Shown piece by piece: positions 1-30,542 of a stretch of 30,542 nucleotides of DNA. The stretch is from a virus. The stretch is taken from IMG/VR virus record IMGVR_UViG_3300033144_005855, positions 1-30,542 of that record; one strand, given 5' to 3'. The position numbers and the translations under genes are program-made. Below the pieces are notes generated by a model. It made no database searches, was not told the DNA's origin, and was given only the letters and a program-made list of their open reading frames with translations. How positions within the stretch are numbered: the first letter of the stretch is position 1; each line of letters starts with the position of its first letter.

Positions 1-222
1 TTTATTGATGGGACGATTGAAGCTGAGTCAGAGAGAAGCATTTCAGTTAAAGGAATTGGAGACAATGATAAAATATCAAGCGTTGCAACTCAATGGCTTG
101 GAACTCTGAGTGATTCCATTCATACTATTGACGTAAGATTTTGGATTAAAGGTGATGGGGGTGCAACTGCAAGAGGTATTATAAATTGCAGGTCGTTAAT
201 TGTGAAAGAGATCGAACCATAA
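1..222 (+). CDS. C-terminal fragment of an unidentified phage structural protein (partial)
   Basis: Reading frame 1 is open from the first base to TAA at 220-222, giving 73 residues without a start, so this is the 3' end of a gene cut by the window edge. The fragment is rich in beta-prone and Gly/Ser/Thr residues (for example ISSVATQWLGTLSD and RFWIKGDGGA) and ends RSLIVKEIEP, which fits a jelly-roll or fibre-like structural domain. It lies upstream of head-tail joining genes, in the region where capsid, decoration or head-fibre genes normally sit. No family can be assigned from so short a piece. The next gene starts 2 nt after the stop. Confidence 0.6.
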   Translation, partial: FIDGTIEAESERSISVKGIGDNDKISSVATQWLGTLSDSIHTIDVRFWIKGDGGATARGIINCRSLIVKEIEP

Positions 223-224
223 TT

Positions 225-551
225 ATGAATAAATGTGAAGAATGTCAGGTTTGCTGTAAAGTTTTAGAAATAAAAAATTTTAAAGAGAGTATGACGAAGT
301 GCCAGTATTTAAATTCAAAAGGGTGCAGCATATATAAAAAAAGACCGAAAGGTTGCAGTCATTTTAAATGCGCATGGTTGCTGAGTGAATGGCCAAAAGA
401 ATTTAGACCTGACTTGAGTGGGATAATGGTTTGTTCAACTAAGGAAGGAACTAAATCTTTTAGATGTGAAGATAAAGTGAATGATAAACTAATGAATATT
501 TTGATAAGCAAAAAGATTAAGGGAATAGATGCAAGGGAAGTGATTCAGTGA
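225..551 (+). CDS. YkgJ-like cysteine-cluster protein (putative Zn/Fe chelating)
   Basis: The 108-residue product begins with a CxxCxxCC cluster (Cys4, 7, 10, 11) and continues with Cys26, 34, 44 and 49 in the pattern C..Y....GCSIYKKRPKGCSHFKC. This is the signature of the YkgJ/UPF0153 (CxxCxxCC) family, presumed to bind zinc or iron; its biochemical function is not established. The frame is open further upstream, to 186, but that would overlap the preceding gene, so I prefer ATG 225, directly after the previous stop. The end overlaps the next gene as GTGA (548-551), which suggests translational coupling. A metal-binding protein of this type is unusual inside a virion-morphogenesis operon. 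It could be an accessory (moron) gene or a host-derived protein. Confidence 0.75.
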   Translation: MNKCEECQVCCKVLEIKNFKESMTKCQYLNSKGCSIYKKRPKGCSHFKCAWLLSEWPKEFRPDLSGIMVCSTKEGTKSFRCEDKVNDKLMNILISKKIKGIDAREVIQ

Positions 552-1147
552 TTAAAATACATGTAGACTCTTATACTGAATTTAAAGATAAAATAAACGC
601 CAATATGCTCAAGCATTATTGTAGTACAAGCCAAGGTAGAATTTTATTAGTAGCGACTGATGGCCCTTTCTATTATACGCACTCATTACAAAATATTAAT
701 AAAGACGATTATGATGAAAATCTTTCATCAACATGTAACCCTAGGTTTGGTGATGAGGTCGTGCTATCGCCATTTTCTTTTAAATGCAATTTTATGTTTT
801 GTGGACAAGGTGTTAAAAATATTATAACTGCGAGCAGTACGGGAAATATTGAATTTACAGTTCTTCCTGGTATTTACAACTTCAATGCTGTCGAAATATT
901 GAATGGTAATTATGGAGATGTAGTTCAATTAAGGGTTATGGATGATGCACTAGGAACTTACACGACAGTTCCAAACATGATTTTAAATCAATTCGGAACT
1001 AATTGGAACATGAGGCAAGAACTTATTAAAGACCTTCCTTATCCTGCAAAACTTCAAGAAGGAATGATAATTAGAGTTGTTTATACAAATAATTCTTTAG
1101 CAGACAGAGAAATTTATTTCAATTTGGATTTACACAAAATAGGATAA
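548..1147 (+). CDS. Unknown protein in the head-tail region
   Basis: This 199-residue protein starts at GTG 548, overlapping the upstream stop (GTGA), with an AAGGGAAG-like ribosome-binding site about 10 nt before it. I do not recognise the family. It has no transmembrane segment or signal peptide. It is acidic to neutral and predicted mainly beta-stranded, with many alternating hydrophobic stretches (ILLVATDG, VVLSPFSFKCNFMF, IEFTVLPGIYNF, MIIRVVYTNN). That composition and its place between structural genes are consistent with a minor virion protein such as a head decoration or joining component. This is inference from context only. Confidence 0.55.
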   Translation: MIKIHVDSYTEFKDKINANMLKHYCSTSQGRILLVATDGPFYYTHSLQNINKDDYDENLSSTCNPRFGDEVVLSPFSFKCNFMFCGQGVKNIITASSTGNIEFTVLPGIYNFNAVEILNGNYGDVVQLRVMDDALGTYTTVPNMILNQFGTNWNMRQELIKDLPYPAKLQEGMIIRVVYTNNSLADREIYFNLDLHKIG

Positions 1148-1151
1148 AAGA

Positions 1152-1748
1152 ATGAATTGGTTTTATACTATAATTTTATATTTATTCAAGCCGATTTTAA
1201 AAAGAATAGCCGAATGGCATGCTCCATATACTCATAAAAAAATGACAGGCAAAGATTATTATCATTTAAGAGATGAACTAAAGATAGGAACCGTTCTTTT
1301 ATCAAAAACTTACGGGGAAGCTTCAAACATAATAAACCCAACTGAAATGAAACATAGTGCTCTGTACGTTGGAAGAATAATGAATGATGAAATCTGTTAT
1401 GTTATTGAAGCCGTAGGTAAGGGAGTTAAACTTACAGATCTAGTAACATTTGTTACCTCTAAAGATGAACTGGTAGTTTGCAAACCAAATTTCATTACAA
1501 CTGACGAGCAAGAATTTGGAACTCAAGAGAAAGCTTTAAATTATATAGGCAGAAGTTATGATTACTATTTTGAAATGGAAGACGATGAGCTTTATTGTTT
1601 TGAGTTATGCTTTCACTGTTTGAATAACCCTAGATTAAAATCAAGAGAAATATTAGATGGCAAATGTATTTTTGATAGCGATACTTTTCTAGATAAAACT
1701 TATTTTGATGTAACATATGATTCAAGAAAGGTTGAATGGCATGAATAA
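1152..1748 (+). CDS. YiiX/YebB-like permuted NlpC/P60 (papain-fold) cysteine hydrolase
   Basis: The 198-residue product shows the circularly permuted papain-like arrangement of the YiiX/YebB family. The catalytic His comes first (KHSALYVG, His68), then an acidic segment (YVIEAVGKGV, Glu86), then the nucleophile Cys in LYCFELC (Cys149). A hydrophobic N-terminus (FYTIILYLFKPIL) may be a membrane anchor or a helix. Family members are thought to act as amidases or peptidases on peptidoglycan, lipids or peptides. In a phage morphogenesis operon it could be a virion-associated cell-wall hydrolase or an accessory gene. It ends at 1748 and overlaps the next start at 1741. A second, non-permuted NlpC/P60 gene lies at 17156. 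Confidence 0.75.
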   Translation: MNWFYTIILYLFKPILKRIAEWHAPYTHKKMTGKDYYHLRDELKIGTVLLSKTYGEASNIINPTEMKHSALYVGRIMNDEICYVIEAVGKGVKLTDLVTFVTSKDELVVCKPNFITTDEQEFGTQEKALNYIGRSYDYYFEMEDDELYCFELCFHCLNNPRLKSREILDGKCIFDSDTFLDKTYFDVTYDSRKVEWHE

Positions 1749-2058
1749 TGTTTTGAATAGCAGCAATATTGCAATAGTCGTGATTTTGGCTTTGTTTAAA
1801 CTGATTGAACATTTATTAAAAATGAATAAAACAAATGTCTCAATGCTTACTGAAATAGAAAGGCATCAATTGTCGACTCTTTTTGATCAACATTCAGTAA
1901 AAGATTCAACTGGTCGACCGCTTTGGTATATGCCTCAGCACGTTGGCAAACAACAAGAAAAAATTATACAATTAATTGACGACATGATTAAAACTCAAAA
2001 CGATACGATGCACGTTCTTGAGAGAATTTTAGATAAACTAAACGAAAATAGGAATTAG
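1741..2058 (+). CDS. Small membrane protein with coiled coil, function unknown
   Basis: I choose ATG 1741 because an AAAGG ribosome-binding site lies about 10 nt upstream; an in-frame ATG at 1717 lies deeper in the preceding gene. The product is about 105 residues. It has one hydrophobic helix near the N-terminus (IAIVVILALFKLIEHLL) followed by a polar, probably helical region (LTEIERHQLSTLF and IIQLIDDMIKTQNDTMHVLERILDKL). One membrane helix plus a coiled coil fits an accessory membrane protein, a holin-like protein or an inner-membrane spanin, but nothing discriminates between these. It starts within the last codons of the YiiX-like gene and ends one base before the connector gene. Confidence 0.55.
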   Translation: MNNVLNSSNIAIVVILALFKLIEHLLKMNKTNVSMLTEIERHQLSTLFDQHSVKDSTGRPLWYMPQHVGKQQEKIIQLIDDMIKTQNDTMHVLERILDKLNENRN

Positions 2059-2059
2059 T

Positions 2060-2557
2060 ATGGGCACTTATACTGACGTAACGAAAGTAAAATCATTATT
2101 TAGACGAATTAAAATTGAAGCCGATACTGGAACAGAATCCACTAATACTGTTATCACTACCGAAGAAGTCGATGAGTTTATCACTGAGCAAGAGGCGATT
2201 GTAAATGCCAGACTCAGTTCTTGCTATGACATGACTTCAGTGGGAGTCGAGTCGATTAAAATAATAGGCGTGGCGGTAAAATATAAAGTCGCTTCAGTTA
2301 TTCAAAACATAATGGCGCTTTCTACTAGCAATAGTCATAAAAACGAGCAAACTGTTACTGGTGATTGGGCTTTAATGGCAATCGAGATGCTAGATAAAAT
2401 TTGTCCACCTGAAAATTGTGGTGAAGATTCTTGCGTTAAAACTCCGACAATGCCTTTACCTGACACGGCCTTGAAGTCTCGTTCACCTGAATCTCAAGCA
2501 TTATTTAAATCAAACACAAGTACACCTCAATTTAAAAAGGATACTCCAAATTGGTAG
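2060..2557 (+). CDS. Head-tail connector/adaptor protein (putative)
   Basis: The 165-residue protein opens with TDVTKVKSLFRRIKIE, then an EEVDEFITEQEAIVNARLSSCYDM helix and an IKIIGVAVKYKVASVIQNIMAL helix. A short N-terminal motif, an 'IxxAExxVnaRL' helix and a bundle of following helices are typical of DUF1320/gp6-like head-completion adaptors that sit under the portal. Gene order (connector, tail completion, terminator, tube) supports this. The C-terminus is polar, with two or three cysteines (CPPENCGEDSC), and probably disordered. The start has an AGGAATT site 5-6 nt upstream. The assignment is by pattern and position. Confidence 0.6.
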   Translation: MGTYTDVTKVKSLFRRIKIEADTGTESTNTVITTEEVDEFITEQEAIVNARLSSCYDMTSVGVESIKIIGVAVKYKVASVIQNIMALSTSNSHKNEQTVTGDWALMAIEMLDKICPPENCGEDSCVKTPTMPLPDTALKSRSPESQALFKSNTSTPQFKKDTPNW

Positions 2558-3081
2558 CCAAGGCAGCGTCGTTTACGACTAGTTATATTGTAGAAAATGA
2601 TAAGGCTTTCATTAAAGCTCTTAATAAATTAGATAGGGCAGTCAGTGATTTTAGAATCCCTTTTGGTTTAATCTCAAAAGAATTTTTCCAAGGTAACAAA
2701 AAAGTATTCTCATTGAAGGGCCCAGGACAATATCCAGACCTTGCTGACTCAACAAAAGAACAAAAAAAAAGAGAAGTTGGTTTTGTTTATCCTATATTAA
2801 AAAGAACAGGCCGACTTGAATCATCTCTTACTGGTGGGAATAGTCCTGAAGCTGTCAATGCGATAGGCAAAAAATTATTATTACTAGGAACGACTGTTCC
2901 GTATGCAATATTTCATCAATCAGATAAATCAAGAACCAGACTGCCATTAAGAAAACCGGTATTTATTTCAGGGCCACCATTAGAACAAGGAATTGCAGAC
3001 AGAGTAAGTGGTAGGAAACAAGCATGGTTAAATATAATTGACCAATATATTTCAGATGAAGCAGCAAAGGTGAAAAAATGA
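2551..3081 (+). CDS. Phage virion morphogenesis / tail completion protein (gpG- or HK97 gp10-like)
   Basis: The 176-residue protein contains the region GQYPDLADSTKEQKKREVGFVYPILKRTG, followed by LGTTVPYAIFHQSDKSRTRLPLRKPVFISG. The 'L..TG.L..S..', 'Y...HQ......LP.R.f' layout is characteristic of the phage virion-morphogenesis family (P2 gpS / Mu gpG-like) that completes the tail or head-tail joint. The start appears to be TTG at 2551, with AAAAAGG 10 nt upstream; no in-frame ATG precedes the conserved part, so a rare start codon is likely. It overlaps the preceding gene by 7 nt and the following gene by 4 nt (ATGA-type). Confidence 0.7.
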   Translation: MVAKAASFTTSYIVENDKAFIKALNKLDRAVSDFRIPFGLISKEFFQGNKKVFSLKGPGQYPDLADSTKEQKKREVGFVYPILKRTGRLESSLTGGNSPEAVNAIGKKLLLLGTTVPYAIFHQSDKSRTRLPLRKPVFISGPPLEQGIADRVSGRKQAWLNIIDQYISDEAAKVKK

Positions 3082-3569
3082 CAAGAAGAATTTTTGACAA
3101 CGAGTGCTTATTAAAAGCAATGCTAGATATTGTTAAAGGAAACTTAAACTCCGAGATTCTTTTGATTGATATTGAGAAAGCCGATTATATTTTAGACCCA
3201 ATCAATGATAATGCTTGGTATTTTCAGCAACTTGGTGATGAAGTTTTTTCTTACCAAAATTTTGTCGTTTGGGGTTCTTATGGAAATCCAGACAATAGTG
3301 ATACGACCTATGGCAACTCAATAAAGCAAACAGAAATGTATTTTGAAGTCGTCGTGGCTGACGATGGAAGTGCAATCGAAGAAAATATTCATTATAAAAT
3401 GTTAAGATATACAAGAGCGCTTGAGTCTGCGGTCAATAAAAACTTCAGTAAAGTATGGAGTGGACTAAAGGTAAAAGTAATCAACTTGACTCCGACTGTT
3501 TTTGACATTTCAAACCGTCAATATCGGAGTGCTGGAATAAAAGTGGTAGCGGCAATTTCCACCAACTAG
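3078..3569 (+). CDS. Tail terminator-like protein (putative)
   Basis: This 163-residue protein sits immediately before the small gene and the tail-tube gene, where siphophages and Mu-like phages encode the tail terminator (gpU / gp37-type). The sequence ends with the pattern LKVKVINLTPTVFDISNRQYRSAGIKVVAAI, which resembles the strand-rich C-terminus of tail terminators ('...v..i.......R.y..i..v.v...'). There is no signal peptide or membrane segment. The start overlaps the stop of the preceding gene. Function is inferred mainly from gene order. Confidence 0.5.
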   Translation: MTRRIFDNECLLKAMLDIVKGNLNSEILLIDIEKADYILDPINDNAWYFQQLGDEVFSYQNFVVWGSYGNPDNSDTTYGNSIKQTEMYFEVVVADDGSAIEENIHYKMLRYTRALESAVNKNFSKVWSGLKVKVINLTPTVFDISNRQYRSAGIKVVAAISTN

Positions 3570-3587
3570 CTATACAAAGGAGCGGCA

Positions 3588-3752
3588 ATGGAAGACGAAA
3601 AAAAAGTGACCAAGAAGGTTTCAAAAAAACTAATTGCTTTAAAAGATTGGGAAATTCATTTCAATGAATTGCATCTCATAATCAAAAAAGGCGAGGAAGT
3701 TAAAGTCCCAAAAATGTTTATTGAAACTCTCAAGGTTGAACAAGTAATTTAA
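3588..3752 (+). CDS. Small lysine-rich protein between tail terminator and tail tube
   Basis: A 54-codon reading frame starts at ATG 3588 after a strong AAAGGAG site (3576-3582) and ends at TAA 3750-3752, 13 nt before the tail-tube gene. The product begins MEDEKKVTKKVSKKLIALKD and contains IIKKGEEVKVPKMFIETLKVE. Short proteins with a 'G..v.vP..f...L' core commonly sit between the terminator and the tube or sheath gene (DUF2635/Mu gp38-like position). Homology to that family cannot be shown by eye. The strong ribosome-binding site and tight packing support a real gene. Confidence 0.6.
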   Translation: MEDEKKVTKKVSKKLIALKDWEIHFNELHLIIKKGEEVKVPKMFIETLKVEQVI

Positions 3753-3765
3753 CTACGAGGTAAAA

Positions 3766-4665
3766 ATGAGTTTATCAGAAAATTTTATGGCCTTTGGGAT
3801 TCATTCCTTAGTGCCTTATCAACGTGCTGACAAACTGCCTTATGGGATTTTTGAAGTTTTAGCGGGTGGAACTATTTCACTTTCTGCTGAGTTCGAAGAC
3901 CTTTTTGGCGGTTCAAATTCTTATGCATGGGCTTCCGAGGCTAAAACAATTAGTGCGGAATTTAGCGCAACAGTTAAGACAATGCCGGATTTTTTATTCG
4001 AGTTATACTTAGGCGCTGAAGTTACAACTACAGCAGCAAGTGCAACTGGGACAGTAAGTGGTTTTGTAAATTTCAAAGGGACGTCTATGTTTGACGCAAC
4101 TACTGGTATTGCAACTGCTTCAGTTAAGTCTGGAAGTGATGCCGATCTTAAAGTTGGTATTTATACAGTTGTTTATGTTTCAGCTACGACAGTCGATGTT
4201 TATGTTTCAACAAATGTTGATTTCTCAAATGGTAACGATCTTACTTATGAAAATGACGCATTAAAAATAACTGCAAGTCCTTTAACAATCGCCATGGGTG
4301 CAGCGGTAGAAATACCAAACACGGGCGTTGAATTGACTGGTGGTTCAGGAACTATTGCTATGGTTAGTGGCGATACTGCGATTTTTAAAGTTGCGGCAGC
4401 TCACGCAGGTATTTCTGAAATTGCTATTGGTAAAACTGGTTCAGTGTTTCCAGAGCACGGAATTGTTGCCATGGCAGCAAAAAGAAGTAATGGAGATCTA
4501 TTAGAAATAGATATTCATAAAGCTGTTGGTGGTGGTTTCCCAATCGCTCTTGAGGAAACTGTATTCAGTATTCCCGAGCTTACGATTAAACTATTGTTCG
4601 ATACTTGCGAAGGCAAAATTGCGACAATCAGAAAAATTAAAGGTTCACTAGGGGCTTGTCCTTAA
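3766..4665 (+). CDS. Major tail (tube) protein
   Basis: The 299-residue protein is rich in Ala, Gly, Thr, Ser and Val. It opens with MSLSENFMAFGIHSLVPYQRADKLPYG and a beta-rich domain, then an insertion of beta-repeat character (ATGTVSGFVNFKG to VEIPNTGVELTGGSG, about residues 90-195), then a conserved-looking C-terminal part (EIAIGKTGSVFPEHGIVAMAAKRSNGDLLEIDIHKAVGGG). Composition, size and position upstream of the tail-chaperone frameshift pair and the tape measure are those of siphovirus tail tube proteins. The middle insertion may be a surface Ig-like domain. The start has a GAGG site 7 nt upstream. The gene ends tail-to-tail with the minus-strand gene at 4637. Confidence 0.75.
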   Translation: MSLSENFMAFGIHSLVPYQRADKLPYGIFEVLAGGTISLSAEFEDLFGGSNSYAWASEAKTISAEFSATVKTMPDFLFELYLGAEVTTTAASATGTVSGFVNFKGTSMFDATTGIATASVKSGSDADLKVGIYTVVYVSATTVDVYVSTNVDFSNGNDLTYENDALKITASPLTIAMGAAVEIPNTGVELTGGSGTIAMVSGDTAIFKVAAAHAGISEIAIGKTGSVFPEHGIVAMAAKRSNGDLLEIDIHKAVGGGFPIALEETVFSIPELTIKLLFDTCEGKIATIRKIKGSLGACP

Positions 4666-4870
4666 TAATCTTATTCTTTTTAGGGGGGAAGGTTTTTCCT
4701 TCTCCCTTTTTTACAACCATTAAATAATTAAAAGCGACGTGTCGTAAAAAAGCACTGAGTGAACCATCACTATAAATCTTAGATTTAATTTTAATCTCGT
4801 TATATTCTTTTTCTGTGAACCTGACTGTGATCGATCTTGATTTATATTCTTTTTTATTTTCTATAAGCAC
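4637..4870 (-). CDS. Ribbon-helix-helix (Arc/CopG/MobC-like) DNA-binding protein, minus strand
   Basis: This 77-residue minus-strand product contains RSITVRFTEKEYNEIKIKSK, then SDGSLSAFLRHVAFNYL. That is a short beta-strand followed by two helices, the classic ribbon-helix-helix arrangement of Arc/CopG-type repressors and MobC-like proteins. The frame is open further upstream, but the preferred start is GTG 4868-4870, which has AAGGG 7 nt before it; upstream in-frame residues are hydrophobic and not conserved-looking. It overlaps the last 29 nt of the tail-tube gene in antisense and is the only minus-strand gene in the structural region. A Lys-rich tail follows the domain. A role as an autoregulator or repressor is inferred. 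Confidence 0.7.
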   Translation of the reverse strand: MLIENKKEYKSRSITVRFTEKEYNEIKIKSKIYSDGSLSAFLRHVAFNYLMVVKKGEGKTFPPKKNKIIKDKPLVNL

Positions 4871-4900
4871 TTTTCTACCCTTGTTATGTAAGACAGAAAA

Positions 4901-4941
4901 ATAGTAGCATTGTATTAAAATTATTTGTAATATTTTAACAA
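4901..4941 (-). promoter_or_regulatory. Promoter for the minus-strand ribbon-helix-helix gene
   Basis: Two overlapping sigma70-like candidates lie 31-71 nt upstream of GTG 4870 on the minus strand. One is TTGTTA (4936-4941), 17 nt, TTAATA (4913-4918). The other is TTACAA, 18 nt, TACTAT (4901-4906). Either would give the gene its own transcript inside the oppositely transcribed tail operon. The -35 of the first overlaps the region just before the ribosome-binding site of the tail-chaperone gene. Confidence 0.45.
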
Positions 4942-4950
4942 GGGGAATTA

Positions 4951-5325
4951 ATGCAAACCGACTCAATGACTCAATTCAATTCAAGTTTAAAAACTTTCGA
5001 GCTATCAGGAAAAACTTACGAGCTAAAAAAAATGTCACTTGCTGCAAAAGTTTGGATAAACGAACACTTTGCAAGCGATGGCGAAATAAATGGACTCAAA
5101 AACTTTTCAATAGAACTTGAAGCATTAAATTTCTCTTACATCTCAGAACTCTGTTATTATCTAGTAGCAGACAAAACCGATTTTCCAAACCTTGAAACAT
5201 TTGTAAATGCCTTTGGCAACATAAGTACTGGCTTAAGTATATTAAAAGACCCTTTACATGAAACAATTGTAGCAGGTCTTCCAAAAGAAATGACCAGTGC
5301 GGAAGTGCAACTAAAAAAGTCTTAA
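4951..5325 (+). CDS. Tail assembly chaperone, short form (gpG-like)
   Basis: The 124-residue protein lies between the tail tube and the tape measure, the fixed position of the siphophage tail assembly chaperone. It begins MQTDSMTQFNSSLKTFELSGKTYELKKMSLAAKVWINEHF, similar in style to tail chaperones that start with a small beta domain ('f.l.Gk.yel..') followed by helices. Near the end the codons CTA AAA AAG carry an A-AAA-AAG slippery heptamer at 5313-5319, just before the stop at 5323. A -1 shift there would fuse it to the downstream frame. The ribosome-binding site AAGGGG is 6-7 nt upstream. Confidence 0.75.
   Translation: MQTDSMTQFNSSLKTFELSGKTYELKKMSLAAKVWINEHFASDGEINGLKNFSIELEALNFSYISELCYYLVADKTDFPNLETFVNAFGNISTGLSILKDPLHETIVAGLPKEMTSAEVQLKKS
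5301..5319 (+). promoter_or_regulatory. Programmed -1 ribosomal frameshift site (A AAA AAG)
   Basis: The heptamer AAAAAAG at 5313-5319 is in the correct register with the upstream gene (CT-A AA-A AA-G read as A AAA AAG), the same slippery sequence as E. coli dnaX. A Shine-Dalgarno-like GGAAG (5301-5305) lies 7 nt upstream and could act as a stimulator. After a -1 slip, translation continues with GTC at 5319 and stays open to 5636. No obvious downstream stem or pseudoknot was found by eye. Confidence 0.75.
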
Positions 5326-5636
5326 GCGGAGATATTGAACAGCAGTCAATGAACTGGTTTCATATTTACGATATTTTCGCAAAAAGATACGGGATTAAAA
5401 CGCCCGATGAATTTTTTGAAGGTTATACTTTAAAGCAAGTGAGCGAGTTACTTCCGATAATTGAAGACAACAATTATGATGACGTTGCTTTACAGGCAAA
5501 ATTAAATGGTTTTAAAATAAAACCAAAATTAAAAGCTGTAAATCATTCGCCTGAAAAGAAAAAAGAATACACTGAAAGCGCATTGAGTAGGTTTGACCAA
5601 ATGAAAAAAGATTACGAGATGAACAAGGGAAAATAA
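5319..5636 (+). CDS. Tail assembly chaperone frameshift extension (gpT-like domain of the G-T fusion)
   Basis: This frame encodes the C-terminal part of a predicted G-T fusion. With the upstream gene read to 5319 and a -1 slip, the fusion is about 228 residues. Read alone it has an ATG at 5349 (95 residues, MNWFHIYDIFAKRYGIKTPDEF...), but that ATG has no good ribosome-binding site; GGAG is about 17 nt away. The sequence has helical segments and a Lys-rich tail (EKKKEYTESALSRFDQMKKDYEMNKGK), like T domains that recruit the tape measure. The tape measure starts directly after the stop (TAA ATG). The short and fused forms together chaperone tape-measure and tube assembly. Confidence 0.7.
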   Translation, partial: VLSGDIEQQSMNWFHIYDIFAKRYGIKTPDEFFEGYTLKQVSELLPIIEDNNYDDVALQAKLNGFKIKPKLKAVNHSPEKKKEYTESALSRFDQMKKDYEMNKGK

Positions 5637-8519
5637 ATGGCAGCGGATGACTTAACGATTCGGATTGGAGCGAAAGCAGACCAATTTAGAGCTGAATTAA
5701 AAAAGATTAAAAAAAGCACTGCCGGACTTGAGAAAAGTCTCGCAAAAACTGCCAAAATTTCTGCCGCTGCTTTTGTTGGACTTGCTGCCGCTGCGGGGCT
5801 AGCCGTAAAAAGCTTTGCAAAATTTGAATCGGGTTTTACAAATGTCCAAACCCTATTAGATAAGTCATCCTTTAAAACAAAAAGCTTTACTAAAGGCATA
5901 GCCGACATGAAGGACGGCTTACTTGAACTCGGTGCGGCTTCAGGTGAAAGTTTTGAAGTTTTAAATGAAGCATTATTCGATACAGTTTCAGCAGGAATTG
6001 ATGCTGAAGAATCAATCGCATTTTTAGCGGCAGCGACTAATCTTGCGATCGCTGGTGCTACTGATACATCGGTCGCTGTAAACGGTATGACTTCCGCAAT
6101 GAATGCTTTCGGAATAGAGGCCGATCAAGCGATTGAAGTTTCCCAGAAATTTTTCGTTGCTCAGAAAGCTGGTAAGACTACAGTTGCGGAACTCGCTCAA
6201 GGTTTTGGTAAAGCTGGAGCGACTGCCGCTGCCTATGGTGTAAGTCTTGATGAATTACTTGCATCTGTCTCAGCAGTTACTTTAGGTGGTGTAAAAACTT
6301 CCGCAGCTTATACTGGATTTAATGCGGCTTTAGTTTCAATTTCAAAACCGACTGCCGATGCGGCGGCCGAAGCGAAAAGACTTGGTATCGAATTTAATAC
6401 CACTGCTTTAAGAACTCAAGGATTGGAAGGTTTCCTAAAAACTTTAACAAGTGCAAACGGTTTTACTCAAAAGTCAGTTGAAAGGTTATTTGGTTCAGTC
6501 GAAGCGCAAAAAGTTATTTTTGCTTTAACTGGCGCTCAAGCAGACGCCTTTTCAAAACAAATTGTAGATTTAGCAGATAAACAAAAATTGGCAGCAACTT
6601 TTACAGCAGCTCTTGAGGTAAAACAAAAAACGACAGAACAATCTATGAAAAGATTGAAATCTGCATCGGGAGCTGTGGCGATTACTATTGGGGAACAACT
6701 AGCGCCAACTGTAAACAACCTTGCAACGACTTTAACTGATTTAGTAAAACGGTTTAATGATTTAGATAAGGAACAAGTTCAAAGTATTGTTACCGCTGCG
6801 AAATGGGTCGGTAGTATATTGGCAGGAATTGCATCGGCAACGGCTTTCGCTTTAGCGGCCATTAAAGTCTCAGCAATAATAGCAAGTTTAACAGCAGCGT
6901 TTGGCCCGGCAGCTTTAGGGGCAAGCGCTTTATGGGTAGCATTGACAGGGCCGATTGGGATTGCAGTCGCAGGAATTGCAGCGGTTGCGGCAGGGGCTTA
7001 CGCTTTATTTAGAGTTTTTAAGGAACCTGAACCAGCAAAAGGAATTCAGGAAATAAATAAAGAGCTTGATAAACTAAAAGAAAAAGAGAAAAAACTTGCA
7101 AACGCGGCCCATATAAATAGGCTTGGCCAAAAGAATCTATCTCAAATTAGATTGGAAAAAATCCAAGAAGAAATAAAAGAATTAGAAAAATTAAAAAAAG
7201 CAGGAATTGAGGCAACTAAAGATTTTGGGACGGGAGAACTTTTACTCGAACCAAAAATTAAAGATGCTGGTGGAAATCCTGTCGATGACATTGTTGACGG
7301 AATTTTAAATGGAAAGGATGCGATTGAAATTCCTATCCGGCCAGTGCCGACTGAAGGTGAAGAAGGCTTTATTGGGCCAATACAAGGCCCCGATGTGATC
7401 GCTGGTGCAGCTCCCGACGAAGTTGAAGACAAAGCGGCAGACCAAGAAGCAAAAAAACTTGAAGCCGCAAGACTTTCTGAAATGGAAAGAGTTGCTCTTG
7501 CAAAAGAAGCGACTGATAAAAGAATCGAGATAGCAAGAACTGAAAATCAACAATTATTAGAAATAAATAAAGCTAAAAGTGATGGGCTATCGCAACAAGA
7601 AATAGATTTCTTAATGCAGCGTCAATCTCTTGATGAAGAGTTTAAAGCAGCGCAAGGGATTTCAGATAAAACAGAACGAGACCTTGCACTTGAAAATTTA
7701 AGAATAAAAAATCAAACATTGCTTGCGGAAGAAATGGCTTTCAATGAAGCAAAAGTTGAGCAGGACGCTATCAATAGAGAAGAGAAAGCTGTTCTTGACG
7801 AGGAACTTCAAGCGCTCTCAGATGAGCAGCGAGCGGCTTTAAATGAAGAAGACCTTAAGTCATTACAAGCTCACGTTTTAACAAAACAAGAAGTTGAAAA
7901 TCAAGAAGCAAATACAAAATTAAAAACTCAAATAAATGAAAGAAATCAATTCAAAAAAGACGAATTGAAATTCGGAACAGAAGTTGCGGAAGCTAAGAAA
8001 TTTTTTAATTCTCAAGAAGTTCAAGGCGTAAAAAGCACGGCCGGACAGCTTGCAGCACTGAGTCAGTCTAAAAATTCTAAATTAAAAGCAATCGGGAAAG
8101 CGGCAGCAAGTGTAAATGCCGCCATCGCAACTTCAGAAGGTGCGATTAAAGCTTATACTTCTCTTGCGGGCATACCAATCGTAGGACCAGCACTCGGAGC
8201 GGCAGCGGCAGGCGCCTTAATAGTTTTTGGTGTTGAGCAGCAAGCAAATATTGCGAGAATGCAGCGTGGTGGTATCGTTCCAAATGGGCAAGGTGGATTA
8301 AGAGACAGAGTCCCAGCATTATTACAACCAGGGGAATTGGTTGTCCCGAGTGGAATAACTCCTGATTTTCTACAAGCAAATGGAAGGCCTGAAGTTGACT
8401 CAGAAACTGGAACAGGTGGAGGCATTGAGAGAGTTGAAATAGGTTTCACTGATAATGCTTTTGAAATTATAGAAAGGAAGCGTGAAGAAGAAGTCGCTTT
8501 AGGAATTAGGGAGGCGTAA
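5637..8519 (+). CDS. Tail tape measure protein
   Basis: The 960-residue protein starts ADDLTIRIGAKADQFRAELKKIKKSTAGLEKSLAKTAK, the usual tape-measure N-terminus. It continues through a conserved PhageMin_Tail-type region (AKFESGFTNVQTLLDK ... GITAEES-like ... VAELAQGFGKAGATAAAYGVSLDELLASVSAVTLGG, about residues 60-230). Strongly hydrophobic Ala/Gly-rich segments follow near residues 395-470 (membrane-insertion type), then Lys/Glu-rich coiled coil (about 480-810) and a final hydrophobic Ala-rich segment (IPIVGPALGAAAAGALIVFGV). It sets tail length and helps deliver DNA. At the usual ~1.5 angstrom per residue the tail would be around 140 nm, which is inference. It overlaps the next gene as TAATG. 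Confidence 0.92.
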   Translation: MAADDLTIRIGAKADQFRAELKKIKKSTAGLEKSLAKTAKISAAAFVGLAAAAGLAVKSFAKFESGFTNVQTLLDKSSFKTKSFTKGIADMKDGLLELGAASGESFEVLNEALFDTVSAGIDAEESIAFLAAATNLAIAGATDTSVAVNGMTSAMNAFGIEADQAIEVSQKFFVAQKAGKTTVAELAQGFGKAGATAAAYGVSLDELLASVSAVTLGGVKTSAAYTGFNAALVSISKPTADAAAEAKRLGIEFNTTALRTQGLEGFLKTLTSANGFTQKSVERLFGSVEAQKVIFALTGAQADAFSKQIVDLADKQKLAATFTAALEVKQKTTEQSMKRLKSASGAVAITIGEQLAPTVNNLATTLTDLVKRFNDLDKEQVQSIVTAAKWVGSILAGIASATAFALAAIKVSAIIASLTAAFGPAALGASALWVALTGPIGIAVAGIAAVAAGAYALFRVFKEPEPAKGIQEINKELDKLKEKEKKLANAAHINRLGQKNLSQIRLEKIQEEIKELEKLKKAGIEATKDFGTGELLLEPKIKDAGGNPVDDIVDGILNGKDAIEIPIRPVPTEGEEGFIGPIQGPDVIAGAAPDEVEDKAADQEAKKLEAARLSEMERVALAKEATDKRIEIARTENQQLLEINKAKSDGLSQQEIDFLMQRQSLDEEFKAAQGISDKTERDLALENLRIKNQTLLAEEMAFNEAKVEQDAINREEKAVLDEELQALSDEQRAALNEEDLKSLQAHVLTKQEVENQEANTKLKTQINERNQFKKDELKFGTEVAEAKKFFNSQEVQGVKSTAGQLAALSQSKNSKLKAIGKAAASVNAAIATSEGAIKAYTSLAGIPIVGPALGAAAAGALIVFGVEQQANIARMQRGGIVPNGQGGLRDRVPALLQPGELVVPSGITPDFLQANGRPEVDSETGTGGGIERVEIGFTDNAFEIIERKREEEVALGIREA

Positions 8520-9352
8520 TGGTAGACTCAACAAAAGTCGGACAAGTTAAATGGTATCTAAAAAACAAAATAGATCTTGAAAATGAAGATGCTCAAATTA
8601 CTTCGACAGATTTAGTGGCAAGTAATAATGGTCAAGAATTTGTAAATTTAATGAGAAATAGAAATAATTTTTCAGCATGGCTTACAACTGACTCGACTGA
8701 CGCTGCCAATACTGAACTTCTTATTGAGTTTGGTGATGAGAGATTTTTGACTGATATTATTATCGTTGGTCATAACTTAAAAGCTTATACAATCCAATAT
8801 CGCAAAGGTATCGGTTCTTATACTGATTTTAGCACTCCTGTAAATGTCACGGCCGGAACCGATGGAACGACAACTCATTCTTTTACTCAAATAAGCGCAA
8901 CCGATGTGAAAATAATAATAACAGGAACTCAAATTGCCGATGAAGATAAAATCATAAAACAATTGATATTAACTGAGTCGATAGGACAGTTTGAAGGTTG
9001 GCCAGTAATTAAAAAACCTGAAATAAACACTAATAAAAGAAAATCAAAGATGCTTTCAGGTAAGGTGAGAGTTGTTGAATCCCTTGAGAGTTTTTCTTGT
9101 ACTTTAGATGTCAGGCATTGGAAAATCCAAGAAGACTTGGATATTATCGAAGAAATTTATTTTAAAAGAGAAGGCGTTTTGATGTATATAAATGCCGACC
9201 ACCCTGAGCAATTCTTTTTAGATTTAAAAGGTTTTAGAAAAGAAGACATATTTCTAGTAAGGCCTATTGATAACTATAATAATACTTTGGTGTCAGGCTT
9301 GTATCAAGCTGGTATAAAGCGCTCTATGAAAGTTGCCGAGGTTATTACATGA
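8519..9352 (+). CDS. Distal tail-like protein with discoidin/galactose-binding-like domain
   Basis: The 277-residue protein is the first gene after the tape measure, the usual place of the distal tail protein. Residues about 45-155 (FSAWLTTDSTDAANTELLIEFGDERFLTDIIIVGHNLKAYTIQYRKG ... DVKIIITGTQIADEDKIIKQLILTESIG) read like an F5/8-type galactose-binding beta sandwich. A C-terminal domain follows (LSGKVRVVESLESFSCTLDVRHWKIQEDLDIIEEIY). Its exact family is not recognised. The ATG at 8519-8521 overlaps the tape-measure stop. The last codons overlap the next gene by 4 nt. Confidence 0.6.
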   Translation: MVDSTKVGQVKWYLKNKIDLENEDAQITSTDLVASNNGQEFVNLMRNRNNFSAWLTTDSTDAANTELLIEFGDERFLTDIIIVGHNLKAYTIQYRKGIGSYTDFSTPVNVTAGTDGTTTHSFTQISATDVKIIITGTQIADEDKIIKQLILTESIGQFEGWPVIKKPEINTNKRKSKMLSGKVRVVESLESFSCTLDVRHWKIQEDLDIIEEIYFKREGVLMYINADHPEQFFLDLKGFRKEDIFLVRPIDNYNNTLVSGLYQAGIKRSMKVAEVIT

Positions 9353-10569
9353 GTCGATTTAGAACTTTTATTATTCCATTTAAAGATGACGGGACTTATG
9401 GGGAAGAAGTTGAAGTTACTTCTGACACTAATTTTGGTTCGATAAGTAAAGTTAAGCAACAATTAGATCAAAATGAATTTAAAGTTGGGGTTTTAACATT
9501 TAATGACCTTAATATAAAACTTAGAAATGAGCATGGGAAATATTCCGACCCAACGGTGCCAGAATCAATTTTTAGATACAGAAGAAGTGGAGCTATTTTT
9601 AGATTATATTGGGAAATTGCAGACCATCCCCCATATTGTGGAGTGGCTTTAGCTGGTGATACTTTTATAAGTGAAACAAAACTAATTTATGAAGGATTAA
9701 TAAACGACGATGCGACAAAAACAAATATCAGAGATCAAAATACCAGCTTAAAAGTCTTAGGTCTTGAAAGTATTATCACTGCGATTGAAGTTCCATTCGC
9801 TGATTTATCTATAGGCCAAACTTTAAGTAATGCAATCTTTAAAATTTTAGATCAAAACACTATAACTGATTTTATATCTGTTCTTGAGAGTAATATCTCT
9901 GTCGGTTTTAATACAACGATGGACTCAGTGGCGCATTTTGAAAGCGAGACAGGGAAGGAAGCTCTTGACGAGTTATTATTAATCTCAAATTCAATTCTAT
10001 ATATAAAGGAAAGGGTTTTATATATCACGGGAAGAACTGCAAGTGCCGACAGTCAATTCACTTTCTATGGGCCAGCTTCAATCAATGGACTGGAAAATTT
10101 AATTTCCATTTCAGATATAAGGACAGGACTATCTAAAGCTTATAATTTTTGGACTTGGAAGGATGAAACTTTCAATGTCGTAAATAGTTCTTCAATTGCA
10201 AGCTTTGGCGTTAAAAAAAGAGCTGTCGATTCTAAGGCCATCACGAATTTAACAAAACAGCAAAATATTTTAGCAGATTTAGCGACTGAGTTTGGTGACC
10301 CAAAAGAAAGTTTCAGAATAAAAGTAGCCATGAATTATAAAACCATGGAATTATTTTTCTTGGATAAAATAAATATTGATTACCCTACTGTTTATGTAGC
10401 TTCAGAAGGTGATAATATTCCTGTTTATGAAATAAGTAAGTATGACGAGGGCGTTTATCCAATACCAGAAAGCACTTTGACCATTGATGTAAATAGAAAT
10501 TTTAAAATACTTGGCGTTAATATAAGCACTAAAAATCAAACGATTGAATTTAATATAAAGGAAATTTAA
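9349..10569 (+). CDS. Tail hub / baseplate-like protein
   Basis: The 406-residue protein follows the distal-tail candidate and precedes the collar fibre, as tail hub proteins do. It has no catalytic motif that I recognise. The N-terminal part (SKVKQQLDQNEFKVGVLTFNDLNIKLRNEHGKYSD) resembles the N-terminal barrel of tail-hub proteins. The middle (VAHFESETGKEALDELLLISNSILYIKERVLYITGR) resembles the hub segment that precedes the C-terminal barrel, in the gp27/gpD-like pattern '...l.eLl.......y...g.ly'. Function is assigned by position plus these patterns. Confidence 0.55.
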   Translation: MSRFRTFIIPFKDDGTYGEEVEVTSDTNFGSISKVKQQLDQNEFKVGVLTFNDLNIKLRNEHGKYSDPTVPESIFRYRRSGAIFRLYWEIADHPPYCGVALAGDTFISETKLIYEGLINDDATKTNIRDQNTSLKVLGLESIITAIEVPFADLSIGQTLSNAIFKILDQNTITDFISVLESNISVGFNTTMDSVAHFESETGKEALDELLLISNSILYIKERVLYITGRTASADSQFTFYGPASINGLENLISISDIRTGLSKAYNFWTWKDETFNVVNSSSIASFGVKKRAVDSKAITNLTKQQNILADLATEFGDPKESFRIKVAMNYKTMELFFLDKINIDYPTVYVASEGDNIPVYEISKYDEGVYPIPESTLTIDVNRNFKILGVNISTKNQTIEFNIKEI

Positions 10570-10570
10570 A

Positions 10571-11338
10571 ATGGGAACTAATAACATACCATCGGCAGTC
10601 AGTAATCAAACTATAAAAGCTTCAGATCATAATGCAATAAGATCGGCTTTTATTGGTGATCAAGTCCCAAGAGATGCTTCTGCGAATGCTTCCGATGCCG
10701 CTGGTAACATGGGCACGAGCGCTTTTAGATGGCTTCAAGGTTATATTAAAAATCTTTTTATAGGTGAAGTTGCTGACAATATTTCTATTGTTGCCGATGG
10801 AAGTGACATGATTATAAATGTCGGTGGTGCTGAGCGTGCAAGAATACCTCAATCAGTTGAGCTTCTCCCACCGGGAATGGTCGTTGCATTTTCTGGAAGT
10901 ACTGACGTTGCCGAGTGGCTTATTTGCGACGGGCGTGAAGTTGATAGAACAACTTATGCAAGACTTTTTACCACAATCGGGATTCAATATGGTGAAGGTA
11001 ACACGACTACAACTTTTAATATTCCAGATTTTCGTGGCCGTTTTTTAAGGGGTGCCGATGACGCTGGAACTCCTGAAGGGAACGCAAGTCGTGACCCAGA
11101 CTCAGGTTCAAGGACTGCAATGAATACTGGTGGCGTTGCAGGAAATTTAGTTGGTTCAATTCAAAGTCATCAATATGCCTCGCATAATCATAGTTACTCG
11201 GCAGGAAGTGGGCAAGCTTCAAACGCTGGCCCCGGAACAACTTTGGTATCAGGTTTCACGGGACACGCCACAAGCTCCTCTGGTGGGAATGAAACAAGGC
11301 CTTTAAATGCTTACGTAAATTATATAATTAAAACATAG
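10571..11338 (+). CDS. Tail collar-domain fibre protein
   Basis: The 255-residue protein contains a clear phage tail collar domain: PGMVVAFSGSTDVAEWLICDGREVDRTTYARLFTTIGIQYGEGNTTTTFNIPDFRGRFLRG (about residues 98-160). It ends in the typical His-rich/metal-loop region SHQYASHNHSYSAG and the signature GNETRPLNAYVNYIIK. An N-terminal segment (NNIPSAVSNQTIKASDHNAIRSAFIGDQVPRD) fits fibre attachment. The family forms short fibres or collar structures at the tail tip and may contact the host surface. The next gene starts after a GGGGAAGG ribosome-binding site. Confidence 0.88.
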   Translation: MGTNNIPSAVSNQTIKASDHNAIRSAFIGDQVPRDASANASDAAGNMGTSAFRWLQGYIKNLFIGEVADNISIVADGSDMIINVGGAERARIPQSVELLPPGMVVAFSGSTDVAEWLICDGREVDRTTYARLFTTIGIQYGEGNTTTTFNIPDFRGRFLRGADDAGTPEGNASRDPDSGSRTAMNTGGVAGNLVGSIQSHQYASHNHSYSAGSGQASNAGPGTTLVSGFTGHATSSSGGNETRPLNAYVNYIIKT

Positions 11339-11347
11339 GGGAAGGTT

Positions 11348-11824
11348 ATGGCCTTAACAAAATTTTCAGATCTGCCAGTAAGATCTAATGGGAGCAAAAT
11401 TGAAGCGTCGTGGTTCAATTCAATGCGAACTTTATTGGTTCAAATTTTTGGTGATATTCAGGGAGAATCAAGTCTGTCAGTAGGGCAGACCGATACGAAT
11501 CAAACTGTAACTGAAATTGCGAATGTCGATAAACTAGATTTTTCAATGATTGACGTTGAATATATGTTAAGGCGAAGGACTGACACCACTGAAGTGATGC
11601 AGTCAGGACGGTTCTCCATCCAATATTTAATAAGTGCAAACTCATGGCGAATAAAAGGCGATCAAGAAAATATAAATGGCGATGACGGCCAAATTGAATT
11701 TAGTTTATTAGAAGATACTGGTGGCGGTTCAAATTTAGTGACATTAAGATATTCAACAACGACAATAAGTGGCGCAAGTCATACTGGCGATTTAAAAGTG
11801 AGGGCTAAAAAATGGATTGCATAA
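11348..11824 (+). CDS. Tail-fibre-associated protein of unknown family
   Basis: The 158-residue protein has the start TKFSDLPVRSNGSKIEASWFNSMRTLLVQIFG, a motif often seen at the N-terminus of fibre-attachment proteins ('I....fN.l...lv...'; compare the related NAIRSAFIG in the preceding fibre). The rest is beta-rich (VEYMLRRRTDTTEVMQSGRFSIQYLI ... NLVTLRYSTTTISGASHTGDLKVRAKKW). I do not recognise a family. The strong AGGGGAAGG site and a 13-nt overlap with the next fibre gene support co-translation of a tail-tip module. Confidence 0.6.
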   Translation: MALTKFSDLPVRSNGSKIEASWFNSMRTLLVQIFGDIQGESSLSVGQTDTNQTVTEIANVDKLDFSMIDVEYMLRRRTDTTEVMQSGRFSIQYLISANSWRIKGDQENINGDDGQIEFSLLEDTGGGSNLVTLRYSTTTISGASHTGDLKVRAKKWIA

Positions 11825-14800
11825 AAAACTTAATACTTATTTTTTTATTATCTATCGGTTCCTGTAGTCAAAGTTATGCTTGGGATAAGTCTAATAGTGT
11901 CGGTTCACCAGCACTTGATGCTTCAGCTATTTTTCAAGTAAACACTACGACTAAGGCCTCAATGCCTTGCCCTAAAATGACACTGGCAGAACGAGATTTA
12001 ATCTCTGCTCCCGTAAGTGGTATTTGTATTTATGACACGACGACAGACAGTTTTGAAAATTATGACGGGACTGTTTGGAAAAAAATGGGCGGTGGTTTAA
12101 GCACTTGGGAAACCGTTACTGTTTATCGAATAGACGATGTCGTTCACGAAAGCAATAAAATATATAAAGCTTTGACCGATCATACTTCTACAGTTTTTGC
12201 AGTCGATTTAGCAGCAAATGAGTGGATTGAAATTTCAGATGACCTTAATCGAGAAACGAGTGTCACTGATACGGCTTTAGTACTATGGGATGGAACTGGT
12301 GGCGATGATGTAAAAGATTCAAGCATATTAGTGGACGGTTCAAGTAATATAACTGGAGTCAACGATTTAACAATGACAGGGGCTTTAACTTCAGTCGGTT
12401 TTAATTCAGATATTTTAGATTTATTGCAAGTAACTACTCCATCGAATCCCAGCGCAAGTAGGGATAAACTTTATTTTAAAAGTGACGACAAACTTTATAA
12501 ATTAACAAATGGTGGAGTTGAGACAGAGGTAGGCGCTAGCGTATCTTTTGCAAATGACAATCGAATTTTAAGATCTGATACAATTGGTTCTGATAATTTA
12601 CAACAATCAGGAATAACTTTAAATGACACTGACGATATTAGTGGCGTTAATGATATTGAAGCTCTTGGAACGATCACTGTCCAAACTCCCACTGCTTTAG
12701 ACTTCAAGGAAGTTGGAGAAAAATATAAAGGTGAAGAAAATTTTTTCTTAAGAGGCCAGTCAGATTATGGTTTGGTGGCCGACTGGACTGGTTCAAATTT
12801 GACTCAAGATGCCACTGCCTCAAACTTTTTGACTGGTGAATTTTCTGTTTGGAAATGGACTGACACGACAACTATTTCGAATGACCTTGTCAGTGCTGTC
12901 ATTGATATACCTAAAGGCTTAAGAAGCTCTGATATTGGTTATCAATTCAGATATAAATACGATGGTGATGACGACGACATTGATACTTTAATTCAATGCG
13001 TGGACGACTCAGCTTTTTTAGTTTCAGATGGTGAACATAAGCTTGAAGCATTTACTGAGACAACGGGTTCAGCTTTTGCTTCTGGCGAATTTGCTCCCGC
13101 TGGTTGTACTCAAGTTAAATTTATTTTCAAAGTAGCGATTGCAAATTCAGGCAAAGAATTATTTTTTGATAGCGTAAAAATAACTCCATTCAATGCAACT
13201 ACAAAAAAATTACAAATAAAAGAAAGTTATAGAATTGACGGATTAACTGGACACGGTTCAACAAATACGGTTATTCCTTATTATGCAAATCAAAGAACGA
13301 ACACGTTAAACGTATCAGGAACTATTGCAAACGATTCTACTAATGGTTTTTCTTTTACTGCTAAAACAAGAACTCTAATTACTTTTACTCATGTCTCGGA
13401 TGCTTCAGGAGTAGCATTAAAAAATATTGGAATAAGTTTAAATTCAAATCAATTAACAACCAGTATTGTTTCAATAGATAATGACGACAGACTTGCTGTT
13501 GCGATAGGAACTGCGGGCGGTTATTCAGTAACGGTCACTTGGTCAGGAATCATGGAAGCTGGCGATGTGATAAGACCTCATTTGCAAGACAATTATACTC
13601 ACAATAATAATGCCATAAATAGTGTTTCAATTTCAACTCTCACTGATTCAAGTACACTTGTAAGAAAAACTAATCCTAACGAAGTTGATTCCATGATAAG
13701 ATTTCATACTGGAAATGGTCATGGTTCTAGCTCAACAAAAATAAGAAGATTTACTAATTATACAATTGACAATTCCGTTGCATTTGCATCGGCTTCTGCT
13801 CAAACAATAACCACTAATGCTATTGAATGCATTGACTCATCTACATTGGGCTTGGTTTGCGAGGTTTTATCAGATGGGACTTATCATATTTCTTATACAG
13901 AAGTAAGTTCTGGGGGAAGTATATTAAGCGCTGGTCTCTCATTAAATTCAACTGAATTGACTACTTCGATTCAATCTATAAATGCGGATGACAGATTATC
14001 CACTTTGGCTTTGATTGCAGGAAATTTTCCCGGTGTTTCAAAATGGTCAGGCGCTTTAAAAAAAGGGGATAAAATAAGACCTCATACTGACAGTAATGTG
14101 GAATCTTTGGATGCAAGAGCAACTTTTACAATATCAAAAGCAAGAGTAAGCCCTCACGTTTCTATTCCTATCGACGATGAGTTTCAAAATGAATTTAGTG
14201 CAAGAATTGCTAATAATGGAACTGCGACAATAACAAGTGACAATGGTTCATTTATACAATCTGTGAATCGTTCCGCTCTTGGTTATGTCGACGTGGTTTT
14301 TGTTGCCGGTTTTTTTACTGCTATACCAGCGGTTGGGCAAAATCTTGAGTCGTCTGGAACTTTTTTGTCTATTCATACTTTAACAACTTCTGGTTTTACT
14401 GCTGAGATAAGAAACCATTTGGGAGCTTCTGGCGATTTTGATTTTTCATTTACACTGTCAAGGCAAGGGACAGGTTTTAAAAAGAAGACAGGAATAGTGA
14501 CAGGGAAATTTGCAGCGACAAGAACTTGCATAATTGAAGATAGGAAAAGTTCTGTTGGAGGTGGAACCTCGACATCAACAACTGTTCATACGAGAACTTT
14601 AAATACAGCAAATGGAGATTGTGAATTTTTGACATTACAAAACGGAACGACTGGAATAGGTGGGACTGCAAACCAACTCGATTTAGTGAAAGGAAAATAT
14701 ATTATAAATTGTTCAGCTCCATCGTATAAATCAGAGCAATCTCAAATTCATTTGTATAACACTTCTGATTCTACGATTGATTTAACAGGGACCGCTGGCC

Positions 14801-14997
14801 ATACCGCCAACGCAGGAAACTCGGCAACAATTTCTCTCCTGTCCGGAAATTTTACATTAATTGCCACTAAGACTTTTGAATTAAGACAATTCATTACTGT
14901 TGGTAGTGCAAATGGTTTAGGAGTTACAGCGAATCATGCAAGTAATCCGGCAACGTATGATATATTTTCAAAATGTGAAATAAATAAAGTAAGATAA
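11812..14997 (+). CDS. Large tail fibre/adhesin-like protein with N-terminal signal peptide
   Basis: The 1061-residue protein begins with a typical signal sequence, MDCIKNLILIFLLSIGSCSQSYA, with either a lipobox-like IGSC or Ala cleavage before WDKS. Residues about 23-95 (SPALDASAIFQVNTTTKASMPCPKMTLAERDLISAPVSGICIYDT...YDGTVWK) match a pattern frequent in phage and bacterial fibre proteins. Next comes a short module (TVYRIDDVVHESNKIYKALTDHTS) like carbohydrate-binding or fibre modules. Two related domains follow at about residues 478-592 and 627-760, sharing HGS-T, I-SLNS-(Q/E)LTTSI-SI--DDRL, W-G and G--IRPH. It starts inside the previous gene behind a GAGGG site. A signal peptide on a fibre is unusual: either it is exported, or the N-terminus is retained as an anchor. 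Confidence 0.75.
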   Translation: MDCIKNLILIFLLSIGSCSQSYAWDKSNSVGSPALDASAIFQVNTTTKASMPCPKMTLAERDLISAPVSGICIYDTTTDSFENYDGTVWKKMGGGLSTWETVTVYRIDDVVHESNKIYKALTDHTSTVFAVDLAANEWIEISDDLNRETSVTDTALVLWDGTGGDDVKDSSILVDGSSNITGVNDLTMTGALTSVGFNSDILDLLQVTTPSNPSASRDKLYFKSDDKLYKLTNGGVETEVGASVSFANDNRILRSDTIGSDNLQQSGITLNDTDDISGVNDIEALGTITVQTPTALDFKEVGEKYKGEENFFLRGQSDYGLVADWTGSNLTQDATASNFLTGEFSVWKWTDTTTISNDLVSAVIDIPKGLRSSDIGYQFRYKYDGDDDDIDTLIQCVDDSAFLVSDGEHKLEAFTETTGSAFASGEFAPAGCTQVKFIFKVAIANSGKELFFDSVKITPFNATTKKLQIKESYRIDGLTGHGSTNTVIPYYANQRTNTLNVSGTIANDSTNGFSFTAKTRTLITFTHVSDASGVALKNIGISLNSNQLTTSIVSIDNDDRLAVAIGTAGGYSVTVTWSGIMEAGDVIRPHLQDNYTHNNNAINSVSISTLTDSSTLVRKTNPNEVDSMIRFHTGNGHGSSSTKIRRFTNYTIDNSVAFASASAQTITTNAIECIDSSTLGLVCEVLSDGTYHISYTEVSSGGSILSAGLSLNSTELTTSIQSINADDRLSTLALIAGNFPGVSKWSGALKKGDKIRPHTDSNVESLDARATFTISKARVSPHVSIPIDDEFQNEFSARIANNGTATITSDNGSFIQSVNRSALGYVDVVFVAGFFTAIPAVGQNLESSGTFLSIHTLTTSGFTAEIRNHLGASGDFDFSFTLSRQGTGFKKKTGIVTGKFAATRTCIIEDRKSSVGGGTSTSTTVHTRTLNTANGDCEFLTLQNGTTGIGGTANQLDLVKGKYIINCSAPSYKSEQSQIHLYNTSDSTIDLTGTAGHTANAGNSATISLLSGNFTLIATKTFELRQFITVGSANGLGVTANHASNPATYDIFSKCEINKVR

Positions 14998-15018
14998 AAA
15001 ATAAAAAAGGGGAAAGTT

Positions 15019-15885
15019 ATGAAGTGGAATTTAATTTTTATTTGTTTATTGTCGCTGACTTTAAACGCCAATGCAAATGAGGAAAATTTTGCAAATAATT
15101 TTAACGCAGCATTAAAATCGCTTCTTCCTGGTATTAAAAGCGTACCATTTAATAAATACATAAGTCATTGCGACATGACTGCTAAAATTACTGATCAAAA
15201 TGGTAACGTAATAAATTCCAGTTGTGGATTTTCAAGAGTTGGTTGTGCTACTGATTGCAATGATTATGAAGTCGATCACCTTTGGTATTCAGTAAAGCAA
15301 TATGACCTCGACGAAGAACTACCTGAAGTTTATGAGAGAATAATGCTTTTTGAAAAACCGAGTAAAGCTTTAATTCAGATTGAAATTGATAAAATAATGG
15401 CAGTAGCTCAAGCAAAAATGGACTGGAGAAATAGAGTTCTTTTCATTAAAGACATTTCAGTTTTATTAAAACGGTGCGGGAACGATGAAATAAATGGGCA
15501 GTCAGTTTTGAATAGAATTTACAATGATAAGAGCGATTCAAATTTAGCGCTATTAAATTGTATCGAAACTGAAGAAACAAAATTCAAAAGCGAGACGTCA
15601 TTGAAACTTATAAAAGAAAATAAAATTCAAACAGGAATAGCGATAAGAAATGTCTGTCAAACAGCGCTTGATCTTATTGCAGGTTATAATGTAGCAAATA
15701 GTCTCAGTGAGGCCCAGGTGGACAGTATGCAAAGCACGTTTGCCGAAATAGAGAAATCTTTAAAGTCGTCGAGACCAAAAAAAGCAAAAGTTCTTATCCA
15801 AGCAGTATCAGTCGATGGCACAATTATTACTGAGCAAATGAAACTTGAAGTTATAGCAATTCTTGATACTATATTAGTTCAATAG
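15019..15885 (+). CDS. Secreted protein of unknown function
   Basis: The 288-residue protein has a clear Sec signal peptide (MKWNLIFICLLSLTLNANA, cleavage likely near Asn20). The mature part has a Cys-rich stretch (SHCDMTAKITDQNGNVINSSCGFSRVGCATDCNDYEVDHLWYS, about residues 48-90), then helical, Lys/Glu-rich sequence with further cysteines. The cysteines suggest disulfides in the periplasm or outside the cell. I do not recognise the family. It follows the signal-bearing fibre gene with the same style of leader (GGGGAAAGTTATG against GGGGAAGGTTATG at 11348). It may act in the periplasm or at the envelope late in infection. Confidence 0.6.
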   Translation: MKWNLIFICLLSLTLNANANEENFANNFNAALKSLLPGIKSVPFNKYISHCDMTAKITDQNGNVINSSCGFSRVGCATDCNDYEVDHLWYSVKQYDLDEELPEVYERIMLFEKPSKALIQIEIDKIMAVAQAKMDWRNRVLFIKDISVLLKRCGNDEINGQSVLNRIYNDKSDSNLALLNCIETEETKFKSETSLKLIKENKIQTGIAIRNVCQTALDLIAGYNVANSLSEAQVDSMQSTFAEIEKSLKSSRPKKAKVLIQAVSVDGTIITEQMKLEVIAILDTILVQ

Positions 15886-15894
15886 GGGGCAGAA

Positions 15895-16122
15895 ATGGAA
15901 AATGGTTACGACTTAAAAGAGTTAACAGTAGAATTAAAATCAAAAGGGCTAGACGTTGCTGAAGACATGGCAAAAGTTTTAGTTGAGTCAATGTTTATTT
16001 GGCTTGAAAAGTCAGCGATCGCTTCACCAAATAAGTATGACGACTTACTTTTGGCAGCTTTGCCTTTAGTTAAAGGTCAGATCATGGCGCAAGTCGACAA
16101 AATTGATGGAAAAATTGATTAA
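15895..16122 (+). CDS. Small helical protein, function unknown
   Basis: The 75-residue protein has a GGGGG-type ribosome-binding site (AGGGGGCAG) close to the ATG at 15895. It is predicted all-helical with amphipathic segments (DLKELTVELKSKGLDVAEDMAKVLVESMFIWLEKSA and LLLAALPLVKGQIMAQVDKIDG). There is no signal peptide. It lies between the secreted protein and small hydrophobic genes of the probable lysis region. A perfect 12-bp hairpin followed by a T-run lies 21 nt after its stop, so it may end a transcription unit. No family is recognised. Confidence 0.55.
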   Translation: MENGYDLKELTVELKSKGLDVAEDMAKVLVESMFIWLEKSAIASPNKYDDLLLAALPLVKGQIMAQVDKIDGKID

Positions 16123-16405
16123 AATTATTCTTGAAAAATATTTTAAGAGCAAGATGTTTAAGATTCTTGCTCTTAAGATTTTTGGGAAAGTCTCTATTGG
16201 TGGACTAAAAAGCATTTTTATTAAATTGATTGTTAAATATCTATTCAAATATATAGCAAAACCAATATCTCAGGAAGTTATTCGACAAGGCCATTATCAA
16301 TATGACAGACTTAATGGAACCATTTTAATTAAACGAATGCAAAAGGCAAAAGATGAAAAGAATCAAGGCGATTACGATAAGTCTATTGATGACATTCTCG
16401 ATTAG
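16106..16405 (+). CDS. Small hydrophobic basic protein in the probable lysis region
   Basis: From ATG 16106 this is a 99-residue protein (a TTG codon one codon earlier is less likely). It has a hydrophobic, basic N-terminal half (KMFKILALKIFGKVSIGGLKSIFIKLIVKYLFKYIA) and a polar C-terminal half (ISQEVIRQGHYQYDRL...QKAKDEKNQGDYDKSIDDILD). It overlaps the preceding gene by 17 nt and the lipoprotein gene by 53 nt, the latter in another frame. The hydrophobic part may be membrane-active (holin- or i-spanin-like), but there is no clear motif. The early coding region contains a 12-bp inverted repeat followed by TTTTT (16143-16183), so the coding status or real start is uncertain; an in-frame ATG at 16154 falls in the loop. 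Confidence 0.45.
   Translation: MEKLIKIILEKYFKSKMFKILALKIFGKVSIGGLKSIFIKLIVKYLFKYIAKPISQEVIRQGHYQYDRLNGTILIKRMQKAKDEKNQGDYDKSIDDILD
16143..16183 (+). terminator. Strong hairpin plus T-run, possible intrinsic terminator inside a small ORF
   Basis: The arms TTAAGAGCAAGA (16143-16154) and TCTTGCTCTTAA (16165-16176) are perfect 12-bp complements with a 10-nt loop. They are followed by GA and five T (16179-16183). The hairpin lies 21 nt after the stop of the 15895 gene, where a terminator would be expected. It also lies within the overlapping ORF starting at 16106. The stem is only moderately GC-rich, so terminator strength is uncertain. Confidence 0.5.
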
Positions 16406-16670
16406 TTGTAAAGGCCCTAAAATAAAACCTAAAATTTTATGTGATGTCTCGTTTGAGTTTGATCGATGCCGTTGCCGTTGTTATGATTTAATGAAAATTA
16501 AAACAACTGAACCAATCAGGTGCGATATTGATTCAGAAAGTAAAGCATGGAACCTTCCTATTGAAGAGTGCGAAGGAATAACAGGGTTTTATGCAAAAGA
16601 TTTAGCAAAAAAGATTTTACCTAAACTTAAAAAAATAAAAAGGCATTATGATGACAAGAACAAAAGATGA
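16353..16670 (+). CDS. Small Cys-rich lipoprotein, candidate outer-membrane spanin
   Basis: The 105-residue protein starts MKRIKAITISLLMTFSISCKG, a short basic n-region, a hydrophobic core and a lipobox-like Cys19, so it is probably a lipoprotein. The mature part has several cysteines (ILCDVSFEFDRCRCRCYDL ... IRCDIDSES ... IEECEG) and a Lys-rich end. Overlapping start in a different frame within the preceding small membrane-type gene resembles the Rz/Rz1 arrangement, and it sits upstream of an NlpC/P60 hydrolase. It is not proline-rich as Rz1 is, so the spanin role is tentative. The ribosome-binding site AAAGG is 7 nt upstream. Confidence 0.55.
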   Translation: MKRIKAITISLLMTFSISCKGPKIKPKILCDVSFEFDRCRCRCYDLMKIKTTEPIRCDIDSESKAWNLPIEECEGITGFYAKDLAKKILPKLKKIKRHYDDKNKR

Positions 16671-16869
16671 GAGTGACAAATTATTTAAAGAGTTTGAAGA
16701 ACTGATTGAAGAGTCAAGGCAAGTTTGTCTTGAACTTGGGACTATTTGTGGCGCTCAACGAAGGATTATAGAAAGGCTTGAGAAGGAAAAAAAAGCCATG
16801 GAGTTTGAAAATATTAAATTAAAAGAAAAAGTGATTGAGAGAAATAAAATGGCGGCTTACAATGAATAG
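16648..16869 (+). CDS. Small coiled-coil protein
   Basis: This 73-residue, almost entirely helical, charged protein (DKLFKEFEELIEESRQVCLEL ... RRIIERLEKEKKAMEFENIKLKEKVIERNKM) has heptad-like spacing consistent with a coiled coil. Two ATG codons in tandem (16648, 16651) follow an AAAAAGG site; the second has better spacing. It overlaps the preceding gene by 23 nt and the next gene by 8 nt. No family is recognised and there is no membrane segment. Confidence 0.5.
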   Translation: MMTRTKDESDKLFKEFEELIEESRQVCLELGTICGAQRRIIERLEKEKKAMEFENIKLKEKVIERNKMAAYNE

Positions 16870-17155
16870 CTGTCTAGATAAAAATCAACTGCGAAAAGTA
16901 ATTGACTCGATTTACGATGGCGAAAGCGAAACTTTTTTCTGGATAATGCAAATTCAAGCTTTCTACGTTAAAAAAGCAAACGTATTTAGGGAGCAGCAAG
17001 TTTATTTATGGTGCATAAAAAATAAAGTTACTGGAAAAAAATTCATAGAGTTTTTCAATTGTCATGGCTTTCTTAATGGTCTTAACTTCATTGTAAATAA
17101 AATGGACGGAAGGAAGTACTCTCAAGAGAAAATAAAAATAAACGAGGCTTATTAA
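16862..17155 (+). CDS. Hypothetical protein
   Basis: ATG 16862 overlaps the previous stop by 8 nt and gives a 97-residue protein. An upstream TTG at 16835 is less likely. The sequence (MNSCLDKNQLRKVIDSIYDGESETFFWIMQIQAFYVKKANVFREQQVYLWCIKNKVTGKKFIEFF...) is mixed helical, with several aromatic residues and cysteines. It is immediately followed by the NlpC/P60 gene (stop 17153-17155, ATG 17156), suggesting one operon. I do not recognise it. Confidence 0.5.
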   Translation: MNSCLDKNQLRKVIDSIYDGESETFFWIMQIQAFYVKKANVFREQQVYLWCIKNKVTGKKFIEFFNCHGFLNGLNFIVNKMDGRKYSQEKIKINEAY

Positions 17156-17563
17156 ATGAGACTGTGGGAAGAGGGTTCAAAGTATATCAATACGCCTTAT
17201 GAATGGGGCGGGAATGATATTAATAGAGCTGTCGACTGCTCTGGTTTCGTATGCGCAATTTTAAGAAAGTTTAAAATAATAGGCAAAAAAGATTTCTCAG
17301 CGCAAATGTTATTCAATGAAATTAAAAATACGATGTATACCAGGCCAGCGGAAGATGATCTTATATTTTTCGGCAAGCAGTACACAGAAATAACTCACAT
17401 AGCAATAGCAATAAATGAAACTTTAATGATTGAAGCGGGTGGTGAGGGTAGAATCAGTACAGACAAAGGCAAAGTCAGAATAAGGCGAATTGATTCAAGG
17501 AATGATTTCTTATGTTCACTTAAAATCTTATATCAAAGTAAGCAACCGGAGTTAAATTTATGA
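17156..17563 (+). CDS. NlpC/P60 family peptidoglycan hydrolase (probable endolysin)
   Basis: The 135-residue protein is a minimal NlpC/P60 domain: YINTPYEWGGNDINRAVDCSGFV with catalytic Cys28, then a spacer, then EDDLIFFGKQYTEITHIAIAI with catalytic His81, then MIEAGGEG, where the third polar residue would fall (Glu93 rather than the usual His/Asn/Gln). Family members cut the D-Glu/diaminopimelate bond of peptidoglycan stem peptides. It has no signal peptide, so it would need a holin if it is the endolysin. Its place amid small membrane and lipoprotein genes supports a lysis role. It overlaps the next gene by 4 nt. Confidence 0.8.
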   Translation: MRLWEEGSKYINTPYEWGGNDINRAVDCSGFVCAILRKFKIIGKKDFSAQMLFNEIKNTMYTRPAEDDLIFFGKQYTEITHIAIAINETLMIEAGGEGRISTDKGKVRIRRIDSRNDFLCSLKILYQSKQPELNL

Positions 17564-18132
17564 AAAAATATATTATTTATTCAGACACTCATATTCTTGC
17601 ACCTCATAACACTGGTCACACTGTCGCGGGAATGATTCAAGATTCAGTTGAGTCTGACAATCGTGTTATTTTAACAGGCGATATAATCGACCGTGAGAAT
17701 GCCAAAAAAAGTGAAGTAGCAAATGGTACAAGGATGATGGCAGATCTGAATAGTCGTTTTAGTGACGCTTATCTTTATGGGAATCACGAGGGCAGAAAAC
17801 CAACGAGTTATTATTATAAATTAGATAATATACTTTTTTTGCATGGGCATACTATTTTTTGGAATAAAGAAAAAGTTGAGCGATGGGAAAATAAAAAACT
17901 AGGTCAAAGTAAATTTAAGTTTTATAGATATAAATTATGGAAGTCTTTTAAAAAGAGAAAAAACAAAAAACTTCACCCAAAAGAAGTTCACTTAACTATA
18001 ATGAAAAATTTAATGGAAAAATTTGGATGTCATACTATTGTTTTTGGTCACAGTCATCGAAATTATGATGTAACTTATGATTGGGGACGTGTAATAAATG
18101 TCCCTCAAGGCAAGACAATATTGGAAATTTGA
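17560..18132 (+). CDS. Calcineurin-like metallophosphoesterase
   Basis: All the metal-binding motifs of the family are visible in the 190-residue product: SDTH (Asp9, His11), GDIIDR (40-45), GNHE (74-77), HGH (95-97) and GHSH (163-166). The family hydrolyses phosphomono- or diesters using a di-metal centre; the substrate here is unknown (nucleotide, phosphoprotein or nucleic acid end). A basic insertion (KFKFYRYKLWKSFKKRKNKK, about residues 118-137) could contact nucleic acid. The start ATG overlaps the upstream stop (ATGA) and is preceded by CCGGAG. It is the last gene of the late block before a gene-free stretch. Confidence 0.88.
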   Translation: MKKYIIYSDTHILAPHNTGHTVAGMIQDSVESDNRVILTGDIIDRENAKKSEVANGTRMMADLNSRFSDAYLYGNHEGRKPTSYYYKLDNILFLHGHTIFWNKEKVERWENKKLGQSKFKFYRYKLWKSFKKRKNKKLHPKEVHLTIMKNLMEKFGCHTIVFGHSHRNYDVTYDWGRVINVPQGKTILEI

Positions 18133-18400
18133 TATAAGGTATTTTTGCAGCGGTTGGCGTAAGCCTTTAGTGTAGTTTAAATACCTAGGTCACGTTTTTA
18201 GCTAAAATGATGATACGGTCTTGTCGACGGGTAAGAAGCAAAGCAAAATTTCTGAAACAATGAATCGGAAGACTGCGGAAATGGTAAGCCGCCACTAGAG
18301 TTAACAATTAAGACACTCACGCTGCTCTTAAAAGGCATCTCACCCTTTCGGAATTTACACTTTTTTGAATGGTCGAGTAATTCTAAGGAAGACCATTAAA
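18133..18400 (+). ncRNA. Gene-free stretch with features of a structured RNA (unidentified)
   Basis: No reading frame of note occurs between 18133 and the minus-strand stop at 18416, and the stretch looks less AT-rich than its surroundings. Complementary segments visible by eye: AGGTATTT/AAATACCT (18137-18144 with 18179-18186), enclosing a GGC-GTAA-GCC hairpin with a GNRA-type loop (18156-18165); CGGTCTT/AAGACTG (18216-18222 with 18269-18275); GCGG/CCGC (18275-18278 with 18289-18292); AAAGG/CCTTT (18331-18335 with 18344-18348). The loop segment GCAGCG (18147-18152) can pair with CGCTGC (18320-18325), which would form a pseudoknot. GTAAG recurs three times. I could not match it to tmRNA, RNase P, 6S, tRNA or a known riboswitch. 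The strand is assumed +, as a continuation of the late transcript. Confidence 0.4.
18368..18397. other. Inverted repeat between convergent genes
   Basis: AATGGTC (18368-18374) and GACCATT (18391-18397) pair over 7 bp with a 16-nt loop. Flanking T (18361-18366) and A (18398-18402) runs allow the stem to extend past a mismatch. It lies where the late + strand transcript and the minus-strand H1-like gene converge, so a bidirectional terminator is possible. Neither strand has a clean U-run on the 3' side, so the assignment stays open. Confidence 0.3.
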
Positions 18401-18415
18401 AATCTTTTACATCAT

Positions 18416-18718
18416 TTAAGCATTTAAAGCAGTATTTATTTTCTTATCAAGAAAATCAAAATTAAAGTCTATTTTATCTAATTTTGCTTTAATTTTTTTT
18501 GCCTGGGCAAGGGTCATGGTAATAGGAAGCCGACCTAAAACAGAAGTAGCTCGATTTCCTGCTGTGGATACAGGCACCCTCGCTTTTTTAGTCGCCTTGC
18601 GTGCTGTCGTTGCCTTTAAGGGAGTTGTATTCGTTTTTTTTGAAGCTGCTTGAATTTTGCTTGTCGTCTTCTTACTCGCTGCTTTTTTAGTCACTGCTTT
18701 TTTTGTAGCTTTTGCCAT
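18416..18718 (-). CDS. Histone H1-like Lys/Ala-rich DNA-binding protein
   Basis: The product of about 100 residues has an N-terminal half built of KKA/KKT repeats (AKATKKAVTKKAASKKTTSK ... ATTARKATKKARVPV), typical of histone H1-like and AlgP/Hc1-type nucleoid proteins that bind DNA without sequence specificity. Unlike pure tails, it has an ordered-looking C-terminus (GRLPITMTLAQAKKIKAKLDKIDFNFDFLDKKI). Tandem ATGs exist at 18721 and 18718; AAGGA is 7 nt from the second, so I prefer 18718. It is transcribed opposite to the rest of the genome from a near-consensus promoter. A role in compacting or shielding phage DNA or altering the host nucleoid is inferred. Confidence 0.8.
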   Translation of the reverse strand: MAKATKKAVTKKAASKKTTSKIQAASKKTNTTPLKATTARKATKKARVPVSTAGNRATSVLGRLPITMTLAQAKKIKAKLDKIDFNFDFLDKKINTALNA

Positions 18719-18750
18719 CATAAATTCCTTGTTAAAAAAATAGTTGAGTG

Positions 18751-18779
18751 ATTCTAATTGCGTTTATTGTCAATGTCAA
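18751..18779 (-). promoter_or_regulatory. Consensus sigma70 promoter for the H1-like gene
   Basis: On the minus strand TTGACA (18774-18779) and TAGAAT (18751-18756) are separated by exactly 17 nt. The transcript would start near 18744, about 26 nt upstream of the start codon. TTGACA is tandemly repeated (TTGACATTGACA). This is one of the strongest promoter matches in the window and implies early or constitutive, host-polymerase expression. Confidence 0.75.
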
Positions 18780-18829
18780 ATTTTAGGCATAAGTCATTGA
18801 GATGAGATAATAAAACAGAAATTAAGTGT

Positions 18830-18858
18830 TTGATTTTCTAAGTCAGTTACCTTAAGAT
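18830..18858 (+). promoter_or_regulatory. Candidate promoter for the replication operon
   Basis: TTGATT (18830-18835), 17 nt, TAAGAT (18853-18858) on the + strand matches sigma70 spacing with imperfect boxes. It lies about 220 nt upstream of the initiator gene, so it would produce a long structured leader. Confidence 0.4.
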
Positions 18859-19080
18859 TTTGAAAAATAAAAAACTTTGAATAAAAAAAGAGTTTTTTAT
18901 TGCGCTCTCCTCGACGAAAATTTGAGCGCAATAAATGAAAAACAACATGAACAGGTAAGCTAGCGCACTTCTAACGCTATTTCAATGTTCATGTCAATTT
19001 CAATCTAAATTTATTCTTATTTTTTTAATGCCGATGCAATTCCATTGGGCATTAATATTAAATAATCAGGAGGTATATTC
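18859..19080 (+). promoter_or_regulatory. Hairpin-rich noncoding leader upstream of the replication initiator
   Basis: This stretch has no gene but three inverted repeats. The first is TTTATTGCGCTC/GAGCGCAATAAA (18896-18907 and 18924-18935, 12 bp perfect). The second is ACATGAACA/TGTTCATGT (18945-18953 and 18986-18994), enclosing a shorter TAGCG/CGCTA pair (18961-18965 and 18975-18979). The third is TTAATGCC/GGCATTAA (19025-19032 and 19048-19055), with an inner CAAT/ATTG. None is followed by a T-run, so they are not ordinary terminators. A strong AGGAGG (19069-19074) follows. The region could hold operators, origin structures or a regulatory leader RNA. Confidence 0.5.
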
Positions 19081-19878
19081 GTGGGTAGAAAGAGTAATTA
19101 TTTTAGGCATTCGTTTAATGCGCATGAAGATATAAAAATTATGGAACTAATAGAGAGGGGGGGTATTAAATGCGTGGGCGTTTATTTCGTTCTTTTAGAG
19201 ATATATGGAAGCATGATTATGGACGATGACAATCAAAGTTTTAAGCAAAACATTAACACTAGACGCATAGCAAACGCTGTCGGACTGAGGTCGGACTCGT
19301 GTCGGACTTGCATCGAACTGATAGCGGACTGCAAACTAATTGAGGCAGTCCGATTCAAGTCACCTATCAGTTACTTTGAAGTAGGTATACCTAACTTCTT
19401 GAAATACTTCGGTCGCTATTCAAAAACAGAGACCATCAAATGCCCTAATAAAAGAAAAGAAAAAGAAAAGAAAGAAAAGGAAATGAAAGAAAAGGAAAAA
19501 CCAATAAATATTATTCCTCAGAGAATTTTTCAATTATTTATTTCTAAGTTTAGCGGCACGTTAAAAATTCCTAAAATATTAGGTGACGATGAAATAAAAA
19601 ACATCGGAATTTTGTCAGAGAAATTTATTCACAACTTGGAAGAATGGAATTTATTTTTTGAGAAAATAAAAACAACAAATTTAATAGAAAATAAATCTGA
19701 AGCAGATTGGAAGCCAAGTTTCGATTGGTTGGTAACGCCAAAAAACGCCATTAAAATAATAAACGGGAATTACGATTGTAATTTCAATGGAAACAAAAAC
19801 AATAAATTCATTTCAGACGAGGAGGAAAATGCGCAATTTATGAGAATAATAAAAAACGCAAATCAAGACAATTTATAA
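19081..19878 (+). CDS. Replisome organiser / phage replication initiator (DnaD-N/Lin1244-like)
   Basis: The 265-residue protein starts at GTG 19081 with AGGAGG 6 nt upstream. The N-terminus (NYFRHSFNAHEDIKIMELIERGGIKCVGVYFVLLEIYGSMI ... NINTRRIANAVGLRSDSCRTCIELIADCKLIE) has the form of the winged-helix domain of Lin1244/Lin1753-like phage replication proteins ('F.hd.na..D.ki..l....G..gyg.y..llE'). A highly charged linker (KRKEKEKKEKEMKEKEK, about residues 124-140) separates a C-terminal domain. The wHTH domain binds origin DNA and recruits the helicase loader in related phages. The coding sequence itself contains five 11-bp-spaced CGGACT-type repeats and an A/G-only tract, suggesting the origin is internal, as in lambda O. 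Confidence 0.72.
   Translation: MGRKSNYFRHSFNAHEDIKIMELIERGGIKCVGVYFVLLEIYGSMIMDDDNQSFKQNINTRRIANAVGLRSDSCRTCIELIADCKLIEAVRFKSPISYFEVGIPNFLKYFGRYSKTETIKCPNKRKEKEKKEKEMKEKEKPINIIPQRIFQLFISKFSGTLKIPKILGDDEIKNIGILSEKFIHNLEEWNLFFEKIKTTNLIENKSEADWKPSFDWLVTPKNAIKIINGNYDCNFNGNKNNKFISDEEENAQFMRIIKNANQDNL
19281..19352 (+). repeat. Iteron array, probable replication origin inside the initiator gene
   Basis: CGGACT occurs at 19281, 19292, 19303 and 19325, with CGAACT at 19314, so five sites have an exact 11-bp period. An inverted AGTCCG is at 19347-19352, forming CGGACTGC/GCAGTCCG with 12 nt between. Because 11 is not a multiple of 3, the repeats fall in different codon phases and do not produce a protein repeat, so the constraint is on DNA. 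A helical-turn period suits cooperative initiator binding on one face. Confidence 0.7.
19450..19500 (+). other. A/G-only purine tract, candidate DNA-unwinding element
   Basis: Fifty of 51 bases are purines and mostly A, interrupted by a single T at 19484. It lies about 100 bp downstream of the iteron array within the initiator gene and encodes the Lys/Glu linker. In lambda, an asymmetric A-rich region next to the O-binding iterons is the unwinding site. The same role here is inferred. Confidence 0.4.
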
Positions 19879-19901
19879 TAATTTTAATCAAGGATTTTGA
19901 A

Positions 19902-20387
19902 ATGGAAAACAAAAAGATTTTAATTGTAAAGCTTATGTTGAAAATGTCACAAGCATTAAATCATAAGCAATCAGACGTTAAATTGAAAATGTATGTTGAG
20001 AAATTAATTCATTACGAGATTGAGGAAATTAAATACGCCTTCGCACAAGTCGTTTATGAATTAAAGTTTTTCCCGACGCTATTGGAAATTGAAAATTATA
20101 TTAATCCTAAAGAAACCGAGCGTGACAAAATTGATAAAGTGTTTACAGATTTAGTTGAAATTTCAAACAATCCAATTGAATACAAGCAATTTATGGACGT
20201 ATTTAGTAACGCTCATATTTTATCAATGCAAAAACATGGAAAATGGAATGATTTAATTTCTGGGAAAGTTGACAAATATTATCTAGAGAAAGCCTGTCGA
20301 TCGGCAGTCAAAGAATTAAATCTAAAAAGCAAGAAAGAAAAAATGAAAGAGTATATCGAAAATCAAAAACGACAGGAGTTGGAATGA
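19902..20387 (+). CDS. Putative helicase loader / replication accessory protein
   Basis: The 161-residue, largely helical protein has the N-terminal pattern VKLMLKMSQALNHKQSDVKLKMYVEKLIHYEIEEIKYAFAQVVYELKFFPTLLEIENYI. The 'Y...L......el..A.......FFPt..Ei' core is common in phage helicase-loader/G39P-like proteins that follow the initiator gene. There is no Walker motif, so it would be a loader adaptor rather than an AAA+ ATPase. The rest is Lys/Glu rich. Spacing (24 nt after the initiator gene, AAGGATTTTGAA before ATG) supports one operon. It overlaps the next micro-gene as ATGA at 20384. Confidence 0.5.
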   Translation: MENKKILIVKLMLKMSQALNHKQSDVKLKMYVEKLIHYEIEEIKYAFAQVVYELKFFPTLLEIENYINPKETERDKIDKVFTDLVEISNNPIEYKQFMDVFSNAHILSMQKHGKWNDLISGKVDKYYLEKACRSAVKELNLKSKKEKMKEYIENQKRQELE

Positions 20388-20470
20388 AAAAAATATTAAC
20401 AAACATGGCCATCGCGGCCACACCAATTTTAGTGGTTTTAATTTATACATGGGTAAGGGTTCGAAAATGA
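20384..20470 (+). CDS. 28-residue single-span membrane microprotein
   Basis: A 29-codon frame starts at ATG 20384, overlapping the preceding TGA (ATGA), with AGGAG 6 nt upstream, and ends at TGA 20468-20470, which overlaps the next ATG as ATGA. The product (MKKILTNMAIAATPILVVLI followed by YTWVRVRK) is a short basic N-terminus, one membrane helix and a basic end. Coupling on both sides makes it likely to be real. The function is unknown. Confidence 0.55.
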   Translation: MKKILTNMAIAATPILVVLIYTWVRVRK

Positions 20471-20721
20471 AAAAAACGATTACACTGACAAGAGTCGACG
20501 GCAAAGGTGACATGATAATAAAAACAAATACAATTTTAGGATTGATGCGAATGAAACAAGGCGGGTCAAAAGTAATGGTTACGCAGGAATTTAATTCGCC
20601 TTTTAATTTGACTGTCACTCAAAACATTTCTTGGATTCAATCGGAAATGGGATTTCGCAGAGTAAAAGCAATTTCTAAACAATCAAAAATGATTGATGCG
20701 ACGCAATTATGGTTAAATTGA
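20467..20721 (+). CDS. Small hypothetical protein
   Basis: An 84-residue product from ATG 20467, which has AAGGG 8 nt upstream and overlaps the stop of the microprotein gene (ATGA). An ATG at 20449 is possible but has no ribosome-binding site. The protein (MKKTITLTRVDGKGDMIIKT ... MRMKQGGSKVMVTQEFNSPFNLTVTQNISWIQSEMGFRRVKAI) is basic and beta-rich with no recognised motif. It is part of the replication operon, function unknown. Confidence 0.5.
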   Translation: MKKTITLTRVDGKGDMIIKTNTILGLMRMKQGGSKVMVTQEFNSPFNLTVTQNISWIQSEMGFRRVKAISKQSKMIDATQLWLN

Positions 20722-20933
20722 AAAATGCGTTTGATATTAACCAAGTGTTTCGATTTCTTATCAAGAGAATGCGCCGCCCTTGCGATTTAAAACAAAAACA
20801 TGAACTCATGCATGAGTTAAATTTAGAACGGCTTAAAACATTAAACCTGATCATTTTAGATGGGAGTCAAAATTTTGACACCAATACGGAGATTTTATGC
20901 AAAGCAAAACAAAAAGAATTAACGAAAATTTAG
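20709..20933 (+). CDS. Small hypothetical protein
   Basis: A 74-residue frame beginning 13 nt before the preceding stop. No good ribosome-binding site is visible, so expression would rely on coupling. The sequence (FDINQVFRFLIKRMRRPCDLKQKHELMHELNLERLKTLNLIIL) is helical and basic. It overlaps the next gene by 37 nt. The assignment as a gene is moderate to weak. Confidence 0.4.
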   Translation: MVKLKNAFDINQVFRFLIKRMRRPCDLKQKHELMHELNLERLKTLNLIILDGSQNFDTNTEILCKAKQKELTKI

Positions 20934-21109
20934 GTTTCGACATGACAACGAGAATAAGCCCATACAGTAAAGATTTAAGACTCGAAAAAAAGGAAGTAAA
21001 ATGTTTGAGGTGCGACGAAACATTTCAAGGTAAAAAAAATGTAAGAATTTGTTTATCATGTAAATCTTTAAATAAAAAAGAACTTACCTATGATGGCGTT
21101 TACAGTTGA
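20897..21109 (+). CDS. Small zinc-finger (CxxC...CxxC) protein
   Basis: The 70-residue protein has Cys36, 39, 52 and 55 in CLRCDETFQGKKNVRICLSC, a zinc-ribbon pattern. The N-terminus is basic (QSKTKRINENLGF). ATACGGAG with good spacing precedes ATG 20897, which lies in the end of the preceding gene. This ribosome-binding site is a one-mismatch version of the AAAACGGAG site in front of gp157 and recT. A DNA-binding or regulatory role is plausible but not shown. Confidence 0.6.
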   Translation: MQSKTKRINENLGFDMTTRISPYSKDLRLEKKEVKCLRCDETFQGKKNVRICLSCKSLNKKELTYDGVYS

Positions 21110-21139
21110 AATACCATTACTTTCATTGTAAAAGAAATG

Positions 21140-21156
21140 AAATTTAAAACGGAGAA
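21140..21156 (+). promoter_or_regulatory. Shine-Dalgarno leader, copy 1 (upstream of gp157)
   Basis: AAATTTAAAACGGAGAA sits 6 nt before the gp157 ATG and contains GGAG. The identical 17-mer recurs before recT at 21687-21703. Bases 21144-21154 (TTAAAACGGAG) are the exact complement of the loop of the predicted small RNA at 24190-24200. Confidence 0.6.
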
Positions 21157-21162
21157 TGAAAT

Positions 21163-21684
21163 ATGAAAAAAGAAACGAAGCTCACGCTATGGGGCATCGC
21201 TGACGAATTGAATGCCCTTGATGAATTATTAAAATTAGACCAAGGCGAAATCACAAAAGAAATGGAAGAACTTCAAAGCGAGGCGCAAGTCCTTCTTGAA
21301 CAAAAAGTAGACTCTTGCTGCGGTTTTGTGGACATGGAAAAAAATAATATTGCTGCTGCAAAAGATCGAATCAAAGAATTACAAAATTTTGTAAAATCAA
21401 AAGAGAATAAAATTAAAAATTTCGAGAACTTCGTCAAAAGCTGCATGGAAAAAACAGGCAAGGATATTTTTAATGGAGACTTCCGGCAAATTAAACTCAG
21501 AAAGCCGACCGATATTGTAGTTATTCAAGACGAGAATAAAATCCCAATGGAATATACCGTGGTGGAAACTACAGTTAAAATTAAAAAAGCTGAAATTAAA
21601 AAAGCGCTCAAAAATGGAGAAAAAATAGAAGGCGCAAGCTTGATGAAAGGAAATTCCAGCGTCATAATGGGATTAAAAAAATAA
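21163..21684 (+). CDS. Siphovirus Gp157 family protein
   Basis: The 173-residue protein follows the Gp157 family layout: an N-terminal helix (LTLWGIADELNALDELLKLDQGEITKEMEEL), then EQKVDSCCGFVDMEKNNIAAAKDRIKELQNFVKSKENKIKNFENFVKSCMEKTG (coiled-coil helices), then FRQIKLRKPTDIVVIQDENKIPMEYT and a final IKKAEIKKALKNGEKIEGASL. Family members are found next to single-strand annealing proteins and have been linked to phage resistance in Streptococcus thermophilus phages; the molecular role is unclear. Here it is directly upstream of recT with an identical leader, pointing to co-regulation with recombination. Confidence 0.88.
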   Translation: MKKETKLTLWGIADELNALDELLKLDQGEITKEMEELQSEAQVLLEQKVDSCCGFVDMEKNNIAAAKDRIKELQNFVKSKENKIKNFENFVKSCMEKTGKDIFNGDFRQIKLRKPTDIVVIQDENKIPMEYTVVETTVKIKKAEIKKALKNGEKIEGASLMKGNSSVIMGLKK

Positions 21685-21686
21685 AC

Positions 21687-21703
21687 AAATTTAAAACGGA
21701 GAA
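21687..21703 (+). promoter_or_regulatory. Shine-Dalgarno leader, copy 2 (upstream of recT)
   Basis: Identical to the 17-mer at 21140-21156 and located 4 nt before the recT ATG. Bases 21691-21701 are complementary to the loop of the predicted small RNA. Identity in a noncoding position beyond the GGAG core suggests shared translational control rather than chance. Confidence 0.6.
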
Positions 21704-21707
21704 AAAA

Positions 21708-22688
21708 ATGAATCAACTTACACCAGTGCAAGCGTGCGAAAATTTTATTAACAATTTAGAATCAAAGTTTATCGAAGTTTCAAAAGAGAATAAAACCGAA
21801 TTAAAATTTAAACAGGAAAGTCAATTTGCAATTCAACTTCTGCAAGAAAATAGTTATTTATTAAAAATAGCTCAACAAAATCCTGACAGCTTAAAAAATG
21901 CAATTATAAATATTGGAGCGATAGGACTAACCTTAAATCCCGTTGAAAAAAAAGCTTATCTTATCCCAAGAAAAGGCAGGGTTTGCCTTGATGTCTCTTA
22001 TATGGGGCTTGCAGACATAGCAATAAACACGGGTTCGATTAAATTTGTTCAAGCAAAAATGGTTTTTTCAAAAGATGAGTTTGAAGTTTTAGGCGCAACA
22101 AAAGAACCTATTCATAAATATAACCCTTTTCAAGAGAGAGGAGAATTTATTGGAGCTTATTGTTTAGCAAAAACTTGCGACGGTGATTATTTAACTGAAC
22201 CTATGAGCAAAAAAGAAATTGAAGCGATACGAGATAGATCGGAGTCATGGAAGAAAAATAAGTCAGGGCCATGGGCGACAGATTTTTCCGAAATGGCAAA
22301 AAAGTCTACAATACGTCGGGCGCAAAAATTGTGGCCAAAAACCAATAAGTCTATTCAAATGGACAACGCTATTTCAATGCTGAATCAAGTCGAAGGCATA
22401 GATTTTGAAGCAGAAAAAAAGGAAGCAGACGAAAAACAAAATGCGGAAGTGAAAGCCGCAGTTGAAAAACAAAAACTTGAAGCTCAAGTCGACCGTGAAG
22501 AAAAAAACGAAATAATGGCAGCGATAGCAGCAAGAGCAGGAGAAGCTTGCGAGGGAAAAACTGCTCAAGAGAAAGGCGAATTTATGGTCAATACGATGAA
22601 AATAAAAAGCTTCAAGGAACTTGAGTATAAATCAGCAAAGCAACTTGAGATTATTTATAACTCTGTCGATTGGGAGTGTGGAAAATGA
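21708..22688 (+). CDS. recT: RecT-family single-strand DNA annealing protein
   Basis: The 326-residue protein shows the RecT core: SQFAIQLLQENSYLLKIAQQNPDSLKNAIINIGAIGLTLNPVEKKAYLIPRKGRVCLDVSYMGLADIA, then GAYCLAKTCDGDYLTEPMSKKEIEAIRDRS, then WATDFSEMAKKSTIRRAQKLWP. RecT anneals complementary ssDNA in phage recombination, usually with an exonuclease partner. No RecE- or YqaJ-type exonuclease is obvious beside it. The VRR-NUC protein at 24230 is the only nuclease of this region. A Lys/Glu-rich linker (about residues 230-275) leads to a C-terminal extension (EFMVNTMKIKSFKELEYKSAKQLEIIYNSVDWE) that may bind partners. The stop overlaps the next gene as ATGA. Confidence 0.9.
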   Translation: MNQLTPVQACENFINNLESKFIEVSKENKTELKFKQESQFAIQLLQENSYLLKIAQQNPDSLKNAIINIGAIGLTLNPVEKKAYLIPRKGRVCLDVSYMGLADIAINTGSIKFVQAKMVFSKDEFEVLGATKEPIHKYNPFQERGEFIGAYCLAKTCDGDYLTEPMSKKEIEAIRDRSESWKKNKSGPWATDFSEMAKKSTIRRAQKLWPKTNKSIQMDNAISMLNQVEGIDFEAEKKEADEKQNAEVKAAVEKQKLEAQVDREEKNEIMAAIAARAGEACEGKTAQEKGEFMVNTMKIKSFKELEYKSAKQLEIIYNSVDWECGK

Positions 22689-22888
22689 ATACCGATCTTG
22701 TAAGAGACATAATGAAAAATAATAATAAAATTTATCTAGGTGATTCAGTTTATGTTGAATTTTCAGGCTACGACTTTACCGTTACGACTGAAAATGGTTT
22801 TGGTGCCTCAAATGAAATAATTATGGATTTTGAAATAATCAATTTATTAAATAATTTTGTAGAATCAAAAAGAGCGCGTAATGATTAA
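22685..22888 (+). CDS. Small conserved phage protein of the 'YLGDxVYVE' type
   Basis: The 67-residue protein starts at ATG 22685, overlapping the recT stop. Its core KIYLGDSVYVEFSGYDFTVTTENGFGASNEIIMDFEIINLLNNF resembles a small protein family widespread in phages beside recombination genes ('YLGDaVY.e.......lTTenG....n.i.l...v...l'). The function is unknown. An in-frame ATG at 22670 is less likely because it would start deeper inside recT. It overlaps the next gene by 8 nt. Confidence 0.65.
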   Translation: MNTDLVRDIMKNNNKIYLGDSVYVEFSGYDFTVTTENGFGASNEIIMDFEIINLLNNFVESKRARND

Positions 22889-23195
22889 AAGAATACAAGA
22901 AGAATTTATAAAAAAAATAGCGAGCGGGGTTGACCCCGTTTTAGCTTTTCGTGAAATAGTTAAAGAGTATTTTGTTGAATTATATGCGAGAGATTTTGTT
23001 TCTCACGAAAAAAGGAATAGATATCCCGATTTAAATAAATATGAAAAAAACCTTGAAGAAAAAACATTTAATAAGATAGGACAAGAAGTTAAAGATGAAA
23101 AACTTTACACCAAAAGAAAAACAATGAATTGGGATGAACAGGAAATAATTTATAAAGTGGTGATAGTTAAACCAATAAATAAAAATGAAGAATAG
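22881..23195 (+). CDS. Hypothetical protein
   Basis: The 104-residue protein (MIKRIQEEFIKKIASGVDPVLAFREIVKEYFVELYARDFVSHEKRNRYPDL...) is highly charged and probably helical in the first half, basic at the end. No recognisable domain. It overlaps neighbours on both sides by 8-11 nt, so it belongs to the replication/recombination operon. Confidence 0.5.
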   Translation: MIKRIQEEFIKKIASGVDPVLAFREIVKEYFVELYARDFVSHEKRNRYPDLNKYEKNLEEKTFNKIGQEVKDEKLYTKRKTMNWDEQEIIYKVVIVKPINKNEE

Positions 23196-23595
23196 ATCGC
23201 AAAGGAGAGCGGAAAAATCCGCATTTACAAAAGAATTAAGAACAGCAGTTTTTGATGCTTTTGAAGACAAAACGATTTATGCAAAAGAATCAGGCGTAAA
23301 ATTTCCAACGTCAATGGGAAATTTAATAGGATTTTACAAAAACAGTATTTATTCTGTTCAAGTTTATCAAGAATTAGGAATTAAAAAACTCGGAATTAGA
23401 CGACATGATCAAAAGGCATCTTGCCCATGGAATCATAAGCAGGCGATCAAGAATCACATACTAGGCGATGATGCCTATGCAATAGAGATATTTCCACCAA
23501 TCGAGAAACTAACCGATCAAGCTAACATGTATTGGCTTTGGTCTAGTGGTTCTATTGATGAAGCGTGTAAGCAAACTGGAGGGCTAGGTAAATGA
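23185..23595 (+). CDS. DUF7694-like protein with C-terminal coupling repeat
   Basis: The 136-residue protein includes FYKNSIYSVQVYQELGIKKLGIRRHDQKASCPWNHKQAIKNHILGDDAYAIEIFPPIEKLTDQANMYWLWS, which fits the DUF7694 pattern ('w.N..Y.Vqv.......l.ikR.d.......W...q.iKNe..G.....ve.fP......d.an.yhLW'). The function is unknown; such genes are common in phage accessory regions. The C-terminal tail IDEACKQTGGLGK is repeated almost exactly at the end of the next gene (IDEVCKQVGGLGR). The underlying DNA repeat contains TGGAGGG and the overlapping ATGA start of the following gene. Confidence 0.65.
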   Translation: MKNRSQRRAEKSAFTKELRTAVFDAFEDKTIYAKESGVKFPTSMGNLIGFYKNSIYSVQVYQELGIKKLGIRRHDQKASCPWNHKQAIKNHILGDDAYAIEIFPPIEKLTDQANMYWLWSSGSIDEACKQTGGLGK

Positions 23596-23819
23596 ATGAG
23601 GACGGAGTTATGAGTGATGAAGAAATCAATTCTCTTCCTTCTTATTTGCAAAATGACTATAGAAAAATGAATAAAAATATAATAAATGGTAAAAATTTAT
23701 GTGAGAACTGCGGTGGAACTGGAAATCAATTGTTTTCCATGTATCAAACTTGCGATGATTGTTATGGAAGAGGTTTTATTGATGAAGTGTGTAAGCAAGT
23801 TGGAGGGTTGGGGAGATGA
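23553..23819 (+). repeat. Pair of 43-bp direct repeats, each at the 3' end of a gene
   Basis: The segments 23553-23595 and 23777-23819 are 43 bp each with 36 identical positions; five of the seven differences are transitions in wobble-like places. Each encodes IDE(A/V)CKQ(T/V)GGLG(K/R), contains a TGGAGGG ribosome-binding site and ends in the ATGA that starts the next gene. Only the two ends are the repeat; the DNA between is the zinc-finger gene. Confidence 0.65.
23592..23819 (+). CDS. DnaJ-type zinc-finger small protein
   Basis: The 75-residue protein carries LCENCGGTGNQLFSMYQTCDDCYGRG (Cys37, 40, 54, 57), two CxxCxGxG-type knuckles as in half of the DnaJ central zinc domain. The N-terminus is acidic (MNEDGVMSDEEINSLPSYLQNDY). 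It begins at the ATGA overlap with the preceding gene behind TGGAGGG; a second ATG at 23610 with GAGG upstream is an alternative. It ends with the repeated IDEVCKQVGGLGR tail. Such small proteins may bind zinc or partners; the function is unknown. Confidence 0.65.
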   Translation: MNEDGVMSDEEINSLPSYLQNDYRKMNKNIINGKNLCENCGGTGNQLFSMYQTCDDCYGRGFIDEVCKQVGGLGR

Positions 23820-24082
23820 TAACAATAAAAGAATTGCAAAAAAAAGGTATAGAATTATCAAGAGAAGAAATTGCAATAAGAGCTATTGAAATAAGTAAGA
23901 TGTGCGCCAATGGTTCTTATAAAAATGCAGTGTCTTGTATTGGTCGCATGGTTGCGCTATCTAAAACAATTAATGACGGCTATTGGAGGGAAAAATTTAA
24001 CCTCGGGGCTAGTTATGAGAGTTACTACTTGCTTTCAAATTTAAAAGAAGGTCATCCCGATAAGAATACGAAGGTAAACTAA
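23816..24082 (+). CDS. Hypothetical protein
   Basis: The 88-residue protein starts at an ATGA overlap behind the repeated TGGAGGG ribosome-binding site. The sequence (MITIKELQKKGIELSREEIAIRAIEISKMCANGSYKNAVSCIGRMVALSKTINDGYW...) is mixed helical with no known motif. It is the last gene before a noncoding stretch with a promoter and terminator, so it probably closes the recombination operon. Confidence 0.55.
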   Translation: MITIKELQKKGIELSREEIAIRAIEISKMCANGSYKNAVSCIGRMVALSKTINDGYWREKFNLGASYESYYLLSNLKEGHPDKNTKVN

Positions 24083-24106
24083 AATGAAAAGCAAAATAAC
24101 TGAGAT

Positions 24107-24136
24107 TTGACAAAATAAAACTAAATCATTTAAAAT
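24107..24136 (+). promoter_or_regulatory. Strong sigma70-type promoter for the predicted small RNA
   Basis: TTGACA (24107-24112) is a perfect -35 box. TAAAAT (24131-24136) is a good -10 at 18-nt spacing; TTAAAA at 24130 gives 17. A start near 24143 is expected. A well-formed terminator lies only about 70 nt downstream, so the primary product would be a short RNA. Confidence 0.6.
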
Positions 24137-24142
24137 TTTCTT

Positions 24143-24215
24143 AATAACTATTTCATCATAGTATTTAAGAGGGGCATCAATTTTTACAACTCCGTTTTAA
24201 TTGATGCCTTTTTTT
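24143..24215 (+). ncRNA. Predicted phage small RNA with anti-Shine-Dalgarno terminator loop
   Basis: A transcript of about 73 nt would run from the TTGACA promoter to the T-run at 24209-24215. Its 3' hairpin loop exposes CTCCGTTTT, and CTCCGTTTTAA (24190-24200) is the exact 11-nt complement of TTAAAACGGAG in the leaders of gp157 (21144-21154) and recT (21691-21701). The zinc-finger gene at 20897 has a one-mismatch site. No ORF fits the interval. The same element could instead be an attenuator for the downstream nuclease gene. Expression is predicted, not shown. Confidence 0.55.
24173..24215 (+). terminator. Intrinsic terminator
   Basis: GGCATCAATT (24173-24182) and AATTGATGCC (24199-24208) form a perfect 10-bp stem with a 16-nt loop, followed immediately by seven T (24209-24215). 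It ends the upstream recombination operon and/or the predicted small RNA. The next gene starts 15 nt after the T-run with its own AGGGAAGG site. Confidence 0.8.
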
Positions 24216-24229
24216 GTCAGGGAAGGCAA

Positions 24230-24622
24230 ATGAAGGAATCGGTGATTCAAGCTTCAATTATTTCTTATCTAAAAACCATAAAGCTTGCCTATGTTTTAAA
24301 TGTCTCGACGACTGGCGTTTATGACCCATCAAAAAAACAATTCAGATCAAATAAAAATCAAAAAGGTTGCTCAGATATTTTATTCTTTTGGAAAAGTACG
24401 TGCGTTGCGATTGAAGTTAAAACTCGACTTGAGTATCGTTTTGTTAATAAGCATTACGATCGATTGATGAAGTTATATTTATGCAAAACAAAAAGAGATA
24501 GGCACCTTCACGATCAAATTTTATTCATTGAAGGCTTAAAACGAAGTGGTAACAAAGGTTTTTTTACTGACTCAATCGACGACACTAAAAAAAAACTAAT
24601 TGAGATAATGCATGAAAATTGA
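24230..24622 (+). CDS. VRR-NUC domain nuclease
   Basis: The 130-residue protein has the VRR-NUC (PD-(D/E)XK) core: Gln7 in the N-terminal helix, GCSDILFFWKSTCVAIEVK with Asp49, Glu62 and Lys64, then LHDQILFIEGLKRSGNKGFFTDSIDD. The family acts as a structure-specific nuclease or Holliday-junction resolvase in phages and as FAN1-like repair enzymes. In this position it is the likely nuclease partner for RecT-dependent recombination or resolution before packaging, which is inference. The start has AGGGAAGG 7 nt upstream. It overlaps the next gene by 11 nt. Confidence 0.85.
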   Translation: MKESVIQASIISYLKTIKLAYVLNVSTTGVYDPSKKQFRSNKNQKGCSDILFFWKSTCVAIEVKTRLEYRFVNKHYDRLMKLYLCKTKRDRHLHDQILFIEGLKRSGNKGFFTDSIDDTKKKLIEIMHEN

Positions 24623-24815
24623 ACTTGAGAAAAGATATTGCGCAATCAAAGCCTGTTCAAATTCATTCAAAGTTTTAATTCCTGATAAAACCGTGACTTG
24701 CTCTTATTTTTGTGAGCAAGAATATAAGTATGGTTTAATAAAAGATAAAAAACGAAAGCAATTCAAAAAAGAACCCATCCGCCATCATCTCCTTGAGTGG
24801 GAAGACATCGACTGA
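24612..24815 (+). CDS. Small putative zinc-binding protein
   Basis: The 67-residue protein contains RYCAIKACSNSFKVLIPDKTVTCSYFCEQEYKYG with Cys10, 15, 30 and 34, a plausible C4 zinc site of the kind 'C...C..F.......FCS..C'. The rest is basic. It overlaps the VRR-NUC end by 11 nt. The function is unknown. Confidence 0.6.
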   Translation: MKIELEKRYCAIKACSNSFKVLIPDKTVTCSYFCEQEYKYGLIKDKKRKQFKKEPIRHHLLEWEDID

Positions 24816-24898
24816 ATGTAGAACATGACGACAAGCGCAAACCTTAACTCTCGCTAAAACTTGCCAAAACAACGCTAAATTAATTACCATTAAATAAA

Positions 24899-24942
24899 AG
24901 TGCTATTGTTTGGAAATTAAAATTAATAGCGCTCTTTACAAT
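24899..24942 (+). promoter_or_regulatory. Inverted repeat and possible promoter upstream of the parB-like gene
   Basis: AGTGCTATT (24899-24907) and AATAGCGCT (24925-24933) pair over 9 bp (one G-U) around a 17-nt loop. TACAAT (24937-24942) is a fair -10 just downstream, but the -35 is poor. CGCTA cores also occur at 24852 and 24873. An operator controlling this promoter is plausible. The wider 24816-24964 stretch has no ORF. Confidence 0.35.
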
Positions 24943-24964
24943 TTACATGAATTAATGAGGCGAA

Positions 24965-25534
24965 ATGAAAGTTGAAATTAAGTGCAAGGGCAGTCGAAAT
25001 GCAAAACTTGATGACCTAAAACCGTTGCAGGGCGATCTAAAAGAATTATCAGAAGAAAATTATAATAAATTAAAAACAGAAATATTAGATCTCGGATTTT
25101 CTGCGCCATTTTTTGTTTGGTCTCACATCGAGGGCGTGGCAAGAGATACCCTAGATTTACTTGACGGGCATCAACGCAGCAAGACTTTAATTTGTATGCG
25201 TGAAGAAAAAATCGAAATGCCTGACGAATTCCCAATTGTTGAAGTTGATGCGAAATCTTACAAGGAAGCAAAGAAAAAAATTCTCGCTATAAGTTCAAAT
25301 TATGGAACCATGACAACGCTTGGCCTTGAATCATTTATGGAAGATATTGACATGGAGCTGGATGAGATCGCGGAGGCATTTACTTTTGATGCAATCAATT
25401 TTGATCGAATGGCGGAAATGAATAAACCTGTCGAGGAAAATTACGGCGATAAAAACAATGAAATAGATACCGATAATTTTGGAAACGATCTTCAGCATAC
25501 TTGTCCTTCCTGTGGGTTTGAATTTAATGGATAA
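24965..25534 (+). CDS. ParB/sulfiredoxin-fold nuclease-domain protein
   Basis: The 189-residue protein begins with the ParB-like fold (LDDLKPLQGDLKELSEENYNKLKTEILDLGFSAPFFVW ... LDLLDGHQRSKTLICM) containing the DGHQR motif (67-71) that corresponds to the ParB GERR/phosphate-binding box. It ends with CPSCGFEF (Cys180, 183), half of a zinc ribbon. Phage ParB-like proteins of this type are commonly encoded beside DNA methyltransferases. They are not plasmid partition proteins and may act as CTP/ATP-dependent or nuclease-like factors. Here it lies just before the HNH endonuclease and the cytosine methyltransferase, suggesting one modification module. Confidence 0.8.
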   Translation: MKVEIKCKGSRNAKLDDLKPLQGDLKELSEENYNKLKTEILDLGFSAPFFVWSHIEGVARDTLDLLDGHQRSKTLICMREEKIEMPDEFPIVEVDAKSYKEAKKKILAISSNYGTMTTLGLESFMEDIDMELDEIAEAFTFDAINFDRMAEMNKPVEENYGDKNNEIDTDNFGNDLQHTCPSCGFEFNG

Positions 25535-25556
25535 TTAAAAAAGGATTGGGTGTGAA

Positions 25557-26087
25557 ATGAAGGAAGTATGGGAAAGGATTAAAGATGAGCGGTACGACGT
25601 TTCGTCGAAAGGTAACATAAGAAGTCATCGGTATATGAAAAATCTAAGGCATCAGATTAATAATTGTGGGTATGCTCGAATTGCTTTAGGTTCGACAAAA
25701 AACAGGAAGTTTGTTCATAGGCTTGTCGCTGAATACTTCTGTGAAAAATCATTGAGTAGAGACGTAGTTAACCATGTAGATGGAAATAAATTAAACAACT
25801 CAAGTGGCAATTTGGAATGGACAACAAGGTCAGAGAATGACTTGCATAAGTTCAGGATAGGCCTTGCTTTGGCAAGTAAATGTCAAGACTCATCAAGGGC
25901 AAAGCTTTCAAACGAGCAGGTATTGAAGGTATGTACGATGCTTAATACTGGTATTGCGTGCACCCACATTGCTATCGAGTTCAAAGTTAAAAGAAAAACA
26001 ATAAGCGATATAAAGTTGGGAAAAACATGGAATTCACTTACAAATGGAATATTACAGACCTCAAAAAAGTTAAAAAGAATGGATTGA
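25557..26087 (+). CDS. NUMOD4/HNH homing endonuclease
   Basis: The 176-residue protein has an N-terminal NUMOD4-like motif (WERIKDERYDVSSKGNIRS), an HNH_3-type core (HRLVAEYFCEKSLSRDVVNHVDGNKLNNSSGNLEWTTRSENDLHKF, about residues 55-100) and a C-terminal helix-turn-helix (LSNEQVLKVCTMLNTGIACTHIAIEFKVKRKTISDIKLGKTWNSL). This is the domain order of free-standing phage homing endonucleases, which cut cognate DNA lacking the insertion and spread by gene conversion. It lies between the ParB-like gene and the methyltransferase, overlaps the methyltransferase by 61 nt in another frame, and has AAGG upstream of the ATG. Confidence 0.88.
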   Translation: MKEVWERIKDERYDVSSKGNIRSHRYMKNLRHQINNCGYARIALGSTKNRKFVHRLVAEYFCEKSLSRDVVNHVDGNKLNNSSGNLEWTTRSENDLHKFRIGLALASKCQDSSRAKLSNEQVLKVCTMLNTGIACTHIAIEFKVKRKTISDIKLGKTWNSLTNGILQTSKKLKRMD

Positions 26088-27049
26088 AAGTATTTTCTTG
26101 TTTTGCTTGTGGCGGGGGAAGTTCGTTTGGCTACAAGATGAGCGGATTCGACGTAATTGGTTGCAACGAAATTGACCCTGAAATGATAAAAATTTACAAG
26201 AAAAATCATAATCCGAAATTTGCCTTTTTAGAATCAATCAAGAGTTTTAAACTAAGGGATGACCTGCCAAAAGAATTATACAATCTCGATATACTTGACG
26301 GGTCACCACCTTGCTCTAGTTTTTCCATGGCAGGCGCAAGGGAAAAAGGTTGGGGGAAAAAAAAGAAATTCCGGGAAGGTCAAGTTGCTCAAGTATTGGA
26401 TGACCTGTTCTTCGATTTCATTGAACTAGCTCACAAGTTACAGCCAAAAATTGTAATTGCAGAGAACGTTAAGGGAATGATTCAGGGAAATGCAAAAGGC
26501 TATGTTAAGCAAGTTATAAGTTTATTTAATACTGCTGGTTATGACGTGCAGCTATTTCTACTGAATGGCGCTTCCATGGGTCTACCCCAACGGAGAGAGC
26601 GGGTTTTTTTTATTTGCAGGCGCAAGGACTTACGCATTAGTAAATTGTCAATGACATTCTCAGAGAAGGCGATACCCCTAAAGGTTGCCTTCAAAGGATT
26701 AACAGAGAAGGGTTGTGATAAGAGCTCGTCTAAGAATTATAATTTATGGAAAAAATGCCCGCCAGGCAAAGGCTTGTCTAGTGTACATCCAAAAGGTTCG
26801 CTATTTAACTGGGCTAAATGGTCAAAAGACTTGCCAGCCCCAACACTAACTTCTAATTCGCATTTGTGCTTTCATTGGGAAACCATGCGTGCATTTACAG
26901 TGGTTGAACTGAGCTTAGTGAGCTCTTTTCCTTTAGATTATGTATTTAAGTCTAGTCCGGAGGCTGGTTACCAAATGGGGATGTCAGTCCCACCATTAAT
27001 GATGCACAAAATCTCAAGGGAAATTGCGAGACAATTTTTTGGAGTTTAA
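26027..27049 (+). CDS. DNA (cytosine-5) methyltransferase
   Basis: The 340-residue protein has the C5-MTase motifs in order: motif I FSCFACGGGSSFG (23-35), motif IV GSPPCSSFS with catalytic Cys96, motif VI ENV (146-148), motif VIII QRRERVFFI (188-196), and motif X-like GYQMGMSVPPLMMHKISREI near the end. It transfers a methyl group from SAM to cytosine C5, probably to protect phage DNA from host restriction. No cognate restriction gene is visible, so it looks like an orphan MTase. The start at ATG 26027 gives about 20 residues before motif I, all encoded within the HNH overlap; TTG 26084 is an alternative start. Confidence 0.9.
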   Translation: MEFTYKWNITDLKKVKKNGLKVFSCFACGGGSSFGYKMSGFDVIGCNEIDPEMIKIYKKNHNPKFAFLESIKSFKLRDDLPKELYNLDILDGSPPCSSFSMAGAREKGWGKKKKFREGQVAQVLDDLFFDFIELAHKLQPKIVIAENVKGMIQGNAKGYVKQVISLFNTAGYDVQLFLLNGASMGLPQRRERVFFICRRKDLRISKLSMTFSEKAIPLKVAFKGLTEKGCDKSSSKNYNLWKKCPPGKGLSSVHPKGSLFNWAKWSKDLPAPTLTSNSHLCFHWETMRAFTVVELSLVSSFPLDYVFKSSPEAGYQMGMSVPPLMMHKISREIARQFFGV

Positions 27050-27085
27050 TAATGGTTATTCTAAAAGAAATTAAAAAAAAACCAT

Positions 27086-27388
27086 TTGAAGGCAGACATA
27101 CGGCGGTTCTACGCAATGACAAAAGAGGAGCTACAGGCTTACGCTCAAGGCGGTAGTGCCTCCATGTTCGAACTCGGTGTCATATCTATAATGAGCAAAG
27201 CTGTCTCGAAAGGCGATGAAAAAAAATCAAACTTTTTATATGAAAATCTTTTCGGAAAATTAAAAGAAATGCGAGAGGTTCAAATATCGGGCGAAATAAA
27301 TACTCGACCGAATTACCAACTTAAGAACTTAAGTGATGACGATTTATTAAAATTAAAAGAGATTGCGGCGAAGGCGGAAGCGGAATGA
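27086..27388 (+). CDS. terS: Terminase small subunit-like protein
   Basis: The product ADIRRFYAMTKEELQAYAQGGSASMFELGVISIMSKAVSKGDEKKSNFLYENLFGKLKE matches the core of many phage small terminases ('p.eiR....mtkeel......g..smfelgv.siis.A..kGD....nfl.drl.Gkvke'), which bind pac/cos DNA and regulate the large subunit. It is followed by small genes and terL. The frame has no good start: TTG 27086 and ATG 27116 both lack a clear ribosome-binding site. By contrast, ATG 27052 in another frame has an ideal GGAG and reaches an A9 run (27073-27081). The true N-terminus is therefore uncertain. Confidence 0.65.
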   Translation: MKADIRRFYAMTKEELQAYAQGGSASMFELGVISIMSKAVSKGDEKKSNFLYENLFGKLKEMREVQISGEINTRPNYQLKNLSDDDLLKLKEIAAKAEAE

Positions 27389-27651
27389 ATTGCATAATAA
27401 CAAAACTCCCGACAAATAATAAATGGAAAAACAAGCCTGTTCACCCTCACGTTTTAAATAAAGCTCGATTAATGGTTAAAGATCAAGTGCAGGAATTTAG
27501 CGATACTGGCGCAAAAATACCGTTAGTCACTTTACGGTGGTGCTTGGAATATTTACAGCAAGAATTTCAGGAAATCTTAGCAACTGAAAAAGAAGTTTCA
27601 AATGAAAAATATGCTGAACTATTGAAAGAATTTTTAAGTGGTGATTTATGA
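27385..27651 (+). CDS. Hypothetical protein between small and large terminase genes
   Basis: The 88-residue protein overlaps its neighbours as ATGA on both sides (27385-27388 and 27648-27651). It has a short polar N-terminus, then ARLMVKDQVQEFSDTGAKIPLVTLRWCLEYLQQEFQEILATEKEVSNEKYAELLKEFL, mostly helical. No family is recognised. The GCGGAA before the ATG is a plausible ribosome-binding site. Confidence 0.55.
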   Translation: MNCIITKLPTNNKWKNKPVHPHVLNKARLMVKDQVQEFSDTGAKIPLVTLRWCLEYLQQEFQEILATEKEVSNEKYAELLKEFLSGDL

Positions 27652-27809
27652 GATATTTATGGAGAATCATTCTTATTATTCCTATATCGATTTTGATAAA
27701 CGTATTTGTTATTATGCAAGTAATCTTCAATATAAATTTAGACAAAAATAATCATGTACAATATTGTTTGGATTTCGTTGAAGAAAAATGCGAAATTAAC
27801 AGCTTATAA
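27648..27809 (+). CDS. Small single-span membrane protein upstream of terL
   Basis: A 53-residue frame with ATGA overlap at its start and its stop directly abutting the terL ATG (TAA ATG, 27807-27812). The N-terminal third is a strong membrane helix (MRYLWRIILIIPISILINVF, continuing VIMQVIF), followed by a polar, acidic tail with two cysteines (HVQYCLDFVEEKCEINSL). Tight packing supports a real gene. The function is unknown. Confidence 0.55.
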   Translation: MRYLWRIILIIPISILINVFVIMQVIFNINLDKNNHVQYCLDFVEEKCEINSL

Positions 27810-29291
27810 ATGCAATTATATTCGACAGAAGAAATAGAAAAAGAAATACTAAGAAGAAAACTTGAAGGCGATTTATTTGAATTTCTTTTATGGGTTTTCA
27901 AATATATTTATCGCCGACCATTTATAGTTAATTGGCACCACCGATCATTATGTAAAATATTAATGGACATTCATTCAGGAAAACTTTTGCATACTATTAT
28001 CAATATGCCGCCGAGATATACAAAAACAGAAATAGTCGTGAAAATATTTATAGCGTGGTGTTATGCTAAAAATCCTTCGTGTGAATTTTTGCATTTAGCT
28101 TATTCAGATGACCTTGCTCTTGCAAACTCTTCCGCAATGAAATTGATAATTGAAAGCGTTGAATTCAAAGCGCTATGGGACGTTGAATTTCAGCAAGACT
28201 CTACAGCAAAAAAGAAATGGAAGACAAAGGCAGGTGGTGAAATGTCTGCCGTTGCGAGTGGTGGTTCTGTCACAGGATTTGGGGCAGGAAAAATGGGCGC
28301 AAAAGAATTTGCAGGCGCCTTAATAGTCGATGACCCACTGAAGCCTGAAGATTCAAATTCCACAACTCAATTGAATAAAATAAATAATCGTTTTCCTCAA
28401 ACTATTAAATCGAGATTGAATGATAGACAAACTCCAATGATTATTATTATGCAGAGACTTAATGAAAATGACCCTGTCGGTTTTCTTTTAAATAATGGGA
28501 CAGAGTTAAAGTTTACTCATATAAATTTACCCGCAATAAACGAAGACGGCCCAAACAAATATGACCCGAGACAGAAAGGCGAAATATTATGGGCGTTCAA
28601 ACATACGTTTGAAGAATTGGAATCAATGAGAATAGCCGATGCAATGGTTTTTGCAGGACAGTACCAACAACGGCCAGCGCCTGCGGAAGGAAATATTTTT
28701 AAATGGTTTTATTTCTATAAAGAATTACCAAAAACAATCGTTCAGAAAAATCACTCATGGGATTTCACTTTTAAAAAATCAAAGCATTCTGATTATGTCG
28801 TTGGTCAAAGTTGGGGCGCTACAAAATCAGGTGATCATTATTTAATAGACTTAGTAAGAGCTAAAATGAGTTTTACCGAATCACTTGAATCTATAAAACT
28901 GTTTTGCAAAAAGCATCCTGATTTCAGAAGTGTATTGATTGAGGCAAAAGCAAATGGTGAAGCTATAATTGATTCTATTCGAAATGAAGTTAAAAATGTG
29001 ATCGCTATCAATCCCACTGAATCAAAAGAAGAACGAGCGGAATCAGTGGCACCAATGTTTCAAGCGCAACGAATTTTCTTGCCTCATCCCTCAATAGCTC
29101 CATGGGTGAATGATTTAATTAACGAACTAAAAGTGTTTCCAAATGGCCGTAACGATGACCAATGCGACGCATTAACTCAATATCTCAATCATATGAATAA
29201 TTCAAAAATCGGTTCTTTTGGTGGCATGAATTCTCGACCTAAAAACAGTTCTTTCAAAAATGCCGAAAAGCGTTTAGACTTTAGGAGCTAG
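27810..29291 (+). CDS. terL: Terminase large subunit
   Basis: The 493-residue protein contains the packaging ATPase and nuclease motifs. A Walker-A-like MPPRYTKTE (66-74) sits where terminases often carry a deviant P-loop. Walker B is LIVDDP (171-176). A QRLNENDP segment follows (about 215-222), typical of motif III/coupling. The RNase H-like nuclease has Asp318 (SWDFTFK), Glu378 (LIEAKANG) and Asp453 (QCDALTQ). It pumps DNA into the prohead and cuts concatemers. It is followed by the DUF935-type portal, an order seen in Mu-like and related phages. Confidence 0.93.
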   Translation: MQLYSTEEIEKEILRRKLEGDLFEFLLWVFKYIYRRPFIVNWHHRSLCKILMDIHSGKLLHTIINMPPRYTKTEIVVKIFIAWCYAKNPSCEFLHLAYSDDLALANSSAMKLIIESVEFKALWDVEFQQDSTAKKKWKTKAGGEMSAVASGGSVTGFGAGKMGAKEFAGALIVDDPLKPEDSNSTTQLNKINNRFPQTIKSRLNDRQTPMIIIMQRLNENDPVGFLLNNGTELKFTHINLPAINEDGPNKYDPRQKGEILWAFKHTFEELESMRIADAMVFAGQYQQRPAPAEGNIFKWFYFYKELPKTIVQKNHSWDFTFKKSKHSDYVVGQSWGATKSGDHYLIDLVRAKMSFTESLESIKLFCKKHPDFRSVLIEAKANGEAIIDSIRNEVKNVIAINPTESKEERAESVAPMFQAQRIFLPHPSIAPWVNDLINELKVFPNGRNDDQCDALTQYLNHMNNSKIGSFGGMNSRPKNSSFKNAEKRLDFRS

Positions 29292-29318
29292 CAAAAAAAA
29301 ATCAAAGGAAGATTCTAT

Positions 29319-30542
29319 ATGTCTGAAGTTAATACAACTTTTTTTAACAAGGCAGTCGGAAAATCTGGGACTTCAATCTCAGGTGGAACCTATGACGCAG
29401 AATATTTGCCTGAATTACTTGGGGTTTTAGGTCAAGAAAAATTCGAGAGAATGGACAAGAGTGACCCGCAAATAAGAAAAATACACGTAGCTATAAGCGC
29501 ACCAATAAAAGCCGCAAAATGGTCGGTTGAACCAACATCAATGGAAGATATCGATCTTAAAGCCGCTGCTTTGATGGAGCAAATCCTTTTCAAGGACATG
29601 GACTTTGTAAAACTATTGGGTGAAGTATTAAAGTTTATTTCACGCGGCTTTTCAATGTTTGAAATAATCCACGCAAATAAAACTGATTCAGTCATCGGAG
29701 AATATACGGGGCTTGCAGGTTTAAGATCAAGAAGACAGCAAACAATCACTGAATGGAAGCACGATGAAAATACGGGCGAATTATTAAAAGTCCACCAAGA
29801 ACAATCAGGCGACATTGAAGTTAATGTTTGGATTGATTCAGTAAATCTTTTGATTTTTTATAATGAGCAAGAGGGTGATGACAACGGCTTTCCAATTGAT
29901 AGAGTTTTATATGGGCCTTATAAAAGAAAGCTACTGATTGAAACTTTAAAAATGATTGGGATTGAAAGATTCGCAATACCTACCCCAAAATTAAAAGTCC
30001 CATCAAGTATTGACGTAAATGATGCTGAGTACAAAGAAGCAGTGAGAATATTACAAGCCTTCACTAGTGCTGAAAGCGCTTTCATAACTTACCCTGACGG
30101 TTGGGAGCTTGACCTTCAATCGAATGGCGGCTTTGACCCAATGAAACTTGAAGACTCAATAAAAAGAGAAGACGAGAAAATGGTGGGAACTATTTTAGCG
30201 ACCTTCCTTGAGCTTGGGACTGGTGGAAACTCGGGCGCCTTCGCTTTAGGTGAAAATTTACAGAAATTTTTTACTCAAGTTTTAGAATCATTCGCAAAAG
30301 TTATTACTGGAACATTTAATAAATGTTTAATTCCATCTTTAATAAAGATGAATTTTGGTGATTCAGTCAAAGTTATGCCCACGCTTGAAGTTTCAGGTAT
30401 CACGGAAGAAGCGGGCAAAGAGTTCATGGAAATTTTGACTGGTTTCACCACCAGTGGGATTGTCTCAAGAGATGCATTGCTTGAAGACCATGTCAGAAAG
30501 CTTTTTAACTTACCTAAAAAAATTGAAGGGACTGTTTTAGAA
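29319..30542 (+). CDS. Portal protein, DUF935/Mu gp29-like (partial, runs off the window)
   Basis: The ATG at 29319 has AAAGGAAG about 10 nt upstream, and the frame stays open to the last base (408 codons). The sequence fits DUF935-type portals: YLPELLGVLGQEKFERMDKSDPQIRKIHVAISAPIKAAKWSVEP near the N-terminus, LGEVLKFISRGFSMFEIIH, then KRKLLIETLKMIGIERFAIPTPKLKVP, then ESAFITYPDGWELDL and VGTILATFLELGTGGNSGAFALGEN. The portal forms the dodecameric DNA channel at the head vertex. The C-terminus, and the capsid genes expected next, lie outside the window. Confidence 0.88.
   Translation, partial: MSEVNTTFFNKAVGKSGTSISGGTYDAEYLPELLGVLGQEKFERMDKSDPQIRKIHVAISAPIKAAKWSVEPTSMEDIDLKAAALMEQILFKDMDFVKLLGEVLKFISRGFSMFEIIHANKTDSVIGEYTGLAGLRSRRQQTITEWKHDENTGELLKVHQEQSGDIEVNVWIDSVNLLIFYNEQEGDDNGFPIDRVLYGPYKRKLLIETLKMIGIERFAIPTPKLKVPSSIDVNDAEYKEAVRILQAFTSAESAFITYPDGWELDLQSNGGFDPMKLEDSIKREDEKMVGTILATFLELGTGGNSGAFALGENLQKFFTQVLESFAKVITGTFNKCLIPSLIKMNFGDSVKVMPTLEVSGITEEAGKEFMEILTGFTTSGIVSRDALLEDHVRKLFNLPKKIEGTVLE

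Follow-up and report, generated by a model that had tools for sequence, protein, structure and literature searches.

Does a run of five short repeats, set 11 bp apart inside a predicted replication initiator gene, mark the place where a virus begins to copy its DNA? The question is raised by IMGVR_UViG_3300033144_005855, the whole record of which, 30,542 bases long, is referred to here as the window. The N-terminal domain of the initiator (Table 1) is assigned by Pfam to the Lin1244_N winged helix (PF14297, residues 7-92), by a narrow margin of 26.4 bits against a cut-off of 25. The C-terminal part is O-like/DnaD-like, with matches to PHROGs 19658, 10469, 5810 and 345, which cover replication initiation, DnaD-like and O-like proteins (E 5.6e-9 for phrog_19658, 5.1e-7 for 10469 and 3.7e-4 for 345). 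Both sets of matches agree with the earlier note on this DNA, which had placed the gene in a Lin1244-like initiator family. The RepA_N profile (PF06970) is absent from the Pfam matches at E-values up to 1. A pattern-plus-tblastn search of viral and genome contigs found no close relative of the initiator, and neither did a search of phages at 1e-3; when tblastn against phages was extended to an E-value of 10, the matches lay mostly above 0.5, the best being 0.002, and the same limit applied to plasmids gave two matches, both at chance level.

The gene that follows the initiator weakly matches phrog_10105, the family of the gene beside the Lin1244_N initiator in another locus, L005 (E 7.6e-23 for the L005 gene); a search for relatives of the window's own copy found none. 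A Pfam scan of ten window proteins recognised no DnaB-type helicase. Elsewhere in the window, a ParB-like/methyltransferase-like ORF, an HNH-like ORF (by eye) and a C-5 cytosine methylase lie in a row at 24965-27049, and a 1061-aa ORF of the tail region (11812-14997) has a signal-peptide-like start (by eye), which is unusual for a phage structural protein.

Table 1. Coordinates of the features discussed; positions refer to the window unless a locus is named.
Feature	Position	Strand	Remarks
Initiator gene	19081..19878	+	265 aa, GTG start
Predicted helix-turn-helix, codons 60-83	19258..19329	+	helices 60-67 and 71-83; overlaps iterons 1-5
Iteron 1	19280..19290	+	TCGGACTgagg
Iteron 2	19291..19301	+	TCGGACTcgtg
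Iteron 3	19302..19312	+	TCGGACTtgca
Iteron 4	19313..19323	+	TCGAACTgata; core departure non-synonymous, E79
Iteron 5	19324..19334	+	GCGGACTgcaa; core departure non-synonymous, A82
Inverted core copy	19347..19353	-	AGTCCGA on + strand
Purine-rich 5-nt-period tract, initiator hinge	19447..19498	+	lag-5 score 27, 96% purine, 79% AT
Downstream partner gene	19902..20387	+	161 aa; weak phrog_10105 match, E 0.0013
L068 array	L068:1852-1893		TCGACGA x3 + TCGGCGA, 11 bp
L077 array	L077:1698-1735		TCGACGA x3 + TCGGCGA, 11 bp

The array is present as the earlier note had described it: CGGACT begins at 19281, 19292, 19303 and 19325 and CGAACT at 19314, the 11-bp period is exact, and the inverted copy near 19347 is found as AGTCCGA. 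This inverted copy sits in a 16-nt pair of segments (19305-19320 and 19346-19361) that are 88% complementary. The exact word TCGGACT has four copies in the 30,542-base record, all four at the array. AT content over the array is 42-50% (50-base windows, 19251 to 19350), against 54-86% elsewhere in the initiator gene.

When runs of five in-phase hexamers were sought at periods of 7-30, with one mismatch tolerated, this array alone turned up in the window, as two overlapping starts, and at period 11 such a run appears in none of 10 Markov copies of the window. Synonymous recoding of the initiator sequence reproduces the five in-phase hexamers once in 20,000 trials, and recoding of codons 61-90 with phage codon usage never matches their lag-11 score (0/20,000). 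The period is no multiple of a codon. All three frames are used across the copies of the iteron word (V-G-L, S-D-S, R-T, I-E-L and A-D-C), and the array is written in rarer codons than the remainder of the gene (relative usage averaging 0.55 vs 0.75; 4/248 windows as low). On the whole gene, the lag-11 score is matched by 0/4,000 shuffles of codon order, but two other tests are weaker: 377/4,000 permutations of synonymous codons and 4,255/20,000 codon-usage recodings reach it. Two causes seem likely to us: the downstream lysine/glutamate tract has a lag-11 signal of its own, and helix residues carry part of the repeat; the 377/4,000 figure indicates that the amino acids supply part of it. The earlier claim that a period of this kind reflects constraint on the DNA itself is supported. 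The direct repeats that an in-gene iteron origin on the lambda plan would contain are present, beyond chance and beyond coding need.

The earlier note had the repeats right after the winged-helix domain, which is not correct. They occupy codons 67-84, inside the Lin1244_N match; in the predicted helix-turn-helix these codons specify the last part of the second helix, the turn and the recognition helix. This stretch aligns with relatives without gaps. An AlphaFold2 model built with a 30-row alignment has a mean pLDDT of 94 for residue blocks 61-70 and 71-80 and 66.2 for the whole model; a single-sequence model was poor (39.6). Foldseek against the PDB gave nothing for the initiator model at E <=0.001, the best matches being a winged-helix factor (0.014) and DnaD (0.029).

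To the earlier proposal that homologous genes be searched for phased repeats, the answer is that they are common. Weak tblastn matches (E 2-6, not significant alone) pointed to two Vibrio phages, PP270 and 1.154.O. In both, the gene contains five 11-bp repeats of a TCATG type after the N-domain; the 1.154.O protein matches Lin1244_N at 2.9e-10. A profile search contributed the best 80 of 220 viral loci and 18 genome loci, which with the window, L005, L096 and L097 gave 102 loci in total. A Lin1244_N ORF was found in 100 of them and was long enough in 98, and dereplication left 70 genes, window included, each of which was compared with 100 codon shuffles; 150 same-strand ORFs served as controls. 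The shuffles were beaten at lag 5 by 59/70 genes, at lag 10 by 49/70, at lag 11 by 35/70, at lag 15 by 34/70 and at lag 13 by 0/70, the corresponding numbers among the 150 controls being 2, 1, 2, 1 and 0. Under synonymous recoding of the relatives (window excluded, genes scoring <10 left out), at most 1% of recodings were as good in 57 of the 62 genes tested at lag 5 and in 29 of the 39 tested at lag 11.

A second initiator set was collected by a search with the L014 protein and from named phages; 82 of 86 loci had the ORF, and 57 genes remained after dereplication. In this set lags 10, 11, 12, 22 and 23 are enriched (15, 19, 16, 9 and 13 genes) and lags 13, 14, 16 and 17 are not (0, 2, 0 and 2 genes). 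Iterons thus track one or two helical turns. Phased repeats outside the purine tract described below reach significance in 75 of the 125 initiator genes of a combined test; they are not universal. The array had been put forward as an independent case; it belongs instead to a pattern that is widespread among phage initiators. A RecT-based search gave four loci; in one, L005, the initiator is of the Lin1244_N type, but its gene shows no phased array at significance. In one relative, a 343-aa Lin1244_N initiator (L156:2001-3029), a T5orf172/MUG113-type insert apparently lies between the N-domain and the iterons; a Pfam match of this type occurs in 1 of 37 initiators, and its assignment to L156 is a reading of the alignment.

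The midpoint of the array lies within codons 100-179 in 64 of the 75 genes, mostly in the hinge. Arrays in helix-turn-helix codons are limited, among these 75, to the window gene and to L068 and L077, which form one lineage with an N-terminus other than that of the window initiator. The L068/L077 array encodes DSTTIRRLLDELSA, a stretch that on its sequence would be a recognition helix, and 0/20,000 synonymous recodings match it. Other early arrays are those of L115 (ORF called too short at its start), L103 (at the ORF start), and L075 and L070 (short N-part).

An element that the earlier note had missed, the purine tract at 19447-19498, would be a second part of the likely origin. It is a candidate for an unwinding or single-strand loading element. 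Its lag-5 score is matched by 106 of 20,000 synonymous recodings of codons 118-142; the 5-nt signal is thus weaker against the protein null than that of the iterons, and could partly be a Lys/Glu linker. In the relatives the tract is on the coding strand, 3' of the iterons, and of an AGAWW type; the consensus over 377 units from 55 tracts is A 0.99, G 0.92, A 0.98, followed by two mostly A/T positions. A period of 5 does not fit whole codons, and within each unit the leading three bases hardly change whereas the other two are variable; these features argue against slippage as the source of the tract. Where both elements score (lag-5 >=12, lag-11 >=10), the iterons precede the tract in 33/33 genes, with gaps of -4 nt in one, 1-2 or 10-14 nt in 28, 27-34 nt in three and 115 nt in the window. 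The window's gap is atypically long, and counts against reading the locus as an origin on the lambda plan. In TCATG-type genes, the first AGANN unit begins 7 nt past the start of the last TCATG in 41/57 and 28 nt past it in 13/57, a difference of 21 bp, or two turns.

We also scanned IMG/VR for the word (AGAWW)5AGA alone, which returned at least 120 stretches. Among 120 of these (L203-L322), 73 lie in sense ORFs of at least 100 codons, 2 are antisense to such ORFs and 45 are in none; non-coding origins, short ORFs and simple repeats without any connection are all conceivable for this last group. The commonest PHROGs of the 48 sense ORFs in the first 80 loci are replication initiation, primosomal, DnaD-like and O-like, and the unannotated phrog_20981 and 29280 are also frequent. 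Ten tract-gene proteins taken singly gave six matches to replication families, two to unannotated families only and two to nothing (L212, and L209, for which the antisense ORF was given). A control word, GAAWW, gave 71 stretches, 18 of them shared with the AGAWW set, with 26 sense, 4 antisense and 41 without an ORF. When coding, these too fall in initiator-like genes (by eye from N-termini), which rules out AGAWW as the specific word; the common feature is a 5-nt period with purines.

Dereplication of both word scans, with antisense and non-ORF AGAWW stretches dropped, left 66 genes, 65 of them testable. Significant phased repeats are present within 90 nt upstream of the tract in 36/65 and in 0/150 controls. 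The repeat period is 10-11 or 20-23 in 31 of these 36, 24 in three, 9 in one and 15 in one; period 11 by itself accounts for 19/36. The tract persists in genes that differ in their N- and C-terminal parts (Phg_2220_C, for example, is found in 5/37), which makes a shared partner, fold or plain strand chemistry more likely as its basis than one C-terminal domain. Our searches of an open-access library found no description of such a 5-nt tract.

The core word itself recurs elsewhere. An exact triple TCGGACT-N4 array is found in seven viral records. In L009, L013 and L014 it occupies the hinge of a gene that resembles a phage initiator but has a different N-terminus, and lies on the opposite strand, although the L013 protein itself has no PHROG match; the L010 array is low-complexity; and L011, L012 and L015 contain non-coding triple arrays at 11 bp, possibly stand-alone origins or other sites. 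AGTCCGA arrays occur in the Lin1244_N genes L185, L237 and L283, the L185 copy within a hinge array. The exact core, in either orientation (AGTCCGA/TCGGACT), is present in 5/69 other Lin1244_N initiators, barely above chance (shuffles mean 1.9, max 4); shared specificity was rejected on this count, and the shared core is a lead only.

Other accounts of the repeats have to be weighed against an origin. They could be sites for autoregulation or copy control, through initiator repression or handcuffing, with the origin elsewhere, for instance in the 359-bp AT-rich intergenic region at 18722-19080. A binding site within the gene could serve regulation or replication alike; the upstream region is AT-rich and has an imperfect inverted repeat (18932-18953 / 18986-19007), and promoter-like sites number 12 over the whole 18400-20000 stretch, where 6.5 are expected. 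An operator, however, fits the position within the gene and the fixed order and spacing of iterons and tract in relatives less well than an origin does, and no copy of the exact core was found upstream of the initiator gene. We regard this account as unlikely, though it is the likeliest of the three alternatives. The stretch at 18900-19010, with its upstream inverted repeats (TTGCGCTC...GAGCGCAA; CATGAACA...TGTTCATG), is a possible control region in its own right.

A second alternative treats the repeats as an incidental consequence of the protein sequence: residues recur along the helix and are encoded by a few GC-rich codons, and the DNA itself has no role. In its favour, the lag-11 score survives in part of the synonymous permutations. 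It is very improbable in view of a period that is no codon multiple, the reading of the word in three frames, the failure of every recoding of codons 61-90, the rarer codons of the array and the lack of phased five-copy hexamers anywhere else in the window. Slippage can generate tandem arrays, and a recent functionless duplication of an 11-bp unit would be one; yet only the 7-bp core is kept, while the 4-bp spacers differ in every unit, a conserved domain would hardly tolerate an out-of-frame duplication, and other initiators repeat the same plan with other cores. We give such a duplication scarcely any credence.

Taken together, the array is probably the initiator-binding half of an in-gene phage origin on the lambda plan, with an unwinding tract as its complement, as far as sequence comparison can tell. 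Of the earlier proposal of a probable origin within the gene, the phased iterons, the lambda-O plan and the repeats of relatives speak in favour; the GC-skew check that came with it gives no support, as the cumulative curve climbs evenly through 19.3 kb, does not turn there and is uninformative. We infer that the encoded protein binds the array and that opening follows at the tract. The initiator would use its Lin1244_N winged helix to bind the five 11-bp iterons, and because their period is about one helical turn, its molecules may stack on one DNA face into a nucleoprotein array. The purine tract of the hinge would then open and receive the helicase; the variable C-terminal domain may load it, probably together with the product of the next gene. 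With no DnaB-type helicase among the ten proteins scanned, the host enzyme may be used. In the window gene and one other lineage, the reader of the DNA and its target would thus share about 50 bp.

In-gene phage origins have precedent in PMC5499656 and PMC6022878. According to PMC6022878, lambda ori combines four iterons, located within gene O, with a neighbouring AT-rich region of 39 bp that is prone to unwinding; the in-frame deletions ori95 and ori96 in this region spare O function in trans. As a positive control, our test recovered the annotated lambda iterons (O codons 117-144, lags 20 and 23, 0/300 shuffles) and a purine tract directly after them (lag 5, 8/300 shuffles as good). The window resembles lambda in its iterons within the initiator gene and in its pairing of initiator and partner gene (O and P in lambda). 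It differs in two respects: the AT-rich, purine-biased unwinding region of lambda adjoins the iterons, whereas the window's tract lies 115 nt away, and lambda iterons are 18 bp long and spaced 20-24 bp, whereas those of the window have cores of 7 bp that repeat every 11 bp and lie in the codons for a Lin1244_N recognition helix.

SPP1 gene 38 and ORF20 of phage 80alpha are likewise replisome-organizer genes with an origin inside them, and an ORF20 deletion is reported not to be complementable in trans (PMC5499656). RepA_N initiators (pSK41, pTZ2162 and PLE RepA) share a DnaD-like winged-helix N-domain, which binds iterons, and a variable C-domain, according to PMC7145576; the window initiator is of another family, with no RepA_N match. 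The arrangement of double-strand sites followed by a short-period single-strand motif is also that of the Bacillus subtilis oriC, with its DnaA-trio and DnaD recognition element, where, according to PMC10201434, DnaD requires a pair of 5'-TnnT-3' motifs. The complement of an AGANN repeat has 5'-TnnT-3' in each unit, as in the DnaD motif; it is missing from the complement of AGGTT-type tracts, which rules out TnnT as a general motif, so this likeness does not cover all cases. Furthermore, the DnaA-trio has a period of 3 and the tract a period of 5, and a trinucleotide period was not found.

A wider reading would be that many phage initiator families share helically phased, gene-embedded iterons and, at a fixed spacing, a pentanucleotide purine ladder of the AGAWW type on which a conserved partner is loaded onto a single strand, the tract being a phage counterpart of the DnaA-trio, and that in at least two lineages iterons written in helix codons change together with the helix. 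Taken as a whole, we hold this reading tentatively, at somewhat less than even chances. The tract raises the question of what protein would read a single strand in steps of five nucleotides. Where the iterons lie in recognition-helix codons, helix and target are one piece of DNA, and nature has set up an experiment on how the two evolve under that condition. For most uncultured phages no origin is known; if the two-part pattern holds, origins could be called from sequence alone, as one- or two-turn iterons followed by a 5-nt purine tract in initiator genes, and the specificity of an initiator could be paired with its site.

Follow-up and report, generated by a model that had tools for sequence, protein, structure and literature searches.

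The stretch of viral DNA analysed here, termed the window, comprises 30,542 nucleotides (IMG/VR record IMGVR_UViG_3300033144_005855); the phage that it represents is denoted W, and a relative found on the IMG/VR contig 3300033143_003062 is denoted G. Between positions 24083 and 24229 of the window there is an interval that no open reading frame of at least 50 aa covers, and at position 24230 an endonuclease gene starts. The plus strand of this interval carries a promoter-like sequence, TTGACA-N18-TAAAAT (24107..24136), composed of a -35 hexamer (24107-24112), an 18-nt spacer and a -10 hexamer (24131-24136). It scores 11/12; a scan of 12.5 kb, with 55 promoter-like sites, gave no better score and only one other as good. 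On the same strand the promoter is followed by an intrinsic terminator (24173..24215), recognized by sequence, fold and hairpin scan, that contains a 10-bp stem (5′ arm GGCATCAATT, 24173-24182; 3′ arm AATTGATGCC, 24199-24208), a 16-nt loop (TTTACAACTCCGTTTT) and a T7 tail (24209-24215), and that lies directly 5′ of the endonuclease gene. Folded as RNA, this hairpin reaches -21.3 kcal/mol (z = -6.0). A small RNA of about 70-75 nt (24143..24215, plus strand) is predicted from sequence and fold, with the start placed according to the -10 box and the end according to the T run; Rfam 15 gave no covariance-model match at gathering scores anywhere in the window. The initial annotation had proposed the promoter, the hairpin, the T7 tail and the ORF-free stretch, and its placement of all of them proved correct to the base.

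Another strong promoter-like sequence, TTGACA-17-TAGAAT, is located on the minus strand (18779-18751), upstream of a small gene (18416-18721) that is directed opposite to the early operon, belongs to no Pfam family, has 55% identity in G and may be considered a candidate regulator. The interval 25557-27049 of the window, located between the gene for the ParB-like protein and those for the terminase, encodes a NUMOD4/HNH homing-type endonuclease and, after it, a C5-cytosine methyltransferase, neither of which was matched in G.

The terminator loop and the stem edge together contain the putative seed CTCCGTTTTAA (24190..24200, plus strand), the last two bases of which constitute the stem edge. 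This seed is the exact reverse complement of TTAAAACGGAG, which is present in the Shine-Dalgarno (SD) regions of two plus-strand genes, i.e., gp157 (Sipho_Gp157, PF05565, E 1.7e-28; 21163..21684), where it occupies 21144..21154 in front of ATG 21163, and recT, encoding a single-strand annealing protein (PF03837, E 3.4e-30; 21708..22688), where it occupies 21691..21701 in front of ATG 21708. Exact copies of TTAAAACGGAG occur in the window twice on the plus strand, in these two leaders, and once on the minus strand, in the loop, so that the complementarity described in the initial annotation, as well as the position of the edge bases of the seed within the stem, was found as described. According to the predictions both sites are accessible, with an opening cost of 0.7-1.3 kcal/mol (0.7 for the gp157 site and 1.0 for the recT site). 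The exact seed pairs more strongly (-12 to -13 kcal/mol) than the anti-SD does in the model (-6.6 kcal/mol), which uses a generic bacterial anti-SD that may not be that of the host. Opening of the window seed costs about 5 kcal/mol, because two of its bases sit in the stem edge. It must be taken into account that the gp157 and recT leaders of the window have an identical 17-nt stretch in common, therefore they are not independent and count almost as one observation.

Weaker plus-strand sites were also considered. An 8-nt match, ACGGAGTT (23602..23609), which had been missed before, precedes ATG 23610 of a gene encoding a CXXC zinc protein; with a spacing of 2 nt and an opening cost of 6.2 kcal/mol it is doubtful as a target. 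The zinc-ribbon gene at 20897, for which a near match had been claimed, has only the 6-nt ACGGAG (20886..20891) in common with the targets and was not counted.

Scans of IMG/VR and of genomes provided one informative relative with the same gene order as the window, namely G, which is represented by the loci L002 and L014+L015, L002 being part of L014+L015. The identity between G and the window is 71% for gp157, 73% for the endonuclease, 55% for RecT and about 87% for TerL. In the orthologous intergenic region of G, immediately ahead of its endonuclease gene, lies TTGACA-N18-TAAAAT (L002 5872-5901), identical to the window promoter in its hexamers and in the length of the 18-nt spacer. It is accompanied, again at the position known from the window, by a terminator-like hairpin with the arms AAAGGTCC/GGACCTTT (z = -3.25), whose stem sequence is unrelated to that of the window. 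The T run of this hairpin (TTTCTTGT) is imperfect, and part of its loop pairs with itself. The features by which a small RNA is recognized in silico, i.e., own promoter, intrinsic terminator, short length and an ORF-free stretch, are thus found in both phages.

The loop of G, CTCCGATTTT, differs from the window loop by an A inserted after CTCCG, and the matching T is present in two leaders of G: that of gp157, ATCGGAGAAT, and that of a gene for a small protein rich in cysteine (ATG 16526 in G), AAAATCGGAG, each of which matches the G loop over 10 nt. Cognate contiguous matches therefore amount to 11 and 11 nt in the window and to 10 and 10 nt in G, and each of these four strong matches falls on an SD. 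When loops and leaders are swapped, the window loop matches the G leaders over 5 and 5 nt, and the G loop matches the window leaders over 8 and 7 nt. Covariation between loop and leaders, which had been proposed as a check in the initial annotation, is in this way observed: the altered loop of G fits its own altered leaders and fits poorly those of W. Since the CTCCG/CGGAG core is common to both phages by descent, the flanks alone covary independently, and the complementarity of the seed to a distant target mRNA is accompanied by covariation in a single relative with an inherited core. The arrangement of recT also differs between the two phages. In G recT overlaps gp157 at an ATGA junction and has neither a leader nor a site of its own, whereas in the window recT is uncoupled from gp157 and has its own site. 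It would be consistent with these sequences that one site is enough for the coupled genes of G and that the separate genes of the window need a site each. Thus, the proposal that the RNA is aimed at gp157 gains support from the covariation seen in the sequences of G, and the claim that recT is a direct target is supported in the window, with its own exact site, but not in G.

Several other features of G were recorded. The gene for the large terminase (L015:4315-6981; G001 24315-26981) contains an in-frame intein (Pfam Intein_splicing, E 7.3e-11), the insertion point of which corresponds approximately to residue 450 of the intein-free terminase of the window. The early region of G also encodes a highly repetitive protein (EGYQIVEGYQIVKGNQ...; L002:4148-4750), no counterpart of which was seen in the window. 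In a further hairpin of G (L015:18470-18500; G001 about 38475) CGGAGGGG lies within or beside the 5′ arm and GCCCCTCTTT follows on the 3′ side, so that this terminator includes an SD-like sequence.

The chance level of the loop-leader match was estimated with shuffled loops in which CUCC was kept and the flanks were permuted, because any CUCC loop pairs with Shine-Dalgarno sequences anyway. Duplex energy, by which the initial annotation would have judged the interaction, did not set it apart: 46% (window) and 67% (G) of the flank-shuffled loops reach the best observed value, so the energies are not exceptional. Since duplex energy does not discriminate, exact contiguous matches were used as the test. 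Two window leaders with an exact complement of at least 11 nt are obtained with 0.3% of the CUCC-kept shuffles. Among other CTCC sites in the window none of 80 reaches 9 nt against the gp157 leader, where the loop of the predicted RNA reaches 11 nt, and among those in G none of 122 reaches 10 nt against the gp157 leader of that phage. When CTCCG is fixed and only its flanks are shuffled, a match to both targets arises in 3.5% of cases in the window (p about 0.035) and in 0.18% in G. These statistics were designed post hoc, when the match had already been seen, with the exception of gp157 as the target in G, which was predicted from the window. By itself the window evidence is only moderately better than chance, which is suggestive but not convincing, and the weight of the case comes from one independent relative, G.

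The combination was also sought more broadly, among 572 terminator-type hairpins from 89 loci (the two phages, RecT relatives and TerL relatives). An upstream promoter-like site together with an SD match of at least 10 nt characterizes two of these hairpins, that of the window and that of G, and in these 89 loci the combination was not found outside the two phages. Apart from G, the RecT relatives (up to 54% identity over part of the protein) have no hairpin with a promoter and an SD match of at least 10 nt. The TerL relatives at about 60% (L097, L099, L102) gave neither a gp157 or endonuclease match nor such a hairpin in the sequence scanned; this is consistent with an sRNA that travels with the recombination module, an empty search being weak evidence. 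Phage records contained no endonuclease homologue, and gp157 was matched in them at about 28-34% only; genome contigs contained no relative of the endonuclease or RecT. Some matches were rejected. The only exact occurrence of CTCCGTTTTAATTGATG in IMG/VR, in L007, lies in an unrelated sequence with no hairpin or synteny and was attributed to chance. The matches of at least 10 nt in L003 and L086 come from hairpins that overlap or adjoin their own 'target' on the opposite strand and have no upstream promoter; the promoter is also lacking for L028/L034, which share one 10-nt match, and for L026.

The location of the hairpin just before the endonuclease start in both phages, in the order promoter-leader-terminator-gene that is usual for attenuators, would fit an element acting only in cis, either an attenuator of the endonuclease gene at 24230 or a plain terminator of the upstream operon, with an incidental CUCC loop that pairs with SDs at similar energy whatever its flanks. 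Yet, the contiguous match of the loop to the gp157 leader is not equalled by other CTCC sites in either genome and tracks the change of the leader, and the minimum-energy fold of either phage is the terminator, no clear antiterminator being seen in the folds obtained. An element acting in cis, the main rival explanation, accounts for the position and not for the covariation, and we regard it as unlikely to be the whole explanation; a double role, as a cis element and a trans-acting RNA, is possible. It may also be asked if a terminator loop of an AT-rich genome, once it contains CTCC, resembles an SD complement by chance. The energies inside the shuffled range, the modest p value for the window with CTCCG fixed and the 17-nt stretch that makes two window leaders nearly one observation speak for such coincidence, but G repeats the promoter, the hairpin position and the cognate altered match, which makes coincidence quite improbable.

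For several known phage RNAs the target is a host mRNA or another RNA (PreS targets dnaN; AgvB is an anti-sRNA), and by analogy the predicted RNA could function as a sponge, activate its targets or regulate host mRNAs; its match to gp157 would then be secondary or part of a feedback in which the gp157/recT mRNA titrates the RNA. All four strong sites are situated on the SD, the position expected for a translational block, and we give such readings very little credence. We consider it likely that the locus encodes a phage trans-acting sRNA that uses its terminator loop as a seed and represses gp157 (and recT). Observed in the sequences are the anatomy of the locus, the exact complementarity, the kept position, promoter and hairpin, and the loop-leader covariation in one relative. 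It is proposed that an sRNA of about 70-75 nt would be transcribed from its own sigma-70-type promoter and end at its own terminator. The terminator loop, exposed and composed of CUCCG and a run of U, would form a duplex of 10-11 nt with the SD region of gp157 and, in W, likewise with that of recT. Such pairing would block ribosome loading and result in less of the annealing/recombination pair. Hence the RNA probably turns down the recombination genes, perhaps, as the initial annotation suggested, at the early-to-late transition; that it represses rather than activates them, as well as the timing of this action, we infer.

Seeds of this kind were described in bacterial chromosomes. The LhrC1-5 RNAs of Listeria monocytogenes carry CUCCC(...)UUUU in a terminator loop, besides two further sites, and they pair with the SD of lapB and block its translation (PMC4132741). 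The phage loop, CUCCG(A)UUUU, has nearly the same motif; however, LhrC is chromosomal, present in five copies, equipped with three redundant CU-rich sites and directed to host targets, whereas the phage RNA has one site and phage recombination targets. Membership in the LhrC family is not indicated, as there is no Rfam match in the window and only one CU-rich site in the RNA, and the resemblance is likely convergent, with no homology claimed. In Helicobacter pylori the C/U-rich terminator loop of RepG binds the target and suffices for repression (PMC8295292), which resembles the predicted mode of target binding, but RepG is chromosomal and recognizes a G repeat in the tlpB 5′ UTR.

Among phages, c4 RNA of P1/P7 is an example of the same kind of action within a phage: by loop pairing it blocks the RBS of the phage ant mRNA (reviewed in PMC12197685). 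In contrast to the predicted sRNA, which has a separate promoter and recombination targets, c4 controls the antirepressor and immunity. The c4 RNA and ant derive from one transcript, from which c4 is released by processing. VpdS of phage VP882 and PreS of phage lambda are, like the predicted RNA, trans-acting and phage-encoded, and they favour phage replication (PMC12197685). Both differ from it in being Hfq-dependent in known hosts, with PreS acting on host dnaN and VpdS on host sRNAs and on phage and host mRNAs, and that review ascribes to neither of them a terminator loop directed at gp157/recT. Homology to LhrC, RepG, c4, VpdS or PreS is not claimed. Since c4 of P1/P7 and VpdS act on phage mRNAs, the initial statement that no phage system of such form had been described was too strong. 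In the literature covered, from which most subscription journals were absent, no phage sRNA aimed at an annealing-protein gene was found, nor any described case of targeting gp157/recT via a terminator loop.

The chances seem even that this is a phage RNA of no known family in which one terminator-loop seed shuts off the gp157-recT module, and that the loop and its targets co-evolve, giving each phage a private RNA-target code. Control of phage recombination genes is usually regarded as transcriptional. If the proposal is true, an sRNA that limits the synthesis of an annealing protein would serve as a post-transcriptional timer of recombination and replication. Comparison of terminator loops with leaders between sister phages can, moreover, reveal unannotated phage sRNAs without RNA data.
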